From Magnetospirillum fulvum MGU-K5 (lineage in GTDB: Bacteria; Pseudomonadota; Alphaproteobacteria; Rhodospirillales; Magnetospirillaceae), in assembly GCF_000442515.1 (NCBI RefSeq), contig NZ_AQPH01000009.1, positions 1 through 64,000 on the forward strand: DNA of 64,000 nt. The letters are read 5' to 3'. The position numbers were made by a program, and so were the translations under genes. This document shows, piece after piece, positions 1-64,000 of this stretch (the first letter of the stretch is position 1; the number at the start of each line of letters is the position of its first letter). The notes below the pieces were generated by a model that ran no database searches, was not told the DNA's origin, and was given only the letters and a program-made list of their open reading frames with translations.

Positions 1-26
1 TCAACTTGCATGGGTGCGCGCTCCCG

Positions 27-392
27 TCACCAGTCCCCGTCGAGGTCTGGACGATTATTAAGAGTAAAGGTCGGGAAATGGGGGTCGCCGTCAGCTCGGG
101 TGACGGCTGCCTCCGCCGGTGGGGCCGGAGCGATCAGCGATGTGGATCGGGGGGGAGAAAGTCGGGCCGGGACGTGCTCGCGGGCAGTCACCCAGCCGGA
201 CCTTTTGGACGGCTTCTGGCGAAGCCGTCCAACATGGATATAGAAATTCTGGAGAGCGACGGTGACCTTTCCCTCAGACTTAAGGGATAGCCACACTTGC
301 CGAACAGTCTCGCCCTTGTCCAAACGCTCGATGATTTGCGTCTGGAGTGCGATAACCTCGCGCTTCGCTTGACCCCACGGAATTTCTCGCAC
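27..392 (-). CDS. TraK-like small DNA-binding protein (tentative)
   Basis: A 121-residue ORF opening with GTG (VREIPWGQAKRE). Its first 65 residues are predicted helical with a pattern resembling the plasmid TraK family that binds oriT: a Lys/Arg-rich helix, then a segment ending in 'KGETVRQVWLSLKSEGKV' and an aromatic 'FYIHVGRLRQ' recognition-like helix. The last 50 residues are Pro/Ala/Arg-rich and look disordered. No relaxase or other transfer gene is in view, so it is either an isolated chromosomal copy or the edge of a mobile element continuing past the left end of the window. The family assignment rests on pattern recall alone; it could also be an unrelated helix-turn-helix protein. Confidence 0.4.
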   Translation of the reverse strand: MREIPWGQAKREVIALQTQIIERLDKGETVRQVWLSLKSEGKVTVALQNFYIHVGRLRQKPSKRSGWVTAREHVPARLSPPRSTSLIAPAPPAEAAVTRADGDPHFPTFTLNNRPDLDGDW

Positions 393-485
393 ACAATCCC
401 CGCATCGTGATCGTTACGATCCGATTCGACGGGATTGTTTAACCAGAGAACCTACCCGATCCGCGCAGGCCCTCATTCGCCGGGC

Positions 486-571
486 GCGGCCCCTCCGGGC
501 CGCTTGGCTCCGCGCCACGAGGCGCGCAGCCCTTCGGGCCTAACCAAACTGCATAAAGAGAGCAGTTTGGT
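486..571. repeat. Cluster of four consecutive hairpins
   Basis: Four perfect inverted repeats lie end to end: GCGGCCC/GGGCCGC (486-503), CGCGCC/GGCGCG (511-526), GCCC/GGGC (529-539) and ACCAAACTGC/GCAGTTTGGT with a 9-base loop (543-571). They sit downstream of cobK and upstream of the gene at 27-392, both on the minus strand, so they would be transcribed after cobK. No clear U-tract follows, so this is more like a REP-type intergenic repeat than a simple intrinsic terminator. A similar arrangement occurs at 9706-9837. Confidence 0.6.
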
Positions 572-594
572 ATGACAGGGCGGACCGCCCCCGG

Positions 595-1353
595 TCACGC
601 GCGGGGCGGGCTGATCGTTTCCAGCCACGCTACCGCCTCGGCCACGGTGGCGACGTTGGAGCAGTCTGGGCGGCGGGGACGGCGGCGCATCACCACCCGC
701 ACCCCCAGATCGCGGGCGGCGGCCAGCTTGGATTCGGTGGCGGTGCCGCCGCTGTTCTTGCAGACGATGGTGTCGATCCGGTGCGATGACAGCAGCGTCC
801 GTTCGTCGTCCAGCCCGAACGGCCCGCGTGCCAGCACGATCTCGGCCTGGGCGAAGGGCGGCATCGGGTCGGGGCGGTCAACCGAGCGGATCAGGAACCA
901 GACATCGTCCAGTCCGGCGAACGGCTCCAGCTCCTGGCGGCCCAGCGCCAGCAGCACCCGCCGCGAGCGGGCGGCGACCAGGGCGGCGGCCTGCTCCCAA
1001 TCCTCGACCTCGTCCCACAGATCGCCCGGTTCCGGTTGCCATGCCGGACGTTCCAGCCGCAAGAGCGGCAGCCCCCGGGCGGCGCAGGCAGTGGCGGCGT
1101 TCCACCCCATCCGCGAGGCGAAGGGATGGGTGGCATCGATCACCGCCGCGACGGTCGGGCGGGCGCACAGCCACGCCTCCAACCCCTCGGGACCGCCAAA
1201 GCCGCCGATGCGGACTTCTCCGGCGGGGTGACGCGGGCTGGCGGTGCGCCCGGCCAGCGAGGAAATCGGCGCGAACCGGGGATGGTCGGCCAAGGCGGTG
1301 GCGAGGGCATAGCCTTCGGTGGTGCCGCCGAGAATCAGAACCTCAACGCTCAT
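595..1353 (-). CDS. cobK: Precorrin-6A reductase
   Basis: NADPH-dependent reduction of precorrin-6A to dihydro-precorrin-6 in cobalamin synthesis; cytosolic. The 252-residue length fits the family. The N terminus has the nucleotide-binding start 'VLILGGTTEG'; 'VIDATHPFA' and the late 'TIVCKNSGGTATESKL' are typical CobK signatures. The ATG at 1353 was chosen because it immediately precedes the beta strand of this motif; the frame stays open upstream but that part is antisense-like sequence inside the next gene. It overlaps the 3' end of the Fe-S gene by 11 bases, so the three genes from 3725 to 595 are almost certainly one operon. Confident assignment. Confidence 0.93.
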   Translation of the reverse strand: MSVEVLILGGTTEGYALATALADHPRFAPISSLAGRTASPRHPAGEVRIGGFGGPEGLEAWLCARPTVAAVIDATHPFASRMGWNAATACAARGLPLLRLERPAWQPEPGDLWDEVEDWEQAAALVAARSRRVLLALGRQELEPFAGLDDVWFLIRSVDRPDPMPPFAQAEIVLARGPFGLDDERTLLSSHRIDTIVCKNSGGTATESKLAAARDLGVRVVMRRRPRRPDCSNVATVAEAVAWLETISPPRA

Positions 1354-2419
1354 CTTTGCGTCGCTCCAGAGCGGCCCGCAGCAAGGCGGCGGCGCGGTAG
1401 GGGGCATGGGCGAACTTGCCGTGGGGCAGGGCGACGAAAAAGCCGAGCACCGTCCCCAGATGAAGGGCGAGGAGAATGCCCATTGCCGGGCCATCCCGCA
1501 AGGCCAGCAACACCAATCCACTGACCGCCATCGCGACAAGCTGGATCAGCAGCAACCTCCCGGACTCCTGGGCCGCCGGGGCACTGGTGGCGGGGTTGGC
1601 CCCACGCTTTAAGCCCAGCAGGCCGAGCGAGCCCGCGATCATCCCCAGCCCGCCCAGGCTGCCCAGAATCACGGGGAGGCTGAGATAGGGATAGGGCGCT
1701 TCCAGCCCGAGCAGGTGGTGATAAATCGTTGCCACCGAGGTTGAAGCCAGACAGAGCAGGAACCCGGCGAACACCAGATGATGGAAGCGTTTGCGCTGGA
1801 ACGACAGGCTGCCATAGCCCTCGTCGCATCCGGCGCCGCCGCCGTCGAGATTGCGCAAGGTCACGGCGTCGCGGATCGCCTCGGGGGCCGCCGCGCGCAT
1901 CTCGGCCCCGCTGCCGCCGCCTCCGGCCCGCCAGAACCGCGCCACTCCCACCGCCAGCGCCAGCACCGACCAACCGAGCGGGATGGCGGCGGCAAGGCTC
2001 ATCACCCCCCATGGCACCACCCGGTAAAACGCCCCCGGTCCGGTATGGGCGGCAAACAGCACTTCGCCCGGCACCAGCAGCAGGACCAGCAGCACCGGCA
2101 GTAGCGTCACCCCCAGCGTCAGCAGGCCCAGATGCGGCAGCGGACGCGGCCACGCCAGTTCGGCCTGGGACAGCAAGCGCAATTCGGCCAGGACCAGGGG
2201 AACATTGACGGCATAGGGATGCGGCGGGGCGTATTGGCAGGCCTGCCAACAATTGCGGCAGTTATGGCAAAGGTGGGCGAGGGTGGCCAACTCTCCATCG
2301 CTGAAGGTGCGGTGACGCTCGGCGGCGCGGAACATCTCGCAATAGCCGTTGCAGTAATTGCAGACGTTGCACAGCCGCAGCACCCGCCGCGCTTCCTCGT
2401 GCGGGTCATCCAAGCGCAT
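1343..2419 (-). CDS. CobZ/TcuB-type Fe-S membrane protein
   Basis: A 358-residue protein with two cysteine clusters near the N terminus, 'CNVCNYCNGYC' (about residues 17-27) and 'CHNCRNCWQAC' (about 51-61), as expected for two Fe-S centres, followed by several hydrophobic helices. This matches TcuB (the partner that reoxidises tricarballylate dehydrogenase) and the C-terminal half of Rhodobacter CobZ, a flavin/Fe-S/heme protein that makes precorrin-3B aerobically. It overlaps the flavoprotein gene upstream by 14 bases and cobK downstream by 11. Direct contact with cobK favours the cobalamin role over tricarballylate use; that choice is inference. Confidence 0.85.
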   Translation of the reverse strand: MRLDDPHEEARRVLRLCNVCNYCNGYCEMFRAAERHRTFSDGELATLAHLCHNCRNCWQACQYAPPHPYAVNVPLVLAELRLLSQAELAWPRPLPHLGLLTLGVTLLPVLLVLLLVPGEVLFAAHTGPGAFYRVVPWGVMSLAAAIPLGWSVLALAVGVARFWRAGGGGSGAEMRAAAPEAIRDAVTLRNLDGGGAGCDEGYGSLSFQRKRFHHLVFAGFLLCLASTSVATIYHHLLGLEAPYPYLSLPVILGSLGGLGMIAGSLGLLGLKRGANPATSAPAAQESGRLLLIQLVAMAVSGLVLLALRDGPAMGILLALHLGTVLGFFVALPHGKFAHAPYRAAALLRAALERRKDER

Positions 2420-3725
2420 GGTCCGCCGCCTCCTCGCCCGCGATCCGTCCGAACACCGCGCCGATGGTCAGCGCCGCCCCGGCAAGATAGCCGGTTCCGA
2501 TCACGTTGGGAGCCATGATCATCCCCGCCGCATAGAGACAGCCGAGTGGCTGGCCGTCATCGGTCAGCACGCGGGCGTGGTCGTCGATTTTGACGCCGTA
2601 ACAGGTAAAGGTGATACCGGGACGGATCGGAACGGTGAAGAACGGGGCGCGGCTGACCCGTCCCGAGTCCGCTGCCGTTACGGCCAGAGTGGCGAGCGGC
2701 ATGTCCAGCAACTCGGCCAACGCCTCCAGGCTGTCGGCGCGGATTGGCTCCAGGATGGCGGGCGGGGTCCGCTCGATTCCGTCCTCATCCCACACCGCAT
2801 GAGCGATCGCACCGGGCAGGGCGGCGACCCGTCGCCCCCATTGCGCATAGCGGGTCGGGCCGGTGATCGCGGTTTCGTCTTCGAACCGGCGTCCGTCGCG
2901 GTCGATCGCGATGCCTTGCGCCAGCCCGTCAACGCGGGTGACGATGCCGCCATCGGCCTCGGTCAGCCGCCCATCGACGGCGACAAGGTGGCAGGCCCCC
3001 GGCGTGCCGACACGGGCCGCCCCCAGATCGAACAAAGCGCGCAGCGGCTCGCCTGCCGCAAACGGGGTGCCGCGCACCACCAACGCCGCCGCGTCGTCTC
3101 CCCATTGCTCGGCCAGCCAGACCGGGTTGGCCTGATAGCCGCCACTGGCGACCACCACCGCCTTGGCCCGGATCGTCCGCGCCTTGTCTGCCTCGTCGCA
3201 CATCGTGACGAGACCGTCGGGGGTCAGGCCGGTCACGTGGCTGTGATGATGGATCGCAATTCCCAACCGGGTTGCGGTGGCATAGAGGGTGTTGATCATC
3301 GCCTTGCCGCCGCCCAGGAAAAAGGCGGTCTTGCGCGACCAGGGCAGGCCGCCGCAGGCGATGGTCTGAAACACCACGCCCTCGGCCGCCAGCCAGCCGG
3401 GAATCGTCGCCGACTGGCGGATCAGGACCTGCGCCAGCGCCTCGTTTTCGGCTCCCTCGGCGGCCTTGGTCAGGTCAGCCGCGAAATCGGCTTCGTCGTA
3501 ACTACCGGGAAACAGCGGCGAGGGAGCGCCATGCATGATGCGCAGATTGCGCGAATGGCGGGTGTTGCCGCCGCGCTGGTCGGGCGGGGCCTGATCGAGC
3601 AGCATCACGCTTGCCCCCTTGCGGCGGGCGGCCAGCGCCGCGCACAAGGCGGCGGTGCCGCCGCCCACGATGGCAACGTCACAGTCGGGCTGATCGGGGG
3701 GCAGGGCCGGAGGAGGGGACGACAT
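2406..3725 (-). CDS. FAD-dependent CobZ/TcuA-type dehydrogenase
   Basis: A 439-residue flavoprotein of the fumarate reductase/succinate dehydrogenase flavoprotein superfamily. The FAD-binding Rossmann motif 'VAIVGGGTAALCAALAA' lies near residues 17-33; 'VVASGGYQANP' and a C-terminal 'GCLYAAGMIMAPNVIGTGYLAG' complete the FAD fold. It corresponds to TcuA and to the N-terminal half of Rhodobacter capsulatus CobZ, which replaces CobG in oxidising precorrin-3A. Here the two halves are separate overlapping genes followed by cobK, so a two-subunit precorrin-3B synthase is the best reading. A tricarballylate dehydrogenase cannot be excluded from sequence alone. Confidence 0.85.
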   Translation of the reverse strand: MSSPPPALPPDQPDCDVAIVGGGTAALCAALAARRKGASVMLLDQAPPDQRGGNTRHSRNLRIMHGAPSPLFPGSYDEADFAADLTKAAEGAENEALAQVLIRQSATIPGWLAAEGVVFQTIACGGLPWSRKTAFFLGGGKAMINTLYATATRLGIAIHHHSHVTGLTPDGLVTMCDEADKARTIRAKAVVVASGGYQANPVWLAEQWGDDAAALVVRGTPFAAGEPLRALFDLGAARVGTPGACHLVAVDGRLTEADGGIVTRVDGLAQGIAIDRDGRRFEDETAITGPTRYAQWGRRVAALPGAIAHAVWDEDGIERTPPAILEPIRADSLEALAELLDMPLATLAVTAADSGRVSRAPFFTVPIRPGITFTCYGVKIDDHARVLTDDGQPLGCLYAAGMIMAPNVIGTGYLAGAALTIGAVFGRIAGEEAADHALG

Positions 3726-3736
3726 CGCGGGCGGGG

Positions 3737-5830
3737 TCAGGCCGGGTCCGTCGCCGGCAGGGAAAAGAAGAAGGTGCTTCCCTCGCCCGGTTTCGATTCG
3801 AGCCAGATCCGGCCGCCATGTCGCTCGACGATCTTCTTGCAGATGGCCAGACCGATCCCGGTGCCCTCATAGCTCTCGCGGGTATGCAGGCGCTGGAAGA
3901 TGCCGAAGATGCGGTCGGAATATTGCAGATCAATGCCGATGCCGTTATCGGCGATGGCGACGATTACTTCGCTGCCGCGCCGCTCGGTCGAGATCGTCAC
4001 CCGGATCGGCCGGGTCGGTTCGCGGTATTTGATCGCATTGTCGATCAGGTTTTGCATCAGCCGAACCAGTTCGTCGGGATCGCCGGTGACGCTGGGCCAG
4101 GGCGGAGCGGGCAGAACGATGTCGGCCCCGCTTTCCGTGACCTTCAATGTCAGGGCGCGGGCAACCCGGTCGCACAAAACCCCCAGATCGACCGGCTGCA
4201 TCGGTTTGCAGATGCGGCCGATCCGCGAATAATCAAGCAGATCGAGCACCAGCCGGTCCATTCGGGCCGCGCCTTCGCGGGCAAAGGCGATGAAGTCCAG
4301 CCCGTCCTGATCCAGCCGGTCGCCATAGCGGCGACCGAGCAGATCGACGAAGCTGGCGATCATCCTAAGCGGTTCGCGCAGATCGTGACTGGCGACATAG
4401 GCGAACTGTTCCAGTTCGGTGTTCGAGCGGGCCAGTTCCTCGGCCTGGAGGCGCAGCGATTCGTCGGCCTGACGGCGTTCGGTGATGTCTTGAACCGTCC
4501 CCAGAATCTCGCCGCTTCCATCGACCGATTGCGACGAAATTTCCGCCCGCAGCCTGATCCAGGTCACTTTGCCATCGATCAACAAACGATGTTCGATGTC
4601 GAGCGGGTGGCCCAGTCCGGTTTGCCGCACCGCCTCGATCACCCGGTCGCGATCCTCGGGATGAATCCGCTCCAGCACGTCCTCGCTGCGGACCCGTGTG
4701 CAGATTGGCAGGGCGAACAGGCGGGCCGCTTCCGCCGAGCAGGTCAGTGACAGGCTGGGCAAATGGGCTTGCCAACTGCCCACCCGCGCCACCGCCTGGG
4801 CACGATTCAGCGCGGCCTCGCTGGCGGCGATCCGGGTCCATGCCTCGGCCTCGGCGCGCATGTGGCGCAGCAGCACCAGACCGGCGGCGGTAATCAGGAA
4901 AATGCAGGCGGCGATCACCACTTCGATCCGCCGGTTCTGCTCCCGCCATGGCTTTAACGCGGCCTCGACCGGCAGGGAGGCGGCGATGGTCAGGTCAAGG
5001 CGTTCGAGACGGCGAAAGCTCGATAGCCGCTCGATCCCGTCCAAGGGCGAGACCATGATCGTGGACCCGGCGACCTCTCCGTTCGCAAGGGACGGATACA
5101 CGGTGGCGAGATCGACCTTGCTGCCGACTGCACCGTCTCGCTCGGGGTGGCGGACCAGGACGGTTCCGTCCTCGTGCAGGAGAGTGAAGACGATCTGGTT
5201 ATCGAGGTCGAGCGAGCGGAAAAAGGTTGAATAAACAGCGGGGTCAAGGCTGGTCAGAATCACACCGCCAAAGCTGCCATCCGGTTCGGTGATGCGGCGG
5301 GTAAACGGAATCACCGGGGCGTTGGCGACCTTGCCGAAAACGGGTTGCCCCAGAAACGCCTCTTCGGAGGGGTCGTCGCGGTGATGCTGGAAGTAATCGC
5401 GATCGGTTACGCTGACCGAGCCGGGATCGGCGGTATGGCTGTGCAGGCGCACCCGCCCTCTATCGTCGATCAGAACCAGACGCGGCTTGGCCACCATCGA
5501 GACCGAGATGTCGTGCAAAATCCGCCACAGCACCGGGTCGCGCGGGATGGTGCGCCAGTTCGGATTGGCCCCCACCAGGGCGACGATAGTGCGCAGGGCA
5601 AGATCGCTGCTTTCAATCTTTCCATTTATTTCGATGCTGGCCAGTTCGACCTGGGCGGTAAGGTCGGTTTCGGCGGCTTTCAGCGTGTTGCGGCGGTCGG
5701 TTTCGCTCGATTGGTAGAACCACAATCCGATCAGGCTGACGCAAACCAGCCACGCCCCGACCAGCCATCCTTGGCGGGACGCCAGGATCCGGCGCAAGCC
5801 GGAAGAAAGGGGGGGGCGCGAGAACGGCAC
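3737..5830 (-). CDS. Membrane sensor histidine kinase (Cache-like, PAS, HisKA, HATPase)
   Basis: Two membrane helices (about residues 29-46 and 310-328) flank a 260-residue periplasmic sensor that looks like a double Cache domain ('YFQHH...FGKVANAPVIPFTRRI'). A PAS domain follows (about 345-460), then HisKA with the phospho-accepting His in 'YVASHDLREPL', and HATPase with 'NLIDNAIKY', 'DNGIGI' and 'GTGIGLAICKKI'. The kinase core is of the bacteriophytochrome/hybrid-like type. The frame opens at a TTG at 5848, but GTG at 5830 has GGAG six bases upstream and is preferred. No response regulator is adjacent, so this is an orphan kinase; the ligand is unknown. Confidence 0.88.
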   Translation of the reverse strand: MPFSRPPLSSGLRRILASRQGWLVGAWLVCVSLIGLWFYQSSETDRRNTLKAAETDLTAQVELASIEINGKIESSDLALRTIVALVGANPNWRTIPRDPVLWRILHDISVSMVAKPRLVLIDDRGRVRLHSHTADPGSVSVTDRDYFQHHRDDPSEEAFLGQPVFGKVANAPVIPFTRRITEPDGSFGGVILTSLDPAVYSTFFRSLDLDNQIVFTLLHEDGTVLVRHPERDGAVGSKVDLATVYPSLANGEVAGSTIMVSPLDGIERLSSFRRLERLDLTIAASLPVEAALKPWREQNRRIEVVIAACIFLITAAGLVLLRHMRAEAEAWTRIAASEAALNRAQAVARVGSWQAHLPSLSLTCSAEAARLFALPICTRVRSEDVLERIHPEDRDRVIEAVRQTGLGHPLDIEHRLLIDGKVTWIRLRAEISSQSVDGSGEILGTVQDITERRQADESLRLQAEELARSNTELEQFAYVASHDLREPLRMIASFVDLLGRRYGDRLDQDGLDFIAFAREGAARMDRLVLDLLDYSRIGRICKPMQPVDLGVLCDRVARALTLKVTESGADIVLPAPPWPSVTGDPDELVRLMQNLIDNAIKYREPTRPIRVTISTERRGSEVIVAIADNGIGIDLQYSDRIFGIFQRLHTRESYEGTGIGLAICKKIVERHGGRIWLESKPGEGSTFFFSLPATDPA

Positions 5831-5948
5831 GAGGGACTCCGAATGCAAACTGAGACTGAAAGCCAGGCGGTGTCGTCTCTAAGGTAAGCTAGGCCTTATG
5901 CGATTCAAATGGAACCGGCTCCAGCTTTTGCCCAAGACCGTAAAGGCT

Positions 5949-5976
5949 GCGGGGCCGACAGTGTTATCGGCCCCGC
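5949..5976 (-). terminator. Candidate terminator hairpin
   Basis: A perfect 10-bp inverted repeat, GCGGGGCCGA/TCGGCCCCGC, with an 8-base loop lies between the end of the acyl-CoA synthetase gene and the start of the sensor kinase gene, both on the minus strand. No strong U-run follows on the minus strand, so termination is likely but not proven. Confidence 0.4.
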
Positions 5977-6068
5977 TCAGGTTTATTCTCTTGTCCGATC
6001 CGATGGTCTCAGGCGACGAAACTGCCGGATCGGATCAATCGGGACGAGGGAACGGCGTCCCCCCTCTG

Positions 6069-7814
6069 TCAGAGGTCGGCGCCCGGACTGGACAGCGGCA
6101 GCGGGTCCGCGTCTTCCGGCTCCTCGACGGCCTTGGCCTTCAAGACCCGGCGCATGATCTTGCCCGCAATGGTTTTGGGCAGTTCGGGAATGAAATGCAG
6201 TTCGCGGGGGGCCATCGCCGCCCCTAATTCCTGACGGGCAAAGGCCAGAACCTCGGCGCGCAGGGCGTCCCCGGCCTGGAAGCCCGGGTTGAGCGAGGCG
6301 AACGCCACCGGCACTTCGCGCAGCAGCAGATCGGGCTTTCCCACCACGCCGACTTCGGCGAGGGCGGGGTGATTCATCAACAGCCCTTCGACCTCGAACG
6401 GGCCGATCTGAAGCCCGCCGCATTTGATCATGTCGTCGGCGCGACCGACGAACCAGTAAAAGCCGTCGGAATCCCGCCGGACCAGATCGCCGGTCAAATA
6501 CCAGCCATCAACCAGTCCGGCCCCCAGCAGAATCCCATTACCGACATAGCCCGACAGCATCGAGGGCCAGCCCGGCCGGATTGCCAGTTCGCCGACGGTA
6601 TCCGGGGTCTCAATCACATCAAGCCGGTTGCCCTCGCGCTGGACCACGGCGGCGTGAATGCCGGGGAGAACCCGGCCCATGCTGCCGGGGCGCTGGGTCT
6701 CGGTCGGGCAATTGGCGATCGCCACCGATCCGATCTCGGTCTGCCACCACGTATCAAGGAAGGGAACGCCCAGCGCCTTTTGTCCCCACAGCACCGCTTC
6801 GGTGTTGAGCGGCTCACCGACGCTGGCGGCGACGCGCAGCCAGTTGCTGCGATAAGACCGTGCCAGCGCCGCGCCATAGCGCATCATCGCCCGGATCGCG
6901 GTGGGCGTGGTATACCAGGCGGTAACCTTCTCGTCGGCCAGGATGCCGTACCAGCGCCGTGGATTGATGTCGGCCTCGTCGGCCAGCACGGTGGCGCCAC
7001 AGGCCAGCGGCGCGATCACTCCATAGGCGGTGTTGGTAATCCAGCCGGGATCGGCGGTGCACCAGAAAATGTCGTCGGGGGTCAGGCCGAACAATTCGCG
7101 CCCGGTGACCAGATGGGCCAGCATGGCGCGGTGGGATTGCACCACTCCCTTGGGCGTCCCCGAGGTGCCGCTGGTGAAATGCAGCAAAGCGGGATCGGTC
7201 GGCCGGGTCGCGACCGGGGCGGCGGGACGGGCCGCCGCAAGCTGGGTCGCGAAGTCCAGGCAATCCGGTCCGGGCTTCGTCACCGCCCCATCCTCGCCGA
7301 TCAGCAGGACGTGCTGGAGCTCGGGCAGGGCGGCCCGGCTGGCAGCGACCTTGCGGGCATAGAGATCGTCGGCGACGATCAACACCTTGGCCTGGGCCAA
7401 AGCGAGGCGGGACCGGATCGGCCCCGGTCCGAACGTCGCGAACAGCGGACAATAGACTCCGCCCGCCTTCAGCGTGCCCAACGCGGCGACGAACAGTTCC
7501 GGCACCCGGCGCAGCAGCACCGCGACGGTATCGCCCGGCTCTATTCCCAGACCGATCAGAACGGCGGCAAGACGGCTGGAGGCATCGGCCAGTTCGTCAT
7601 AGCGGATATCGCGCTGTTCCATACGCGGTCCCAGGCAGCGAACGGCGATCCGGTCGCCATGACCGGCGGCGACATGACGATCACTACAGGCGGTTCCGAT
7701 ATTGATGCCGCCGTCGGGAAGGGTGGAAAGCTCTTCGCGCAACTCATCCCAACGCGAGGATGAACCGGCGGTTACGCCTTCGTTCACGGTGTCACTGGAC
7801 TTCGACGAAGCCAT
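6069..7814 (-). CDS. Acetyl-CoA synthetase-like AMP-forming acyl-CoA ligase
   Basis: A 581-residue ANL-superfamily enzyme. The phosphate-binding motif 'TSGTSGTPKG', the 'TWWQTE' motif whose tryptophan limits the acyl pocket in acetyl-CoA synthetases, 'GWYLTGD', and the C-terminal 'PKTIAGKIMRR' containing the adenylation lysine are all present. It would activate acetate or another short acyl group with ATP and CoA. At 581 residues it is nearer to the short Bacillus/archaeal-type AcsA than to the roughly 650-residue enterobacterial form. ATG 7814 (MASSKSSD) was preferred over a longer upstream opening with low-complexity residues. Monocistronic by spacing. Confidence 0.87.
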   Translation of the reverse strand: MASSKSSDTVNEGVTAGSSSRWDELREELSTLPDGGINIGTACSDRHVAAGHGDRIAVRCLGPRMEQRDIRYDELADASSRLAAVLIGLGIEPGDTVAVLLRRVPELFVAALGTLKAGGVYCPLFATFGPGPIRSRLALAQAKVLIVADDLYARKVAASRAALPELQHVLLIGEDGAVTKPGPDCLDFATQLAAARPAAPVATRPTDPALLHFTSGTSGTPKGVVQSHRAMLAHLVTGRELFGLTPDDIFWCTADPGWITNTAYGVIAPLACGATVLADEADINPRRWYGILADEKVTAWYTTPTAIRAMMRYGAALARSYRSNWLRVAASVGEPLNTEAVLWGQKALGVPFLDTWWQTEIGSVAIANCPTETQRPGSMGRVLPGIHAAVVQREGNRLDVIETPDTVGELAIRPGWPSMLSGYVGNGILLGAGLVDGWYLTGDLVRRDSDGFYWFVGRADDMIKCGGLQIGPFEVEGLLMNHPALAEVGVVGKPDLLLREVPVAFASLNPGFQAGDALRAEVLAFARQELGAAMAPRELHFIPELPKTIAGKIMRRVLKAKAVEEPEDADPLPLSSPGADL

Positions 7815-7997
7815 GGCTTTTTCCCGCTTTTGACGATGACGGGGAGGACAGACGTCAGTCCCGGGGCGGACCTGCATTCCCTGTGGAAAACATACTGAGC
7901 GTGGCCGAAACAGCACGCAACATATGGAAACGCAGGGCACCGATGCGCCGGAACCGGGTGTACGGAAGACTAGTCCGTCCCGTCGTGATGGACGTGC

Positions 7998-9179
7998 TCA
8001 GGGCGACGGAGTGACAAGAGGCGGAAGATGCCCCTCGTCCAGGATGGCCTGGGCGATTTTGTCTCCGATCGCTTTGTTGAACCGGGGTGAATAATGGATG
8101 GTGTCGATATAGGCGTTGCCCTCGGCCGGTTCGAGTTCGGCCAGCCAGAGCAGACCGCGTTCCCACAATTGTCCCTGCGCCCGCTGTTGCGCCATCAGCG
8201 GATAGCCCCGGGCCGAGTTCATGTGATAGCCCAACATCTCTTCCTGGACCGGGAACGGACGCTTGCGGTTGTCATAGGAATAGGTCGGAACCGGCTGCTG
8301 GACGAACAGGGCTTTGAATCCCATCCGTTCGGCGGTGGCGTCGATGATGCGGCGGTTGGTGTCGAGGCGGTGGGCGACCTTGGCGACGTCGGCCTCGCCG
8401 TTGCAGAAGCTGCCCCATTCGCGCAGCACGACCGATTTGTCCCCGCCGAAATGCCGGGCAAGGTGGACCAGATTCGATCGGTGCGACAGGTCCCGCAGGA
8501 TCGGCAGCCGCGAGCGGGCGTTGGTCAATTCGATCAGTCGCTCGTTCCAGGCGCTGACGTCGGGAACGGTGCAGTAATAGAAATCGTTGACCCCATCGAC
8601 GAACACGGCGACGTCAGGCTTAATCCCGGCGGTCAGCAGTTTTTCCAGGGCGATCCGCTCCTGGGTCGAGTAATACGAGGCGGCGCCGAAATTGAACACC
8701 TGAACATCGGCCCGCCCGGCGGCTTTCAACGCCTGCTCGATATAAGCCGGGATGGTTTCGTCGTTGCCGACGCCGATGCCAAGCGTGGTCGAACCGCCAA
8801 AGACGAACACCTTGGGCCCCGCCGCCTGAAGATCGGGAGCCGGGTCGCCATTCGGGCGGAAGCCGTCCTCGGTTATCGTGAAATAGTGCCCGCGATAGGG
8901 CGTCATCCGGTATTCGACGAACGGACTGTAGATCGTGTCGGTTTGCCGCCATCCTTCCGCCATGATCTCTCGGTATCGGCGGGGATTGTCGGTGTCGAAC
9001 AGCTTTTTGATGTTGTCGTCGGTGCCCGCCATAATGAACAGGGGGCGTTTGTCGCGTAACTGCTTAAGAACGAGGCCCGCCGTATATTCGGCAAAGGCGA
9101 TAAAGATCGCCGCGGAAAGAAGCGTCACCGCCACGGTGGAAAACACTCGACCGAACAGATTGGAGCGGGTAGGACGCAT
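7998..9179 (-). CDS. Membrane-anchored SGNH/GDSL hydrolase family protein
   Basis: A 393-residue protein with one N-terminal membrane helix (about residues 13-37) and an extracytoplasmic SGNH fold: block I 'VFGGSTTLG' carrying the nucleophilic serine, block II 'FNFGAASYYST', block III 'DGVND' and a C-terminal 'DTIHYS' with the Asp-His pair. Relatives act on acyl or acetyl esters of cell-surface polysaccharides or lipids. It is transcribed away from the HIT gene, sharing a short upstream region with it. The substrate is unknown; nearby glycosyltransferases (13-15 kb) make a surface glycan plausible. Confidence 0.8.
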   Translation of the reverse strand: MRPTRSNLFGRVFSTVAVTLLSAAIFIAFAEYTAGLVLKQLRDKRPLFIMAGTDDNIKKLFDTDNPRRYREIMAEGWRQTDTIYSPFVEYRMTPYRGHYFTITEDGFRPNGDPAPDLQAAGPKVFVFGGSTTLGIGVGNDETIPAYIEQALKAAGRADVQVFNFGAASYYSTQERIALEKLLTAGIKPDVAVFVDGVNDFYYCTVPDVSAWNERLIELTNARSRLPILRDLSHRSNLVHLARHFGGDKSVVLREWGSFCNGEADVAKVAHRLDTNRRIIDATAERMGFKALFVQQPVPTYSYDNRKRPFPVQEEMLGYHMNSARGYPLMAQQRAQGQLWERGLLWLAELEPAEGNAYIDTIHYSPRFNKAIGDKIAQAILDEGHLPPLVTPSP

Positions 9180-9255
9180 CAGACCGGACCTCGAAACGAT
9201 TGCCTACCCTGATACCGCGAATGCGCCTTGTTGCGCAATGAGGAGACAGGACGAA

Positions 9256-9657
9256 ATGTTTGAACTCCACCCGAAATTGTTTGTCGATACGGTTCCGGTT
9301 GCCGAATGGCCTTTGAGTTGCGTTCTTTTGATGAACGAGCGGTCTTATCCCTGGTTGATTCTGGTGCCACGACGGGCTGGAATCTCCGAAATCGGCGAGC
9401 TAGAGGCAGCCGACCGCGCGGTGCTGATCGAAGAAATCGCCCGTCTGTCCGATGTCGTTCGCGCCCGGCTGTCCCCCGACCGGATCAACGTTGCCGCGCT
9501 CGGCAATGTCGTCCCGCAGCTTCACGTCCATGTCATCGCCCGGTTCAAGACCGATCCGGCCTGGCCGCGCCCGGTGTGGGGTGCGCAGCCGGTGGTGCCG
9601 TTCAGTGACGGTGAACTGGATCGCCATGCCGAGGAGTGGAGCAGCCTGCTCCGCTGA
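9256..9657 (+). CDS. HIT family nucleotide-binding hydrolase
   Basis: A 133-residue histidine-triad protein. The signature 'QLHVHVIARF' gives the H-x-H-x-(H-replaced) arrangement near residue 93, close to the 'HxHxH' of HIT hydrolases; the third position is not histidine here ('HVHVIAR'), as in several proteobacterial HIT-like proteins. 'NERSYPWLILVPRR' and 'NVAALGNVVPQLH' are characteristic. ATG 9256 is supported by an upstream GAGGAG; an in-frame ATG seven codons earlier would place that sequence inside the gene. Likely cytosolic nucleotide phosphoramidase or phosphohydrolase; substrate unknown. Converges with pyrC across a set of hairpins. Confidence 0.85.
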   Translation: MFELHPKLFVDTVPVAEWPLSCVLLMNERSYPWLILVPRRAGISEIGELEAADRAVLIEEIARLSDVVRARLSPDRINVAALGNVVPQLHVHVIARFKTDPAWPRPVWGAQPVVPFSDGELDRHAEEWSSLLR

Positions 9658-9729
9658 TCCCCGTTTAAGAGCGGTGCGGATAAGCTCAGGATCGGACGTA
9701 TTTCAGGGGCTTTCGCCCCCGATCCCCAA

Positions 9730-9770
9730 TCGGGAGGCTGTGCCTCCCGAACCCTCTATATTTTTAATCA
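9730..9770 (+). terminator. Terminator after the HIT gene
   Basis: A perfect 9-bp stem TCGGGAGGC/GCCTCCCGA with a 3-base loop (9730-9750) is followed by a pyrimidine stretch and a run of five T. A GGGGC/GCCCC hairpin precedes it at 9706-9719. Confidence 0.55.
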
Positions 9771-9774
9771 ATTG

Positions 9775-9817
9775 AAATAAAAAGAAAGAGGAGGTTCGGA
9801 GGCATGCGCCTCCGAAC
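9775..9817 (-). terminator. Terminator after pyrC
   Basis: A perfect 10-bp stem GTTCGGAGGC/GCCTCCGAAC with a 4-base loop (9794-9817). On the minus strand it is followed by CTCCTCTTTCTTTTTATTTC, a good U-rich tail for the pyrC transcript. A further CCGGGC/GCCCGG hairpin lies at 9822-9837. Confidence 0.6.
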
Positions 9818-9868
9818 GGGTCCGGGCGGTTGCCCGGCCGCGCAGCGGAGGTCTTGCGCTAAAGAGCT

Positions 9869-11212
9869 TTATGCGCGGGGCGGTGGGGCTTCGTGAAAGC
9901 GGATCGGCTCGCCTGCGGGCTGGCCCAGCAACTGGCCTTCGCGCATCACGGTGCGGCCGCGCAGGATGGTGGCGACCGGCCAGCCGGTGACCCGCTTGCC
10001 ATCGAACGGAGTCCAGCCGCAGCGGCTGGCGATCCAGTCGTTGGTGATGGTCCGCTCTGCCTTCAGATCGACCACGGTGAAGTCGGCGTCATAGCCGATC
10101 GCGATCCGCCCCTTGCCCGCGATGCCGAAAATCCGGGCCGGTCCGGCGCTGGTCAGATCGACCAGCCGTTCCAGCCCCAGCCGCCCCTCGGCGACGTGGT
10201 TCAGCATGATCGGCACCAGGGTCTGCACCCCGGTCATTCCCGACGGGCTGGCGGGGTAGGGCTGGTCCTTTTCCGCCAGGGTATGCGGCGCGTGGTCCGA
10301 GCCCAGCACATCGACGATGCCGCCCGCGATTGCCGCCCACAGCGCGTCGCGGTGGTGGGCGTCGCGGATCGGCGGATTCATCTGGGCCAGGGTGCCGAGG
10401 CGTTCATAGCAGTCCGGCGCGGCCAGGGTCAGGTGCTGCGGCGTCGTCTCGACCGTCGCCCAATCCTTGTGATGGCCGAGATACTCCATCTCCTCGGCCG
10501 AGGTGACGTGGAGGACGTGGATTCGCCGCCCGAGCCGCTCGGCCAGACCGACCAGCCGCTTGGTCGCGATCAGCGCGGTTTCGGCATCGCGCCAGTGCGG
10601 ATGGGCGCGGGGATGGCCCTCGGCCTCGGCGAGCGGACGGCGCTGACGCAACCGGGCTTCGTCCTCGCAATGGACCGCGACGCGGCGGGTTCCGGCTTCC
10701 AGCACGGCTTGCAGGGTGGCGTCGTCCTCGACCAGCAGGCTGCCGGTGCTCGATCCCATGAACACCTTGATCCCGGCACAGCCGGGCAGGCGCTCCCATT
10801 CGGCCAGATGGGCGACATTGTCCGCCGCCGCTCCCAGATAGAAAGCGTGATCGACCCAGGCCCGCCCCTTGGCGCGGGCCAGCTTGTCGGCAATCGCCTC
10901 GGCCGTGGTGGTCGAGGGGCGGGTGTTGGGCATCTCGAACACGCCGACGACACCGCCCAGCGCGGCGGCGGCGGTGCCGCTCTCCAGATCTTCCTTATGC
11001 TCCGCCCCCGGCTCGCGGAAATGGACCTGACTGTCGATCACGCCGGGCAGCACGGTCAGCCCGGTCAGATTGACATCCTCGATCGCGCTGGCGGCAAACA
11101 GGTCCCCGATCGCGGCGATGCGGCCGTCACGGATGCCGATGTCGGTGCGGACGATTCCGCCCGGAGTGACGACGGTGCCGTGGCGCAGGATCAGGTCGAA
11201 GGGAACGGTCAT
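9869..11212 (-). CDS. pyrC: Dihydroorotase, class I
   Basis: Zinc amidohydrolase that cyclises carbamoyl-aspartate to dihydroorotate in pyrimidine synthesis. The 447-residue length suits the class I (multifunctional-type) enzyme. Metal motif 'DSQVHFREPG' near residues 60-69, the substrate region 'FEMPNTRPST', 'IHVLHVTSAEE' and the second signature 'GSDHAPHT' are all intact, which argues against an inactive pyrC paralogue. It follows the asparagine synthase gene; because of that gene's frame disruption, the shifted frame stops at 11209-11211 and overlaps this ATG by four bases, while the restored frame stops 36 bases earlier. Confidence 0.93.
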   Translation of the reverse strand: MTVPFDLILRHGTVVTPGGIVRTDIGIRDGRIAAIGDLFAASAIEDVNLTGLTVLPGVIDSQVHFREPGAEHKEDLESGTAAAALGGVVGVFEMPNTRPSTTTAEAIADKLARAKGRAWVDHAFYLGAAADNVAHLAEWERLPGCAGIKVFMGSSTGSLLVEDDATLQAVLEAGTRRVAVHCEDEARLRQRRPLAEAEGHPRAHPHWRDAETALIATKRLVGLAERLGRRIHVLHVTSAEEMEYLGHHKDWATVETTPQHLTLAAPDCYERLGTLAQMNPPIRDAHHRDALWAAIAGGIVDVLGSDHAPHTLAEKDQPYPASPSGMTGVQTLVPIMLNHVAEGRLGLERLVDLTSAGPARIFGIAGKGRIAIGYDADFTVVDLKAERTITNDWIASRCGWTPFDGKRVTGWPVATILRGRTVMREGQLLGQPAGEPIRFHEAPPPRA

Positions 11213-11248
11213 CGGCGGCCTCGGAGGCAGGGGGGAAACGAAATGGCA

Positions 11249-13008
11249 TCATACCCCATCGCCCAGCAGCGCGGCCACGTCGCCATCGGCGGGACGGCCC
11301 AGGATGTGACGGCGATGCCACAAAGCGTAGAACAGCAGGGTCCAGCAAGCGAATCCGTTGCTCTTGTCGCAGCGGGCGAACAGCGCCTCGACCGCGCCGG
11401 GGCGGCAGATTTCGGCGATACCGGGCTGACGCGCCAGCAGCGGCCCGATCTCGGGACGTCGGGCGATCCATTCGGCGACCGGAACGGTAAAGCCACGTTT
11501 CTTGTCGAACGGACGGGCCAGGGGCAGCGCGCGGTCGAGCCAGTGGCGCAACAGCCACTTGCCCATCCCCCCCGCACCTTGATCCGGTCGGGCAGGCGGA
11601 AGGCGAACTCGGCCAGAACCGGGTCGAGGAACGGCACCCGTCCCTCGATGCCGTGGGCCATCAGGCAGCGGTCGGCCTTGGACAGCAGATCGTGGGGCAG
11701 CCAGTCGGCGCAATCGGCCGCCTGCGCCGCCTGGAGGCGGCTGCGATTCTGGCCGGATTCGGCCCGGACGATCGCGGCGAAGCGGTCGCGCCAGCCCTCG
11801 GCGACGCCGTCCCGCAAGACGTCCAGACCGTCGAAGCTGCCGGAGCGGCGCATCGCGCGGGCCAGCGGCCACGGCCGGGCGGCGTGGCGGTGGCGGCCAT
11901 AGCCTGCGAACAATTCGTCGCCGCCTTCGCCGGACAGGATCACCTTGACCTCCTTGGCGGCCTCGCGGGCCAGCTTGAAGGTCGGCAGACAGGCGTAATC
12001 GGCGGCGGGATCATCCATGCAGGCGGCGATCTGGGGCAGCAGGGTCCAGAAATCGGCCTCGGTGAACTCGATTTCGACATGTCTGGCCCCGACGCTTTGG
12101 GCCAGGGCGCGGGCGTGGGCGCGCTCGTCATGGGCGCCGGTGCCGGGGAACCCGGCGGTAAAGGCCAGGATGCCGCGCGGATTGAGCCGGGCCATCAGCG
12201 CCAGCACCGCCGAGGAATCGATCCCCCCCGACAGGAACATTCCATAAGGGACGTCGGAGCGTTGGTGCAGGTCGACCGTCTCGGTCAGCAGGGCATCAAG
12301 CGTCTCAAGCAGCGCTTCGGGCTTGCCCGGAACCGGCGGACCAGGGGGGAGGGCGGGGCGGTGGCGGGTGGCGACGATCCGGCCGCGTTCGACCACGATG
12401 GTCTCGCCGGGGGCGACGCGGCGAATGCCCCCAAAGATCGTGTCGGTTCCGCTGGTGAACTGCATCTGAAGCAGTTCGGCCCGCGCCACCGGCTCGACCT
12501 GGGCTTCGACCAGACCGGCGGCAATCAGGGCGGCCGGTTCGGAGGCGAAGGCCAGCCCCCACGTCCCTTCGGCGAAATAGAGCGGCTTGATCCCGAACGG
12601 ATCGCGCGCGAGGATCAGCCGGTCGGCGGCGACATCGTGGATCGCCAGCGCGTACATCCCCCGCAACGCAGCGACGAACGCCAGCCCCTGCTGGCGGTAG
12701 AGATGCAGCGGCGGCTCGCTGTCCGAGCCGGTGGCAAAGCGCTGCCCCGGCATCGCCGCCTTCAGTTCGAGGTAATTATAGATTTCGCCATTGGCGACGA
12801 TTGCGTTGCCCGCCTCGTCATAGATCGGCTGGCGGCCCCCGGCGAGATCGATGATCGACAGCCGGTTCTGGATCAGCCCGACCGAGCCCTGGACATGGCG
12901 GCCGCGTCCGTCGGGGCCGCGATGGGCCAGCGCGGCGGCCAGCCGGTCGAGGATTTCCGCCGCCGGAGCGGTTCCATCCGCCGTCATCAGTCCGGCAATG
13001 CCGCACAT
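11249..13008 (-). pseudogene. asnB: Asparagine synthase (glutamine-hydrolysing), frameshifted
   Basis: N-terminal class II glutaminase domain with the nucleophile Cys2 ('MCGIAGL'), 'NRLSIIDL' and 'NGEIYNY'; C-terminal synthetase domain with PP-loop 'SGGIDSS' at residues 260-266 and 'SGEGGDELFAGYGRH'. Reading is normal to 'DRIKVRGG' (about residue 478). There the minus strand has seven G (11567-11573 as C on the plus strand), where eight would keep frame: the natural continuation 'MGKWLLRHWLDRALP...FDKKRGFTVPVAEWI' is encoded one base out of phase and ends at 11249, giving 586 residues. Uncorrected, the protein runs as nonsense to 11209. Starts one base inside the stop of the glycosyltransferase gene (TGATG), so translation is coupled. 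It may amidate a surface sugar rather than make free asparagine. Confidence 0.85.
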
Positions 13009-14039
13009 CAGCGTTTCACCCGGGCAAAGAACTCGACATAGCGCGCCACCACCGCGTTCTCGGTGAAGTCGGCATCGAAGGCGGCGCGTCCGGCCTGGGC
13101 CAGGGCGGCGGCCTGGGCCGGATCGGCGCGCAAATGAGCGATCGCGGCGGCCAGCGCCGCATCGTCGTCAACCGGAACCAGCAGGCCATCCTCGCCGCTG
13201 TGGATCAACTGGCTCGGCCCCTGCGAGGCGGCGGCGATCACCGGGCGGGCGGCGGCCCAGGCCTCCAGCACGACATTACCGAGCGGTTCGTGCCGCGATG
13301 GGCAGACGAACAGATCGGCCGAGGCCAAAAGCCTTGCCCCGTCATCGCGCCAACCCAGGAAACGGACCCGATCGGCGATCCCCAGCGTCGTGGCCAGCGC
13401 TTCCAGTTCGGCCCGCAACGGTCCTTCTCCCGCCAGCCACAGCCAGGTGCCTTCGACCTGGGCCAGAGCGCGGAGCAGCACGTCGAACCCCTTGTTGGGA
13501 TGCAGCCGTCCCAGCGCGACGATCAGCGTTGCGTCGGCGGGGGTGTCGAACGCCTCTCGCGGCAGGGGGGCGGCGGCCGGGCCGGGATCGGCGGCGAAAT
13601 TGGGCAGGTAATGGACCCGTTCGGCGGGCCAGCCCTGCTCGGCGATCCACGAGCATAGATCGGGGGTGTTGGCGGCGAGATGGTCGCAGGTGCGGTAATA
13701 TTTCAGGTCGTAATAGCCGCCCAGCCGTCCGACCCGGACGATGTTGCCGGTGGGGAGAAAGCGGGCGGCGCGGTTCATCCAGGCCAGGGCGATGTCGGGG
13801 CCAAAGTCGCGCGCGGCGGCGGCGGCGCGGCGGCGGGTGAACAGGTCGAGCACTCCGCCGAAACCCAGTTCGGTGACCTCCAGCCCGGCGGCGCGCAGCC
13901 GGGCCGCTCGCTCGGCATCCTTGCGGATCAGCAGGTGCTGGACGATCCCGGCCCGGGCCAGCGCCGGGGCCAGCCGTTCAAAAAACGCTTCGGCCCCGCC
14001 GTGGCGGGCGCCGGCCATCATCTGGAGCAACCGGGTCAC
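13008..14039 (-). CDS. Glycosyltransferase family 4
   Basis: A 343-residue GT-B enzyme. The C-terminal nucleotide-sugar domain shows 'VALGRLHPNKGFDVLL', 'LAGEGPLRAELE' and the E-x7-E element in 'EPLGNVVLEAWAAARPVIA', the hallmark of GT4 retaining transferases. N terminus 'MMAGARHGGAEAFFERLAPAL' is the glycine-rich acceptor loop. The start is taken as GTG 14039, which overlaps the upstream stop as GTGA; an earlier ATG at 14078 lies within the upstream coding region. Its stop overlaps the asparagine synthase ATG. Part of a four-gene minus-strand cluster suggesting cell-surface glycan assembly; the sugar is unknown. Confidence 0.87.
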   Translation of the reverse strand: MTRLLQMMAGARHGGAEAFFERLAPALARAGIVQHLLIRKDAERAARLRAAGLEVTELGFGGVLDLFTRRRAAAAARDFGPDIALAWMNRAARFLPTGNIVRVGRLGGYYDLKYYRTCDHLAANTPDLCSWIAEQGWPAERVHYLPNFAADPGPAAAPLPREAFDTPADATLIVALGRLHPNKGFDVLLRALAQVEGTWLWLAGEGPLRAELEALATTLGIADRVRFLGWRDDGARLLASADLFVCPSRHEPLGNVVLEAWAAARPVIAAASQGPSQLIHSGEDGLLVPVDDDAALAAAIAHLRADPAQAAALAQAGRAAFDADFTENAVVARYVEFFARVKR

Positions 14040-15058
14040 GCAATCCACCCTTCCAGCACGCGGGCGGCGTCGTCCCACGAGCGGTTGCGGTAAAGCCCCT
14101 TCGCCTCGCGGCTCAACACCCCCTGAAGCGTGCGGTCGGTCAGCAGCATCAGGGCCAGATTGGCAAAGGATTCATCGTCGGGGACGACATAGGCCGAAAC
14201 GCCGTTGGCGACCCGTTCGAGCGCCGCCCCCAGTGGGTGCACCACCGCCGGACAGCCGCAGGCCTGGCTTTCCATCAGGGTGAAGCAGCCCATGTCATCG
14301 GCATGGCCGGGATGAAGGTGAACGCTGGCCCCGGCGAACAACGCCGCCATGCCCGGATCGGGCTGGGGCCGGACGATCCGCACCCCTTGGGCACGGGTGG
14401 CCAGGGCACGGTCGATCACCGGGCGCAGCGCGCCTTCGGCCTCGTCGCCCGCCGCGGCGCGGGCCAGGATCGTCGAACACAGCACCAGTTCGGCCTGGGG
14501 GGCTGCGGGATGAATCCGGTTTTGCCACATATCCAGGATGGTCTCGAGCCCATGGGCGGGATGGGCGGTGACAATCGCATAGGGCGGGTCGGCCGGGTTG
14601 GGCGTAGCGGCAATGTAGGATTCGGCCACCGCCGGGGGCAGCAATCCGGCGGTCAGGCCGCGCCGGTCGAATTGGCCCGCCTGAGCCTCGGCGGTCAGCA
14701 GCAGCAGCGGAGAGAAATTGTCGAGGGCGGCGCGGGCGGGGGCGCGGTCCAGCATCCGTCCCGGCCCGGTGATCCACAGCACGCGGCGGTCGGCCAGCCG
14801 GATGAAGTCAAGCAAGGCCGGTTGACGAAAGGCGATCAGAACATCAGTGCGGGGCGGCTTGCGCGCCTTCAGCGGGTCCCACCGCACCCCTTCGATATCG
14901 GCACCATAGGGGGTCGTGTTGAACGCCCGCACGCTGTGGCCGCGTCGCGCCAGCGCGGCGGCCATGGCAGCGAACGCTTTTTCCGCTCCGCCCAGCGGCC
15001 GGGTTGCGGCGCTCAGTCCGTCGAAGGGGATGGAATCGTCGACCAGGGTGATATGCAT
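14036..15058 (-). CDS. Glycosyltransferase (GT-B fold)
   Basis: A 340-residue protein starting 'MHITLVDDSIPFDG' at ATG 15058, with AAGGA seven bases upstream. Features are 'RPLGGAEKAFAAMAAALARRGH' at the N terminus (donor/acceptor loop) and C-terminal 'CFTLMESQACGCPAVVHPLGAALE', which resembles the GT4 E-x7-E region but with Asp in place of the first Glu. That substitution may change sugar handling, or the protein may belong to a divergent GT family. First gene of the glycosyltransferase-asnB-pyrC run; a 90-base gap separates it from the divergent ygfZ gene, which should hold both promoters. Confidence 0.8.
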   Translation of the reverse strand: MHITLVDDSIPFDGLSAATRPLGGAEKAFAAMAAALARRGHSVRAFNTTPYGADIEGVRWDPLKARKPPRTDVLIAFRQPALLDFIRLADRRVLWITGPGRMLDRAPARAALDNFSPLLLLTAEAQAGQFDRRGLTAGLLPPAVAESYIAATPNPADPPYAIVTAHPAHGLETILDMWQNRIHPAAPQAELVLCSTILARAAAGDEAEGALRPVIDRALATRAQGVRIVRPQPDPGMAALFAGASVHLHPGHADDMGCFTLMESQACGCPAVVHPLGAALERVANGVSAYVVPDDESFANLALMLLTDRTLQGVLSREAKGLYRNRSWDDAARVLEGWIA

Positions 15059-15147
15059 CGTTCGTTCCTTATAAGGCTGGCGAACGGGCTTGTCATCCCG
15101 GGCGCTTTGTCCCACCCTTTGAAGCGAATGGGACGAAGGGGATCATT

Positions 15148-16050
15148 ATGACGGAACAGCGGTTTGTGCGTCTGGAACGACGTGCCATCATCGCGGTCGG
15201 CGGCGACGATCGTCGCACCTATCTTCAGGGGCTGATCTCCAACGACGTGACCCGCCTGTCGCCCGGCCTCGCTCAGTTCGCGGCGATGCTGACGCCCCAG
15301 GGCAAATTTCTGTTCGATCTGTTCCTGGCCGAGGCGGCGGACGGATCTTTTCTGATCGATACCGAGGCGGATCGGGCCGAGGCTCTGGTCCGCAAGCTGA
15401 CAATGCACCGGCTGCGCGCCAAGGTGACGATCGAACTTGATCCGACCCTGTCGGTTTACGCCGCCTGGGGCGACAAGGTTGCCACCCGGCTGGGGTTGCC
15501 TGCCGCGGCCGGGTCCGCTGCGCCGTTCGCAGGCGGGATCGCTCTGGTCGATCCCCGTCTGGCCTCCGCCGGATTCCGGCTGGTGCTGCCCGAGGGGGGC
15601 GAGGCGGCCCTGATCGCTGCCGGGTTCGCGCCGGGTGAGTTGGCCGATTGGGATCGGACCCGGATCGCGCTTGGCCTGCCCGACGGCGCCCGCGACATGG
15701 AGCCGGAAAAGGCTCTGTTGCTCGAAAACGGTTACGAGGAACTGGCCGGGGTCGATTTCGAAAAAGGCTGCTACATGGGCCAGGAATTGACGGCACGGAC
15801 CCGCTATCGCGGCCTGATCCGCAAACGGCTGATGCCGGTCACCATTTCCGGCCCAACCCCGGCACCGGGAACGATCATCCATCACGGCGAGGCCGAGGCG
15901 GGCGAGATGCGCTCCAGCGCGGGCGATCAGGGGCTGGCCCTGATCCGGCTCGAAGCGTTCCAGGCCTCGGGCGGGCAGGGCTTGCGCTGCGGCGAGGCGA
16001 CCTTGACCGCCCATCGTCCCGACTGGGCCAAATTCCCCGAGACGGAGTAG
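15148..16050 (+). CDS. ygfZ: YgfZ-type folate-binding protein
   Basis: A 300-residue GcvT-related protein that uses folate to help maintain Fe-S enzymes such as the tRNA methylthiotransferase MiaB. The signature 'KGCYMGQELTARTRYRG' with the conserved cysteine is present near residue 208, and the N terminus has 'TYLQGLISNDV' and 'LTPQGKFLFDLFL'. Length fits the family. Alone on its strand, divergent from the glycosyltransferase cluster and 62 bases ahead of the response regulator gene. Confidence 0.9.
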   Translation: MTEQRFVRLERRAIIAVGGDDRRTYLQGLISNDVTRLSPGLAQFAAMLTPQGKFLFDLFLAEAADGSFLIDTEADRAEALVRKLTMHRLRAKVTIELDPTLSVYAAWGDKVATRLGLPAAAGSAAPFAGGIALVDPRLASAGFRLVLPEGGEAALIAAGFAPGELADWDRTRIALGLPDGARDMEPEKALLLENGYEELAGVDFEKGCYMGQELTARTRYRGLIRKRLMPVTISGPTPAPGTIIHHGEAEAGEMRSSAGDQGLALIRLEAFQASGGQGLRCGEATLTAHRPDWAKFPETE

Positions 16051-16112
16051 CTGTTACCATCGGTTACCCAAAACCAACCGACTTCGCTGGGCGCGGCACG
16101 GTATAAAACGGT

Positions 16113-16838
16113 ATGGAACCCGGACCTCACATTCTGGTGGTCGATGACGACCGCGAAATCCGTGACCTGCTGGCGCGCTTTCTTGCCCGGCATGGGTTAC
16201 GTGTCACCACCGCCCGCGATGGGACCGAAATGATGCGCCTGCTCGATGAGCGGCGGATCGATCTGGTCGTACTCGACCTGATGCTGCCGGGAGAGGACGG
16301 TCTGGCCCTGACCCGGCGGCTGCGCGAGGCGCGTTCGACGGTTCCAATCGTGATGCTGACGGCGATGGGCGAAGACACTGACCGCATCGTCGGGTTGGAG
16401 ATGGGGGCCGACGATTACGTCGCCAAGCCGTTCAACCCGCGCGAATTGCTGGCCCGGATCAAGGCGGTGCTGCGTCGGGTCCAGGGCGGCGGTGAAGAGG
16501 TCGAGGTTGCGCTGCCTCGGGCCAAGTTGCGCTTCGACGGTTGGGTGCTCGACCTTTCTACCCGCGATCTTCTCTCCCCCGACGGCGTGATGATCGGGCT
16601 GTCGGCGGGCGAATTCGGGCTGTTGCAGGTGTTTGTCGAACATCCGCGCCGAGTGCTGTCGCGCGATCAATTGCTTGATTTTGCCCGTGGCCGTACCGCC
16701 GCGCCGTTCGATCGCAGCATCGATATTCAGGTCAGTCGCTTGCGCCGTCGTCTCGGCGACGATGCCAAGGACCCGCAATTAATCAAGACCGTGCGCGGCG
16801 GCGGCTATCTGTTCACCGCCCAGGTTGAGCGGGCATGA
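16113..16838 (+). CDS. OmpR/PhoB-family response regulator
   Basis: A 241-residue regulator. The receiver domain has acidic pair D11/D12, phosphorylation site D55 ('VVLDLMLPGEDG'), T83 and K105 ('YVAKPFNP'). A winged-helix DNA-binding domain follows with 'RSIDIQVSRLRRRLGDD' and 'IKTVRGGGYLF'. Its TGA overlaps the ATG of the kinase by four bases (ATGA), so the pair is translationally coupled. The pair resembles OmpR/EnvZ-type systems of alphaproteobacteria; the signal and regulon are not deducible. Confidence 0.92.
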   Translation: MEPGPHILVVDDDREIRDLLARFLARHGLRVTTARDGTEMMRLLDERRIDLVVLDLMLPGEDGLALTRRLREARSTVPIVMLTAMGEDTDRIVGLEMGADDYVAKPFNPRELLARIKAVLRRVQGGGEEVEVALPRAKLRFDGWVLDLSTRDLLSPDGVMIGLSAGEFGLLQVFVEHPRRVLSRDQLLDFARGRTAAPFDRSIDIQVSRLRRRLGDDAKDPQLIKTVRGGGYLFTAQVERA

Positions 16839-18325
16839 CCAAGCCGGCCCGGCGCTTGTTCCGCTGGCCCGATACCGTTCTGGGACGCACCGCTTTGGTG
16901 CTGGTGCTGGCGCTGATTCTCTCGGTCGGGTCGGCGGTGCTGCTGTTCGAAAGCCAGCGTCAGGAGGCGTTGGAAGCGATCGGCGGGCGCAATGCCGCCG
17001 AACGGGTCGGCGGTCTGGTCGCGATTGCCGAACAGACCGAACCGGATCGGCGGCACGTCACGCTGCGCCGCCTCGACACTCCCCGCTTCCGCGTCGGCTG
17101 GGGCACCCGCCCCGTGGTCGAAAACGACGAATCCTTTGGCCTTGCCGCCTTTGTCCGTGACACGCTGAAAACCGGATTGGAGGGACGCGAGATTCGTGTC
17201 TCGTCTCGTCCCGGCCCGGTCGGTGGTCCCGACACCGGGATATTCGGTCGCTTCGGGCGTGGCCGCGAGGATGACCGGCCCCCGCCGGATGCCGAACCGC
17301 CCCCCCCTCCGGGCGAGGGGCCGACCTTCGCCCCCCCCGGTTCCGAGCCGCAGCGGCCGCCCAATCTGGAGCGACCCCATCGCATGATCGGCCCGGCGCT
17401 GCGGATTTCGGTCCGGCTGGATGATGGGTCGTGGCTGAACGTGCTGGCCCCGCTCGATCCCGGTATCTCGTTGTGGCGGCCGCGCTTTGTCGCACCGCTG
17501 CTGCTGGGGCTGGTGCTGGTGACCCTGGCGGCGCTGATCGCGGTGCGTAAGGCGACGCTGCCCTTTGCCGTCTTTGCCGCCGCTGCCGAGCGGTTGGGGG
17601 TTGATGTCGGTGCCCCGCCGATGGCGGTGACCGGCCCGCGCGAGGTGCGCCGCGCTGCCCATGCCTTCAATGTGATGCAAGATCGTATCGTTCGCTTCGT
17701 TCAGGACCGCACCCAGATGCTGGCGGCGATCAGTCACGATCTGAAGACGCCGATCACCCGGCTGCGGCTGCGTGCCGAGTTCATCGAGGATGACGAGCAG
17801 CGGGCCAAGATGCTGGCTGATCTGGCCGAGATGGAACAGATGATCGCCTCGACCCTGGCGTTTGCCCGCGACGATGCCGCCAGCGAGCCGCGTCAACGGC
17901 TCGACCTCGCCGCGATGGTCCAGGGAATGCTGGAAGACATGGAGGATATGGATATCGCCTGCTCCTACACCGGGCCGGACAGTCTGGTGATCGCGGCGCG
18001 GCCGGTGGCGCTGAAACGCGCCATCGCCAATCTGCTTGATAATGCAGTCAAATATGGCGGCCGGGCCGGGGTCGGGCTTGCCTCCGGGGGTGGCGAAATC
18101 CGTCTCACTATCGATGATGACGGCCCCGGTATTCCCGAGGACTCGCGCGAACGGGTGTTCGCCCCCTTCTTCCGGCTGGAAAGCTCGCGCTCGCGCGATA
18201 CCGGCGGAACCGGGTTGGGGCTGGCGGTGGCGCGGGCGGCGATCCGCGCCCATGGCGGCGACATTACCCTGGCCAATCGTCCCGAAGGCGGCTTGCGGGT
18301 GACCTTGACCTTGCCCCAGGCGTAG
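16835..18325 (+). CDS. EnvZ-like sensor histidine kinase
   Basis: A 496-residue kinase: membrane helix 1 at about 17-37, periplasmic domain to about 215, helix 2 at about 219-237, HAMP, then HisKA with H301 in 'AAISHDLKTPITRL', and HATPase with 'NLLDNAVKYGG', 'DDGPGIP' and 'GTGLGLAVARAA'. The periplasmic domain carries an unusual proline-rich insert (about 149-182, including PPPDAEPPPPPGEGP). It partners the response regulator encoded just upstream. The insert makes the sensor portion unlike textbook EnvZ. Confidence 0.92.
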   Translation: MTKPARRLFRWPDTVLGRTALVLVLALILSVGSAVLLFESQRQEALEAIGGRNAAERVGGLVAIAEQTEPDRRHVTLRRLDTPRFRVGWGTRPVVENDESFGLAAFVRDTLKTGLEGREIRVSSRPGPVGGPDTGIFGRFGRGREDDRPPPDAEPPPPPGEGPTFAPPGSEPQRPPNLERPHRMIGPALRISVRLDDGSWLNVLAPLDPGISLWRPRFVAPLLLGLVLVTLAALIAVRKATLPFAVFAAAAERLGVDVGAPPMAVTGPREVRRAAHAFNVMQDRIVRFVQDRTQMLAAISHDLKTPITRLRLRAEFIEDDEQRAKMLADLAEMEQMIASTLAFARDDAASEPRQRLDLAAMVQGMLEDMEDMDIACSYTGPDSLVIAARPVALKRAIANLLDNAVKYGGRAGVGLASGGGEIRLTIDDDGPGIPEDSRERVFAPFFRLESSRSRDTGGTGLGLAVARAAIRAHGGDITLANRPEGGLRVTLTLPQA

Positions 18326-18333
18326 TCTCACAC

Positions 18334-18366
18334 CAACCGGCCAATGACTTGGCCGGTTGTATTGTC
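18334..18366 (+). terminator. Terminator of the two-component operon
   Basis: A perfect 11-bp stem CAACCGGCCAA/TTGGCCGGTTG with loop TGAC, nine bases after the kinase stop, followed by TATTGT. A second hairpin (GGCCGCC/GGCGGCC) at about 18399-18420 lies between this and the end of the SMR gene on the other strand. Confidence 0.65.
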
Positions 18367-18463
18367 CCTCGCCGGGCGCTCGCCTCCGCTCGCTTGGCCG
18401 CCGCCGCAATGGCGGCCGGATACCGACCAACGGATCAAATCGAGGGGTGGCCGGTATTAGACC

Positions 18464-18784
18464 TCAGTGCGGGGATACCAGCTTTAGCCCGATGATCCCC
18501 GCGACGATCAGGGAGATGCAGACCAGCCGCAGTGCATCGGCCGGTTCGCCGAACAGCATGATGCCCAGCATGGCGGTGCCGACCGTACCGATTCCGGTCC
18601 AGATCGCATAGGCGGTGCCGAGCGGCAGGGTTTTGAGCGCCAAAGCCAGCAGGCCAAGACTGACCGTCATTGCCGCCAAGGTGGCAAGCGATGGGATCAG
18701 GCGGGTGAAGCCCTCGGTATATTTCAGGCCGACCGCCCAGCCGACTTCGAACAGACCGGCGAAAAACAACGCAATCCAGGCCAT
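18464..18784 (-). CDS. sugE: SMR-family exporter, SugE/Gdx type
   Basis: A 106-residue, four-helix small multidrug resistance protein. The essential glutamate E13 sits in '[16 protein letters not shown]', which matches the SugE/Gdx subgroup (guanidinium/proton antiporters) rather than EmrE. Helix 3 '[20 protein letters not shown]' and helix 4 are intact. Works as an antiparallel dimer in the inner membrane. The GGAG ribosome binding site lies within a hairpin of the leader (18789-18826). It follows the flavodoxin gene on the same strand by 57 bases, so the hairpin could also end that transcript. Confidence 0.9.
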
Positions 18785-18788
18785 GACA

Positions 18789-18826
18789 GGTCTCCAGAGG
18801 GGGCGGTCGCCATCCCCCTGGAGACC
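18789..18826 (-). promoter_or_regulatory. Leader hairpin covering the sugE ribosome binding site
   Basis: On the minus strand GGTCTCCAG...CTGGAGACC forms a 9-bp stem extended by G/C pairs with a two-base bulge. The GGAG of the sugE ribosome binding site is in the 3' arm, so folding would block initiation. It does not show the ACGR loops of the guanidine-II riboswitch. It could be a translational switch, or part of the transcription stop for the flavodoxin gene. Confidence 0.45.
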
Positions 18827-18841
18827 AAGAACGTCTTTTGT

Positions 18842-19360
18842 CTAAGCGGAAAGCGCCGCTTGAGGCAAGGATTGCGTCTCGGCCAACTGGGCCAGCCACG
18901 CCGCGATCCGCTTTTCGGTCTTGGAGGACTGGCCGTCTTCGTCCAGCGCCAGCCCGACAAAGCGTCCGTCGCGCTCGGCCAGCGACGCGGTGTAGTCATA
19001 CCCGTCGGTCGAGGTGTGACCGACGATCACCGCCCCCTTCTCGACGACGATGTCATGGAGAATCCCGATCGCGTCGACGAAGCTGTCTGAATAGGTCGCC
19101 TGATCGCCGGTTCCGAAAATCGCCACCTGCTTTCCGCTCAGGTTCGCATTGTGCAAAGAGGCGATCCGGTCTTCCCAATCGGTCTGAAGGTCACCGATCC
19201 CATAGGTGGGCGAACCGAGAACCAGCAGATCGCATTGCTCGAAATCGGCCGGGTTTGCCGCGGTGATGTTGACGAGCTTCGCCTGTAAACCGGCGGCGAT
19301 TCGCTTCGCGATCGCCTTGGTGGTGCCAGACTCGGAGCCGTAAATCACGGTGACGTTCAT
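18842..19360 (-). CDS. fldA: Long-chain flavodoxin
   Basis: A 172-residue FMN electron carrier. The phosphate loop 'YGSESGTTKAIAKRI' is near residue 6; 'LVLGSPTYGIGDLQTDWED' and 'AIFGTGDQATYSDSFVDAIG' are the two flavin-stacking loops, and the latter region has the extra loop of long-chain flavodoxins. ATG 19360 has AGGG five bases upstream. A Fur-like box lies 58-84 bases upstream, implying induction when iron is short, so that it can replace ferredoxin. NifF is an alternative name, but no nitrogenase gene is in view. Confidence 0.9.
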   Translation of the reverse strand: MNVTVIYGSESGTTKAIAKRIAAGLQAKLVNITAANPADFEQCDLLVLGSPTYGIGDLQTDWEDRIASLHNANLSGKQVAIFGTGDQATYSDSFVDAIGILHDIVVEKGAVIVGHTSTDGYDYTASLAERDGRFVGLALDEDGQSSKTEKRIAAWLAQLAETQSLPQAALSA

Positions 19361-19417
19361 GAATCCCTCTCTCCAATGCGAGCGGCCGAGGGGGGCTTCG
19401 GCCTGATGGAGAGAGAT

Positions 19418-19444
19418 GATAATGATATTGAGAATTGTTCGCAA
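19418..19444 (-). promoter_or_regulatory. Fur-like iron box upstream of flavodoxin
   Basis: Bases 19418-19436 match the classical 19-base Fur consensus at 14 positions, including the first ten in a row (GATAATGATA). An overlapping imperfect dyad TTGAGAA-TTG-TTCGCAA spans 19428-19444. The location suits repression of the flavodoxin promoter by a Fur-family protein when iron is ample. Which regulator (Fur, Irr or another) binds is not decidable by eye. Confidence 0.55.
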
Positions 19445-19528
19445 TATGTCGGTGGTCAGGTCAGCGACCAAAAAAGCCGATCGTCAGGACGACGACCGGC
19501 TTCAATGCCGCACGAAGCCGCGCCGATA

Positions 19529-19726
19529 TCAGGCGTTGATATCGACGGTTCGGCCGCGATTGGACGTTTCCGGAGGCGGTGGGCTGGCTTCCTTGGCTTT
19601 TGCCGCCGAGGATTCTTTGGCCTCGTTATCATTGTCGCCGTCGCTGTCACGCGCCGCGGGCTTGGCCTGCTGGGGTGGGGCCGACGGGGGAGGGGCGGAA
19701 CCGCTCGAAATCGAGGTGACGGACAT
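19529..19726 (-). CDS. Small disordered protein of unknown function
   Basis: A 65-residue ORF, MSVTSISSGSAPPPSAPP..., rich in Ser, Pro, Ala and charged residues, with no cysteine, aromatic core or membrane segment. A convincing GGAG sits about nine bases before the ATG, which is the main reason to call it. It ends 'NRGRTVDINA'. No function can be assigned. Flanked by the flavodoxin regulatory region and the tRNA genes. Confidence 0.5.
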   Translation of the reverse strand: MSVTSISSGSAPPPSAPPQQAKPAARDSDGDNDNEAKESSAAKAKEASPPPPETSNRGRTVDINA

Positions 19727-19854
19727 GTTCTATATCTCCCTTAGGCAGGCATAATTCTATGCCTAAGGTTTTATTAAGCGCCCGACGAGCCCCGGAATGC
19801 AACGAAATTTTAGAGATGTTCGAAAACCCAGGCGGTCAGGGCGTTCGAGCGGGC

Positions 19855-19892
19855 AAAGAAAAAGGCCAAGCCTTTGAAGGGCTTGGCCTTTT
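19855..19892 (-). terminator. Terminator after tRNA-Asn
   Basis: An 11-bp stem AAGGCCAAGCC/GGCTTGGCCTT with a 7-base loop, followed on the minus strand by TTTTTC, just past the tRNA-Asn 3' end. Confidence 0.75.
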
Positions 19893-19895
19893 AAA

Positions 19896-19971
19896 TTGGC
19901 TCCGGAGGAGGGATTCGAACCCCCGACCAGCCGGTTAACAGCCGGCTGCTCTACCGCTGAGCTACTCCGGA
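19896..19971 (-). tRNA. tRNA-Asn(GTT)
   Basis: A 76-base cloverleaf with encoded CCA. Acceptor TCCGGAG/CTCCGGA, anticodon stem GCCGG/CCGGC with loop CTGTTAA (anticodon GTT), and T-loop TTCGAAT. Confidence 0.96.
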
Positions 19972-20040
19972 TCACCGATTCCCCTGCGGTGGTGGGGAAC
20001 CGAAAAAACTCACTTCACGTCATACCCGTCCGAGGAACGG

Positions 20041-20114
20041 TGGAGGCCGAGGCCGGAATTGAACCGACGTACGCGGATTTGCAGTCCGCTGCATAGCCAC
20101 TCTGCCACCCGGCC
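20041..20114 (-). tRNA. tRNA-Cys(GCA)
   Basis: A 74-base cloverleaf with encoded CCA. Acceptor GGCCGGG/CTCGGCC, anticodon stem GCGGA/TCCGC with loop CTGCAAA (anticodon GCA), T-loop TTCAATT, discriminator U. Probably co-transcribed with tRNA-Asn. Confidence 0.95.
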
Positions 20115-20275
20115 ACCGGTCCGACCGGCCGTGGGGCCGACGTGAGGTGGGTGCTTATAAACGGAGATTTACCCTCGGTCAAGCGGCTTTGTGGCGGCAT
20201 TGTTTTCATTTTGCGTCGGCCCTATAAGGGAGCCGTCGCCACTGGGCGCAGACTAGTCTTAGGAGCCGTGTCGAG

Positions 20276-20929
20276 ATGGATTTTGCCGCCGCCCGCTTCA
20301 ACATGGTCGAGAGCCAAATTCGCACCAATCATGTCGTGGATGCCCGCGCCATTCGGGCATTGTCGACCACGCCGCGCGAATTGTTTCTGCCCCGCCGGAT
20401 GCGCGGCTATGCCTATACCGACGAGGATTTGCCGCTGGGGCGGGGGCGGGTGATGATCGAGCCGCTGGTGATGGCCCGGATGCTTCAGGCCGCCGCGATC
20501 GGGGACGGCGATGTCGTTCTGGCGATCGGCGATGCGACCGGGTGGGCCAGCGCGGTTTTGTCGAAGCTGGCCAGTACGGTGGTGTCGCTGGAAAGCGACG
20601 GCGAGCTTGCCGCCGCCGCCGCCGCGACCCTTGCCGAGCGTGAAGTCGACAATGTCGCGGTGGTTACCGGCGATCTGGCGGTCGGCTATCCGGCCCAGGC
20701 TCCTTATGACGTCATTCTTATCCTGGGCGCGGTGGCCGAGATTCCCGATGGCATCATTGCCCAATTGGCCGATGGCGGCCGTCTGGTCGCGGTGGTGTCG
20801 ACTGGGAAGGGCGGTGGCGTGGGAACGCGGGTGACGCGGACCGGCGAGGTTTTTGGGCGCACCACGCCGTTCGATGCCGCCACGCCGTTTCTTCCCGGAC
20901 TGGAGCCAAAGCCCGTCTTCACCTTCTAG
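20276..20929 (+). CDS. Protein-L-isoaspartate methyltransferase-like protein
   Basis: A 217-residue member of the Pcm fold family: N-terminal 'ARFNMVESQIRTNHVVD', 'RELFLPRRMRGYAYTDEDLPLG' and a SAM-binding core. The usual glycine-rich motif I (EIGTGSGY) reads 'LAIGDATGWASAVL', missing the typical acidic start and one glycine, so repair activity is doubtful. This variant regularly precedes tolC in alphaproteobacteria, and here it ends 104 bases before the tolC start. Probably a Pcm paralogue with an envelope-linked or unknown role. Confidence 0.75.
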   Translation: MDFAAARFNMVESQIRTNHVVDARAIRALSTTPRELFLPRRMRGYAYTDEDLPLGRGRVMIEPLVMARMLQAAAIGDGDVVLAIGDATGWASAVLSKLASTVVSLESDGELAAAAAATLAEREVDNVAVVTGDLAVGYPAQAPYDVILILGAVAEIPDGIIAQLADGGRLVAVVSTGKGGGVGTRVTRTGEVFGRTTPFDAATPFLPGLEPKPVFTF

Positions 20930-21033
20930 GCGGGATTTGACCTTGATCTTATGCCGTGTCCCGCTAATCTTCCCCGGTTGTGGTTTGGTGCGGCGGAACC
21001 GGACGGACAGTCCCCCGAAGAGAAGGTGTCGAG

Positions 21034-22434
21034 ATGAAGAAGGCATACGGTCTGCTGGCCGGGGTGGCTGGGGTCGCCTTGATGGCGATGTCGGGGGGCG
21101 GGGCGGTGGAGGCGGCTTCGCTGAACGATGTTCTGGCGGCCACCTACGAGTCCAACCCGAATCTGGCGGCCTATCGGGCCAAGCTGCGCGCCACCGACGA
21201 AGGGGTGCCGCAGGCTTTGTCGGGCTGGCGTCCGACGGTGACGGTGACCGGCTCGGCGGGCAAGGGGCTTTATACCGCCAACACCCGGCCGGATAAGTAC
21301 GAGACCAACCGCACCCCGAAATCCGCCTCGTTGACCGTTACGCAGCCGGTCTATACCGGCGGCCGCACCGTTGCCGCCACCGATCAGGCCGAGGCGAACG
21401 TTCAGGCCGAGCGGGCGCGCCTGATCGCGACCGAACAGGCGGTGCTGTTGAACGCCACCAGCGCCTATCTGAACGTCGTCCGCGACGAGCAGGTGCTGAA
21501 CCTGTCGATCAATAACGAGCAGGTGCTGAAGCGCCAGCTTGAGGCGACCCAGGAACGCTTCCGCGTCGGCGAAATCACCCGCACCGACGTCAGTCAGGCC
21601 GAGGCCCGTCTGGCCAAGGCGGTTGCTGACCGCATCGGCGCCGAGGGGACTCTGAAAAGCTCGCGGGCCAATTACCTGAACAATGTCGGCGCGTTGCCGG
21701 ATTCGGTGATCCAGCCCGATTTGCCCGCGCCGTTGCCGTCCGGATTGACCGAGGCGACCGCCGGCGCGCTCGCCAACAATCCCAATGTCGTTGCCGCCGA
21801 CCGGACCTTCGACGCGGCCAAGTACGGCATCGATCTGGTGTTCGGCGAATTGCTGCCCAGCGTCTCGCTCAATGCCAACGTGTCGCGCTATCTCGATACG
21901 GCGGGAACCGGGGTTGGTGGGTTCGACTCGGCGATCACCAACAAAGAGGTTCTGCTGAACCTGTCGGTGCCGCTGTACGAAGGCGGTGGGACCTATGCCC
22001 GTCTGCGCGCCGCCAAGGAAACCGCAGGGCAGCGCCGGATCGAGGCCGACCAGGCCCGCCGCGACGCGATCGAAACCGCGACCAAGGCGTGGGAAAGCCT
22101 GCAATCGGCTCAGGCCCAGGTCATCTCGTACAATGCCCAGATCAAGGCGTCCGATCTGGCCCTGGCCGGGGTGCGTGAGGAATCGAAGGTCGGATCGCGT
22201 ACCGTGCTCGACGTGCTGAATGCCGAGCAGGAAGCGTTTGATGCCCGCGTCGCCCAGGTCCGCGCCGTTCACGATCAATTGCTGGCAGCGTATCAGGTGA
22301 AATCGGCGGTTGGCGAAATGACGGCGCAGGGTCTTAATCTGCCCGTTCAGGCGTTCGATCCGGTTTCGCACTATGAGTCAGTGCGGGAAAAATGGATCGG
22401 CACCGGTATCGGTTCCGGCAAAGGAGCCGAATAG
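21034..22434 (+). CDS. tolC: TolC-family outer membrane efflux protein
   Basis: A 466-residue precursor with signal peptide (MKKAYGLLAGVAGVALMAM... cleaved after about 'VEAAS'). Two homologous halves of the OEP fold: 'YESNPNLAAYRAKLRATDE' and 'VTVTGSAG' in the first, 'ANNPNVVAADRTFDAAKYGIDLVFGELLPSVSL' in the second. 'QATQERFRVGEITRTDV' and 'EESKVGSRTVLDVLNAEQE' are typical TolC repeats. Forms the outer-membrane exit duct for type I secretion or RND efflux. ATG 21034 is preceded by AGAAGG; an upstream start is unlikely because it would displace the signal peptide. Confidence 0.93.
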   Translation: MKKAYGLLAGVAGVALMAMSGGGAVEAASLNDVLAATYESNPNLAAYRAKLRATDEGVPQALSGWRPTVTVTGSAGKGLYTANTRPDKYETNRTPKSASLTVTQPVYTGGRTVAATDQAEANVQAERARLIATEQAVLLNATSAYLNVVRDEQVLNLSINNEQVLKRQLEATQERFRVGEITRTDVSQAEARLAKAVADRIGAEGTLKSSRANYLNNVGALPDSVIQPDLPAPLPSGLTEATAGALANNPNVVAADRTFDAAKYGIDLVFGELLPSVSLNANVSRYLDTAGTGVGGFDSAITNKEVLLNLSVPLYEGGGTYARLRAAKETAGQRRIEADQARRDAIETATKAWESLQSAQAQVISYNAQIKASDLALAGVREESKVGSRTVLDVLNAEQEAFDARVAQVRAVHDQLLAAYQVKSAVGEMTAQGLNLPVQAFDPVSHYESVREKWIGTGIGSGKGAE

Positions 22435-22566
22435 GATTCGGGAGACGCTCCGGGTATAAGTCGATCATCCTGATCGGACGCAGGATTTTGGTGATTTGTT
22501 CCCGGCGGTGCGGCATGATCGAAGCAGGGCCCTATTACGGGCATAGGCAGATAGAATAGCCGTGAC

Positions 22567-23310
22567 ATGAGCGAAGATAAGGCCCAACAAGAACCGTCGA
22601 TGGAGGATATCCTTGCCTCCATTCGCAGGATATTGTCCGAGGACGAGGTTGAGGAAAAGGCCAAGGCCCCGCCGCCGCCGCCTCCACCTCCGCCGCCTCC
22701 ACCTCCGCCGCCCCCTCCGCCACCGCCCCCTCCGCCGGAACCCGAGCCCGAACCTGAGCCGGTTCCCGAGCCGAAGCCGAGCTTTGCCCAGGACGATATC
22801 GATTCGCTGTTCGATACCCCGGCGCCCCAGCCCGAGCCGGAACCCGACGATGACGACGATGTTCTCGAACTGACCGAGGACATGGTGCTTGAAGAGGAGC
22901 CGGAGCCCGAACCGGCGTTCGAGATCGACGATTTCGAGCCGGAACCCGAACCGGAGCCGGAACCCGAGCCCGAACCCGAACCGGTTGTCTTCGTCCCTCC
23001 GGTCGAGCCCCCGCCGCCGCCTCCACCACCGCCGCCGTTCCGCAGCTTCCGCGAGCCCGAATACGACGAATCGCTGATGTCGCCGCCCAACGTCGAGCGC
23101 GGCGCGACCCTGCTGTCCGACCTTGCCCGCGAAATCGTGCGGCAGAAGGCGTTCGGCCTGGGCAACAGCGCCCTGACCGTCGAGGATCTGGTGCGTGAAT
23201 TGCTGCGCCCGATCCTGAAGGAATGGTTGGACCAGAACCTGCCTTATATGATCGAGCGGATCGTCAAGAAAGAGATCGAACGGATGGTCAATCGTTCCGA
23301 AGATTTCTAG
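22567..23310 (+). CDS. popZ: PopZ-like polar organising protein (DUF2497)
   Basis: A 247-residue protein with the three-part PopZ design: an N-terminal helix 'SMEDILASIRRILSEDE' for client binding, a disordered acidic proline-rich middle, and C-terminal helices 'LLRPILKEWLDQNLPYMIERIVKKEIERM' region for oligomerisation (about 210-240). In Caulobacter PopZ forms a pole matrix that anchors ParB/parS. Here the linker is extreme: 23 consecutive prolines (about residues 35-57), then many Pro-Glu repeats and a second run of ten prolines. Located between tolC and valS as in related genomes. Translation of the runs should depend on EF-P. Confidence 0.88.
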   Translation: MSEDKAQQEPSMEDILASIRRILSEDEVEEKAKAPPPPPPPPPPPPPPPPPPPPPPPEPEPEPEPVPEPKPSFAQDDIDSLFDTPAPQPEPEPDDDDDVLELTEDMVLEEEPEPEPAFEIDDFEPEPEPEPEPEPEPEPVVFVPPVEPPPPPPPPPPFRSFREPEYDESLMSPPNVERGATLLSDLAREIVRQKAFGLGNSALTVEDLVRELLRPILKEWLDQNLPYMIERIVKKEIERMVNRSEDF

Positions 23311-23331
23311 CTTTTTTCCGTGATGTCCTAT

Positions 23332-23370
23332 CGGGCGGTCCTCTCACACGGGCCGCCCGTTTTCCTTTTC
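23332..23370 (+). terminator. Terminator after popZ
   Basis: Stem CGGGCGG/CCGCCCG (23332-23338 and 23053-equivalent right arm at 23353-23359) followed by TTTTCCTTTTCC, ending 30 bases before valS. Confidence 0.6.
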
Positions 23371-23398
23371 CACTCCATTAGAAGCCGAGTCTGTTGCC

Positions 23399-26056
23399 AT
23401 GCTGGACAAGACCTACCGTCCCGCCGAAGTCGAGCCGAAACATTATCAGCGCTGGGAGGAGGCGGGAGCCTTCGCCGCCGATGTCGAATCGACCCGGACG
23501 CCTTACACCATCATGATGCCGCCGCCGAACGTCACCGGCAGCCTGCATATGGGGCATGCGCTGACCTTCACGCTTCAGGACGCGCTGATCCGTCATCGCC
23601 GCATGACCAACCGCGACGCGTTGTGGCAGCCCGGCACCGATCATGCCGGTATCGCCACCCAGATGGTGGTCGAGCGGCGGCTGGAAGCCGAGAACATCTC
23701 GCGTCACGATCTGGGCCGCGATGAATTCATCCGCCGCGTCTGGGAATGGAAAGCGGAATCCGGCGGCACCATTACCACCCAGTTGCGTCGTCTGGGCGCG
23801 TCGCCCGATTGGGCGCGCGAACGCTTCACGATGGACGAGGGGCTGTCAAAGGCGGTGCGCAAGGTGTTCGTCACCCTGCATCGTCAGGGGCTGATCTATC
23901 GCGCCAAGCGGCTGGTCAATTGGGATCCCAAGCTGCACACCGCGATCTCGGACCTTGAGGTCGAGCAGCGCGAGATCAAGAGCCATATGTGGCACTTCAA
24001 GTACCCGGTCGAGGGGATGGAGGACACCTTCATCACCGTCGCCACCACCCGGCCGGAAACGATGCTGGGCGATTCGGCGGTCGCGGTCCATCCCGAGGAC
24101 GAGCGTTATACCGCCCTGGTCGGTAAGATGGTGCGGCTGCCGATCGTCGGCCGCCTGATTCCGATCGTCGCCGACGAATATTCCGACCCGACCAAGGGCA
24201 CCGGCGCGGTCAAGATCACGCCTGCCCACGATTTCAACGACTTCCAGGTCGGCGTCCGCCACAATCTGCCCCAGATCAACATCTTCGACCGTGATGCCCG
24301 CACCAATGAGGATGTGCCGGAAGCCTATCGCGGGCTCGACCGCTATGACGCCCGCAAGAAGGTGGTCGCCGAGATGGAGGAACTGGGGCTGCTCGACCGG
24401 ATCGAGCCGCACACCCACATGGTGCCCTATGGCGATCGCTCCGGCGTCGTGATCGAACCGTGGCTGACCGATCAGTGGTTCGTCGATGCCGCCACCCTGG
24501 CCAAGCCCGCGATTGAGGCGGTCGAGAGCGGCAAGACCCGCTTTGTCCCCAAACATTGGGAAAACACCTATTTCGAGTGGATGCGCAACATCCAGCCCTG
24601 GTGCATCTCGCGTCAGATCTGGTGGGGCCATCAGGTCCCGGCGTGGTACGGCCCGGACGGAACTTTCTTTGTCGAAGAGAGTGAGGCCGAAGCCCTGGCC
24701 GCCGCGACTGCGCATTACGGCCATGCCGTCGAGCTGGTCCGCGATACCGACGTGCTCGACACCTGGTTCTCGTCGGCGCTGTGGCCGTTCTCGACCCTGG
24801 GCTGGCCCGACCAGACCCCGGAGCTGGCCCGCTATTATCCCGGCGATGTACTGGTGACCGGCTTTGACATCATCTTCTTTTGGGTCGCCCGGATGATGAT
24901 GATGGGCCTGCATTTCATGGGTGATGTGCCGTTCCGCGACATCTACATCCATGCTCTGGTCCGCGACGAAAAGGGCCAGAAGATGAGCAAGTCCAAGGGC
25001 AACATCATTGATCCCCTGGTCTTGATCGAAAAGTTCGGCTGCGACGCGCTGCGCTTCACCTTGGCCGCGCTGGCGGCGCAGGGGCGCGACGTCAAGCTGT
25101 CGGAAAGCCGGGTCGAGGGCTATCGCAATTTCGCGACCAAGCTGTGGAACGCCGCCCGCTTCTGCCAGATGAACGAATGTTATCCGGTGGCGGGCTTTGA
25201 TCCGAAGTCGGTGCGCGAAACCGTCAATCGCTGGATCGTGTCGAAGACCGCCGAGGCGGCCGACAAGGTCGGTGCCGCGCTCGAAACCTACCGGTTCGAC
25301 GCCGCCGCTCTGGGGGCCTATCATTTCGTCTGGGGCACCTTCTGCGACTGGTATCTGGAATTCGCCAAGCCGATCCTGTCCGGCGCTGACGAGGCCGCCC
25401 GCGCCGAAACCCGCGCCACCGCCGCCTGGGTGCTCGACCAGATTCTGCACATCCTTCATCCGCTGATGCCGTTCATCACCGAGGAATTGTGGCAGCAGAT
25501 CGCCACCCGCGACGGTGAACTGATGCTGCAAGCGTGGCCCGCCCTGGCCGGGCTGGAGGATGTCGCCGCCACGGCCGAGATGGATTGGGTGGTTCGGGTG
25601 GTTTCGACCGTCCGCACCGTCCGTTCCGAAATGAACGTGCCGCCTTCGGCTCAGGTCGATCTGCTGGTTGGCGGACTGGCCCCGGCCCGCGTCGGCTGGC
25701 TGTCCACTCATGGCGACCTGATCCGTCGTCTGGCCCGCTGCCGCTCGCTGGACGCGGTCGCGGCCGAGGCGTTGGACCAGCACCGCACCGGCTCGGCTCA
25801 GATGGTGGTTGACGAGGCGACCCTGGTGATGCCGCTGGGCGACATCATCGACATCGCCAAGGAACGTGCCCGTCTGTCCAAGGAACTGGGGCGGCTCGAC
25901 GGCGAGATCGCCAAGGTCGATAAGAAGCTCGGCAATGCCGACTTCATTGCCCGTGCTCCCGAGGAGGTGGTGGCGGAACAGCGCGAGCGTCGCGCCGAAT
26001 GGGCGGCTTCGGCCGACCGTCTGCGTCAGGCGTTGGCGTATCTGGGCGGGGTCTGA
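23399..26056 (+). CDS. valS: Valyl-tRNA synthetase
   Basis: An 885-residue class I synthetase charging tRNA-Val. 'HMGH' (HIGH motif) at residues 50-53, editing-domain 'TTRPETMLGDSAVAVHP', and 'KMSKSKGN' beginning at residue 528. The anticodon domain and a C-terminal coiled coil ('ERARLSKELGRLDGEIAKVDKKL') complete it. Length is normal for bacterial ValRS. Separated from popZ by a probable terminator. Confidence 0.97.
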   Translation: MLDKTYRPAEVEPKHYQRWEEAGAFAADVESTRTPYTIMMPPPNVTGSLHMGHALTFTLQDALIRHRRMTNRDALWQPGTDHAGIATQMVVERRLEAENISRHDLGRDEFIRRVWEWKAESGGTITTQLRRLGASPDWARERFTMDEGLSKAVRKVFVTLHRQGLIYRAKRLVNWDPKLHTAISDLEVEQREIKSHMWHFKYPVEGMEDTFITVATTRPETMLGDSAVAVHPEDERYTALVGKMVRLPIVGRLIPIVADEYSDPTKGTGAVKITPAHDFNDFQVGVRHNLPQINIFDRDARTNEDVPEAYRGLDRYDARKKVVAEMEELGLLDRIEPHTHMVPYGDRSGVVIEPWLTDQWFVDAATLAKPAIEAVESGKTRFVPKHWENTYFEWMRNIQPWCISRQIWWGHQVPAWYGPDGTFFVEESEAEALAAATAHYGHAVELVRDTDVLDTWFSSALWPFSTLGWPDQTPELARYYPGDVLVTGFDIIFFWVARMMMMGLHFMGDVPFRDIYIHALVRDEKGQKMSKSKGNIIDPLVLIEKFGCDALRFTLAALAAQGRDVKLSESRVEGYRNFATKLWNAARFCQMNECYPVAGFDPKSVRETVNRWIVSKTAEAADKVGAALETYRFDAAALGAYHFVWGTFCDWYLEFAKPILSGADEAARAETRATAAWVLDQILHILHPLMPFITEELWQQIATRDGELMLQAWPALAGLEDVAATAEMDWVVRVVSTVRTVRSEMNVPPSAQVDLLVGGLAPARVGWLSTHGDLIRRLARCRSLDAVAAEALDQHRTGSAQMVVDEATLVMPLGDIIDIAKERARLSKELGRLDGEIAKVDKKLGNADFIARAPEEVVAEQRERRAEWAASADRLRQALAYLGGV

Positions 26057-26153
26057 TCCCCGCCGCAAGGGGAACGAGTCGCTCTGGCTCCGTCATTTGT
26101 GCTATCAAAGGTTGGAAGACTGTTCCGAGGGGGGACGGTAAAGCGGGATAGCC

Positions 26154-28073
26154 ATGGCGGAGCTGGGCGAACGGTTCACCAGGGATTTGACGATCCGGTA
26201 TATCGCGGTCCTCGCGGTGCTGGGCGTTCTCTCTGTTCTGTCGTTCGTCGGGCTGACCCGCAGCATCGCCAGTGCCGAGGACGGGCTGGCCCAGGTCAGC
26301 CTGTCGGGCAATCAGCGGATGCTGATCGAACGGATTGCCTTTGCCGCCAATCGTCTGGCGGTGACGTCCGAGGCCGAGCGTCCGACCGCTCAGGCTTTGC
26401 TGGCCGATAGTCTCGACCGCCTGGAAAGCCGCAAGCTGGCCCTGACCGAGGCGGCGCGGCAGCTCCCTTTATTATCCGGACGCGATATCGCCGACGGCCC
26501 GGCCCGGCAGGTCGATGCTGATTTGGCTCACTATCTGGCGCTGGGACGGACGGTGTTGGCCCGCTCGTCGGGGCTTGCTCCCGACGATCCCGGTCTGGCC
26601 GCTCTGTCCGCGGCGGCGGCGGGGCCGCTGCTTGAGGCGCTGGACGACCTCAACCTTCGTTTCCGTCAGGCCAGCGAGAACCGGATGCGCGAGCTGATGG
26701 TGCTGCACGGCGCGGCCTTGCTGGTGGCGATCGGGGTGTTGCTGGTCTCGGCTTTTGGTGTGTTCCATCCGATGGTCGAGCGGCTGCGCGCCGACTTTAC
26801 CGAGCGGATGAACGTCGAAAGCGAACTGCGCGACAGCGAGGAACGGCTGCGTCGCATTCTGGAGGAAAGCCCGATCGGCGTCTCAGTGTCGCGCCGCCGT
26901 GACGGGCGTATTGTCTTTGCCAATGCCCGCTTCGCCGAAATCCTTGGCGCGCTGGCTCGCGAGAATTACGTCGACGAGACTCAGCGCCGCGCCGTGTTGG
27001 CTGAACTGCGCCGTCATGGACAGATCGACGGGGCCGAGGTCGAGTTCCGCCGCAAGGACGGTCAGCCGTTCTGGAGCCTGCTGACGATCCGGTCGACCGA
27101 TTTCGAGCGTGAGCCGGTCAATCTGGCCTGGATTTACGACATCACCGAGCGCAAGGCGGCCGAGCAGCAGATTCTGCTGGCGGCCAAGGTGCTCGACACC
27201 CTGAACGAAGCGGTGATGATCACCGATGCCGCCAACCGGATCATTTTCGTCAATCCGGCCTTTAGCGCGATTACCGAATATTCGCGGACCGAGGCGGTGG
27301 GCAACAGCCCGGCCTTGCTCAATTCCGGCCGTCACGATGCCGCCTTCTACGAAGCGATGTGGGGAGAGTTGCTGTCGAAAGGATCGTGGTCGGGCGATAT
27401 CTGGAACCGGCGCAAATCGGGCGAAGTGTTCGCGGTCGGGCTGTCGATCGTCGTTATCCGCGAAGGAAACGGGCTGATCAGCCATTATGTCGCGGTGTTT
27501 GCCGACATCACTCACCGCAAGGAGGACGAGGCACGGGTCTGGCGTCAGGCCAATTACGACGCCCTGACCGGGCTGCCCAATCGGTCGTTGTTTCGTGATC
27601 GCCTCAGTCAGGCGGTGCAGCAGGCCCGGCGCGACGGTAAATCCTTTGCGGTGATGTTCCTTGATCTCGACGGGTTCAAGGCGGTCAATGACCGGCTGGG
27701 TCATGCCGCGGGCGACCTGTTGCTCCAGCGTGCCTCGGACCGTCTGTCGGACTGTATGCGCGGCAGCGACACCCTGGCCCGGTTGGCCGGGGACGAGTTC
27801 GTGGTGATCCTGCACGGCATTCGCGGGCGCGAGGAACCGGCTCTGGTCGCACAGAAGCTGATCGAGCAACTGAGCTTGCCCTACGATCTTGATGGCTCCG
27901 TTGCCGAGGTGCGCGGCTCGGTCGGCATTGCCCTCTATCCCGACGATGCCGAGGACGAAGCCGGGCTGATCGCCCGGGCCGATCAGGCGATGTATGCGGT
28001 CAAGCGGCGCGGCAAGAACAGCTTTCTGTTCGCGAGCGATCTTGAGCCTGCCGCGCCGGTCGAAATATCCTGA
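26154..28073 (+). CDS. Membrane PAS/PAS/GGDEF diguanylate cyclase
   Basis: A 639-residue protein: membrane helix at about 17-35, periplasmic domain resembling the NarX/type IV pili sensor ('GNQRMLIERIAFAANRLA'), second helix at about 182-202, PAS 1 (about 235-330), PAS 2 (about 345-455) and a GGDEF domain (about 465-625). The signature reads AGDEF ('RLAGDEFVVIL'), a variant found in active cyclases. The substrate Asp ('FLDLDGFKAVND') and 'YDALTGLPNRSLF' are conserved. No EAL domain. Likely makes cyclic di-GMP in response to a periplasmic signal. Confidence 0.9.
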   Translation: MAELGERFTRDLTIRYIAVLAVLGVLSVLSFVGLTRSIASAEDGLAQVSLSGNQRMLIERIAFAANRLAVTSEAERPTAQALLADSLDRLESRKLALTEAARQLPLLSGRDIADGPARQVDADLAHYLALGRTVLARSSGLAPDDPGLAALSAAAAGPLLEALDDLNLRFRQASENRMRELMVLHGAALLVAIGVLLVSAFGVFHPMVERLRADFTERMNVESELRDSEERLRRILEESPIGVSVSRRRDGRIVFANARFAEILGALARENYVDETQRRAVLAELRRHGQIDGAEVEFRRKDGQPFWSLLTIRSTDFEREPVNLAWIYDITERKAAEQQILLAAKVLDTLNEAVMITDAANRIIFVNPAFSAITEYSRTEAVGNSPALLNSGRHDAAFYEAMWGELLSKGSWSGDIWNRRKSGEVFAVGLSIVVIREGNGLISHYVAVFADITHRKEDEARVWRQANYDALTGLPNRSLFRDRLSQAVQQARRDGKSFAVMFLDLDGFKAVNDRLGHAAGDLLLQRASDRLSDCMRGSDTLARLAGDEFVVILHGIRGREEPALVAQKLIEQLSLPYDLDGSVAEVRGSVGIALYPDDAEDEAGLIARADQAMYAVKRRGKNSFLFASDLEPAAPVEIS

Positions 28074-28085
28074 CGGCGCCCGCCG

Positions 28086-28730
28086 TTACGCCCCGACCGC
28101 CTCTACCAGCCGTCCCACCGCCGCGCGGAACATCTCAGGCGTTAACCGCCCGGTATTGGTGTTGTAGCGCGAGCAATGGTACGAATCGACCAGGACAAGC
28201 CCGTTGGGCAGGCGGTGCAGCGCCCCGTGAGCAAAGGGGTAGGCGGCGCGGCGCAGCCCCAGGGCGGACAGGCTCTGATCGTGCCCATGACGCCCCAGCG
28301 CCAGAATCCCGGCCAAAGCGGGCATCGCCGCGATTTCGGCGACGAGGAAAGGGCGACAGGCGGCAAGCTCTGCCGGTAACGGCTTGTTGGCGGGGGGGAC
28401 GCAGCGGGCGGCGTTGGTAATCCGACAGCCGGTCAGGACAAAGCCGTCATCGACTCGCGCCCCATAGCATCCCTGCGCCAATCCGAATTCGGCCAGGGTG
28501 GGGTAGAGCAGGTCGCCAGCATAATCCCCCGTGAAGGGACGGCCGGTCCGATTGGCTCCCTTCAGACCGGGGGCCAATCCGACCACCAGAATCCGCGCCG
28601 ACAGATCGCCAAACGAGGGGACCGGGGCATTGTGCCAATCGGGGTGAGCCTGGCGGCTGTCGGCCAGGAAGGCCGACAGACGGGGACAGAGCGGGCAATC
28701 GCGACCCGGAGCGTAGGCGTTGCTAGTCAT
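28086..28730 (-). CDS. Uracil-DNA glycosylase, family 5 (UDGb type)
   Basis: A 214-residue Fe-S DNA repair enzyme. Four cluster cysteines are visible: 'CPLCPRL' near the N terminus and 'CRITNAARC...C' in the middle. Motif 'GLAPGLKGANRTGRPFTGDYAG' is the family 5 active site, which lacks the catalytic Asp of other UDGs, and 'DSYHCSRYNTNTGRLT' is the late motif. Removes uracil, and in characterised members hypoxanthine. ATG 28730 overlaps the end of the NYN gene by eight bases. Converges with the GGDEF gene. Confidence 0.88.
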   Translation of the reverse strand: MTSNAYAPGRDCPLCPRLSAFLADSRQAHPDWHNAPVPSFGDLSARILVVGLAPGLKGANRTGRPFTGDYAGDLLYPTLAEFGLAQGCYGARVDDGFVLTGCRITNAARCVPPANKPLPAELAACRPFLVAEIAAMPALAGILALGRHGHDQSLSALGLRRAAYPFAHGALHRLPNGLVLVDSYHCSRYNTNTGRLTPEMFRAAVGRLVEAVGA

Positions 28731-29295
28731 TGCTGACGATGGCGGGGCGGTCTTCGCGATAGGACGAGGCGCGGGCGATCTGAGGCTCGAGATCCTGCAA
28801 CTCAATGAAGATGTCGGCCTGTCGGCGCAGTTCGTCGGCGACCATCGGCGGCTGGGATCGGATGGTGCTGACCACGGTGACGCGGACGCCCTTGCGCTGG
28901 ACCGCTTCGACGAGACGGCGGAAATCGCCATCGCCCGAGAACAGCACGACATGATCGAGATGGGGAGCCATCTCCATCACGTCGATCGCCAGTTCGATGT
29001 CCATGTTGCCTTTGATCTTCCGCCGACCCGTGGCGTCGGTAAACTCCTTGGTCGGCTTGGTGACCATGGTGAACCCGTTATAGTCGAGCCAGTCCACCAG
29101 GGGGCGGATCGGCGAGTATTCCTGGTCTTCCATCAGCGCCGTATAGTAAAAGGCGCGGATGAGGCGGCCTTCAGATGCAAAAAGCTGCAATAATTTTTTG
29201 TAGTCGATGTCAAAACCAAGTGAACGAGCGGCTGAATATAAATTCGAACCGTCAACAAACAGACCGATTCGCTCGGCTGCATAAAATTGCATCAT
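28723..29295 (-). CDS. NYN-domain (LabA/DUF88) putative RNase
   Basis: A 190-residue PIN-like protein. Acidic metal-binding positions appear in 'GLFVDGSNLY' (residues 11-20), 'KGNMDIELAIDVM' and 'HVVLFSGDGDFRRLVEAV'. This matches NYN/LabA proteins thought to cut RNA. Length is typical. Overlap with the UDG gene implies co-transcription, but a functional link is not established. Confidence 0.87.
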   Translation of the reverse strand: MMQFYAAERIGLFVDGSNLYSAARSLGFDIDYKKLLQLFASEGRLIRAFYYTALMEDQEYSPIRPLVDWLDYNGFTMVTKPTKEFTDATGRRKIKGNMDIELAIDVMEMAPHLDHVVLFSGDGDFRRLVEAVQRKGVRVTVVSTIRSQPPMVADELRRQADIFIELQDLEPQIARASSYREDRPAIVSND

Positions 29296-29580
29296 ATATC
29301 TCTCTTGATTAAAGAAAAGTCTTCGCGAAATTTGCGAACAAATAACAGGGTTAAAGTAGGCAGGGATGAGGTCTTCCGCAAGAGGCCTAACCGACGGCGG
29401 TGCTGTTCTACGACGAAAGCCTGGGGGGTGACGAGGCCGGGGTGTTGTTGTCTTGCCTCTTCCGTTTGTAGGTTATGTTGTGTTTTTTGTTGTTTTTACA
29501 CCGATATGTAGTGTTCAGGGGTGGCGCCACAGAAAGGCCGAGGGTGGGGAGGTGCGGCCTAGGTGCTTTCCACATAGGCC
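29296..29580. other. Intergenic region with hairpin, no gene
   Basis: Holds the presumed promoter of the NYN gene near its left end and a T-rich stretch around 29450-29510. GTGGCGCCAC at 29521-29530 is a perfect palindrome. GGCCTA/TAGGCC with an internal GTG/CAC pair (29556-29580) abuts the arfB stop and may end that transcript. The only open frame is cysteine-rich with no ribosome binding site and is not accepted as a gene. Confidence 0.5.
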
Positions 29581-30000
29581 CTAATCGTTAAGGGGCGAAC
29601 GCCGCATCGCCTTGATTTCCCCGCGCAAAGACTTGCCGTTCAGTCGCCGGGTCTTCGAGCCCAGGGTTGGCCGGGTGGGGCGGCGGGGCACCGGAGGCGG
29701 CACCGCGTCGCGGATCAGCGCCACCAATCGATCAAGAGCATCGCGGCGGTTCGCCTCCTGGGTTCGGTGGCACTGGGCCAGGATCATCAGCACGCCGTCA
29801 CGATTGATCCGCCGCCCGCCCAATCGTTCCAGCCGTTCCTTGACTGCTTCGGGCAGGGATGGCGAGTTGCGGACGTCAAAGCGCAATCGCACCGCCGAGG
29901 ACAGGGTGTTGACGTTCTGCCCACCCGGGCCAGAGGCGCGCTGATAGCTTTCTTCGATTTCGCTCTCGGCGATGGCAATGCGGTCGGTGATCGGGATCAT
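29581..30000 (-). CDS. arfB: Alternative ribosome-rescue factor ArfB
   Basis: A 139-residue release-factor-like peptidyl-tRNA hydrolase. The catalytic GGQ is at residues 26-28 ('ASGPGGQNVNTLSSAVRLRFDV') and the basic C-terminal tail (…KTRRLNGKSLRGEIKAMRR…) would enter the empty mRNA channel. There is no codon-recognition domain, as expected. The frame opens at a TTG seven codons earlier; ATG 30000 gives the usual N terminus. Confidence 0.92.
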   Translation of the reverse strand: MIPITDRIAIAESEIEESYQRASGPGGQNVNTLSSAVRLRFDVRNSPSLPEAVKERLERLGGRRINRDGVLMILAQCHRTQEANRRDALDRLVALIRDAVPPPVPRRPTRPTLGSKTRRLNGKSLRGEIKAMRRSPLND

Positions 30001-30128
30001 GGTGCCGAAGTGGTACGGCAAGTTCCGTGCCGAGGGAAGCGGGAAAGAACGGCGTGCCGGGTTGTGACAATTTGTGACGGGTGATATTGCCGCTTAACGT
30101 GTCTGTCGTTGCGTCGGAACGATGTGGT

Positions 30129-30147
30129 ATCAATTTGAAAAATTGAT
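30129..30147. promoter_or_regulatory. Perfect palindrome upstream of the STAS gene
   Basis: ATCAATTT-GAA-AAATTGAT, an 8-bp perfect inverted repeat in an AT-rich patch 43 bases before the STAS start. Size and position fit an operator. It is not an FNR box, in which the half-sites face the other way. Confidence 0.4.
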
Positions 30148-30189
30148 CGTTTTCTCGCGATCCGGACCCTGGCGGCATGGAGAAAATGA

Positions 30190-30495
30190 ATGAAGATCAC
30201 GATTAAGGAAGGGGAATCCGGTCTCAACGTCCATCTGGACGGGGTTCTCGACTTTTCCGCCAGCCATGAATTCAAGCAATTGGTACTACGTTTGGCGGCG
30301 GGGCGGAGCAAAACTCTGACGTTCGATCTAGCTCGGGTGTCTAGGATCGATTCGGTTGGGCTGGGCCTGCTCCATATCGCTCGCGAGGAACTGGGCGGCG
30401 AGGACTGTCGTGTCCGCCTGCTTTCGCCTCAAAGTGGGGTGATGCGGATGCTGGAACTGACCGAGGCGGGCAGCGATTTCGACATCGTGCCCTGA
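30190..30495 (+). CDS. STAS-domain anti-anti-sigma factor-like protein
   Basis: A 101-residue single STAS domain. The phosphorylatable serine is S55 in 'SRIDSVGLGLLHIA', matching the DSxG site of SpoIIAA-like proteins. Partners would be an anti-sigma kinase or phosphatase, neither of which is encoded nearby. A palindrome lies just upstream. Probably acts in a partner-switching signalling pathway. Confidence 0.87.
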   Translation: MKITIKEGESGLNVHLDGVLDFSASHEFKQLVLRLAAGRSKTLTFDLARVSRIDSVGLGLLHIAREELGGEDCRVRLLSPQSGVMRMLELTEAGSDFDIVP

Positions 30496-30526
30496 CCATC
30501 GGTCGATCTGCGCCCGGCTATTCCGG

Positions 30527-30994
30527 TCAGGCCAGTTCGAACACCGCTTCGATTTCAACGGCGGCATTCAACGGCAATGAGGCAACGCCGACGGCGGCGC
30601 GGGAGTGGCGTCCGGCATCGCCCAGAACCTCGACCATCAGGTCAGACGCGCCATTAACGATCTTGGGCTGGTCGGTAAAATCGGGCGTGCTGGCAACGAA
30701 GCCGCCCAACCGGACCAGACGAATCACCCGATCAAGATCGCCCCCGGCGGCGGCGCGGGCCTGGGCCAGCAAATTGATTGCGCACTGACGGGCCGCTTTT
30801 TGGCCATCCTCAAGGCTGACATCGGCCCCAAGGCGGCCGGTAACGGTGACCTTGCCATCGACCAGCGGCAATTGACCCGACACGAACACCAGCGATCCGC
30901 TGATGACGTAAGGAAGGTAATTCGCCACGGAAGCGGCCGGGGTGGGCAGGACCAACCCCAATTCGGCGAGGCGGGAATCGACGCGTCCGGTCAT
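30527..30994 (-). CDS. RidA-family protein
   Basis: A 155-residue YjgF/YER057c/UK114 protein. The catalytic-site region 'HSRAAVGVASLPLNAAVEIEAVFE' has the arginine that binds the carboxylate of reactive imines in RidA. 'SGQLPLVDGKV' and 'LVRLGGFVAST' are typical of the longer 150-residue subgroup, whose substrates are less certain than those of archetypal RidA. Trimeric and cytosolic. Confidence 0.88.
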   Translation of the reverse strand: MTGRVDSRLAELGLVLPTPAASVANYLPYVISGSLVFVSGQLPLVDGKVTVTGRLGADVSLEDGQKAARQCAINLLAQARAAAGGDLDRVIRLVRLGGFVASTPDFTDQPKIVNGASDLMVEVLGDAGRHSRAAVGVASLPLNAAVEIEAVFELA

Positions 30995-31183
30995 GATCCG
31001 ATTTCTCCTGGAAATGAAGTGGTTGGATCATACCAAGTTTTGGCGCGCGGGGGGCATTGAGAGGTGGACTCTTCCATTTCAGGCAATGTCCAAGCCTATC
31101 CTGATCCACGTCGATCTCGGGTTTCGTCTTCGCGGCATAATCATCTTGGGAGCCGTGACTGCGATTGAACCGGGGGGAGTGTC

Positions 31184-31993
31184 ATGGTTCAATCGGTCTC
31201 GTTGAATGCAAAGGTCGGACGAAGAATGCGTGCCAGAATCGGTCTGTGGGGATTGGCGTTGGGGCTGTGGGCGATTGCTGTTCCGCCCCAGGCTGTTGCC
31301 CGCGATCTCACCGTTGGGGTGGAGGCGATCGATTACAGCCCGATTTATGCTTGGCGGGATGGGCAATTTGTCGGTGCCGCGCGGGAAATTCTGGATGCCT
31401 TTGCTCAGGCGAACGGGCACCGGCTGATCTTTCGGCCCCTGCCGGTCAAGCGGTTGCTGGCCGAATTGATCCATGGCGGCATTGATCTGAAATTCCCCGA
31501 CAGCCCGGATTGGCAGCCGGCGGTTCGCCTAGGGGCGACCCTGTCTTATTCCGCTCCGGTGTTCGCCTATATCGATGGCACCGTGGTCCGGAGCGATCGG
31601 GTCGGGCAGGGGGCCGAGGCGGTGCGAACGCTGGGAACTGTTGCCGGATTTACCCCGTTTTCCTGGAAAAGCCGGGTCGAGGTCGGCTCGGTCGAGCTGA
31701 AGGAAAATCCCGGTTTCGAGCCGCTGTTGCGTCAGGTTCTGGCCGGGCGAATCGACGGAGCCTACGTCAATGTCGCCGTAGCACATCACATGGCGGCCAG
31801 TCTGCCCGGTGGCCAGGGCGGCCTGAGCTACGATCCTGATCTTCCCCACATTTCGGACTCGTATCGGCTGTCGTCGCGGGTTGCGCCCGAAATCGTTGCC
31901 GAATTCGATGCTTGGCTGGCGGCCAACCAAGGGGTGGTTGCCGCGATTGTCGCCCGCACCGGGGCCGAAGCAGGGCTGAAGGGCGCGCGCTAA
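31184..31993 (+). CDS. Periplasmic solute-binding protein (SBP family 3-like)
   Basis: A 269-residue precursor. ATG 31184 has GGAG five bases upstream; a basic region then a hydrophobic stretch 'IGLWGLALGLWAIAVPPQAVA' forms the signal peptide. The mature start 'RDLTVGVEAIDYSPIY...FVGAAREILDAFAQANGHRL' is that of amino-acid-type binding proteins, with a late 'LLRQVLAGRIDGAYVN'. No permease or ATPase gene is adjacent, so it may be a solitary receptor or an enzyme-like relative. The ligand is unknown. Confidence 0.75.
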   Translation: MVQSVSLNAKVGRRMRARIGLWGLALGLWAIAVPPQAVARDLTVGVEAIDYSPIYAWRDGQFVGAAREILDAFAQANGHRLIFRPLPVKRLLAELIHGGIDLKFPDSPDWQPAVRLGATLSYSAPVFAYIDGTVVRSDRVGQGAEAVRTLGTVAGFTPFSWKSRVEVGSVELKENPGFEPLLRQVLAGRIDGAYVNVAVAHHMAASLPGGQGGLSYDPDLPHISDSYRLSSRVAPEIVAEFDAWLAANQGVVAAIVARTGAEAGLKGAR

Positions 31994-32049
31994 CCGCATC
32001 GTCCGTGCGGCAGATGCCCGATCTTTAATCTGTCTGCACTCGCGCAAAC

Positions 32050-32082
32050 AAAAAAAGCGCCCGATGTCGAGAGACAGGGGCG
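32050..32082 (-). terminator. Terminator after infC
   Basis: On the minus strand CGCCC and TGTC pair with GACA and GGGCG around a TCTC loop, followed by C and seven T. A second hairpin (GGCCGA/TCGGCC) is at about 32140-32165, between infC and this site. Confidence 0.7.
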
Positions 32083-32181
32083 GATTTGACATGTCATCCG
32101 TCAGCGCGGCAAAACAGGAAGAAACAGGGTCGTCGCCCGCGCACCGGCCGAAGAATCGGCCAGCGCGCGGGAGAGGGCAGA

Positions 32182-32718
32182 TCAGCGCGGAGCGATCACC
32201 ATTACCATCTGGCGCCCTTCCATCTTGGGCACCTGCTCGACTTTGCCGAGGGTTTCGAGATCGTCGCGGACCTGTTCCAGCAGCTTCATGCCGATGTCCT
32301 GGTGGGCCAGTTCACGGCCACGAAAGCGCATGGTCACCTTGACCTTATCACCTTCTTCAAGGAACTTCTTCATGCTCCGCATCTTGACGCCGTAATCGTT
32401 CTCGTCAATGTTGGGGCGAAGTTTGATTTCCTTGACTTCGATGACTTTCTGCTTCTTGCGCGCTTCGTTCTTCTTCTTCTGGGCTTCGTACTTAAACTTT
32501 CCGAAGTCGAGAATCTTACAGACGGGCGGATCGGCGTTGGGAGAGACCTCGACGAGGTCGAGCCCAGCTTCCTCGGCCATCAGCAAGCCTTCGCGCAGGG
32601 TGACGACACCGATCATCTCACCGTCGGCGCCCACCAGACGGATGGAACGCACATCGATTTCACGATTGACGCGAGGCCCGTCGGATCTGGGCGGCGTCTG
32701 CATGGGCGGTCTAGCTAT
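32182..32718 (-). CDS. infC: Translation initiation factor IF-3
   Basis: A 178-residue IF-3 with both domains and a basic linker ('[20 protein letters not shown]'). The start is taken as ATA at 32718: GGAG is eight bases upstream and the product begins (M)[17 protein letters not shown], as in related alphaproteobacterial IF-3. The next ATG is five codons later, at 32703. Rare starts let IF-3 limit its own translation. It follows thrS by 84 bases, the normal order, but rpmI and rplT do not follow; a terminator does. Confidence 0.92.
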
Positions 32719-32802
32719 AGAACACTCTCCATCGATTTGAGTATACAAAACGGTCGGAGCACGCAAAGCGGCCCGACCTACCTCTGTTGGTTCGCCCGCC
32801 GG

Positions 32803-34720
32803 TCAGACGGGCGGAGCGGATTCTTTCGCCAGTGTAGCCACTGCCTGATCCAGCGCAACAATTTCTTGGTCGCTTCCGCCTAAACGGCGAATGGCGACGG
32901 CACGATTTTCGGCCTCGCGCTTGCCGACCACCAGCAGAACCGGCACTTTGGCGACCGAATGTTCGCGAACCTTATAATTGATTTTTTCGTTACGAAGATC
33001 GAGTTCGGCGCGCAACCCGGCGGCGCGCAAGGCGGCCTGGACCTCGCGGGCATAATCATCGGCGTCGGACACGATGGTGGTGACCACCACCTGGACCGGA
33101 GCCAGCCACAAGGGGAAGCGCCCCGAGAAGTTCTCGATCAGAATGCCGATGAAGCGCTCGAACGAGCCGAGAATGGCCCGGTGCAACATCACCGGACGCT
33201 TCTTGCTGCCGTCCTCGGCGACATAGGCGGCGTCGAGACGCTCGGGCAATACGAAATCGACCTGAAGGGTGCCGCACTGCCAGTCGCGCCCGATCGCGTC
33301 GCGCAGGACGAATTCCAGCTTGGGGCCATAGAAGGCGCCTTCACCCGGATTGAGCACGGTTTCCAGTCCGGCGGCGCGGGCTGCCTCCAGCAGGGCGCTC
33401 TCGGCCTTGTCCCAGGTTTCATCGGACCCGGCCCGTTTGGCCGGACGGTCCGAGAACTTGACCCGCACGTCGGTGAAGCCGAAATCCTGATAGACCTCCT
33501 TCAGGAGGTGACAGAAGGCGACGGTTTCCGAGGTGATCTGGTCTTCGGTGCAGAAGATGTGGGCGTCGTCCTGGGTAAAGGCGCGGACCCGCATGATCCC
33601 GTGCAGCGCACCCGACGGTTCGTAGCGGTGGCACGAGCCGAACTCGGCCATGCGCAGCGGCAGGTCGCGGTAGCTCTTGATCCCCTGACGGAAAATCTGG
33701 ACGTGGCAGGGGCAGTTCATCGGCTTCACCGCCAGATGACGATCATCCTGGGTGGTGATGGTGAACATGCTTTCGGAGAATTTATCGGCGTGGCCCGAGG
33801 CCTCCCACAGCGAGAAATCGACCAGCTGCGGAGTCTTGACCTCCTGGTAATCGTTGGCTTCGAGCCGACGGCGCATATAGGACTCGACCGCCCGCCACAG
33901 CCACCCAGCCCTTCTTGTGCCAGAACACCGAACCGGCGGCCTCTTCCTGCTGGTGGAACAGGTCCATCTCGCGGCCGAGGCGGCGGTGATCGCGCTTCTC
34001 CGCCTCTTCCAGCATGTGGAGGTAGGAATCCAGCTCCTTCTTGTCGAACCAGGCGGTGCCGTAAATGCGCTGAAGCATCTCGTTGCGCGAATCGCCGCGC
34101 CAATAGGCTCCGGCCAGCTTCATCAGCTTGAACGCCTTGCCGAGCTTGCCGGTCGAGGGCAGGTGCGGCCCCCGGCACAGATCGATGAAATTGCCCTGGC
34201 GGTACAGGCTGATGGTCTGACCGGCGGGAATCGCCGCGATCAGCTCGGCCTTGTACTTTTCGCCCATGCCGAGGAAGAAGGCGACCGCCTCGTCACGGTC
34301 CCATTCCTCGCGGGTGATCGCTTCGTTGCGATCGACGATCTCGGCCATCCGCGCCTCGATCTTGGTCAGATCGTCGGGGGTGAACGGAGTCGGGCGGGCA
34401 AAATCGTAATAAAAACCGTTCTCGATCGACGGGCCGATCGTGACCTGGGTCTCGGGATACAGTTCCTTGACCGCCTCGGCCATGATGTGGGCGGCGTCGT
34501 GGCGCAGCAGGTCAAGCGCCTCGGCCCCGCTCTTCGCGGTGAGGATCGAAACCTGCGCATCGGATTCGATCACGGTCGACAGGTCGCGCGGGGTGCCGTC
34601 GATAGTGATGCCCAGGGCCGCCTTGGCGAGTCCAGTGCCGATGTCCCGCGCCAGATCAAGGCCGGAAATCGGGGAATCGAACCGACGGACCGAACCGTCG
34701 GGCAAGGTGATGGCGACCAT
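32803..34720 (-). pseudogene. thrS: Threonyl-tRNA synthetase, frame disrupted
   Basis: The N-terminal part (33897-34720) has TGS, the editing domain ('[16 protein letters not shown]') and the start of the catalytic core up to 'SVFWHKKGW'. The rest continues one frame away from '[26 protein letters not shown]' to the C-terminal anticodon domain ending at 32803, including motif 2 '[19 protein letters not shown]'. The break is at plus-strand CCC 33904-33906: removing one base restores '[15 protein letters not shown]' and a 638-residue protein of normal length. thrS is essential in nearly all bacteria, so an assembly or sequencing error is most likely. Taken literally, the genome encodes two fragments, 32803-33876 and 33782-34720. 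Confidence 0.9.
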
Positions 34721-34901
34721 GGAAATTCTCTTTCGACCAGTCAGGTACGGACAGGGGGACGGAGTCTACGGCGAAACCGCCGCAAGTCAAGGAAAGCCGC
34801 AGGATTTGCACGCCTGCCAGAGGTGGGCGATACGGTTGGTGCGAATTTACGCTGGCGGGAACGCATTTCCTATGTTAGATGCTGTCCCGCCCCGCCTCGG
34901 A

Positions 34902-34987
34902 GCCCCGTTGGCGGAATTGGTAGACGCACCGCACTCAAAATGCGGCGACCTTCGGTCGTGCTGGTTCGACTCCGGCACGGGGCACCA
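34902..34987 (+). tRNA. tRNA-Leu(CAA)
   Basis: An 86-base class II tRNA with encoded CCA. Acceptor GCCCCGT/ACGGGGC, anticodon loop CTCAAAA (anticodon CAA), long variable arm CGACCTTCGGTCG, T-loop TTCGACT. Confidence 0.96.
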
Positions 34988-35022
34988 TCCAAAGCGGGGC
35001 GGGTTGATCTTTGTCCAAAAAT

Positions 35023-35070
35023 GTCTCACTGGCGGCTTCTAAGCTCGCCGTGAGACGTTTTCGGCTTTTT
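35023..35070 (+). terminator. Terminator after tRNA-Leu
   Basis: GTCTCAC-T-GGCG pairs with CGCC-GTGAGAC, with an inner GCTT/AAGC, and is followed by GTTTTCGGCTTTTT. Confidence 0.8.
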
Positions 35071-35191
35071 CCTGTTTCCGACGCGCTGGGGCTGGGCTGA
35101 TCCGCAACGTGTGGACGCGGCAGGACCGGCTCGCCTCGGATACTCCCTTCGATACCTCATAAGGTTGATGTGCTGTCGCGTCGTGCGCTGC

Positions 35192-37195
35192 TCAAGGATG
35201 TGTCGTGCTCACCACCGCGTCGAATACCGTGATGTGATCCTTCACGAAGTCGGCGCGAAGATGCATGGTGTCGGCGAACTTGGGCTTCCCATCGGCAAAA
35301 AAGACCGAGCAGCGAGGGCCGGTTCCGCAGATATCGTCGAACGGGTCGAGCGTTTCCGCTCCTGTTCTGGCTGCGATTTCGCGCAAGCGGGTGGCGATTG
35401 TCTTTCTGTTGATCTTGAGTGTTTCGGTTGAAACCCCGTCCTGGCTTTCTGGGTCGATTGAGTAGCCGGTCATGGTTCGAGACACGATGCTCTGTGGGTC
35501 GAATTTTCCGTGCGTTGGTGACGGCAGGATCAGGTAGACCTTGCGACCTGGGCGCTGAAGCTCTCGAACAAAATCTTCGATATTGGCGTATTCAGCTTCG
35601 ATGGCTTCAGGGAGGTGCCCCGGGATTTCCTTGCCATCACGGGAAACCATAAGGCCAGACCCCTGATATCCCGCCCACGAGGCCCCAAGAACGATGGTTC
35701 CAATGTTGTTGTCGTTGACGGTTTTGCGGATGATATCGTGCATTTCATTGCAATGGGCAAACCAGCCCGTCTTGATAATTCCAGGAAATGGGGGGCAGCT
35801 AGCCCCGGCGACAAAGAAAACTTTTGACGACAGGCGCTTCTCGTCAAAAATCTTTTGTATTCTCGGGGCGTAGTGCAGCAACAAGCTGTCACCCGCGAAC
35901 AAGACGGATTGGGAGCCTGTGCCCATTTCCGTAATAATCATCTCGTTGTAATGGGTGACCTTCATTCCGGGCGTCGTGTTGAAGACCTTTTCGCCGAAGG
36001 CCTGATTGATCGCCTGCATGTTGAGATTCGATCCGGCGCTAGAGCCCGGTCCCTCTCCCTTGTTCAGCCAGAGGGCGAGTCCCGCTCCTCCCATGCCAAC
36101 GACAAGGCCAACCAGAACGGCTGCCGTCATGCCTTTGTGTTTTATGAGGCCATAGCGAATCGGCTTCTCGACAAAGGCGTAGGTCGCCCAGGCAAGGATC
36201 AGGCTGGCGACGACCAGAGCGACGGGCACCCAGGTCTGGGGCGCAGAGAAGATGATCCTTTGGTACGACAGTAACGGCCAGTGCCACAAATACAGTGGAT
36301 AGCTGATCAGTCCAATAAACACCAACGGGGGCAGGGATAACAATCTTCGGTTGACGAAGGTGTGGGGGCCGGCGGCGATAACCATCGCCGTGCCCAGGGT
36401 GGGCAGCAAGGCCCACCACCCCGGAAAGTGAAACCTGCCCCTGAATTTATAAGCGCAGGCGATGATGAGGATCAGGCCTAGCGCGGAGCCGATTTCGCGG
36501 ACTGGTACAGAAGAAAGCCGCGCTTTCAAGGTGTTGGAGGAATCTGAGCACCAGGTTCCGCCAAAGGCAACGGCGGCACCAACCATTAATTCCCAGAATC
36601 TAGAAATGGGAAGAAAGTAATCCCCGGAAGGGTCTCGGATTGATAAGACAATGTTTGCCACGAAGGACAAGGTGAATACGGAAATTAAAATAAATAATAA
36701 TTTAATTCGAAAATGAGCGGCAAGCACCAGGGCGGCAGGCCATAAAAGGTAAAATTGTTCTTCAACGCCAAGAGACCAGAGATGAAGAAGTGGTTTTAAT
36801 GTCGCGCTCTTCTCAAAATAACCAGATTCCAGCCAAAAAAATATGTTCGCGATGAATCCTGCCCCGCCAACGATATGCTTGCCTAGAGCTTCCCGCTCAC
36901 TTGGCAGAAGCACAACGAAGCTGTAGGTGAGCGTCGCAGCCAGAACCAGAAACAATGCGGGGAAAATTCGACGTACACGGTTGCTGTAGAACCGAATGAA
37001 AGAAAATCGATCTTGCCGGATATCTCGAATGATAATGCTTGAAATCAAATAGCCAGATATAACGAAAAACACATCGACACCAATGAAGCCACCTCTGACG
37101 TGGCCGTCAAAGGCGTGGTGGATGACAACGCTTAATACGGCTATCGCTCGGAGTCCGTCGATATCTCTGCGATAGTATTCATTGATTGTTTTCAA
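35192..37195 (-). CDS. OafA/YrhL-type O-acyltransferase with SGNH domain
   Basis: A 667-residue membrane protein. The N-terminal acyltransferase-3 domain (about 1-370, some ten helices) has 'RDIDGLRAIAVLSVVIHHAF', 'GGFIGVDVFFVISGYLI' and 'FYSNRVRRIFPAL'. The C-terminal periplasmic SGNH domain has 'FAGDSLLLHY' (nucleophile), 'ILGASWAGY' and 'FADTMHLRADF' (Asp-x-x-His). Such enzymes acetylate O-antigen, peptidoglycan or exopolysaccharide. The coding start is markedly richer in A/T than the flanking chromosome, suggesting acquisition by transfer. Sits next to tRNA-Leu in the opposite orientation. Confidence 0.92.
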   Translation of the reverse strand: MKTINEYYRRDIDGLRAIAVLSVVIHHAFDGHVRGGFIGVDVFFVISGYLISSIIIRDIRQDRFSFIRFYSNRVRRIFPALFLVLAATLTYSFVVLLPSEREALGKHIVGGAGFIANIFFWLESGYFEKSATLKPLLHLWSLGVEEQFYLLWPAALVLAAHFRIKLLFILISVFTLSFVANIVLSIRDPSGDYFLPISRFWELMVGAAVAFGGTWCSDSSNTLKARLSSVPVREIGSALGLILIIACAYKFRGRFHFPGWWALLPTLGTAMVIAAGPHTFVNRRLLSLPPLVFIGLISYPLYLWHWPLLSYQRIIFSAPQTWVPVALVVASLILAWATYAFVEKPIRYGLIKHKGMTAAVLVGLVVGMGGAGLALWLNKGEGPGSSAGSNLNMQAINQAFGEKVFNTTPGMKVTHYNEMIITEMGTGSQSVLFAGDSLLLHYAPRIQKIFDEKRLSSKVFFVAGASCPPFPGIIKTGWFAHCNEMHDIIRKTVNDNNIGTIVLGASWAGYQGSGLMVSRDGKEIPGHLPEAIEAEYANIEDFVRELQRPGRKVYLILPSPTHGKFDPQSIVSRTMTGYSIDPESQDGVSTETLKINRKTIATRLREIAARTGAETLDPFDDICGTGPRCSVFFADGKPKFADTMHLRADFVKDHITVFDAVVSTTHP

Positions 37196-37426
37196 GCGAA
37201 GATCTGGCCCTTCATGGCTTTATTGCTGCCGTGACGGGGGAAAATATACCGTTTTTTGAATGGTTGAAAGCCGGTTTTGCTCTTCCGGGGGCACAGGGAG
37301 ACTGGTGAGAGTTTGGTGGATATGTGGCAAAGCCTCCTCCCTCCCCCAAAAAAGCCGAGGGTGAAACAGGCTTCGTCCCCGCCGATGTGCCCCCTCTCCA
37401 GAGAAGTCTCCGAAGAGGGGGGACGG

Positions 37427-37789
37427 TTATTGAAAGACGATGGCCGTTGCCGTCAGGTGGTTGCTACTGGTTTCGAGATAGCCGCCTTTTGTTTCGACGA
37501 TCTCGATGATCGCATCGGCTCCGGCAAGACATGCCTGTTTCTTGAGATCAGGGAGCAAATCGTCAAAGGACGGCTGTAGGAAGTAGGTCGCTTCCCGATG
37601 GACATCGAGCCGGGCCACCTTGATGAACGGGCGGGACGGCGGGGCAGTCCGGAACACCTCAACGGAGCAGTTTGGCGCACGGGACTGACGAGGCAAGTCT
37701 CCCATCGGCTGCATTCGAGATTGCGATGAGGCGCATCCTGCGAGCAGCGATGCGCCAATGATGACAAGCGCCGAGAGCCGAACGCTCAT
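37427..37789 (-). CDS. Putative lipoprotein
   Basis: A 120-residue protein with a lipoprotein signal, lipobox 'LLAGC' (cysteine about residue 19). The mature part has two further cysteines ('PNCSVEVF', 'KKQACLAGADAI') and a fold reminiscent of small heme-independent YbjQ/DUF4156-like lipoproteins ('ADAIIEIVETKGGY'), though the match is weak. Its ATG overlaps the stop of the neighbouring lipoprotein gene (TAATG), so both are made from one transcript. A CCCCCTCT/AGAGGGGG hairpin lies just beyond its stop (37388-37424). Confidence 0.75.
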   Translation of the reverse strand: MSVRLSALVIIGASLLAGCASSQSRMQPMGDLPRQSRAPNCSVEVFRTAPPSRPFIKVARLDVHREATYFLQPSFDDLLPDLKKQACLAGADAIIEIVETKGGYLETSSNHLTATAIVFQ

Positions 37790-38172
37790 TACTGCCTCGA
37801 AAGGCTGGAGCGCATCGCGTCGATGACCTCGTCATCCCAGTTCTTCTGACCGACGATTCCGACCAGAGACTTTTCGGTTTCGACCTTGGCGGTCGTCTTG
37901 CTCGCGCTTACCGGCAGGATCCACACCCCGACCGTCTCGCCGCCGGACCCAACAAACAGCCCGACTTTGCGCGGCCGGAATCCTTCGACATAGGTGGGAT
38001 CGGATTTCTGGATATCGAACCCCGTCACGCTGAGGGCATTGACCGCAGCCTTCTGAACAGCGGCAGCGGGATAGTCGAACGAGACATTGGTGGCCGAACT
38101 TCCACCAGAGGGGGCCGAGGCGCAGCCCGCGAGTGACAGCATCCCAAAGGCCAGAATGACACTGTATTTCAT
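37789..38172 (-). CDS. Putative lipoprotein
   Basis: A 127-residue protein with lipobox 'SLAGC' (cysteine about residue 17), then a Ser/Gly linker and a domain with 'VSFDYPAAAVQKAAVNALSVTGFDIQKSDPTYVEG', recalling small periplasmic domains of unknown function in which paired strands and a helix bind the envelope. No enzyme motif. First gene of a two-gene operon with the preceding lipoprotein entry; both probably reach the outer membrane. Confidence 0.75.
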   Translation of the reverse strand: MKYSVILAFGMLSLAGCASAPSGGSSATNVSFDYPAAAVQKAAVNALSVTGFDIQKSDPTYVEGFRPRKVGLFVGSGGETVGVWILPVSASKTTAKVETEKSLVGIVGQKNWDDEVIDAMRSSLSRQ

Positions 38173-38574
38173 CGTTGGGTCCCTAATGTCCGAAGTTTAG
38201 GGTTTCCCTTATAGCGTGCCATTGTGTGGTGGGCAACATTACCAATGGCAATAGGTTAAACACAGGATAATTCCTAAAAATAGATGCAATTTGTGATTAA
38301 TCTGCCCGATCGGGAGGCTTGGCGCGGCTTCCATCGGCGGTGATCTTCTTTTCTGACAACTCATCCCAGATCATTGTCAGCTGGTCGTTTGACCATGTCG
38401 TGCTTGGGTTTTCTTTGGCGGTAGGGGGGCGTCACGCGAGGAAAGGGCGGCCGCGATGGCGACTCTCCATCCCCAAATTGTCATCCGTTGATGCGCGGTC
38501 GCGCCGTTCTGGTTGGCGTCTCGATGTTCCATGCGCGAGGGATCTCGAAATACAGGTCCGACGACAAACCTGGT
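38173..38574. other. 402-base gap with a possible broken small ORF
   Basis: The left 140 bases are AT-rich and should hold the lipoprotein promoter. On the minus strand between about 38300 and 38430 an open stretch reads 'TTWSNDQLTMIWDELSEKK' and ends at a TAA, preceded by 'RPPTAKENPS' and an in-frame TGA, with no good start. It may be the remnant of a small gene. The rest shows nothing recognisable. Confidence 0.3.
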
Positions 38575-39825
38575 TCAAGTGAATGCGAACAGATCTGCGT
38601 CGGGGTCCCTGCGACCGCGAACCGTCGCCCCTACAATCTGGCTTGCGAGCGCGGAGAACGTGATTCCGTTGCCGCCCAATCCCATTACCGCATGGCAATT
38701 GGGCATGTCCGGAATGGCACCAATCAAAGGCATGCTCGTTGTACTATGCCCAAACGCTCCGGCCCATGCATAGTCGATCTCGAAATGGATATTTGGCAAC
38801 AATACCTTTAATTTTCGGGTTAACGTGCGACCTTTTTCTTTCAGAATGATCGGATCGCTTTGGCGATCCGCTGATGCTTCGTCCTCACCGCCCATGATGA
38901 TCCGCCCGTCCGTCGTGGTCCGAACATAAAGGTACGGATCGGAGGCTTCCCAAAGGAGGTGCTTGGAGAGCCACTCCGGCATATCGCCGATCGGTTTGCT
39001 GGCCAGCGCCCAGGTCGAGATGATCTTGGCTCGATTGGTCGGCACCCCCTTCGGAAAAGCGTAACCGCAGCAAAAAACGATATGCCGCGCGCGCACCTCG
39101 AAGCCTGATCCGTTGACAAGGGTCACATGGTCTCCGCCCTGCATAATTCCTGTGACTTCCTCTGGTGCGAACAGGTGCGCTCCTCGTTTGATGGCGCGAC
39201 GCAGCAACCCCGCCGCCAGTTGAGCCGGGTCGGCGCTCGCCGATCCCTGAGACAGGATGGCGCCGGAACGCTCGATCGCAAAACGCTCCCGCAATTCGTC
39301 TTTCCGCAGAAAAACGCTGTCCAGGCCGATATTCGTCCGCAATTTAGCTTCTGACTTGAGTGCGCGAGCGCCATAAGCATCACCTGCCAGGTACAGTGAG
39401 GCTTTCGGCGTGAGCCGACACGCGATTCGTTCAAGCCGAACGATGTCGATCAGGTCATTCACCACCCGTCGCGAGCGTTGATAGACGCGCGAGGCATCCG
39501 CGAGACCGATCTGTTCCGCAAGGGCCAAGGCGGGCGAATCCAATTCCCATTGCAACATCGCGGTCGACGCGATCGTGCTGCCCAGCAGCGGCGCGTTGCA
39601 CTCCAATACCGCGACGTGAAAATCATGCGACAAATCGTAGGCCATGAAGGCACCGCTGATCCCCGCACCGATCACCACCACATCAACGTCAAGCGGTTGA
39701 GACAGCCGCTTTGATGGCAAGCTCAGACCGGGGCTGTCCGCCCATAGAGATCGGCCGGTGCGGAGGTGCGGGTGGGCGGTGGCTCCCCGCATCTTACGGG
39801 GCTGGTCGTGCGTCTCCTCCGACAC
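38575..39825 (-). CDS. FAD-dependent amine/amino-acid oxidase-like protein (DAO fold)
   Basis: A 416-residue flavoprotein. FAD-binding 'VDVVVIGAGISGAFMAYDL' at about 47-65, and C-terminal 'VMGLGGNGITFSALASQIV' completing the fold. The frame begins at GTG 39825, with AGGA upstream; ATG 39792 is an alternative. Members oxidise amines or N-methyl amino acids and release hydrogen peroxide. It starts only 16 bases after the catalase stop on the same strand, so oxidase and catalase are probably co-transcribed, which would remove the peroxide made. The substrate is unknown. Confidence 0.87.
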   Translation of the reverse strand: MSEETHDQPRKMRGATAHPHLRTGRSLWADSPGLSLPSKRLSQPLDVDVVVIGAGISGAFMAYDLSHDFHVAVLECNAPLLGSTIASTAMLQWELDSPALALAEQIGLADASRVYQRSRRVVNDLIDIVRLERIACRLTPKASLYLAGDAYGARALKSEAKLRTNIGLDSVFLRKDELRERFAIERSGAILSQGSASADPAQLAAGLLRRAIKRGAHLFAPEEVTGIMQGGDHVTLVNGSGFEVRARHIVFCCGYAFPKGVPTNRAKIISTWALASKPIGDMPEWLSKHLLWEASDPYLYVRTTTDGRIIMGGEDEASADRQSDPIILKEKGRTLTRKLKVLLPNIHFEIDYAWAGAFGHSTTSMPLIGAIPDMPNCHAVMGLGGNGITFSALASQIVGATVRGRRDPDADLFAFT

Positions 39826-39841
39826 GGCGACAGTCCTATCC

Positions 39842-41962
39842 CTAGCCCATTGTTCGCACTGTGGGTTCCCGCTGCCATACGCGACCGTGCGAGGCGGCTT
39901 TCGTGAAGCTCGTCATCTTGGAGTGCGACAAATCGATCATGCCGGGATCGTCGGCAAGATGGGGGCCGGTGAGGCCAGCCTTGGCGAACAGGGGAGCGGT
40001 GCCGGAACTGAAGGCGATCACTTTCAGGTGAGCATAGCCGTCCCGCAGCCAGTTTGCCGGCGCGACCTCTTCCGCCAAGTGGGCCCCGCCTTGCGCGGAG
40101 AGGAGGAGGATCAGCGCGTCGAACAAAATGGAAGATCCGCCATCGATGCGATGATCCGCGGCCAAGACGTGACCGTCGCTTAACGTCACGCCGCCGATTT
40201 TCGACGCGATGAATTCAACCTTGGCCCCAGCCTTTTTACAGGCGGCCTTTAGTTCGAGGACGAGCGTGGCATCGGCACCGTCACTGATCATACACCCGAC
40301 CTTGCGACCGTGCAGGGTCGGGGTGGCCTTGGCGAGCATGCTGAGCATCGGCGACGGCGCGGTGCTCTTTGCCTCAACCGGGGCAACGGCTGGCGTGATC
40401 TGTCCGTTCATGCCGAGCCCGCTCGCAACCCGCCCGGCCATGACGCTGTCGATATGGACGAGGCGAGATAGCACGGCGTCCCGGACTCGGGGCAGGATGC
40501 ACTTGCTCAGTTCGAACACCAGAGCCGCCACAATGTGGTTCTGTTCCGGTTCGGTCTGGCTTTCAAAGAACATCCGCGCCTGCGTGTAATGATCGGCGAA
40601 GCTCTCCGGACGTACTCGCAACTGGTCGCCGACCTCCGGGTTGGGAAAGGTGCGGTAGCCCTGGCCGGACGTCTCGTGTGGTGCCGCCGGGTCAAGGCTC
40701 GACGGCTCATAGTTCACCTGGCCTTTTGGCGCGGACATCTGCATGTGTCCGTCGCGTTGCAGATTTTGGAACGGGCATTTCGGCTGATTGATCGGGATCT
40801 GATGCGAATTGGGACCGCCCAACCGCTTGAGCTGCGTATCCTGATACGAGAAGAGACGTCCCTGGAGCAGGGGGTCGTTCGTGAAGTCTATTCCCGGTAC
40901 GACGTTGGCTGCGCAAAAGGCGACCTGTTCCGTTTCCGAGAAGAAGTTATCGGGATTGCGATCGAGGACCATGCGGCCCACCCGCCGAAGCGGAACCAAC
41001 TCTTCCGGCACAAGTTTGGTGGGGTCAAGGACGTCGAAGTCAAAGCCATCGGCTTCAGCCTGAGTGAAGGCTTGGACCGAAAGCTCCCATTCGGGAAAAT
41101 CGCCCCCCTCTATGGCTTCCCAAAGGTCGCGGCGGTGGAAGTCCGGGTCGGCACCGTTGATTTTTACGGCCTCGTCCCAGACGACCGAAGCCATCCCGTG
41201 CTGCGGACGCCAATGCCATTTGACGAATGTGCTTCGGCCCTCGGCGTCAACCAGCCTGAACGTGTGGATTCCGAACCCTTCCATCATCCGTAAACTGCGC
41301 GGGATCGCCCGGTCCGACATGATCCACATGATCATGTGCATGCTCTCGGGCGTCAGCGAGATGTAGTCCCAGAATGTGTCGTGGGCGGTGGCGGCCTGTG
41401 GAAACTCACGGTCGGGGTCTTGTTTGGCCGCATGGATCAGATCGGGAAACTTGATGGCGTCCTGAATGAAGAACACCGGCATATTGTTGCCGACGAGGTC
41501 GAAGTTTCCCTCGTGAGTATAGAACTTGACGGCGAAACCGCGGACGTCGCGCGCGAGGTCGGCCGAGCCTTTACTGCCAGCAACCGTCGAAAAACGCGCA
41601 AACAGCGGAATCCTGTCACCGGCGCGCTGAAGAAAATCCGCGCTCGTCAAATCGGATAAAGAGTCCAGGCACTCGAAATAGCCATGGGCGCCAGAGCCGC
41701 GGGCGTGAACGACGCGCTCTGGGATGCGTTCGTGATCGAAATGGGTGATTTTCTCGCGCAGAATAAAGTCCTGCAACAGAACCGGCCCCCGCGCGTCGAC
41801 TTTTAGGGAATTCTGATTGTCGCTGATCGGAACACCCTGGTTCGTCGTCAACTGAGTATACGGATCCGTGCCCTGCTGGTGAATTTCTCCACCTTTGCCA
41901 ATCGTTGACGGACACGGGGCGTGGGGCGCATTCGATGGTGTGGTCAGAGGGGGGACGGCCAT
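39842..41962 (-). CDS. katE: Large-subunit catalase (HPII type)
   Basis: A 706-residue monofunctional heme catalase. Active-site His in '[15 protein letters not shown]', Asn in '[15 protein letters not shown]', and heme-ligand Tyr in '[15 protein letters not shown]'. The C-terminal 150 residues form the flavodoxin/class I amidotransferase-like domain of large catalases. ATG 41962 has AGGA seven bases upstream. Heads an operon with the FAD oxidase. Placement beside CsbD, a Ser-rich small protein and hemerythrin suggests stationary-phase or general-stress expression, though no consensus EcfG promoter was seen. Confidence 0.95.
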
Positions 41963-42151
41963 CAGAGATCCTTTCCCGTTTGGACTCAAACTCCAATCGC
42001 TTCGACTGGGGTGTGCCGTGTCGCTTACCGTGTCACGCCGATAGACTCCGGTTCGACGTTGCCCAGGGTCTCCGCGGCACCGCTATTGCGTCGGAAATGT
42101 CAGCGGCCGCCGGTTGGAAACCGGCGGCCGGAGTCCCGGGCAGGACACGGC

Positions 42152-42331
42152 CTACTTGCTTGCCTTGTGGGCAGCATCCTTGGCCTTGCCAACAGCTTCC
42201 TTGGCAGACCCTGCGAGCTTGTCGGCAGCCCCTTCGGCTTGGAGCTTGTCGCTCCCGACAATTTTCCCGAGGCCCTGTTTGACCGCGCCGACACCCTTTT
42301 GGGCCGCGCCTTCGATGCCTTCTTTGCTCAT
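42152..42331 (-). CDS. CsbD-family stress protein
   Basis: A 59-residue protein, MSKEGIEGAAQKGVGAVKQG..., Lys/Ala/Gly-rich with the repeating 'K-x-x-G-x-x-K' pattern and 'AEGAADKLAGSAKEAVGKAKDA' typical of CsbD. Strong AGGAG ribosome binding site 8 bases before the ATG. CsbD proteins are induced by general stress in many bacteria; their molecular role is unknown. Lies divergently beyond the katE start region, in the same direction as katE. Confidence 0.85.
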   Translation of the reverse strand: MSKEGIEGAAQKGVGAVKQGLGKIVGSDKLQAEGAADKLAGSAKEAVGKAKDAAHKASK

Positions 42332-42391
42332 GGCTCTTCTCCTAAAGTCTCGTCGAGGTGATATCGCCGTCCAGCCGAAGCGATCTGCCGC

Positions 42392-42688
42392 TTACTTGGC
42401 GTTGGACTTGCTGCTGGATTCAGACGGCTTACTCTTTGATTCGCCGGACTTGCTCTGAGATTCGCTGGACTTTCCCTGAGACTCGCCGGACTTGCCCTTG
42501 GCGGCACTCGACTTTTCATGCGCGTCGCTCGAAAGCTTGTGCGCTGCCGTTGAGTGCTCGTGTGCTTCCTCGGCATGTTTAGCGGTTGCGGCCGAATCGC
42601 CCTTTTCATGTTGATCGGCGGCGGACCGGTGGGACTTTGCCGCCTGGTCGTGATGATCTGCGGCTTTCTTATGAGTCGAAGCAGGCAT
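42392..42688 (-). CDS. Small His/Ser/Lys-rich stress-like protein
   Basis: A 98-residue hydrophilic protein. The first half has repeated 'H-x-x-A-A' spacing ('KKAADHHDQAAKSHRSAADQHEKG', 'HAEEAHEHSTAAHK'), the second half a tandem 'GESQ-KSSESQSKSGESKSK' repeat. No Cys, Trp or aromatic core; likely disordered or a coiled amphipathic helix in part. AAGGA sits nine bases before the ATG. The histidine pattern could bind metal. Co-located with CsbD, so a stress role is inferred. Confidence 0.7.
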   Translation of the reverse strand: MPASTHKKAADHHDQAAKSHRSAADQHEKGDSAATAKHAEEAHEHSTAAHKLSSDAHEKSSAAKGKSGESQGKSSESQSKSGESKSKPSESSSKSNAK

Positions 42689-43305
42689 GTTTATTTCCTT
42701 AATTGAGCGGCATTGCTGCGCGGTTCCAAGAATCCACTCGCGAGGACCTTGGGTCGGGGGGGATCGTGATCGAGGAGTGCTGTGTTAAAGCAGCGCTTGA
42801 TCCGCAACATCTGTCCTCTGATCGTTGACCTTCACCCTTTGTCGCGGACGAAACGAGCCCCGGAATCTACCCATTTATTTCATATGAATAAATTTATGAG
42901 GTGTACGATGTCGAAATTACATTAATTTTTGTGATGTTATTCGCGCATAATTAAATTATATGGGTATGTTCCGACATTTGTATTTTATTTTGATTTGTGT
43001 GATGATTTTTAACATCAGGTCGATGTGTAAGTTGTTTTATAATTTTGAGTTTATTTTTATTGAAAATAATCTGTATTTTTAGTTTTGTAACTTATAATTA
43101 TTTAACTCATCGCTTTGGCTTAATAAGGCAGATGAAATCACCGATCACTAAGGTCATGAGCGGATCATTTTTGATCTGAATGGCTTGGTGTTACCTGTCG
43201 ATAAAGTCCTGAGTGGGCTTTTTCGTTCGGTCCAAACTGGTTTTTTCTTTAGCGCAACGATCGAACCAATTTGGCGTCGTCCTTCTAATCATCAGGAGTT
43301 TTGAC
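42689..43305. other. 617-base gap with a very AT-rich core
   Basis: From about 42880 to 43140 the sequence is dominated by A and T, unlike anything else in the window, with short inverted repeats (ATAATT-A-AATTAT near 42949; TGATG/CATCA near 43001-43018) and several TATAAT-like hexamers. No coding frame of note. It lies between a minus-strand and a plus-strand stress gene, so it probably holds both promoters and may bind H-NS-like or other nucleoid proteins. Confidence 0.6.
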
Positions 43306-43836
43306 ATGTCCATGTCATCCCTAAAAGATGCGGTCTCCTTGCTCAAGGCCGATCACCGCAAGGTCGAGGCACTCTTTGAACAGTTCGAATCATCCAAGGA
43401 CAACAGCAAGAAAAAAGGCTTGGCTTTGCAGATATGTATGGAGCTGACGCTCCACACTAAAATTGAAGAAGATGTTTTTTATCCGGCCTGTGAAGGTTCC
43501 GTTGAGGAGGATTTGCTCAAGGAAGCATATGTCGAGCATGATGCCGCCAAGGTGCTGATCGCCGAGATCGAGGCGGGAAATCCGTCCGACAGCTTTTATG
43601 ACGCGAAGGTCAAGGTGCTTTCGGAAGAGATCGCCCACCACGTCAAGGAAGAGGAGCAGCGCGTCGACGGAATGTTCGCTCAGGCTCGCAAGGCCGGACT
43701 CGATATGGATATGCTCGGCGACAAGATGGCTGCCGAAAAAATCCGTTTGATGGCGATGTATAAAGCTGGCGGTATGCAGGCGCCGATGACCCCCACGCTG
43801 ACGGCCTCGGCGATTGGCCGCTCTGCCCATGAATGA
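43306..43836 (+). CDS. HHE-domain hemerythrin-like protein
   Basis: A 176-residue four-helix protein. Likely diiron ligands are in 'LLKADHRKVEALFEQFE', 'MELTLHTKIEEDVFYP', 'YVEHDAAKVLIAEIE' and 'AHHVKEEEQRVDGMF', the normal HHE cation-binding pattern. ATG 43306 is preceded by AGGAG at a spacing of eight. Such proteins bind oxygen, NO or peroxide, or act in iron handling. First plus-strand gene after the AT-rich gap; a terminator follows. Confidence 0.9.
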   Translation: MSMSSLKDAVSLLKADHRKVEALFEQFESSKDNSKKKGLALQICMELTLHTKIEEDVFYPACEGSVEEDLLKEAYVEHDAAKVLIAEIEAGNPSDSFYDAKVKVLSEEIAHHVKEEEQRVDGMFAQARKAGLDMDMLGDKMAAEKIRLMAMYKAGGMQAPMTPTLTASAIGRSAHE

Positions 43837-43915
43837 TCCCGGCAACAGGCGCAGATCCGCCCGCTTCTGCCGAGGGGCAATATAACCGGTGAATTCATTG
43901 ACCGGTGGGGAATGG

Positions 43916-43944
43916 GGGCGGCCGTGATGGCCGCCCTTTCGTTT
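43916..43944 (+). terminator. Terminator after the hemerythrin gene
   Basis: A perfect 8-bp stem GGGCGGCC/GGCCGCCC with loop GTGAT, followed by TTTCGTTT. It ends just before the stop of the convergent Usp gene. Confidence 0.75.
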
Positions 43945-43947
43945 CGG

Positions 43948-44817
43948 TTAATGGCACATCAGGCAATGGATCGGGGCGCGGTCGATCACATGGCGCGTTA
44001 CGCCGCCCAGGATCAACTGGCGCAGGCGGGAATGGGTATAGGCCCCCATCACCAGCAGATCGGCGCCACTGGTGGTGGCTTGGCGCAACAATTCGGCAGC
44101 GGCCTGCGAGGTCGGGGCCTGTGACACCAGGGTCGTGGCATTGATCCCGTTCCAGGCCAGATAGGCGGCCAGTTCGCCCGCCGGTGCCCCGACCGCGCCA
44201 TAGGTGTGCTCGGCGACGGTGAGGATGGTGACGGACTCGGCCTCGCGCAGGAATGGCATCGCCCAGGCGACGGCGCTGCTGGCTTCGGCGCTGCCGTTCC
44301 AGGCGATCGCGACCTTGCGCCCGAACGGGACCGGCGGCCGGGCCGGACACAGCAGCAGCGGGCGACCAGCGGTCAGCAGAGCCGCGTTCAGCGTCGTCAT
44401 CGCCGGGATTTCCTCGTCACCGGCGGGATGGCCGCAGACGATCAGATCGGACAGCCTGCCGCGCCGGACCACCTCGTCCTCTTCACGGCCGGTCAGATCA
44501 ATCCATTCCGCCGACGGGCCGGGAACCGGAGTCTGCGCCAGCGGCGTCTCAAAGCGCCCCCGAGCCTCTTCGAATGACTGACGGGCGGTTTCGGCCCGCT
44601 TGGCCGCCTGGGTTTCGGCCAGCGCGATCATCTCGTCGACCATCGCGGCCGACAATCCTTCACCGATCAGCGGCACCGCCAGCGCCGGATCGGTGCGGAC
44701 GTGCAGCGCGGTGACATGGCTGCCAAAGCGTTGCCCCAGGCCAAGCGCGGCGTCGAGCACTCCCGCTGTGGTCCCGGCATCGCCGACGGGCACCAGAATG
44801 TTTCGGAACGCGGACAT
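43948..44817 (-). CDS. Tandem-domain universal stress protein
   Basis: A 289-residue protein with two UspA-like domains. The second has the ATP-binding pattern 'MGAYTHSRLRQLILGGVTRHV' (G-x2-G-x9-G-T like); the first has 'LIVCGHPAGDEEI' without the full motif, suggesting that one nucleotide site is inactive. ATG 44817 has GGGGAGG five bases upstream. Continues the stress theme of this segment. Role in regulation or protection is not predictable in detail. Confidence 0.88.
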   Translation of the reverse strand: MSAFRNILVPVGDAGTTAGVLDAALGLGQRFGSHVTALHVRTDPALAVPLIGEGLSAAMVDEMIALAETQAAKRAETARQSFEEARGRFETPLAQTPVPGPSAEWIDLTGREEDEVVRRGRLSDLIVCGHPAGDEEIPAMTTLNAALLTAGRPLLLCPARPPVPFGRKVAIAWNGSAEASSAVAWAMPFLREAESVTILTVAEHTYGAVGAPAGELAAYLAWNGINATTLVSQAPTSQAAAELLRQATTSGADLLVMGAYTHSRLRQLILGGVTRHVIDRAPIHCLMCH

Positions 44818-44900
44818 CTTAGCCTCCCCGATAATCGTCGAGGGGGCATTATGCGCCGGAGCGGCAGCGATGCAAATTCGCCATCGCCGCAAGAGTGGTA

Positions 44901-46430
44901 TTACAAACCGAGGGAGGCGCGGGCAGCGGCCAGGGTGGCAGGCTTGTCCTGGCCGCTGTCGATCCGGGTCCAGGTGATCGTCCCGGTCGGATAGGCGAGT
45001 TGGCGGCGCAGCACCTCGGGCGTTGCGTCGGAGACGTCGGCGCGCCGGGCCAGAATCCGGGCGGCGGCGATGTCGGGATCGACCTCCAGCCAGAATCCGG
45101 CAAAGGGCAGGGCGGCGGCGCTGGCCACCGCTTCGATCGCGGCGCGCTGCTCGGGCCGGGCGAACACCGCGTCGGCGATTACCGGCAGACCGGCGGCCAG
45201 CAGGCGGGCGCAGGTTTCGTACATCGTCTGGTAGGTGCGTTCGGTCACCGCCTCGTCATAGCCCTCCGGCCCCAGCCGATGGTCGGGGGCGACGCCCTGC
45301 AATTGCTTGCGGATAGCATCGCTGCGCACCACCACCGCGCCCGGCACGCCGAGCAGCGGGGCGAGATCGCGGCCCAGCCGGGACTTGCCGCTGCCGGACA
45401 ATCCCCCCACCGCGAGCAGACGCGGCGGCGGCGGGGTCAGATAGGCGCGGGCGGCGGTCAGGTAGCGGCGCGCTTCGGCGCCCTGGCGCTCCCTCACCGC
45501 GTCATCCCCGTTCGCGGCGGCGGCGGTGCCCAGCACCAGGGCGCGGACGGCGGCTCGCAGGGAGAGGAACAGGGGCAGGGTGACGATTCCGTCATAATCC
45601 CCGGTCCGGTCGAGAGTGCGGTTCATCACTCGACAGGCCAGATCGCGCCGCCCGCGATGGTCCAGGTCCATCAGCAGGAACGCGAGGTCGTACAGCAGGT
45701 CGATGCAGGAATAGTCTTCGGAAAACTCGATCGCGTCGAACAGGGTGGGGCGGCCATCGACCAGACAGATATTGCCGAGATGAAGATCACCGTGACAGGC
45801 GCGAACCAGTCCGCTTTCGCGCCGCGCCTCCAGCAACGGCGACAGCCGCTCCAGCGCATTCCGGGTCGCGCTGTCCAGCGCCTCGATCTCGGCCGGGTCG
45901 AGGATCGCCGGAGAGGCGGCCAGCAAGGCGGCGCGGTTGCTGTCGACCACCCGGGCAATTCCGTCCCGGCCTCCCTTGTCCGAGCGGATCGGGGCGGCGG
46001 CGTGACAGGCGGCGACCGCATCGGTCAGGCCGTCGATCAGATCGGTATCAAGCCTGCCCGCGTCGGACAGGCGGTCGAACAGGGTGGATTGGTCGAAGCG
46101 GCGCATCGCCACCACCCACTCCTCCACCGGACCGGCTCCGTCGAAGGCAAGGCTTCCGTCCGCCTCGCGGGTGATCGCGATCAGCCCGAGATAGAGATCG
46201 GGCGCGGTACGGCGGTTGATCGTCACCTCGGCCTCGCAGGCGGCTTGACGCGCCACCAGGGTCGAAAAGTCGAGGAACGACAGGCGCACCGCTTTCTTCA
46301 GCTTGAAGACGCGATCGCCTGCCAGGAACAGGGTGGAGATATGGGTGTCGATCCGCTCGACTGCCTCGCCGCCATGACTGGCCGGATCGGCGAGAAAGCC
46401 GATCGCCGCCTGTTGCGACGGGGCGTCCAT
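44901..46430 (-). CDS. Aminoglycoside phosphotransferase-like/ATPase fusion
   Basis: A 509-residue two-domain protein. The N-terminal part is a kinase fold with Brenner motif 'CHGDLHLGNICLVDG' and 'FDAIEFSEDYSCID' (metal Asp). The C-terminal part has Walker A 'GGLSGSGKS' and a small kinase-like domain (AAA_33/zeta-toxin-like). This architecture is common in proteobacteria and its substrate is unknown; resistance activity should not be assumed. ATG 46430 follows the dcd stop by five bases, so the two genes are probably co-transcribed. Confidence 0.85.
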   Translation of the reverse strand: MDAPSQQAAIGFLADPASHGGEAVERIDTHISTLFLAGDRVFKLKKAVRLSFLDFSTLVARQAACEAEVTINRRTAPDLYLGLIAITREADGSLAFDGAGPVEEWVVAMRRFDQSTLFDRLSDAGRLDTDLIDGLTDAVAACHAAAPIRSDKGGRDGIARVVDSNRAALLAASPAILDPAEIEALDSATRNALERLSPLLEARRESGLVRACHGDLHLGNICLVDGRPTLFDAIEFSEDYSCIDLLYDLAFLLMDLDHRGRRDLACRVMNRTLDRTGDYDGIVTLPLFLSLRAAVRALVLGTAAAANGDDAVRERQGAEARRYLTAARAYLTPPPPRLLAVGGLSGSGKSRLGRDLAPLLGVPGAVVVRSDAIRKQLQGVAPDHRLGPEGYDEAVTERTYQTMYETCARLLAAGLPVIADAVFARPEQRAAIEAVASAAALPFAGFWLEVDPDIAAARILARRADVSDATPEVLRRQLAYPTGTITWTRIDSGQDKPATLAAARASLGL

Positions 46431-46435
46431 TGCGG

Positions 46436-46990
46436 TTAGAGCCGGGGCAGGGTGACGCCGCGCTGGCCCTGATACTTGCCCGAGCGGTCGCCATACGAGG
46501 TCTCGCACGCCGAATCACCCTTCAGGAAGATGAACTGGCAGGCGCCTTCATTGGCGTAAATCCGCGCCGGAAGCGGGGTGGTGTTGGAGAATTCCAGCGT
46601 CACATGACCCTCCCACTCGGGTTCGAGCGGGGTGACATTGACGATGATGCCGCAGCGGGCATAGGTCGATTTGCCCAGGCAGATCACCAGAACATCGCGG
46701 GGAATGCGGAAATATTCGACGGTGCGGGCCAACGCAAAGCTGTTGGGCGGGATCACGCAGACGTCGGTGTCGCGGTCGACGAAGCTGGCGGACGAAAAGT
46801 CCTTGGGATCGACGATCGCCGAATTGACGTTGGTGAAAATCTTGAATTCGCGGCTGACCCGGGCGTCATAGCCGTAAGACGACAGGCCATACGAGATCAC
46901 GCCGTCGCGCTGAAGCTTTTCGGTGAAGGGTTCGATCATGCCGGCGCTTTTGGCCTGCTCTCGAATCCAGCTGTCGGGCATCACGGACAT
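46436..46990 (-). CDS. dcd: dCTP deaminase
   Basis: A 184-residue trimeric enzyme making dUTP from dCTP. Typical stretches: '[22 protein letters not shown]', '[19 protein letters not shown]', '[31 protein letters not shown]' region with the catalytic glutamate, and 'NEGACQFIF'. The C-terminal '[19 protein letters not shown]' closes the active site. Length and motifs fit Dcd rather than the bifunctional form. First gene of a pair with the kinase fusion. Confidence 0.94.
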
Positions 46991-47056
46991 GACGGACGTT
47001 CCCTATCCTTCGAAGTACGGCAGAGCGATAACATTCGCCCGGTCAAACGGCAAGAG

Positions 47057-47086
47057 GGCGGCCGAACCCGATCAGGTCCAGCCGCC
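47057..47086 (-). terminator. Candidate terminator of the rpsF-rplI operon
   Basis: On the minus strand GGCGGC and GGACC pair with GGUUC and GCCGCC (one G-U pair) around a short loop. A U-rich tail is weak (CUCUUG). Confidence 0.45.
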
Positions 47087-47119
47087 TTCATTCCTCCGGG
47101 CGGGTCACCGCCCCAAGGA

Positions 47120-47677
47120 TCAACCGGCGATCTCGTCGTCCTCGACGGTCTCGTCGACGATCTCTTCGATCTCGTCCTCGGCCTCGATCTCTTCGATCTC
47201 GGCACCGGCAGCGGCGGCACGCTCGGCTTCTTCCTGCGAGCGGGCGACGTTGATGGTGACGATCACGGCGACTTCCGGATGCAGCGACACGCGGACGGCA
47301 TAGCGGCCGAGGGTCTTGATCGGGTTGTCGAGATTGACCTGACGGCGCTCGATGGTGTAGCCGGCAGCCTTGATCGCGTCGGCGACGTCCTTGCCGCTGA
47401 CCGAACCGTACAACTGACCGCTTTCACCGGCCTGACGAACCATCAGGACGCTGAGGCCGGTCATCTTGTCGGCGACGGCCTGGGCTTCGTCACGACGCTT
47501 GAGGTTCAGGGCCTCAAGCTGGACGCGCTGCTTTTCGAAGAAGACCAGATTGGCCTTGGAGGCGCGCAAAGCCTTCTTCTGCGGCAGCAGAAAATTGCGG
47601 GCAAAGCCGGGCTTGACGTTGACGACGTCGCCCATCTGGCCCAGCTTCTCGATGCGTTCGAGCAGGATGACTTCCAT
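47120..47677 (-). CDS. rplI: Ribosomal protein L9
   Basis: A 185-residue L9. N-terminal rRNA-binding domain '[32 protein letters not shown]' region is canonical; then the long helix and the C-terminal domain. The tail is extended by about 30 acidic residues ('[22 protein letters not shown]'), a common alphaproteobacterial addition. Last gene of rpsF-rpsR-DUF2232-rplI. Confidence 0.97.
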
Positions 47678-47678
47678 G

Positions 47679-48638
47679 TTATTTCTCCTTTCCGCCGCCG
47701 CTGTCGCCGGTCGGGCGGAATCGCGTCACGAACCTCACCAGTCCCAGGCCTGCCACGAGCAACAAGGCCCATGCCGAGACCAGGAACAGAACCCCATACA
47801 CCGCAACGAGGAGCATCCTCGCATTGGGTCGGCCAGCCGCCCAGCCATGCACTGCCGCCAGCCCGGACAGGGCAAACGGAATCAGCGCCACCACCGCAAT
47901 ACTGCGGCCGAGATAGCCAAGGTCACCCTCGACCACCATTCCGGCCGCCACCGCGATCATCAGAACCACCCCGATCCAGGTGGGGAGATCCATCTCGCGG
48001 CTATAGGCCGGGTTCGGCCTGCGGTTGTGTCCCGACCGGGCCAGAATCGACTGGGCCAGGACGGCGTTGACCAGGGTCATCACCAGCCATGACCCGCCGA
48101 CCAGGGCGGGAAAGAACGGCACCCACCATCCGGCGACCAGCTCGCGCTGGGTGGCGTCGAGCGTCGGCGTCAGCAGATCGAGGGAGCGGCCGACGGTGGC
48201 CGTAACCCACTCCTGAAGTCCGCCGGACGCGACGTCGGTTCCCGCTTGTCCCGCAGCCAGAGCGGCTCCGAGCAGAATGAGAACCATCGCCATGCCGGTC
48301 AGCCAGCCCAGGACCAGCCCGGGCGGATACCATTCGACTGTACCGGAAGGCGTGGTCCGCCACAGCAAAGCCTGCCGGGCCACGATCACCGCCGGTATCG
48401 CCACCGCCAGTCCAAAGGGAAGCGAGGCTATCCCCCCGGACGTTGCGGCGACGGAGGCCGTTGCCACCGCACCTGCCAGACCGGCTGTTGCCGGTCCCCG
48501 CGCCAGTCCCGCGATCATCAGCGGAAGCGGCGCGAGGTAGGTCAGCAGCACACCGATGGCCAGACCTTCGGAAAGGGAGACGAACATCAAAGTTGACAGC
48601 AAACCTGCCGCCAACGCGATTCCGATCGCCTCTCTCAC
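47679..48638 (-). CDS. DUF2232 membrane protein
   Basis: A 319-residue protein with about eight hydrophobic helices. The family is repeatedly found between rpsR and rplI in alphaproteobacteria, as here, one base before rplI. '[24 protein letters not shown]' and the long C-terminal helix are characteristic. The function is unknown; the S-component-like fold seen in some DUF2232 proteins suggests a transport role, which is not established for this one. Confidence 0.85.
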
Positions 48639-48675
48639 AGCGTTCTGGCCAGCCCCGGATGCATCCTCGTCAGCC

Positions 48676-48954
48676 TCACTTCACCACGTAGGGCAGCAGG
48701 CCGAGGAAGCGGGCGCGCTTGATGGCCTGGGCCAGCTCACGCTGCTTCTTCGCCGACACGGCGGTGATGCGGGACGGCACGATCTTGCCGCGTTCGGAGA
48801 TGAAGCGCTGGAGGAGCTTCACGTCCTTGTAATCGATCTTCGGCGCGCCCTCGCCCGAGAACGGGCAGGTCTTGCGGCGGCGGAAGAACGGACGGCGCGG
48901 CTGGCTGCCGGCGGCGGGACGCGGGCGTTCCTGGGTCTTGTCTTCGGACATCAC
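48676..48954 (-). CDS. rpsR: Ribosomal protein S18
   Basis: A 92-residue S18 with basic N terminus and the core '[20 protein letters not shown]' and '[28 protein letters not shown]'. Its ATG overlaps the rpsF stop (ATGA), so the S6 and S18 partners are made together. Confidence 0.97.
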
Positions 48955-49379
48955 TCGCCTCCTTCGATCCGGCGGGGTTCACGGTCGTCGCGACGCGGAC
49001 GGTCGCTGCGCGAGCGGTCCTCGCCGTCGCCCCGACGCGGGCGGTCATCGCGGCTGTTCTTGGACTGCATCATCGCCGACGGGCCTTCTTCCAGCTCCTC
49101 GACGCGGACGGTCAGGGTGCGGAGAACGTCTTCGTTGATCGACATCTGCCGTTCCATCTCTTTGACGGCGGCCGACGGAGCGTCGATGTTGAGAAGGACG
49201 TAATGGCCCTTACGGTTCTTCTTGACCCGATAGGTGATGTTGCGCAGGCCCCAGAATTCCTTCTTGGAGACGGTGCCGCCACCCTGGACAATGATGTTGG
49301 AGAGTTCTTCGGTCAGGGCTTCCACCTGCGGGGCGGAAATGTCCTGACGCGCGATGAACACGCTTTCGTACAAAGGCAT
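48951..49379 (-). CDS. rpsF: Ribosomal protein S6
   Basis: A 142-residue S6. '[15 protein letters not shown]' start at ATG 49379 with AAGGGG upstream; '[23 protein letters not shown]' is the core. The C terminus is a long Arg/Asp-rich tail ('[21 protein letters not shown]'), likely disordered. First gene of the operon. The leader carries a TTCGCCC/GGGCGAA hairpin, possibly part of an S6:S18-responsive structure, but the diagnostic bulge could not be confirmed. Confidence 0.97.
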
Positions 49380-49680
49380 GAAAAACCCCTTTTGGCTTTT
49401 CTCTTCCCCTTCGCCCCCAATGGGCGAACGAGCATAGCCGGCTCCCCGGTTGGGGGTCGGCAAGGGTTGAAGCGCGCGAATATACACGACCGCCCCCACG
49501 ATGCAAGGCCGGAGTAGCCGTGGTCCCGCCGCATCGGGCGGATGCCGGGTGCGGGGCTGTCTCCGACCGGATTCGGCGGGGATCGGGTGGCGGAAGGCGT
49601 TGCCCTTTGCCTGCTTCCCCCGCTAGATAACGGAGTGGCGGGGGCGTTCCCGCGTGATCGGTACGGCGAAGGGGGCGGGG
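49380..49680. other. Divergent promoter region rpsF / liv operon
   Basis: About 300 bases with no gene. A possible sigma-70 promoter for the liv operon is TTGCCC (49600-49605), an 18-base spacer and TAGATA (49624-49629). The rpsF promoter must lie to the left but no clear match was found. Confidence 0.35.
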
Positions 49681-50841
49681 ATGGGGTGTCTCGTGCGGCG
49701 GCGGGCGTTTCTGTTTGGGGTGGGGACGGTCTGGGCCTGTCTGGCTGCGGGAGCGGCGCTGGCCGCCGATCCGATCCGGATCGGGTCGTTCCTGTCGGTG
49801 ACCGGCCCGGCCTCGTTCCTGGGCGAGCCGGAAAAAAAGGCGCTTGAACTCTATGTCGAGCGCGCCAATCGCGATGGTGGCGTGCTGGGCCGCCGGATCG
49901 AACTGGTCATCTATGACGATGGCGGCGCGGGGGAGAAGGCGGCGACCTTTGCCAAGCGTCTCGCCGACAGCGACAAGGTTGATGTGCTGATCGGCGGCAC
50001 CACCACCGGGACGACGATGGCGGCGGTCCCGATGGCCGAGCGGGCCAAGGTGCCGCTGATCTCGCTGGCGGCGGGGATTCCGATCGTCGATCCGGTCAAG
50101 CCGTGGGTGTTCAAGGTGCCGCACACTGATCGGATGGCGGCGGAAAAGGTTATCCTCGATATGAAGAAGCGGGGCATCGCCAAGATCGCGCTGATCTCCG
50201 AGGATGCCGGGTTCGGCAAGTCCGGCCACGATCAAACCGTTGCGGTCGCCCGCGAGAACGGAATCGAGATCGTTGCCGACGAGGTTTATTCCGCCAAGGA
50301 TCCCGACGTCACCGCCCAGCTGACCAAGATCAAGAACAGTCCCGGCATTCAGGCGGTGTTCAATTTCGGCGCGGGCCAGGGACCGGCGATCGTCACCCGC
50401 AATTACCGCCAGTTGGGGATTGCCGTGCCGCTGTATCAGTCGCACGGCGTCGCCTCGAAAGAGTATATCCGTCTGGCGGGCGATGCCGCCGAAGGGGTGC
50501 GCCTGCCCGCCGCCGGTCTGGTCGTCGCCACCCAGCTTCCCGCCACCGATCCGCAAAAGCCGGTGGTCACCGCGTTCCGGGCCGAGTACGAAAAGGCCTT
50601 CAAGTCCGAGGTCTCGACCTTCGCCGGTCACTCTTATGACGCGCTTCAGATCGTGCTGGCCGCGATCAATCGCGCCGGGGGCACCGACAAGGCCAAGCTC
50701 CGCGACGAAATCGAAAAGACCTCGGGCTATGTCGGCACCGCCGGGATGGTGTCGATGTCGCCGACCGATCATATGGGTCTTTCGCCCTCGGCGTTTCATA
50801 TGGTGGAAGTCCGCAAGGGCGACTGGGTCCTGCTTGACTGA
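49681..50841 (+). CDS. Branched-chain amino acid-type ABC substrate-binding protein
   Basis: A 386-residue periplasmic protein of the LivK/leucine-binding family. Signal peptide 'RRRAFLFGVGTVWACLAAGAALA' then 'DPIRIGSFLSVTGPASFLGEPEKKALELYVE', and the bilobed Peripla_BP_6 fold ('FTFAGHSYDALQIVLAAINRAGG' late). ATG 49681 is preferred to GTG 49654, as it places the basic signal start correctly. Binds branched-chain amino acids or related compounds (exact ligand unknown) and delivers them to LivHMGF encoded downstream. Confidence 0.9.
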   Translation: MGCLVRRRAFLFGVGTVWACLAAGAALAADPIRIGSFLSVTGPASFLGEPEKKALELYVERANRDGGVLGRRIELVIYDDGGAGEKAATFAKRLADSDKVDVLIGGTTTGTTMAAVPMAERAKVPLISLAAGIPIVDPVKPWVFKVPHTDRMAAEKVILDMKKRGIAKIALISEDAGFGKSGHDQTVAVARENGIEIVADEVYSAKDPDVTAQLTKIKNSPGIQAVFNFGAGQGPAIVTRNYRQLGIAVPLYQSHGVASKEYIRLAGDAAEGVRLPAAGLVVATQLPATDPQKPVVTAFRAEYEKAFKSEVSTFAGHSYDALQIVLAAINRAGGTDKAKLRDEIEKTSGYVGTAGMVSMSPTDHMGLSPSAFHMVEVRKGDWVLLD

Positions 50842-50853
50842 GCTGGGGAAAGA

Positions 50854-51729
50854 ATGTTCGCCGAATTCCTGCAATACCTGTTTTCGGGCCTGACCTCCGG
50901 GGCGATTTACGCTCTGGCCGGGTTGGGCTTCGCCATCATCTATAACGCCAGCAATGTCATCAATTTCGCCCAGGGCGAGTTCATCATGATCGGCGGGATG
51001 ACCACCGCGTCGCTGGTCGCGGCGGGAACGCCGTTGTGGCTGGCGGTGGCGCTGGCCCTGGTGGTGGCGATGGTGGTGGGAATGGCGCTGGAGCGCTTTG
51101 CGATCGAACCGGCCCGCGATGCCGATGTTGTTACGATCGTCATCATCACGATTGGCGCCTCGATCTTTCTGCGCGGGGCGGCCCAGGTGATCTGGGACAA
51201 GGAATTTCATTCTCTGCCCGCCTTTTCCGGCGAGGTGCCGCTGAGCCTGGGCGGCGCGACCCTGATGCCGCAAAGCCTGTGGGTGATCGGCTCCTCGGCG
51301 CTGGCGATCGCGCTGCTGTGGTGGTTCTTCAATCGCACTTTGTTCGGCAAGGCGATGCTGGCGACCTCATACAACCGGCTGGCGGCGCAACTGGTCGGGA
51401 TCGGGGTCAAGCGGGTGCTGCTGGCCAGCTTTGCCCTGTCGGCCCTGCTGGGGGCGGTGGCGGGGGTGGTGGTCACCCCGATCACCTTCACCAGCTACGA
51501 ATCCGGCATCATGCTGGGGCTGAAAGGCTTCAGCGCCGCCGTACTGGGCGGTCTGGGCAGCGGGCTTGGCGCGATTGTCGGCGGTCTGATCGTCGGTCTG
51601 GTCGAGGCGCTGGCCTCGGGTTATCTGTCCTCGGCGTACAAGGACGCGATCGCCTTCATCATCATCCTGTTCGTGTTGTTCTTCATGCCGAGTGGCCTGT
51701 TCGGGCGACGCGGCACCGATCGAGTCTGA
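50854..51729 (+). CDS. livH: Branched-chain amino acid ABC permease LivH
   Basis: A 291-residue inner-membrane permease with about eight helices; 'GAIYALAGLGFAIIYNASNVINFAQGEF' is the LivH signature, and 'RAASYNRLAAQLVGIGVKRVLLASFALSALLGAVAGV' is the EAA-like loop. Starts 12 bases after the binding-protein stop. Pairs with LivM. Confidence 0.95.
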   Translation: MFAEFLQYLFSGLTSGAIYALAGLGFAIIYNASNVINFAQGEFIMIGGMTTASLVAAGTPLWLAVALALVVAMVVGMALERFAIEPARDADVVTIVIITIGASIFLRGAAQVIWDKEFHSLPAFSGEVPLSLGGATLMPQSLWVIGSSALAIALLWWFFNRTLFGKAMLATSYNRLAAQLVGIGVKRVLLASFALSALLGAVAGVVVTPITFTSYESGIMLGLKGFSAAVLGGLGSGLGAIVGGLIVGLVEALASGYLSSAYKDAIAFIIILFVLFFMPSGLFGRRGTDRV

Positions 51730-51730
51730 C

Positions 51731-52678
51731 ATGACCCTGTTTCGCGCCCGCACCGGCGGGCTTCTCCTCCTCGCCGCAATCATTGCCCTGGTCCCGTTCG
51801 GGCTGGGCAACGGCTATTTCTACGATGTCGCCGTCAATGCGATGTTCAGCGCCATCGTCTGTATCGGCCTTAACCTGCTGATCGGCTATGGCGGCCAGAT
51901 CAGTCTGGGTCATGCCGGGTTCTTCGCGCTGGGGGCCTATGGCTCGGCGATCCTGACCAGCCGCTTCGAGCTGGCCCCACTGGCGGCGCTGGCTTTGTCG
52001 GCGGCCGGGGTCGGGCTGGCCGCCTTTGTGCTGGGACGGCCGATCCTGCGGCTGAAAGGCCATTACCTGGCAATGGCGACGCTGGGGATCGGCATCATCA
52101 TCCATATCGTGTTGAAGACCGAATCCGGTCTGACCGGCGGGCCTGACGGTCTGTCGCTGGGCGATTTCACTGTGTTCGGCCTCACCGTCTCGGGTGAGCG
52201 GGACTGGTATTGGGTTGCGGGGGGCGTGCTTCTGCTGTCGGTGTGGCTGTCGCTGAACCTGATCGATTCGCCGCTGGGGCGCGCCTTGCGGGCGGTGCAC
52301 GGATCGGAAGCGGGTGCCGAGGCGGCCGGGATCGATTCGTCTGGCACCAAGGTCCTGGTGTTCGTGATCTCGGCGATGTTCGCCTCGGTGGCGGGCAGCC
52401 TGTTCGCCCACAAGAACGGCTTCATCACCCCGGATATCGGCAGCTTCTTCCACTCGGTCGAACTGGTGACGATGGTGGTGTTGGGGGGGATGGCCTCGAC
52501 CTTCGGCGCGCTGGTGGGCGCGGTAATCCTGACCCTGCTGCCCCAGGTGCTGGCCAGCTTCGAGCAATACGAGGCGATGATCCTGGGTGCGATCATGATG
52601 GGGACGATGATCTTTCTGCCCAAGGGGTTGCTGCCCAGTCTGATCGGGTTGATCCGCCGGGGGAGGGGGGCGCGATGA
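51731..52678 (+). CDS. livM: Branched-chain amino acid ABC permease LivM
   Basis: A 315-residue permease with 'CIGLNLLIGYGGQISLGHAGFFALGAYGSA' and 'GRALRAVHGSEAGAEAAGIDSSGTKVLVFV', both LivM hallmarks. ATG 51731 is one base after the livH stop; an earlier start lies inside livH. Its stop overlaps livG by four bases. Confidence 0.95.
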   Translation: MTLFRARTGGLLLLAAIIALVPFGLGNGYFYDVAVNAMFSAIVCIGLNLLIGYGGQISLGHAGFFALGAYGSAILTSRFELAPLAALALSAAGVGLAAFVLGRPILRLKGHYLAMATLGIGIIIHIVLKTESGLTGGPDGLSLGDFTVFGLTVSGERDWYWVAGGVLLLSVWLSLNLIDSPLGRALRAVHGSEAGAEAAGIDSSGTKVLVFVISAMFASVAGSLFAHKNGFITPDIGSFFHSVELVTMVVLGGMASTFGALVGAVILTLLPQVLASFEQYEAMILGAIMMGTMIFLPKGLLPSLIGLIRRGRGAR

Positions 52679-53436
52679 GCCTGTTGCGAATCGAAAGCCT
52701 GTCGAAGGAATTCGGCGGTATTCACGCGATCGAGGATCTGAGCTTTTCCGTCGATCCCGGCACCATTTTTTCGATCATCGGCCCCAACGGGGCGGGCAAG
52801 ACCACCCTGTTCAATCTGATGACCGGAGTTTACACCCCTAGCGCCGGGCGGGTGCTGTTCCAGGACAAGCCGGTCACCGGGTGCAAGCCGTCCGAACTGG
52901 CGGCGCTGGGGATGAGCCGCACCTTCCAGAACCTGCAAATCTTCTTCAACATGACCGCGCTTGAGAACGTGATGGTCGGCCATCACCTTCATCTCGACCG
53001 CCGCCTGCTGCCCTCGCTGCTGACCCTGCCGTCGCTTCGCCGCCGCGACCGCGAGGCCCGTGATTTTTGCGTCGGTCTGATGGAGTTCGTCGGCCTGTCG
53101 CGCTATCTCGAGGCCGAGGCGTCGCAATTGCCCTATGGCGCGCTGAAGCGGCTCGAGATCGCCCGCGCGCTCGCGGCGCGGCCCCGGCTGCTGCTGCTCG
53201 ACGAACCGGCGGCGGGGCTGAACGCGACCGAAAGCCGCGAGATCGACGCGGTGATCAAGCGGATTGCCGCCTCGGGCGTTACCGTGGTGCTGGTCGAACA
53301 CGACATGAAGATGGTGATGGGGATTTCCGACCACATTCTCGCCCTTGATTACGGGCGCAAGCTGGCCGAGGGCAGTCCGGCCGAGGTTCGGGCCAATCCC
53401 GAGGTGATCGCCGCCTATCTTGGCGTTCAGGCATAA
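52675..53436 (+). CDS. livG: Branched-chain amino acid ABC ATPase LivG
   Basis: A 253-residue ATPase. Walker A 'GPNGAGKT', LivG-specific 'GMSRTFQNLQIFFNMTALENVMVGHH', signature reading 'LPYGALKRLEIARAL', Walker B 'RLLLLDEPAAGLN', and switch His in 'VLVEHDMKMVM'. Overlaps livM by ATGA. Confidence 0.96.
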   Translation: MSLLRIESLSKEFGGIHAIEDLSFSVDPGTIFSIIGPNGAGKTTLFNLMTGVYTPSAGRVLFQDKPVTGCKPSELAALGMSRTFQNLQIFFNMTALENVMVGHHLHLDRRLLPSLLTLPSLRRRDREARDFCVGLMEFVGLSRYLEAEASQLPYGALKRLEIARALAARPRLLLLDEPAAGLNATESREIDAVIKRIAASGVTVVLVEHDMKMVMGISDHILALDYGRKLAEGSPAEVRANPEVIAAYLGVQA

Positions 53437-53450
53437 GGGAGGGACGATCG

Positions 53451-54155
53451 ATGTTGCTCGAACTCTCGGGCCTCTCCAGCCATTACGGCCGCATTCCCGC
53501 CCTGAAAGGGATCGATATCGAGATCGCCGAGGGCGAGTTGGTCGCCCTGGTCGGAGCCAACGGCGCGGGCAAGACGACGCTGCTCCGCTGTCTGTCCGGG
53601 GTGCAGCCGGTCAGCGGCGGCACGATCCGTTTTGACGGCACCGACATCACCCGCCTACCGCCGGAACGCCGGGTCGGGCTGGGGATCGGCCAGTCGCCCG
53701 AGGGGCGTCAGGTATTCGGGCCAATGTCGGTCGAAGACAATCTGCGGCTGGGGGCCTATCGCCGCCATGGCCCGGGGATCGCCGACGATATCGAGCGGAT
53801 GTACACTCTGTTTCCGATCCTGCGGCAAAAGCGGCGCGAGGCGGCGGGCACCTTGTCGGGCGGGCAGCAACAGATGCTGGCGATTGCCCGCGCCTTGATG
53901 TCGGCCCCCCGGCTGCTGCTGCTCGACGAACCGAGCATGGGGTTGGCCCCGTTGCTGGTGGCGGAGATTTTCGCGATCATCCAAAGCCTGAAGGCGGCGG
54001 GAACGACGATCTTTCTGGTCGAGCAGAACGCCCATGCCGCGCTGAAGGTCGCCGACCGCGGCTATGTGCTGGAGACGGGATCGGTGGTTCTGGCCGACCG
54101 GGGCGACCGGCTTCTTGCCGACGAACGGGTGCGCGAAGCTTATCTGGGGCTGTGA
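53451..54155 (+). CDS. livF: Branched-chain amino acid ABC ATPase LivF
   Basis: A 234-residue ATPase. Walker A 'GANGAGKT', signature 'LSGGQQQMLAIARAL', Walker B 'RLLLLDEPSMGLAPLLV', switch 'FLVEQNAHAAL'. Last gene of the liv operon. A CCTCCC/GGGAGG hairpin lies shortly after it. Confidence 0.96.
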   Translation: MLLELSGLSSHYGRIPALKGIDIEIAEGELVALVGANGAGKTTLLRCLSGVQPVSGGTIRFDGTDITRLPPERRVGLGIGQSPEGRQVFGPMSVEDNLRLGAYRRHGPGIADDIERMYTLFPILRQKRREAAGTLSGGQQQMLAIARALMSAPRLLLLDEPSMGLAPLLVAEIFAIIQSLKAAGTTIFLVEQNAHAALKVADRGYVLETGSVVLADRGDRLLADERVREAYLGL

Positions 54156-54241
54156 AAACCTATCCTTTTTCCTCCCTTTACGGGGAGGTGGCCCCGCTCA
54201 TCCTCCGTGTTATATAGGACTTAAGGGACGGGGAGGATGGG

Positions 54242-56857
54242 ATGCCGTTATTGCGTAAGATCGAAGTTACCACCGGCGTCTGGTGGGTCGAGGTGCCCCA
54301 GGCGGGTCTGTGCGTGCTGTGCGGCTGTCCCGCCGATGTCGTCAAACATCTGATGAAGCGCGGCCTGATCGTCTCGACCGAGATGAACGGCGTTCCCTTC
54401 GAAACCGGCCCCAACGCGATCTTGCTGTCCGATGCGATGGTGCAGAACGGCAGCTTTTCCAATCTGGCCGAGTTCCCGGTGTTGCAGATGCTGTATCGCC
54501 AGGGAATGATTCTGCCCGACCATCCCGGCAATACCGGGGTCAAGCCGTTGCTGCTGGGCAGCGCCGATCAGGTTCAGGCGCAGATGCAGTACATCTATCG
54601 CGGCAATTACGGGCTGGTCAGCGAGGACGAAATCGTCGAGGCCGGGATCGACCCGGCCACCGCCCAAGCCATGATGCGGATGAAGCTGAAATTCGCGTTT
54701 GGCCAGATTCGTCATCCCGCCGATCTGCTCGATACCCGGATCGTCGATACCGAGCCGGTCGAGATCAGAAACGGCGTCACGGTGCGGCGGATGCTGTTCA
54801 ACGTCTTTCAGTTTTCCTATGAGGGCGAGACGGCGGTGGTCGATCTCAACCTGCCGCCGTTCGAGACCTACGAGCCGCCCTATCCGCTGGGCTATCACCA
54901 GTTGCGGCGTGAATATTTCGCCGTCATCCATTCCGGCGAGGGCGACGGCTGGGACATCAACCGCCCCAGCATGGCCTCGATCGTGATGTTCCAGGGCCGG
55001 ATCTTCCTGGTCGATGCCGGTCCCAACATCCTTTATTCGCTGAACGCGCTGGGGATCGGCGTCAATGAGATCGAGGGGATTTTCCACACCCATTCCCATG
55101 ATGACCATTTCGCCGGTCTGACCACGCTGATCCGCTCGGACCACAAGCTGAAATATTACGCGACGCCCTTGGTGCGGGCGGCGGTGGCGAAGAAGGTTGC
55201 CGCGCTGTTGTGCATCGAGGAAGAGGCGTTCGGCGATTATTTCGATGTTTGCCCGCTGGTCGAGGGCGCGTGGAATCTGATCGACGGGCTGGAGGTGATG
55301 CCGGTGTTCTCGCCCCATCCGGTCGAGACGACGATCATGCATTTCCGGGCGATGTGGGAAGGAGGCTACCGTACCTATTCCCATCTGGCCGATATCTGCC
55401 GCCTGTCGGTGCTGCGCGGCTTTGTTACAGACGATCCCGCCGCCCCCGGGATCGATCAGGCGATGTACGACCGGATCGCCGCCGAATATGCCAAGCCCGC
55501 CAACGTCAAAAAGATCGATGTCGGCGGTGGGATGATCCATGGCGACGCCTACGATTTCCGCGATGATCGCTCGGGCAAGATCATCCTGGCCCATACCTCG
55601 CACCGCAATACCCGCGCCCAGAAGGCGATCGGGTCAACCGCGTCGTTCGGCACCGTCGATGTGCTGATCCCGTCCAACCACGATTTCATCTGGCCGTTCG
55701 CTTACGAAGCGCTGGATTCCTATTTCCCCGGCATCCCCCGCCACCAGATTCGGGTGCTGCTGAACAACAGGGTGGTGACGTTCAATCCGGGGACGATCCT
55801 GATCAAGGAACGCACCGTCAACGACTATATCTATCTGGTGCTGTCGGGCAGCGTCGAGATGATCCCGATCGAACTGGAAACCCGTAGCGTGCTGTCGGCC
55901 GGGGCGTTGATCGGCGAATTGTCGGGGCTGTTCGGTGCGTTGGCGTCCGAGACCTACCGCGCCACCAGCTTTGTCCAGACCCTGGCGATTCCCTGCTCGC
56001 TTTATAGCGAGTTCGTCCGCCGCAACGATGTCTTCCCCGACCTGTCGCGGGTTCAGGAGCATCGCGAATTCCTGTTGCGCACCGCGCTGTTCGGCGAAGT
56101 GGTGTCATCGCGGTCGTTGAACGGGATCGCCCAGGCGATGACCAAAATCCTGGTCGCGGGGGAACAGGTGATCGATCCCGGCCCCGGCATGGTCGGGATG
56201 ATCAAGAGCGGCACCGCCGGGCGCTATCTCGGCGACCATATGTTCGAGACGCTTCGGGTCGGCGATTATTTCGGCGAGGAAGCGGCGGTGTTCGAAACGC
56301 CCAGCTTGTTGCGGGTCCGCGCGATCGACCCGTGCGAGGTCTTTCTGGTTCCGGCCGAAGCGTTGCGTGACATCCCGTCGGTGCGCTGGAAGCTGTTCGA
56401 AGCCACCACCAAGCGGCTGCGGGCGATGCTGGAGGCGGGCGAGCACGCCCGGGTGCTGATCCGCTGGAACGACGAATATTCAGTCGGGGTGCAGCGGATC
56501 GACAGCCATCATCGCCGCCTGTTCGAGATCAGCAATTCCGTGCTGGACCAGATGGATCGGGGCTGTTCTTCCGCCGATGTCGCGGATTCGCTGGGGCTGT
56601 TGCTGGATTACGCCCGCTTCCATTTCGGCGAGGAAGAGACGTTGATGGTCCGCTATAAATACGGCGATACGAGGCTCCACCGCGCCCAGCACGAACGCCT
56701 GCTTCAGCAATTGGGCGACATCCGCGCCATCGTCGCGGCGGGCGATGGCTACAAGACGGTCGAAATCTTGACCTTCCTCCAGGATTGGATCGTCTCGCAC
56801 ACCCTGTCCGAGGATCGCCGCGCCGCCAGCTTCCTCAATTCGAAGGGGGTCTATTAA
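54242..56857 (+). CDS. Metallo-beta-lactamase/double cNMP-binding/hemerythrin fusion
   Basis: An 871-residue multidomain protein. Residues 1-220 are an unassigned N-terminal region with three close cysteines (C24, C27, C29 in 'CVLCGCPADVVKHL'). A metallo-beta-lactamase domain follows (about 225-490) with H284, H286, D288 and H289 in 'FHTHSHDDHFAG', later H434 in 'IHGD', and H451/H454. Two cyclic-nucleotide-binding domains (about 505-600 and 620-725; 'GDYFGEEAAVFE' in the second), then a bacteriohemerythrin domain (738-865) with all seven diiron ligands: H757, H794, E798, H813, H817, H853 and D858. ATG 54242 has GGAGG upstream. Lies between the liv and leucine-degradation genes. An oxygen/NO- and cNMP-controlled hydrolase is inferred; the substrate is unknown. 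Confidence 0.85.
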   Translation: MPLLRKIEVTTGVWWVEVPQAGLCVLCGCPADVVKHLMKRGLIVSTEMNGVPFETGPNAILLSDAMVQNGSFSNLAEFPVLQMLYRQGMILPDHPGNTGVKPLLLGSADQVQAQMQYIYRGNYGLVSEDEIVEAGIDPATAQAMMRMKLKFAFGQIRHPADLLDTRIVDTEPVEIRNGVTVRRMLFNVFQFSYEGETAVVDLNLPPFETYEPPYPLGYHQLRREYFAVIHSGEGDGWDINRPSMASIVMFQGRIFLVDAGPNILYSLNALGIGVNEIEGIFHTHSHDDHFAGLTTLIRSDHKLKYYATPLVRAAVAKKVAALLCIEEEAFGDYFDVCPLVEGAWNLIDGLEVMPVFSPHPVETTIMHFRAMWEGGYRTYSHLADICRLSVLRGFVTDDPAAPGIDQAMYDRIAAEYAKPANVKKIDVGGGMIHGDAYDFRDDRSGKIILAHTSHRNTRAQKAIGSTASFGTVDVLIPSNHDFIWPFAYEALDSYFPGIPRHQIRVLLNNRVVTFNPGTILIKERTVNDYIYLVLSGSVEMIPIELETRSVLSAGALIGELSGLFGALASETYRATSFVQTLAIPCSLYSEFVRRNDVFPDLSRVQEHREFLLRTALFGEVVSSRSLNGIAQAMTKILVAGEQVIDPGPGMVGMIKSGTAGRYLGDHMFETLRVGDYFGEEAAVFETPSLLRVRAIDPCEVFLVPAEALRDIPSVRWKLFEATTKRLRAMLEAGEHARVLIRWNDEYSVGVQRIDSHHRRLFEISNSVLDQMDRGCSSADVADSLGLLLDYARFHFGEEETLMVRYKYGDTRLHRAQHERLLQQLGDIRAIVAAGDGYKTVEILTFLQDWIVSHTLSEDRRAASFLNSKGVY

Positions 56858-56877
56858 CCCCCTTCGTCCGACCGGGC

Positions 56878-57483
56878 TTACCGGGTCTGGTGCAACGGTT
56901 GCAGCGGCCCGCAATCGACGCTGCCCCGGTTGGGTTCGACCGCCGCCAGCGGGGCGCAGGCGACCAGCGAGGCATGACAGCGCCGGGTCAGTCGCTGATA
57001 TTCGGCGGTTCCGGCCGATTTCCAGGCGATCTCGTCCTCGGTGACGGGGCGCAGCACCCGGGCCGGGGTTCCGGCGGCCAGACTGCCGGGCGGGATCGTT
57101 TCCCCGGCTTTGACGAAGGATTGGGCGGCGACGATGCTGTTCTCGCCGATCGTCACCCCGTCCATCAGCACCGCGTTCATCCCGACCAGGGCGTTACGGC
57201 CAATCCGGCAGCCATGGAGAATCGCGCCATGGCCGATATGGCCGTCGGTGTCGATCACCACCTCTTCGCGGGGGAAGGCGTGCAGCACGCAGCAATCCTG
57301 GACATTGGCGCCCGCACCGATCCGGATCGCCCCGAAATCGCCGCGCAGTGAGGCCAGCGGCCCGATATAGCAGCCCGGCCCGACCACCACGTCGCCGATC
57401 AGAACCGCGCTGGGGTGAACGAAGGCGGTGGGATCGACGACGGGGACGATTCCATCGATGGCATACACGGTCAGACTCATCAT
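56878..57483 (-). CDS. PaaY-like left-handed beta-helix protein (gamma-carbonic anhydrase family)
   Basis: A 201-residue hexapeptide-repeat trimer. '[25 protein letters not shown]', '[25 protein letters not shown]', and zinc-site histidines in '[11 protein letters not shown]'. Closest to PaaY/CaiE, where PaaY is a thioesterase that clears dead-end CoA esters. Its ATG overlaps the TetR stop by four bases, so it is co-expressed with the regulator of a CoA-ester pathway, and a similar clearing role is inferred. Confidence 0.82.
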
Positions 57484-58109
57484 GAACCCTCGGGGTTGGA
57501 GGAGGGCGGCCGGGGCGTCTTGTCCCCCACCGCGTCCAGCACCATGCCGGTGTAAAGCGTCACCACATCATCGGCGCCAAGCCGTCCGTCGGGCCGGAAC
57601 CAAGTGCACACCCCGGTCAGCATCGCCAGGATGCCATAGGCCGCGACCTGGGGATCGGCGACGCTGAACCGGCCCTCGGCCAGCCCGTCTTCCAGGATCG
57701 TGATCAGCCGCTGTTCATAGGCGCGTCGCATCGCGACGATGATGTCGTAATTCTCGGGATCAAGGCTGCGCAGTTCGGAATAGCAGATGAACACCTCGCG
57801 CTTGCGGGCGATGTGATAGCTGACGTGGAAGGCGGCGAAGGTCTGCAATTTCTGGTGCGCGTCTCCGGCCGGGGCCAGCGCCTCGTCCAGGCTGGAAAGC
57901 AGGTCTTCCATATGCTTGCGCAACAGCCCGAACAGCAGATCCTGCTTGGTGCTGATGTGGTTGTAGAGCGATCCGACCTGAAGCCCGACCTCGGTCGCGA
58001 GGTGGCGCAGGCTCATCGCCTCGTAGCCTTTCTCGTAGATCAGCCGCAACCCGGCCTGGCTGATTGCCTCCATCGTCTTTGGACCGTGTGATCCCGCCGT
58101 TCGCGCCAT
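57480..58109 (-). CDS. TetR-family regulator, probable controller of leucine degradation
   Basis: A 209-residue regulator. N-terminal helix-turn-helix '[28 protein letters not shown]' region, then a ligand-binding helical domain. Start ATG 58109 was chosen because it gives the usual 15-residue lead to the HTH. Divergent from the ivd operon; a palindrome in the shared promoter (58273-58292) is the likely operator. Comparable TetR regulators (LiuQ) control branched-chain amino acid breakdown in other proteobacteria; the effector would be an acyl-CoA. Confidence 0.88.
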
Positions 58110-58257
58110 CGTTTGTTCCGTTCGCGTCAATGCCCGTTCGCCGTGGCACGGTACGGGGCAGCCCTGGACGATTCCAATCCTTTTGCCCCGGATCATCACC
58201 GGGACTCCCGCTCTGATCGGATCGGTCGTCGCCATCCGATAGTGCTGCAAGTAAGCC

Positions 58258-58292
58258 TTGCGCGGCAATTAAAAAAACGTATGATCGTTTTT
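58258..58292 (+). promoter_or_regulatory. ivd promoter with overlapping palindromic operator
   Basis: TTGCGC (58258-58263), a 16-base spacer and TATGAT (58280-58285) form a good sigma-70 promoter. The -10 is the exact centre of AAAAACG-TATGAT-CGTTTTT (58273-58292), a perfect 7-bp inverted repeat, so a bound dimer would block RNA polymerase. The divergent TetR protein is the natural candidate. Confidence 0.6.
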
Positions 58293-58357
58293 AACAGAGG
58301 CAGTGGCCCGGTTCTCCGGCCCAAACGCCCGATACGATACAGAGCAGGGAGGCTTTG

Positions 58358-59530
58358 ATGGCGCAGGACCATTCCGCCGTATTCGATTTCGGCCTGGGGT
58401 CGGATATCGACATGTTGCGCGACAGCGTGCGGGCATTCGCCGATGAGCGGATTGCCCCGCGCGCGGCCGAAATCGACCGCAGCGACGACTTCCCCCGCGA
58501 TCTGTGGCCCGAGATGGGGGCGCTCGGCCTTCATGGCGTCACCGTCGCCGAGGAATATGGCGGGTCGCAGATGGGTTATCTCGCCCATTGCGTCGCGATG
58601 GAAGAGGTCAGCCGCGCCTCGGCCTCGGTCGGGCTGTCCTACGGTGCCCATTCCAATCTCTGTATCAACCAAATCCACCGCTGGGGCACCCAGCAGCAGA
58701 AGCAGACCTATCTGCCCCGGCTGGTGTCGGGCGAACATGTCGGCGCCCTGGCGATGAGCGAGGTCGGCGCGGGCTCGGATGTGGTCGGAATGCGTCTGCG
58801 GGCGGAGCGGCGCGGCGACCGCTTCGTTCTGAACGGCAGCAAGATGTGGATCACCAACGGCCATTACGCCGATACCCTGGTGGTCTATGCCAAGACCGAT
58901 CCCGCCGCCGGACCGCGCGGCATCACCGCCTTTCTGATCGAGAAGGGGTTCAAGGGGTTCCGCCCGGCTCAGAAGCTCGACAAGCTGGGGATGCGCGGCT
59001 CGCCGACCTCGGAATTGCTGTTCGAGGAATGCGAGGTTCCGGCCGAAAACATCCTGGGCTCCCTCAATGAGGGGGTAAAGGTGCTGATGAGCGGGCTGGA
59101 TTACGAACGGGCGGTGCTGGCCGCCGGTCCGCTGGGGATCATGCAGGCGGCGCTTGATCTGGTGCTGCCCTACATCCACGACCGTCAGCAATTCGGCCAG
59201 CCGATCGGCGAGTTCCAGCTGATCCAGGCCAAGATCGCCGACATGTATACCGAGATGAACGCGTCCCGCGCCTATGTCTATGCGGTGGCGCGGGCGTGTG
59301 ACGCCGGACGGACCAGCCGCCAGGATGCCGCTGGCGCGATCCTGTATGCCGCCGAACGGGCGACCCGCTCGGCGCTGGAGGCGATTCAGATCCTGGGCGG
59401 CAACGGCTACATCAACGAGTTCCCCGCCGGGCGGCTGCTCCGCGACGCCAAGCTGTACGAAATCGGGGCCGGGACCAGCGAAATCCGCCGGATGCTGATC
59501 GGCCGCGAATTGTTCAAGCAAACCGCCTGA
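58358..59530 (+). CDS. ivd: Isovaleryl-CoA dehydrogenase
   Basis: A 390-residue acyl-CoA dehydrogenase oxidising isovaleryl-CoA to 3-methylcrotonyl-CoA. '[13 protein letters not shown]' and '[19 protein letters not shown]' bind FAD; the catalytic glutamate is in '[19 protein letters not shown]', the IVD-type position rather than the usual C-terminal one. ATG 58358 has AGGGAGG six bases upstream. First gene of the leucine degradation operon. Confidence 0.95.
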
Positions 59531-59568
59531 CCGCGACAGGACGTCCCCGGACGCGAAGGAACCCAGCT

Positions 59569-61173
59569 ATGATTCTTCACTCTTCCCTGTCGCGGCAGGA
59601 CCCGACCTTCAAGACCAATGCCGAGGCGATGCGGGCGCTGGTCGAGGATTTGCGGGCCAAGGTCGCCGAGGTCAAAATGGGCGGCGGCCCCCGGTCCCGC
59701 GAGCGTCATCAATCGCGCGGCAAGATGCTGCCGCGTGACCGCGTGCGCGGGCTGCTCGATCCCGGCACGCCCTATCTCGAACTGTCGCAACTGGCCGCCC
59801 ATGGCGTGTATGACGAACAGATCGCCTCGGCCGGTTTGTTGACCGGGATCGGCCGGGTGGCCGGGCGCGAATGCGTCATCATCGCCAACGACGCCACCGT
59901 CAAGGGCGGCACCTATTATCCCCTGACGGTCAAGAAGCACCTGCGCGCCCAGGAGATCGCCCGCGAAAACCGGCTGCCCTGCCTCTATCTGGTCGATTCG
60001 GGCGGGGCAAACCTGCCCAACCAGGACGAGGTTTTTCCCGACCGCGAGCATTTCGGCCGCATCTTCTATAATCAGGCCCTGATGTCGGCGGAAGGCATTC
60101 CCCAGATCGCGGTGGTGATGGGAAGCTGCACCGCCGGGGGAGCCTATGTTCCGGCGATGAGCGACGAATCGATCATCGTCCGCAACCAGGGCACCATCTT
60201 TCTGGGCGGCCCGCCGCTGGTGAAGGCCGCGACCGGCGAAGTGGTGACGGCCGAGGATCTGGGCGGGGCCGACGTTCATTCCCGCATCTCAGGCGTGACC
60301 GACCATTACGCCCATGACGACGCCCACGCTTTGGCGATTGCCCGCCGGGTGGTGGGCACGCTGAACCGGCCCAAGCGCCCGGATGTCGAATTACGCCCCC
60401 CGGTCGAGCCGCTGTATCCCGCCGACGATCTGCATGGGATCGTGCCCACCGATCCGCGCAAGCCGTTCGATGTGCGCGAGGTGATTGCCCGCTTGGTCGA
60501 TGGCAGCGCGTTCGACGAGTTCAAGAAGCTGTACGGGACCACCCTGGTCTGCGGCTTCGCTCACATCTTCGGCTATCCAGTCGGCATCGTCGCCAATAAC
60601 GGCATCCTGTTTTCCGAATCCGCTCTGAAAGGCGCTCATTTCGTCGAATTGTGCGCCCAGCGCGGTATCCCGCTGGTGTTCCTGCAAAACATCACCGGCT
60701 TCATGATCGGCCGCAAATACGAAGCGGGCGGCATCGCCAAGGACGGGGCCAAGATGGTTGCCGCCGTCTCCTGCGCCCGGGTGCCGAAGCTGACGGTGGT
60801 GATCGGCGGCAGCTTTGGCGCGGGCAATTACGGGATGTGCGGCCGGGCGTTCTCGCCGCGCTTTCTGTGGATGTGGCCCAATGCCCGCATCTCGGTGATG
60901 GGGGGCGAGCAGGCCGCCAACGTGCTGTCGCAGGTCCGCCGCGACAGTCTGGAGGTGCAGGGCAAAAGCTGGAGCGTGGAGGAAGAGGCCGCGTTCAAGG
61001 CCCCGATCCGCGCCCAGTACGAGACCCAGGGCCATCCTTATTACGCCTCGGCCCGGCTGTGGGACGATGGGATCATCGATCCCGCCAATACCCGGATGGT
61101 GCTCGGGCTCGGCCTGTCGGCCGCGCTCAACGCTCCGATTGAGCGGACCACCTTCGGCATCTTCAGAATGTGA
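59569..61173 (+). CDS. mccB: 3-Methylcrotonyl-CoA carboxylase beta subunit
   Basis: A 534-residue carboxyltransferase. '[35 protein letters not shown]' and '[25 protein letters not shown]' are MCC beta signatures, with the glycine-rich oxyanion regions '[16 protein letters not shown]' and '[16 protein letters not shown]'. Transfers the carboxyl group from biotin to 3-methylcrotonyl-CoA. The length and the 'KTNAEAM' N terminus agree with the family. Follows ivd by 38 bases. Confidence 0.96.
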
Positions 61174-61180
61174 GGCGACG

Positions 61181-61969
61181 ATGACCGAGCAAACGATTCG
61201 CGTCTCCCGACGGGGCGACGGGGTGGCCTGTGTCACCCTGGCCCGCGCCCAGGTTCACAACGCCTTTAACGAGCGGATGATCGCCGACCTGACCAATGCG
61301 CTTGTCGCCCTGGGCAAGGACAAGACGGTGCGGGCGGTGGTGCTGGCCGCCGATGGGGCCAGCTTTTCCGCCGGGGCCGATCTCGACTGGATGCGGCGCA
61401 GTGCGACCTATGCCCCGGCCGAAAATCTCGCCGATGCCCAGGGGCTGGCTGAACTGATGCGGGTGCTGAACACCTTGCCCAAGCCGACGATTGCCCGGGT
61501 CCAGGGGGCGGCCTTTGGCGGCGGTGTCGGGCTGGTGGCCTGCTGCGACATCGCGATTGCCGTCGATAGTGCGGTGTTCTGCCTGTCCGAGGTTCGGCTG
61601 GGACTGATCCCGGCGGTGATCTCGCCTTATGTGATCGCGGCGATCGGGGCGCGGGCTGCCAGGCGCTGGTTCCTGTCCGCCGAACGGTTCGTTGCCGCCG
61701 AGGCGTTGCGGCTCGGGCTGCTCCATCGGGTGGTCGAGGCCGACGATCTTGATGCCGCAATCGAGGAGATGCTGGTTCCGCTGCTGGCCGGGGCGCCCGA
61801 GGCTCAGGCCGCCGCCAAGGACCTGATCTTCGCGGTTACCGATCGCCCGCTCTCCCAGGCGCTGATCGCCGACACCACCCGCCGCATTGCCGAGCAGCGC
61901 GCCGGGGCGGAAGGACGCGAAGGGATCGCCGCCTTTTTGAACAAACGCCCGCCGGTGTGGGGAGGCTGA
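61181..61969 (+). CDS. Methylglutaconyl-CoA hydratase-like enoyl-CoA hydratase
   Basis: A 262-residue crotonase. Oxyanion loops 'ASFSAGADLDWMRRSATY' and 'QGAAFGGGVGLVACCDIAIA', active-site 'VFCLSEVRLGLIPAVISPYVI' (catalytic Glu). Position between mccB and mccA identifies it as the hydratase converting 3-methylglutaconyl-CoA to HMG-CoA. Starts seven bases after the mccB stop. Confidence 0.92.
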   Translation: MTEQTIRVSRRGDGVACVTLARAQVHNAFNERMIADLTNALVALGKDKTVRAVVLAADGASFSAGADLDWMRRSATYAPAENLADAQGLAELMRVLNTLPKPTIARVQGAAFGGGVGLVACCDIAIAVDSAVFCLSEVRLGLIPAVISPYVIAAIGARAARRWFLSAERFVAAEALRLGLLHRVVEADDLDAAIEEMLVPLLAGAPEAQAAAKDLIFAVTDRPLSQALIADTTRRIAEQRAGAEGREGIAAFLNKRPPVWGG

Positions 61970-61973
61970 GCCG

Positions 61974-63974
61974 ATGTTTTCGAAAATTCTGATCGCCAAT
62001 CGCGGCGAAATCGCTTGCCGGATCATCCGTACCGCCCAGCGGATGGGGATCGCTACCGTCGCGGTTCATTCCGATGCCGATGCCGGATCGGCGCATGTCG
62101 CGCTGGCTGACGAAGCCTGGGCGATCGGCCCAGCGCCCAGCCGCGAGTCCTATCTGCGGGCTGACAAACTGATCGAGGTGGCGCGCCAGAGCGGGGCCGA
62201 GGCGATCCATCCCGGCTATGGCTTCCTGTCCGAAAATGCCGATTTCGCCGAAGCCTGTGCTGCGGCCGGGCTGGTGTTCATCGGTCCGCCCGTCAGCGCG
62301 ATCCGGGCGATGGGCGGCAAGAGCGAGGCCAAGGCGCTGATGGAACAAGCCGGGGTGCCGCTGGTTCCCGGCTATCACGGCACCGATCAGGACCCGGCGG
62401 TGCTGGCCGAAGCCGCCGAGCGGATCGGCTATCCGGTGCTGATCAAGGCATCGGCGGGCGGCGGCGGCAAGGGGATGCGGGTGGTCGAGTCCCCCGACGA
62501 CTTCGCCGCCCATCTTGCCGGAGCCAAGCGCGAAGCCGCCGGATCGTTCGGCAACGACCGCGTGTTGATCGAGAAATATCTGGCTCGGCCGCGCCATGTC
62601 GAAATCCAGGTGTTCGCCGATGGCTTCGGCCATGCGGTGTCGCTGTTCGAGCGCGATTGCTCGATCCAGCGCCGCCATCAGAAAGTGATCGAGGAAGCCC
62701 CCGCACCGGGGATGGACCCCGCCGTACGCCGCCGGATGGGAGAGGCCGCGATCGCCGCCGCCCAGGCGATCGACTATCGCGGCGCGGGCACCGTCGAGTT
62801 CCTGCTCGAGCCGGACGGCAGCTTCTATTTCATGGAGATGAACACCCGTCTTCAGGTCGAACATCCCGTCACCGAATTCATCACCGGCCTCGATCTGGTC
62901 GAGTGGCAGTTGCGGGTGGCGGCGGGGCAGCCCTTGCCGCTCGGGCAGGAGGATCTGTCGATCCGGGGGCACGCGATCGAGGTTCGTCTTTATGCCGAAG
63001 ACCCCGATGCCGGGTTCATGCCCGCCACCGGCTGCCTTGATCATCTGCGGTTCCCGGTGACCGGCCCGCATCTGCGAGTCGATAGTGGGGTGCGCCAGGG
63101 TGACCGCATCTCGGTCCATTATGACCCGATGATTGCCAAGCTGATCGTGTGGGACGAGGACCGCGAGGGAGCGGTGCGCCGTCTTCGCGCTGCTCTGGCC
63201 GCGACCGAGGTGGCGGGGCTGGCGACCAATCTGACCTTCCTGGCCGCGATTGCCGCCCATCCGGCCTTTGCCGCCGCCGATCTCGATACCGGCTTTATCG
63301 AGCGTCACCGCGCCCAGTTGCTGCCGCCGCCCCAGCCGGTGCCCGACGCGGTGCTGGGGCTGGTCTGCCTCGGGCTGCTGCTCGAACGCCGGGCCACCGC
63401 CGAGCGTGACGCGGCCCGGTCCAGCGATCCCTACAGCCCGTGGGCGCTGTGCGACGGCTGGCGGCTGAATGACGACGCCCATGACAGCCTGCATTTGCGC
63501 CATGGCGAGACCGATCTGGTCGTTCCGCTGATCTACCGGCCCTGGGGCTATGAACTGACCCTGCCGGGCGGGCCGGTCGAGGCACGGGGCACCCTGACCG
63601 CCGATGGCCGTCTGTCCGGCGAAATCGGGACGGTGCGCCGTCAGGCCGGATATGTCCGTCGCGGGGCCGATCTGTCGCTGTTCCTCGGCGGGCGCGCTCA
63701 CCGTCTGACCGTCGTCGATCCCTTGCCGACCGACGAGCCGGAAGAGGCGGCGTCCGGAGTGGTCGCGCCGATGCCCGGTACGGTGATCGCCGTGCTGGTC
63801 GAAGCCGGGGCCCGGGTGACCCAGGGCCAGCCGCTGGTGGTGATGGAGGCGATGAAGATGGAGCACACCCTGAAGGCCCCGGCCAACGGGATCGTCTCGG
63901 GGCTGCATTTCACGGTGGGTGCCCTGGTTGACGAGGGAGAGTCCCTGGTCGCGTTCGAGGCGGAGGTGGCGTAA
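61974..63974 (+). CDS. mccA: 3-Methylcrotonyl-CoA carboxylase alpha subunit
   Basis: A 666-residue biotin carboxylase fused to biotin carrier. N-terminal 'FSKILIANRGEIACRIIRTAQRMGI', ATP-grasp 'KASAGGGGKGMRVV', 'ERDCSIQRRHQKVIEEAPAP' and 'MNTRLQVEHPVTEFITGLDLV'. The biotinylated lysine is in 'EAMKMEHTL' about 40 residues from the end. Partner of MccB. A GGGGAGG ribosome binding site overlaps the hydratase stop. Confidence 0.97.
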   Translation: MFSKILIANRGEIACRIIRTAQRMGIATVAVHSDADAGSAHVALADEAWAIGPAPSRESYLRADKLIEVARQSGAEAIHPGYGFLSENADFAEACAAAGLVFIGPPVSAIRAMGGKSEAKALMEQAGVPLVPGYHGTDQDPAVLAEAAERIGYPVLIKASAGGGGKGMRVVESPDDFAAHLAGAKREAAGSFGNDRVLIEKYLARPRHVEIQVFADGFGHAVSLFERDCSIQRRHQKVIEEAPAPGMDPAVRRRMGEAAIAAAQAIDYRGAGTVEFLLEPDGSFYFMEMNTRLQVEHPVTEFITGLDLVEWQLRVAAGQPLPLGQEDLSIRGHAIEVRLYAEDPDAGFMPATGCLDHLRFPVTGPHLRVDSGVRQGDRISVHYDPMIAKLIVWDEDREGAVRRLRAALAATEVAGLATNLTFLAAIAAHPAFAAADLDTGFIERHRAQLLPPPQPVPDAVLGLVCLGLLLERRATAERDAARSSDPYSPWALCDGWRLNDDAHDSLHLRHGETDLVVPLIYRPWGYELTLPGGPVEARGTLTADGRLSGEIGTVRRQAGYVRRGADLSLFLGGRAHRLTVVDPLPTDEPEEAASGVVAPMPGTVIAVLVEAGARVTQGQPLVVMEAMKMEHTLKAPANGIVSGLHFTVGALVDEGESLVAFEAEVA

Positions 63975-63976
63975 CG

Positions 63977-64000
63977 ATGGCCCGCCCCGCGCGTGTCACG
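63977..64000 (+). CDS. Start of probable hydroxymethylglutaryl-CoA lyase (cut by window end)
   Basis: Only eight codons are visible, MARPARVT, two bases after the mccA stop. HMG-CoA lyase (last step of leucine degradation) is the expected next gene and commonly begins with such a short basic stretch before 'VEVGPRDGLQNE'. The identification rests on operon position, not on sequence. Confidence 0.4.

Follow-up and report, generated by a model that had tools for sequence, protein, structure and literature searches.

A single open reading frame within a 64,000-nucleotide stretch of the Magnetospirillum fulvum MGU-K5 genome (hereafter the window) encodes an 871-residue protein in which an N-terminal domain, a metallo-beta-lactamase (MBL) domain, two cNMP-fold domains and a bacteriohemerythrin follow one another in this order. 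Both metal sites are conserved across lineages, and the cNMP-fold domains lack the arginine that holds a cyclic phosphate. We tentatively read the protein, at a probability of roughly 45%, as an oxygen- or redox-regulated phosphodiesterase with the cNMP-fold domains as relays.

According to this reading, the protein would act in signalling as a soluble atypical class II phosphodiesterase with two metals. The N-terminal domain and residues 221-495 (approximate limits) would form its catalytic part, regulated by the domains C-terminal to the MBL. The predicted substrate, cleaved by the MBL, is a small nucleotide-type second messenger. O2 (or NO/peroxide) bound at the diiron site of the C-terminal hemerythrin would lead to a change of state, and the cNMP-fold tandem, in the role of hinge, dimer and relay domains that might bind a different ligand, would hand this state to the catalytic domain. 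The layout would be that of Dictyostelium GbpA/GbpB, except that an oxygen/redox input takes the place of the cyclic-nucleotide one or adds to it. We infer the catalytic activity, the substrate, O2 binding and the direction of control.

Architecture and conservation of the protein

The frame runs without interruption on the forward strand from an ATG start to a TAA stop (Table 1). The Pfam search of the whole protein, a check that the first-pass annotation had proposed, placed Lactamase_B (residues 251-306), Lactamase_B_2 (255-320), cNMP_binding (two stretches, best 512-592) and Hemerythrin (749-860) above their cut-offs. That annotation was thus right about the four-part fusion, as the MBL, both cNMP-fold domains and the hemerythrin are all present, but it overlooked a separate and highly conserved fifth part, residues 1-220.

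Among named genomes, 14 relatives match the whole protein, or nearly so, at 54-93% identity, and a 15th locus matches by its hemerythrin alone. The dN/dS of the whole gene, calculated against four of the 14, is 0.11-0.19. Because long relatives exist and dN/dS is in this range, neither the frame nor its domain set is due to chance. The viral contigs searched contained no relative of the family. The AlphaFold models were poor (pLDDT 52.8 for the full length and 59.3 for the MBL).

We aligned 123 family proteins, including that of the window, in a non-random sample for which long open frames and distant branches were chosen on purpose; the truncated or interrupted rows L180, L175, L106 and L115 were dropped beforehand. 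MBL ligands were counted over all 123 rows, and hemerythrin status and cassette residues over 122; row L133, cut by the end of its locus, was not counted as hemerythrin-less. Extra domains in the longer open frames (1000-1175 aa) were considered and rejected, as the proteins in the alignment are 727-786 or 863-881 aa long and the surplus is probably an upstream open frame included by the start rule used.

The core (residues 1-500) keeps at least 53% identity to the window protein in 59 diverse rows and is mostly under stronger constraint than the parts C-terminal to it. Within the N-terminal domain, C27, P30, K35, G56-P57, Q68, N74, E77, H94 and R120 are invariant in these rows. No credible match to this strongly conserved domain (residues 1-220) was found in Pfam, NCBIfam or the PDB.

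Table 1 Features of the gene and its product (positions in the window)
Feature	Position	Strand	Basis and remarks
Whole gene	54242..56857	+	871 aa plus stop; reading of the frame, relatives
N-terminal domain, residues 1-220	54242..54901	+	Conservation; without known family
CGCP motif, residues 27-30	54320..54331	+	C27 and P30 in 123/123; C29 in 120/123
Metallo-beta-lactamase fold domain, about residues 221-495	54902..55726	+	Pfam, profile and fold matches
HxHxDH metal site, H284 H286 D288 H289	55091..55108	+	Sequence, family alignment
Metal ligand H359	55316..55318	+	Aligned with an Apyc1 histidine; family alignment
D384, probable bridging aspartate	55391..55393	+	123/123; role inferred from spacing after H359
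H451, probable last metal ligand	55592..55594	+	123/123; role inferred
cNMP-fold domain 1, about residues 496-610	55727..56071	+	Pfam; phosphate-binding Arg position is A568
cNMP-fold domain 2, about residues 611-731	56072..56434	+	Pfam, own entry above cut-off; Arg position is S688
Bacteriohemerythrin domain, residues 732-871	56435..56854	+	Pfam, NCBIfam; ligands H757 H794 E798 H813 H817 H853 D858

The metallo-beta-lactamase domain

The intact HxHxDH site noted in the first-pass annotation is present, and it belongs to a set of seven MBL metal ligands that are invariant in all 123 aligned proteins. The sequence alignment to Apyc1 ends at residue 359, so that D384 and H451 were placed by spacing and by a weak hhalign match, in which H451 lies near the 'ILTHLS' of other MBL proteins. 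The domain scores 30.3 bits with PF12706 (Lactamase_B_2) against a cut-off of 27, and atypical class-II phosphodiesterases are described as belonging to this family with the signature [T/S]HXHXDH (PMC9293780). T283-H284-S-H286-D-D288-H289 agrees with the signature, and T283 is kept in at least 90% of the 59 diverse rows. Position 287, where X is usually small or hydrophobic, is Asp in 123/123. A typical class-II phosphodiesterase, for which the same source gives the motif HXHLDH (PMC9293780), was rejected, since the site here reads HSHDDH, with Asp in place of Leu.

By profile, the nearest solved structures are two Apyc1 chains (E = 5.1e-8 and 4.3e-7), followed by an arylsulfatase (E = 5.8e-7). 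Foldseek with the MBL model, much of whose second half has pLDDT below 50, likewise placed Apyc1 at the top (E = 1.1e-8). When Foldseek's own matches were re-aligned, a procedure that makes the two fold rankings not independent, Apyc1 reached Z 15.2-16.1 (rmsd 3.0-3.4 over 156-179 residues), followed by tRNase Z (Z 13.6), YhfI (12.4) and yeast PDE1 (11.3). Apyc1 and YhfI are reported to cleave cyclic mononucleotides (PMC9117128). By these profile and model comparisons, the domain appears closest to the cyclic-nucleotide phosphodiesterases Apyc1 and YhfI. It misses the cut-off of the Apyc1 family PF23023 (19.4 vs 50 bits; 22.1 bits in the whole-genome search).

The MBL might instead be a hydrolase or nuclease for another substrate (RNA, a diphosphate, a lactone or a sulfate ester) under the same control. 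RNase Z, PhnP, PqqB and arylsulfatase structures do score modestly behind Apyc1, and the N-terminal domain could provide such a specificity. Apyc1 nevertheless comes first in both the profile and the fold rankings, and ribonuclease Z itself was rejected, its TIGR02651 score being far from the cut-off (40.2 vs 292.95 bits); we regard a different substrate as rather unlikely.

A further alternative makes the MBL a non-enzymatic second metal sensor and the whole protein a pure sensor or scaffold. Flavodiiron proteins, which carry an HxExD ligand set, are near in fold (1vme, Z 12.4, rmsd 3.8 over 144), and signalling genes lie around the gene. The invariant ligands of the family are, however, those of hydrolases, which makes such a sensor very improbable.

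The cNMP-fold tandem and the hemerythrin

In both family copies of the window's genome, two cNMP domains were located C-terminal to the MBL by Pfam; in the other rows they are known by alignment only, with both cassette positions filled in 123/123. The first-pass annotation had taken them for cyclic-nucleotide-binding domains that couple the cAMP/cGMP level to hydrolysis. The fold is indeed there (PF00027 above cut-off in both), but the ligand pocket is altered. The arginine of the phosphate-binding cassette occurs in domain 1 of 0/122 family members; in the hemerythrin form the counts are 0/85 for domain 1 and 1/85 for domain 2, against six of the nine other PF00027 domains that the genome encodes, as judged by eye. 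Since the arginine is missing from nearly the whole family, cAMP/cGMP sensing is not supported by the sequences, and neither is the proposed coupling to the cyclic-nucleotide level.

The earlier reading could be maintained if the altered pockets still bound cAMP or cGMP, so that the cyclic-nucleotide level would be integrated with O2. Besides the Pfam scores, it could draw on the cassette glutamate, retained in 79/85 and 84/85 of the hemerythrin form, on an arginine in domain 2 of 8/37 hemerythrin-less members, and on GbpA/GbpB, whose tandem is described as binding cyclic nucleotides (PMC11988041). Shifting the position by one place recovers an arginine in 10/85 (domain 1) and 3/85 (domain 2) of the hemerythrin form, and together with the counts at the position itself this leaves the reading improbable.

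The C-terminal domain scores 105.4 bits with NF033749 (bacteriohemerythrin; cut-off 84). The seven diiron ligands claimed for the window protein (five His, one Glu, one Asp) are all there, and the full set occurs in 81 of the 85 family members that have the domain. Because the hydrolase and diiron sites are both intact and conserved, the suggestion that hydrolysis is coupled to the sensing of O2, NO or redox state stays plausible, in contrast to the cAMP/cGMP input.

The hemerythrin is missing in 37 of 122 aligned members and is therefore dispensable for the core function. A tree of the hemerythrin domains, in which row L003 is only 24% filled, did not reject a single origin of the fusion, with low support. 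In L206 and L231, close relatives (94% identity) counted as one event, a separate hemerythrin gene (confirmed by Pfam in L206) lies directly 3' of a hemerythrin-less member. A split of the fused gene was rejected here, as these hemerythrins group with another stand-alone hemerythrin, from the window's genome, and not with the fused domains.

Could the hemerythrin store or scavenge oxygen, protecting the enzyme or its neighbours, rather than sense it? Magnetospirilla have many hemerythrins, with 26 copies given for M. gryphiswaldense (PMC9549626). A lone hemerythrin domain that ends a regulatory tandem with its ligands so widely complete, and a fusion for which a single origin was not rejected, albeit at low support, speak against this, and we consider storage highly doubtful.

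Genomic context, distribution and known systems

The location between leucine import and leucine oxidation genes had been taken as a hint of a link between respiration and catabolism. Among the 14 named loci, liv genes lie directly 5' of the gene only in L038 and L044, the closest relatives, and leucine-oxidation genes 3' of it only in L044; a livF-like match occurs about 5 kb upstream in L045 and L049, and in L039 and L043 a remote livF-like match (33%) lies some 4 kb downstream. As the context, judged by the queries other than livG and ech, is not conserved beyond L038 and L044, the leucine link was rejected. 2-oxoacid:ferredoxin oxidoreductase-type genes stand near the Magnetospirillum orthologues in seven of 13 loci, in clusters checked by Pfam in L040, L041 and L049; they were not taken as functional evidence.

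Neighbouring frames were chosen by a codon-based rule, with random regions as controls; we scanned 100 of the 108 focal neighbours (the near-duplicates L206 and L207 were omitted and L231 gave none) and all 73 control neighbours. An earlier scan had covered 66 and 75 proteins of 157 frames chosen by conservation. The neighbours are often signalling genes, with a weak enrichment: Response_reg was found in 16/100 vs 4/73 (p = 0.05, uncorrected for five tests). GGDEF occurred in 6/100 focal neighbours, a figure that we do not compare with the controls, as 25 families were listed and a control count of 1 could fall below the listing. HATPase_c and EAL were not enriched among these neighbours relative to the controls. 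In four loci, the family member lies downstream of cyclase-type and TPR-CHAT genes. No FNR-type box (at most one mismatch) was found directly 5' of the gene; the window holds seven matches vs 3.5 expected, and at least seven occurred in 10 of 100 shuffles.

The family is present in 28/30 and 44/46 genomes with the magnetosome gene mamP, an association confounded by phylogeny. It is conceivable, though improbable, that its members are oxygen-gated nucleotide phosphodiesterases in which the cNMP tandem has lost its recognition of cyclic nucleotides and the hemerythrin has become the input instead, and that they are near-constant companions of magnetotactic life that tune a second messenger along the oxygen gradient. 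If the phosphodiesterase reading is true, the protein is a concrete candidate for converting oxygen level into a nucleotide signal in microaerophilic and in magnetotactic bacteria, and a clear case of retained cNMP domains with a changed ligand pocket.

The first-pass annotation knew of no described function for the combination. Part of it has one: in Dictyostelium GbpA/GbpB (type IIb), an MBL phosphodiesterase is reported to be activated via two downstream cNMP domains (PMC11988041). The new part is the hemerythrin addition, which was not found in the literature searched. Compared by domain layout, the order of the MBL and the two cNMP domains is the same; the Dictyostelium domains, as described there, bind cyclic nucleotides and activate the phosphodiesterase, whereas the window protein is without the phosphate-binding arginine and adds a domain before the MBL and a hemerythrin at the end. 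If our reading holds, this layout would have a parallel in bacteria. Apyc1 and the atypical class-II phosphodiesterases (YhfI, Rv1339/CpdA type) share the motif and PF12706, and Apyc1 is the best solved-structure match, but its chains have 245-257 residues with nothing attached, and the window protein falls short of the PF23023 cut-off. In kinetoplastid PKA regulatory subunits, the cassette arginine has also been lost from the CNB tandem, and these subunits are reported no longer to respond to cAMP; they gained a glutamate for nucleoside binding, two places after the cassette Gly-Glu (PMC10959531). A cassette of this type was rejected for the window protein, in which the corresponding residues are S561 and A681. 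Finally, Bhr-HD-GYP, a c-di-GMP phosphodiesterase called the only known hemerythrin phosphodiesterase in a 2022 review (PMC9388753), likewise joins a hemerythrin to a phosphodiesterase; its catalytic domain is HD-GYP and not MBL, and the review's passages on it do not mention cNMP-fold domains. If our reading is right, the window protein would add a second type of phosphodiesterase under hemerythrin control, unrelated to Bhr-HD-GYP.

Domain layout and the N-terminal domain

The intact ORF encodes an 871-residue product in which Pfam and NCBIfam recognize a metallo-beta-lactamase (MBL) fold domain, two cNMP-binding fold domains, each above the Pfam cut-off, and a bacteriohemerythrin, confirming the four-part layout claimed in the first-pass annotation. 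Residues 1-220 form an additional domain ahead of the MBL, found in all 123 aligned members of the family sharing this domain and the MBL core. In a scan of 59 diverse members, this region of the window protein matched no Pfam or NCBIfam family, and the matches of the other members were weak and scattered, with a best E of 0.01 and each in no more than 6/59 members; the domain profile had zero matches in the PDB, even at E = 10. The conservation of residues 21-120 equals that of the MBL, with a mean majority identity of 0.72-0.85 per 20-residue block vs 0.54-0.84. C27, P30, K35, N74, E77, H94 and R120 are without variation in the 59 diverse rows, and the motif C27-G28-C29-P30 is nearly invariant across all 123.

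Coordinates of the features (L-numbers are loci of relatives)
Feature	Location	Remarks
Gene of the window protein	window, 54242-56857 (+)	
N-terminal domain	window, 54242-54901	residues 1-220; high conservation, with a CGCP motif; domain present in 123 aligned members
Cyclase-type, TPR-CHAT and family-member genes in a row, one strand	L204, 1-7830	own genome (C1); also L206, L231, L233
Stand-alone hemerythrin gene	L206, 7564-8430	immediately after a hemerythrin-less member
Stand-alone hemerythrin gene	L231, 7393-8484	immediately after a hemerythrin-less member

The predicted phosphodiesterase and its altered cNMP domains

Our main reading, to which we give slightly less than even odds (roughly 0.45), is that the window protein is an atypical class II-type phosphodiesterase, predicted to be under oxygen or redox control, in which the altered cNMP domains would serve as a relay. 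The MBL ligands H284, H286, D288, H289, H359, D384 and H451 are identical in 123/123 members, whereas H282, within the longer string HTHSHDDH, varies among them; since H282 is not invariant, the metal ligands make up the standard set. The match to PF12706 scored above the cut-off of that family. Apyc1 was the top match both for the family profile against solved structures (E = 5.1e-8) and in Foldseek with the MBL model as the query (E = 1.1e-8). VIA-align, which re-aligned Foldseek's own matches, ranked Apyc1 (Z 15.2-16.1, rmsd 3.0-3.4, 156-179 residues) ahead of tRNase Z (Z 13.6, rmsd 3.2, 139 residues), YhfI (Z 12.4, rmsd 3.4, 181 residues) and yeast PDE1 (Z 11.3, rmsd 3.9, 198 residues). 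The structure models are weak (pLDDT 52.8 at full length and 59.3 for the MBL, below 50 from residue ~419 onward in the MBL), so the fold match depends mostly on residues 226-425. According to excerpts of PMC9117128, cyclic mononucleotides are the substrates of Apyc1 and YhfI, and the atypical class II phosphodiesterases (Rv1339, YhfI, CpdA) are defined by [T/S]HXHXDH in the portion of PMC9293780 consulted; residues 283-289 match this signature. The scores fall short of the curated cut-offs, at 19.4 bits against 50 for Apyc1 and 40.2 bits against 292.95 for RNase Z, so we claim membership in neither family.

The low-confidence full-length model matched PKA and PKG regulatory domains, among others, in Foldseek (best E 4.4e-8). 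Alignment to the solved CNB domains of PKG and SthK places A568 and S688 at the position of the phosphate-binding cassette Arg, scored ten places past the cassette Gly. In domain 1, this Arg occurs in 0/85 members with hemerythrin and 0/37 without; in domain 2, the counts are 1/85 and 8/37. By eye, 6/9 other PF00027 domains of the window's genome have Arg at exactly that place, and the three lacking it may be Crp/Fnr-type regulators, judging from their appearance. The cassette Glu is mostly retained in the hemerythrin form (79/85 and 84/85). In kinetoplastid PKA, as described in excerpts of PMC10959531, loss of the cassette Arg accompanies a lost cAMP response and a Glu creates a nucleoside site; the window protein lacks that Glu. 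Sensing of cAMP/cGMP is therefore unlikely, and the coupling to cAMP/cGMP level proposed earlier is not supported. Another ligand, or a relay without a ligand, would be the better guess for these domains.

Distribution and genomic surroundings

The window's genome holds a second copy without hemerythrin (55% identity across residues 4-729). In samples that share some genomes, the N-terminal plus MBL core was found in 92/297 genomes of the order (best E <1e-170 in each); the 12/385 matches in the class comprise 5 true members by score and 7 generic MBL proteins (E ~1e-7), and the 61/398 in the phylum comprise 56 true members and 5 weak matches. Named carriers are Magnetospirillum, Phaeospirillum, Paramagnetospirillum, other Rhodospirillaceae and one Terasakiella-titled record. 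Two layouts recur, of 863-881 residues with hemerythrin and 727-786 without, accounting for 85 and 37, respectively, of the 122 aligned rows with a known end, and this label requires at least 12 changes on the core tree. The fused hemerythrins cluster apart from nine other hemerythrins with low support (25/79, 28% of bootstrap trees); at that support, a single origin is not rejected. The stand-alone hemerythrins of L206 and L231 fall outside the fused group. At another locus (L242, genome G163), a stop codon inside the first cNMP domain interrupts the family member, probably through decay of this copy or a fault in the assembly.

The family's association with magnetotaxis is a lead. The marker was the magnetosome protein MamP, taken from the mamAB cluster of genome G009. 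In counts not corrected for phylogeny, so that shared ancestry may produce the association, the family is carried by 28/30 MamP-positive vs 64/267 MamP-negative genomes in the order sample, and by 44/46 vs 12/352 in the phylum sample. Among 31 GTDB families of the order, deduced from handle labels, 7/7 with MamP hold the gene vs 5/24 without (p = 0.0003), although in one of the seven (f19) the gene and MamP lie in separate genomes. The gene is also present in many relatives that lack MamP, the window's genome among them. MamP-bearing genomes from other classes of the phylum (G690, G707, G730, G744 and others) have up to at least three strong copies each.

The proposed link to leucine import and oxidation was not borne out: in 14 named loci, L044, L038 and 12 others, leucine genes are direct neighbours in the closest relatives alone, on both sides in L044 and upstream in L038. 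A livF-like match lies ~5 kb upstream in L045 and L049, and a remote one (33%) ~4 kb downstream in L039 and L043. In the window's genome, the paralogue without hemerythrin lies behind a TPR-CHAT gene (Pfam on L204) and the first ORF of the row, which falls into one cluster with a CHASE2-cyclase (identified by Pfam on L231). By clustering, the arrangement occurs at four loci, including one in genome G165, where the hemerythrin form, a different orthologue (52-53% identity), occupies that place; the cyclase, caspase-like and phosphodiesterase genes possibly form one module. Other family copies neighbour hybrid kinases, REC-HD, GGDEF-EAL and PAS proteins. Signalling domains are slightly enriched relative to random regions of the same genomes (uncorrected p values): Response_reg, 16/100 vs 4/73 (p = 0.05); PAS, 11/100 vs 2/73 (p = 0.046); HATPase_c, 9 vs 5 (p = 0.78); EAL, 5 vs 2 (p = 0.70).

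Comparison with known systems

Bhr-HD-GYP is the only known hemerythrin-domain phosphodiesterase according to excerpts of a 2022 review (PMC9388753). The part consulted of a 2016 survey places hemerythrin in 56 architectures (PMC4919030), among which that of the window protein may be included. Among the full-text matches listed, represented by extracts, we found no description of an MBL with two cNMP domains and a hemerythrin. The first-pass statement that no function is described for the combination therefore stands, within these extracts, for the added hemerythrin, but not for the remainder: in Dictyostelium GbpA and GbpB, as excerpted from PMC11988041, two cNMP domains lie behind an MBL phosphodiesterase and activate it. 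The window protein shares this order of an MBL and then two cNMP domains, and differs from GbpA and GbpB in its N-terminal domain and hemerythrin.
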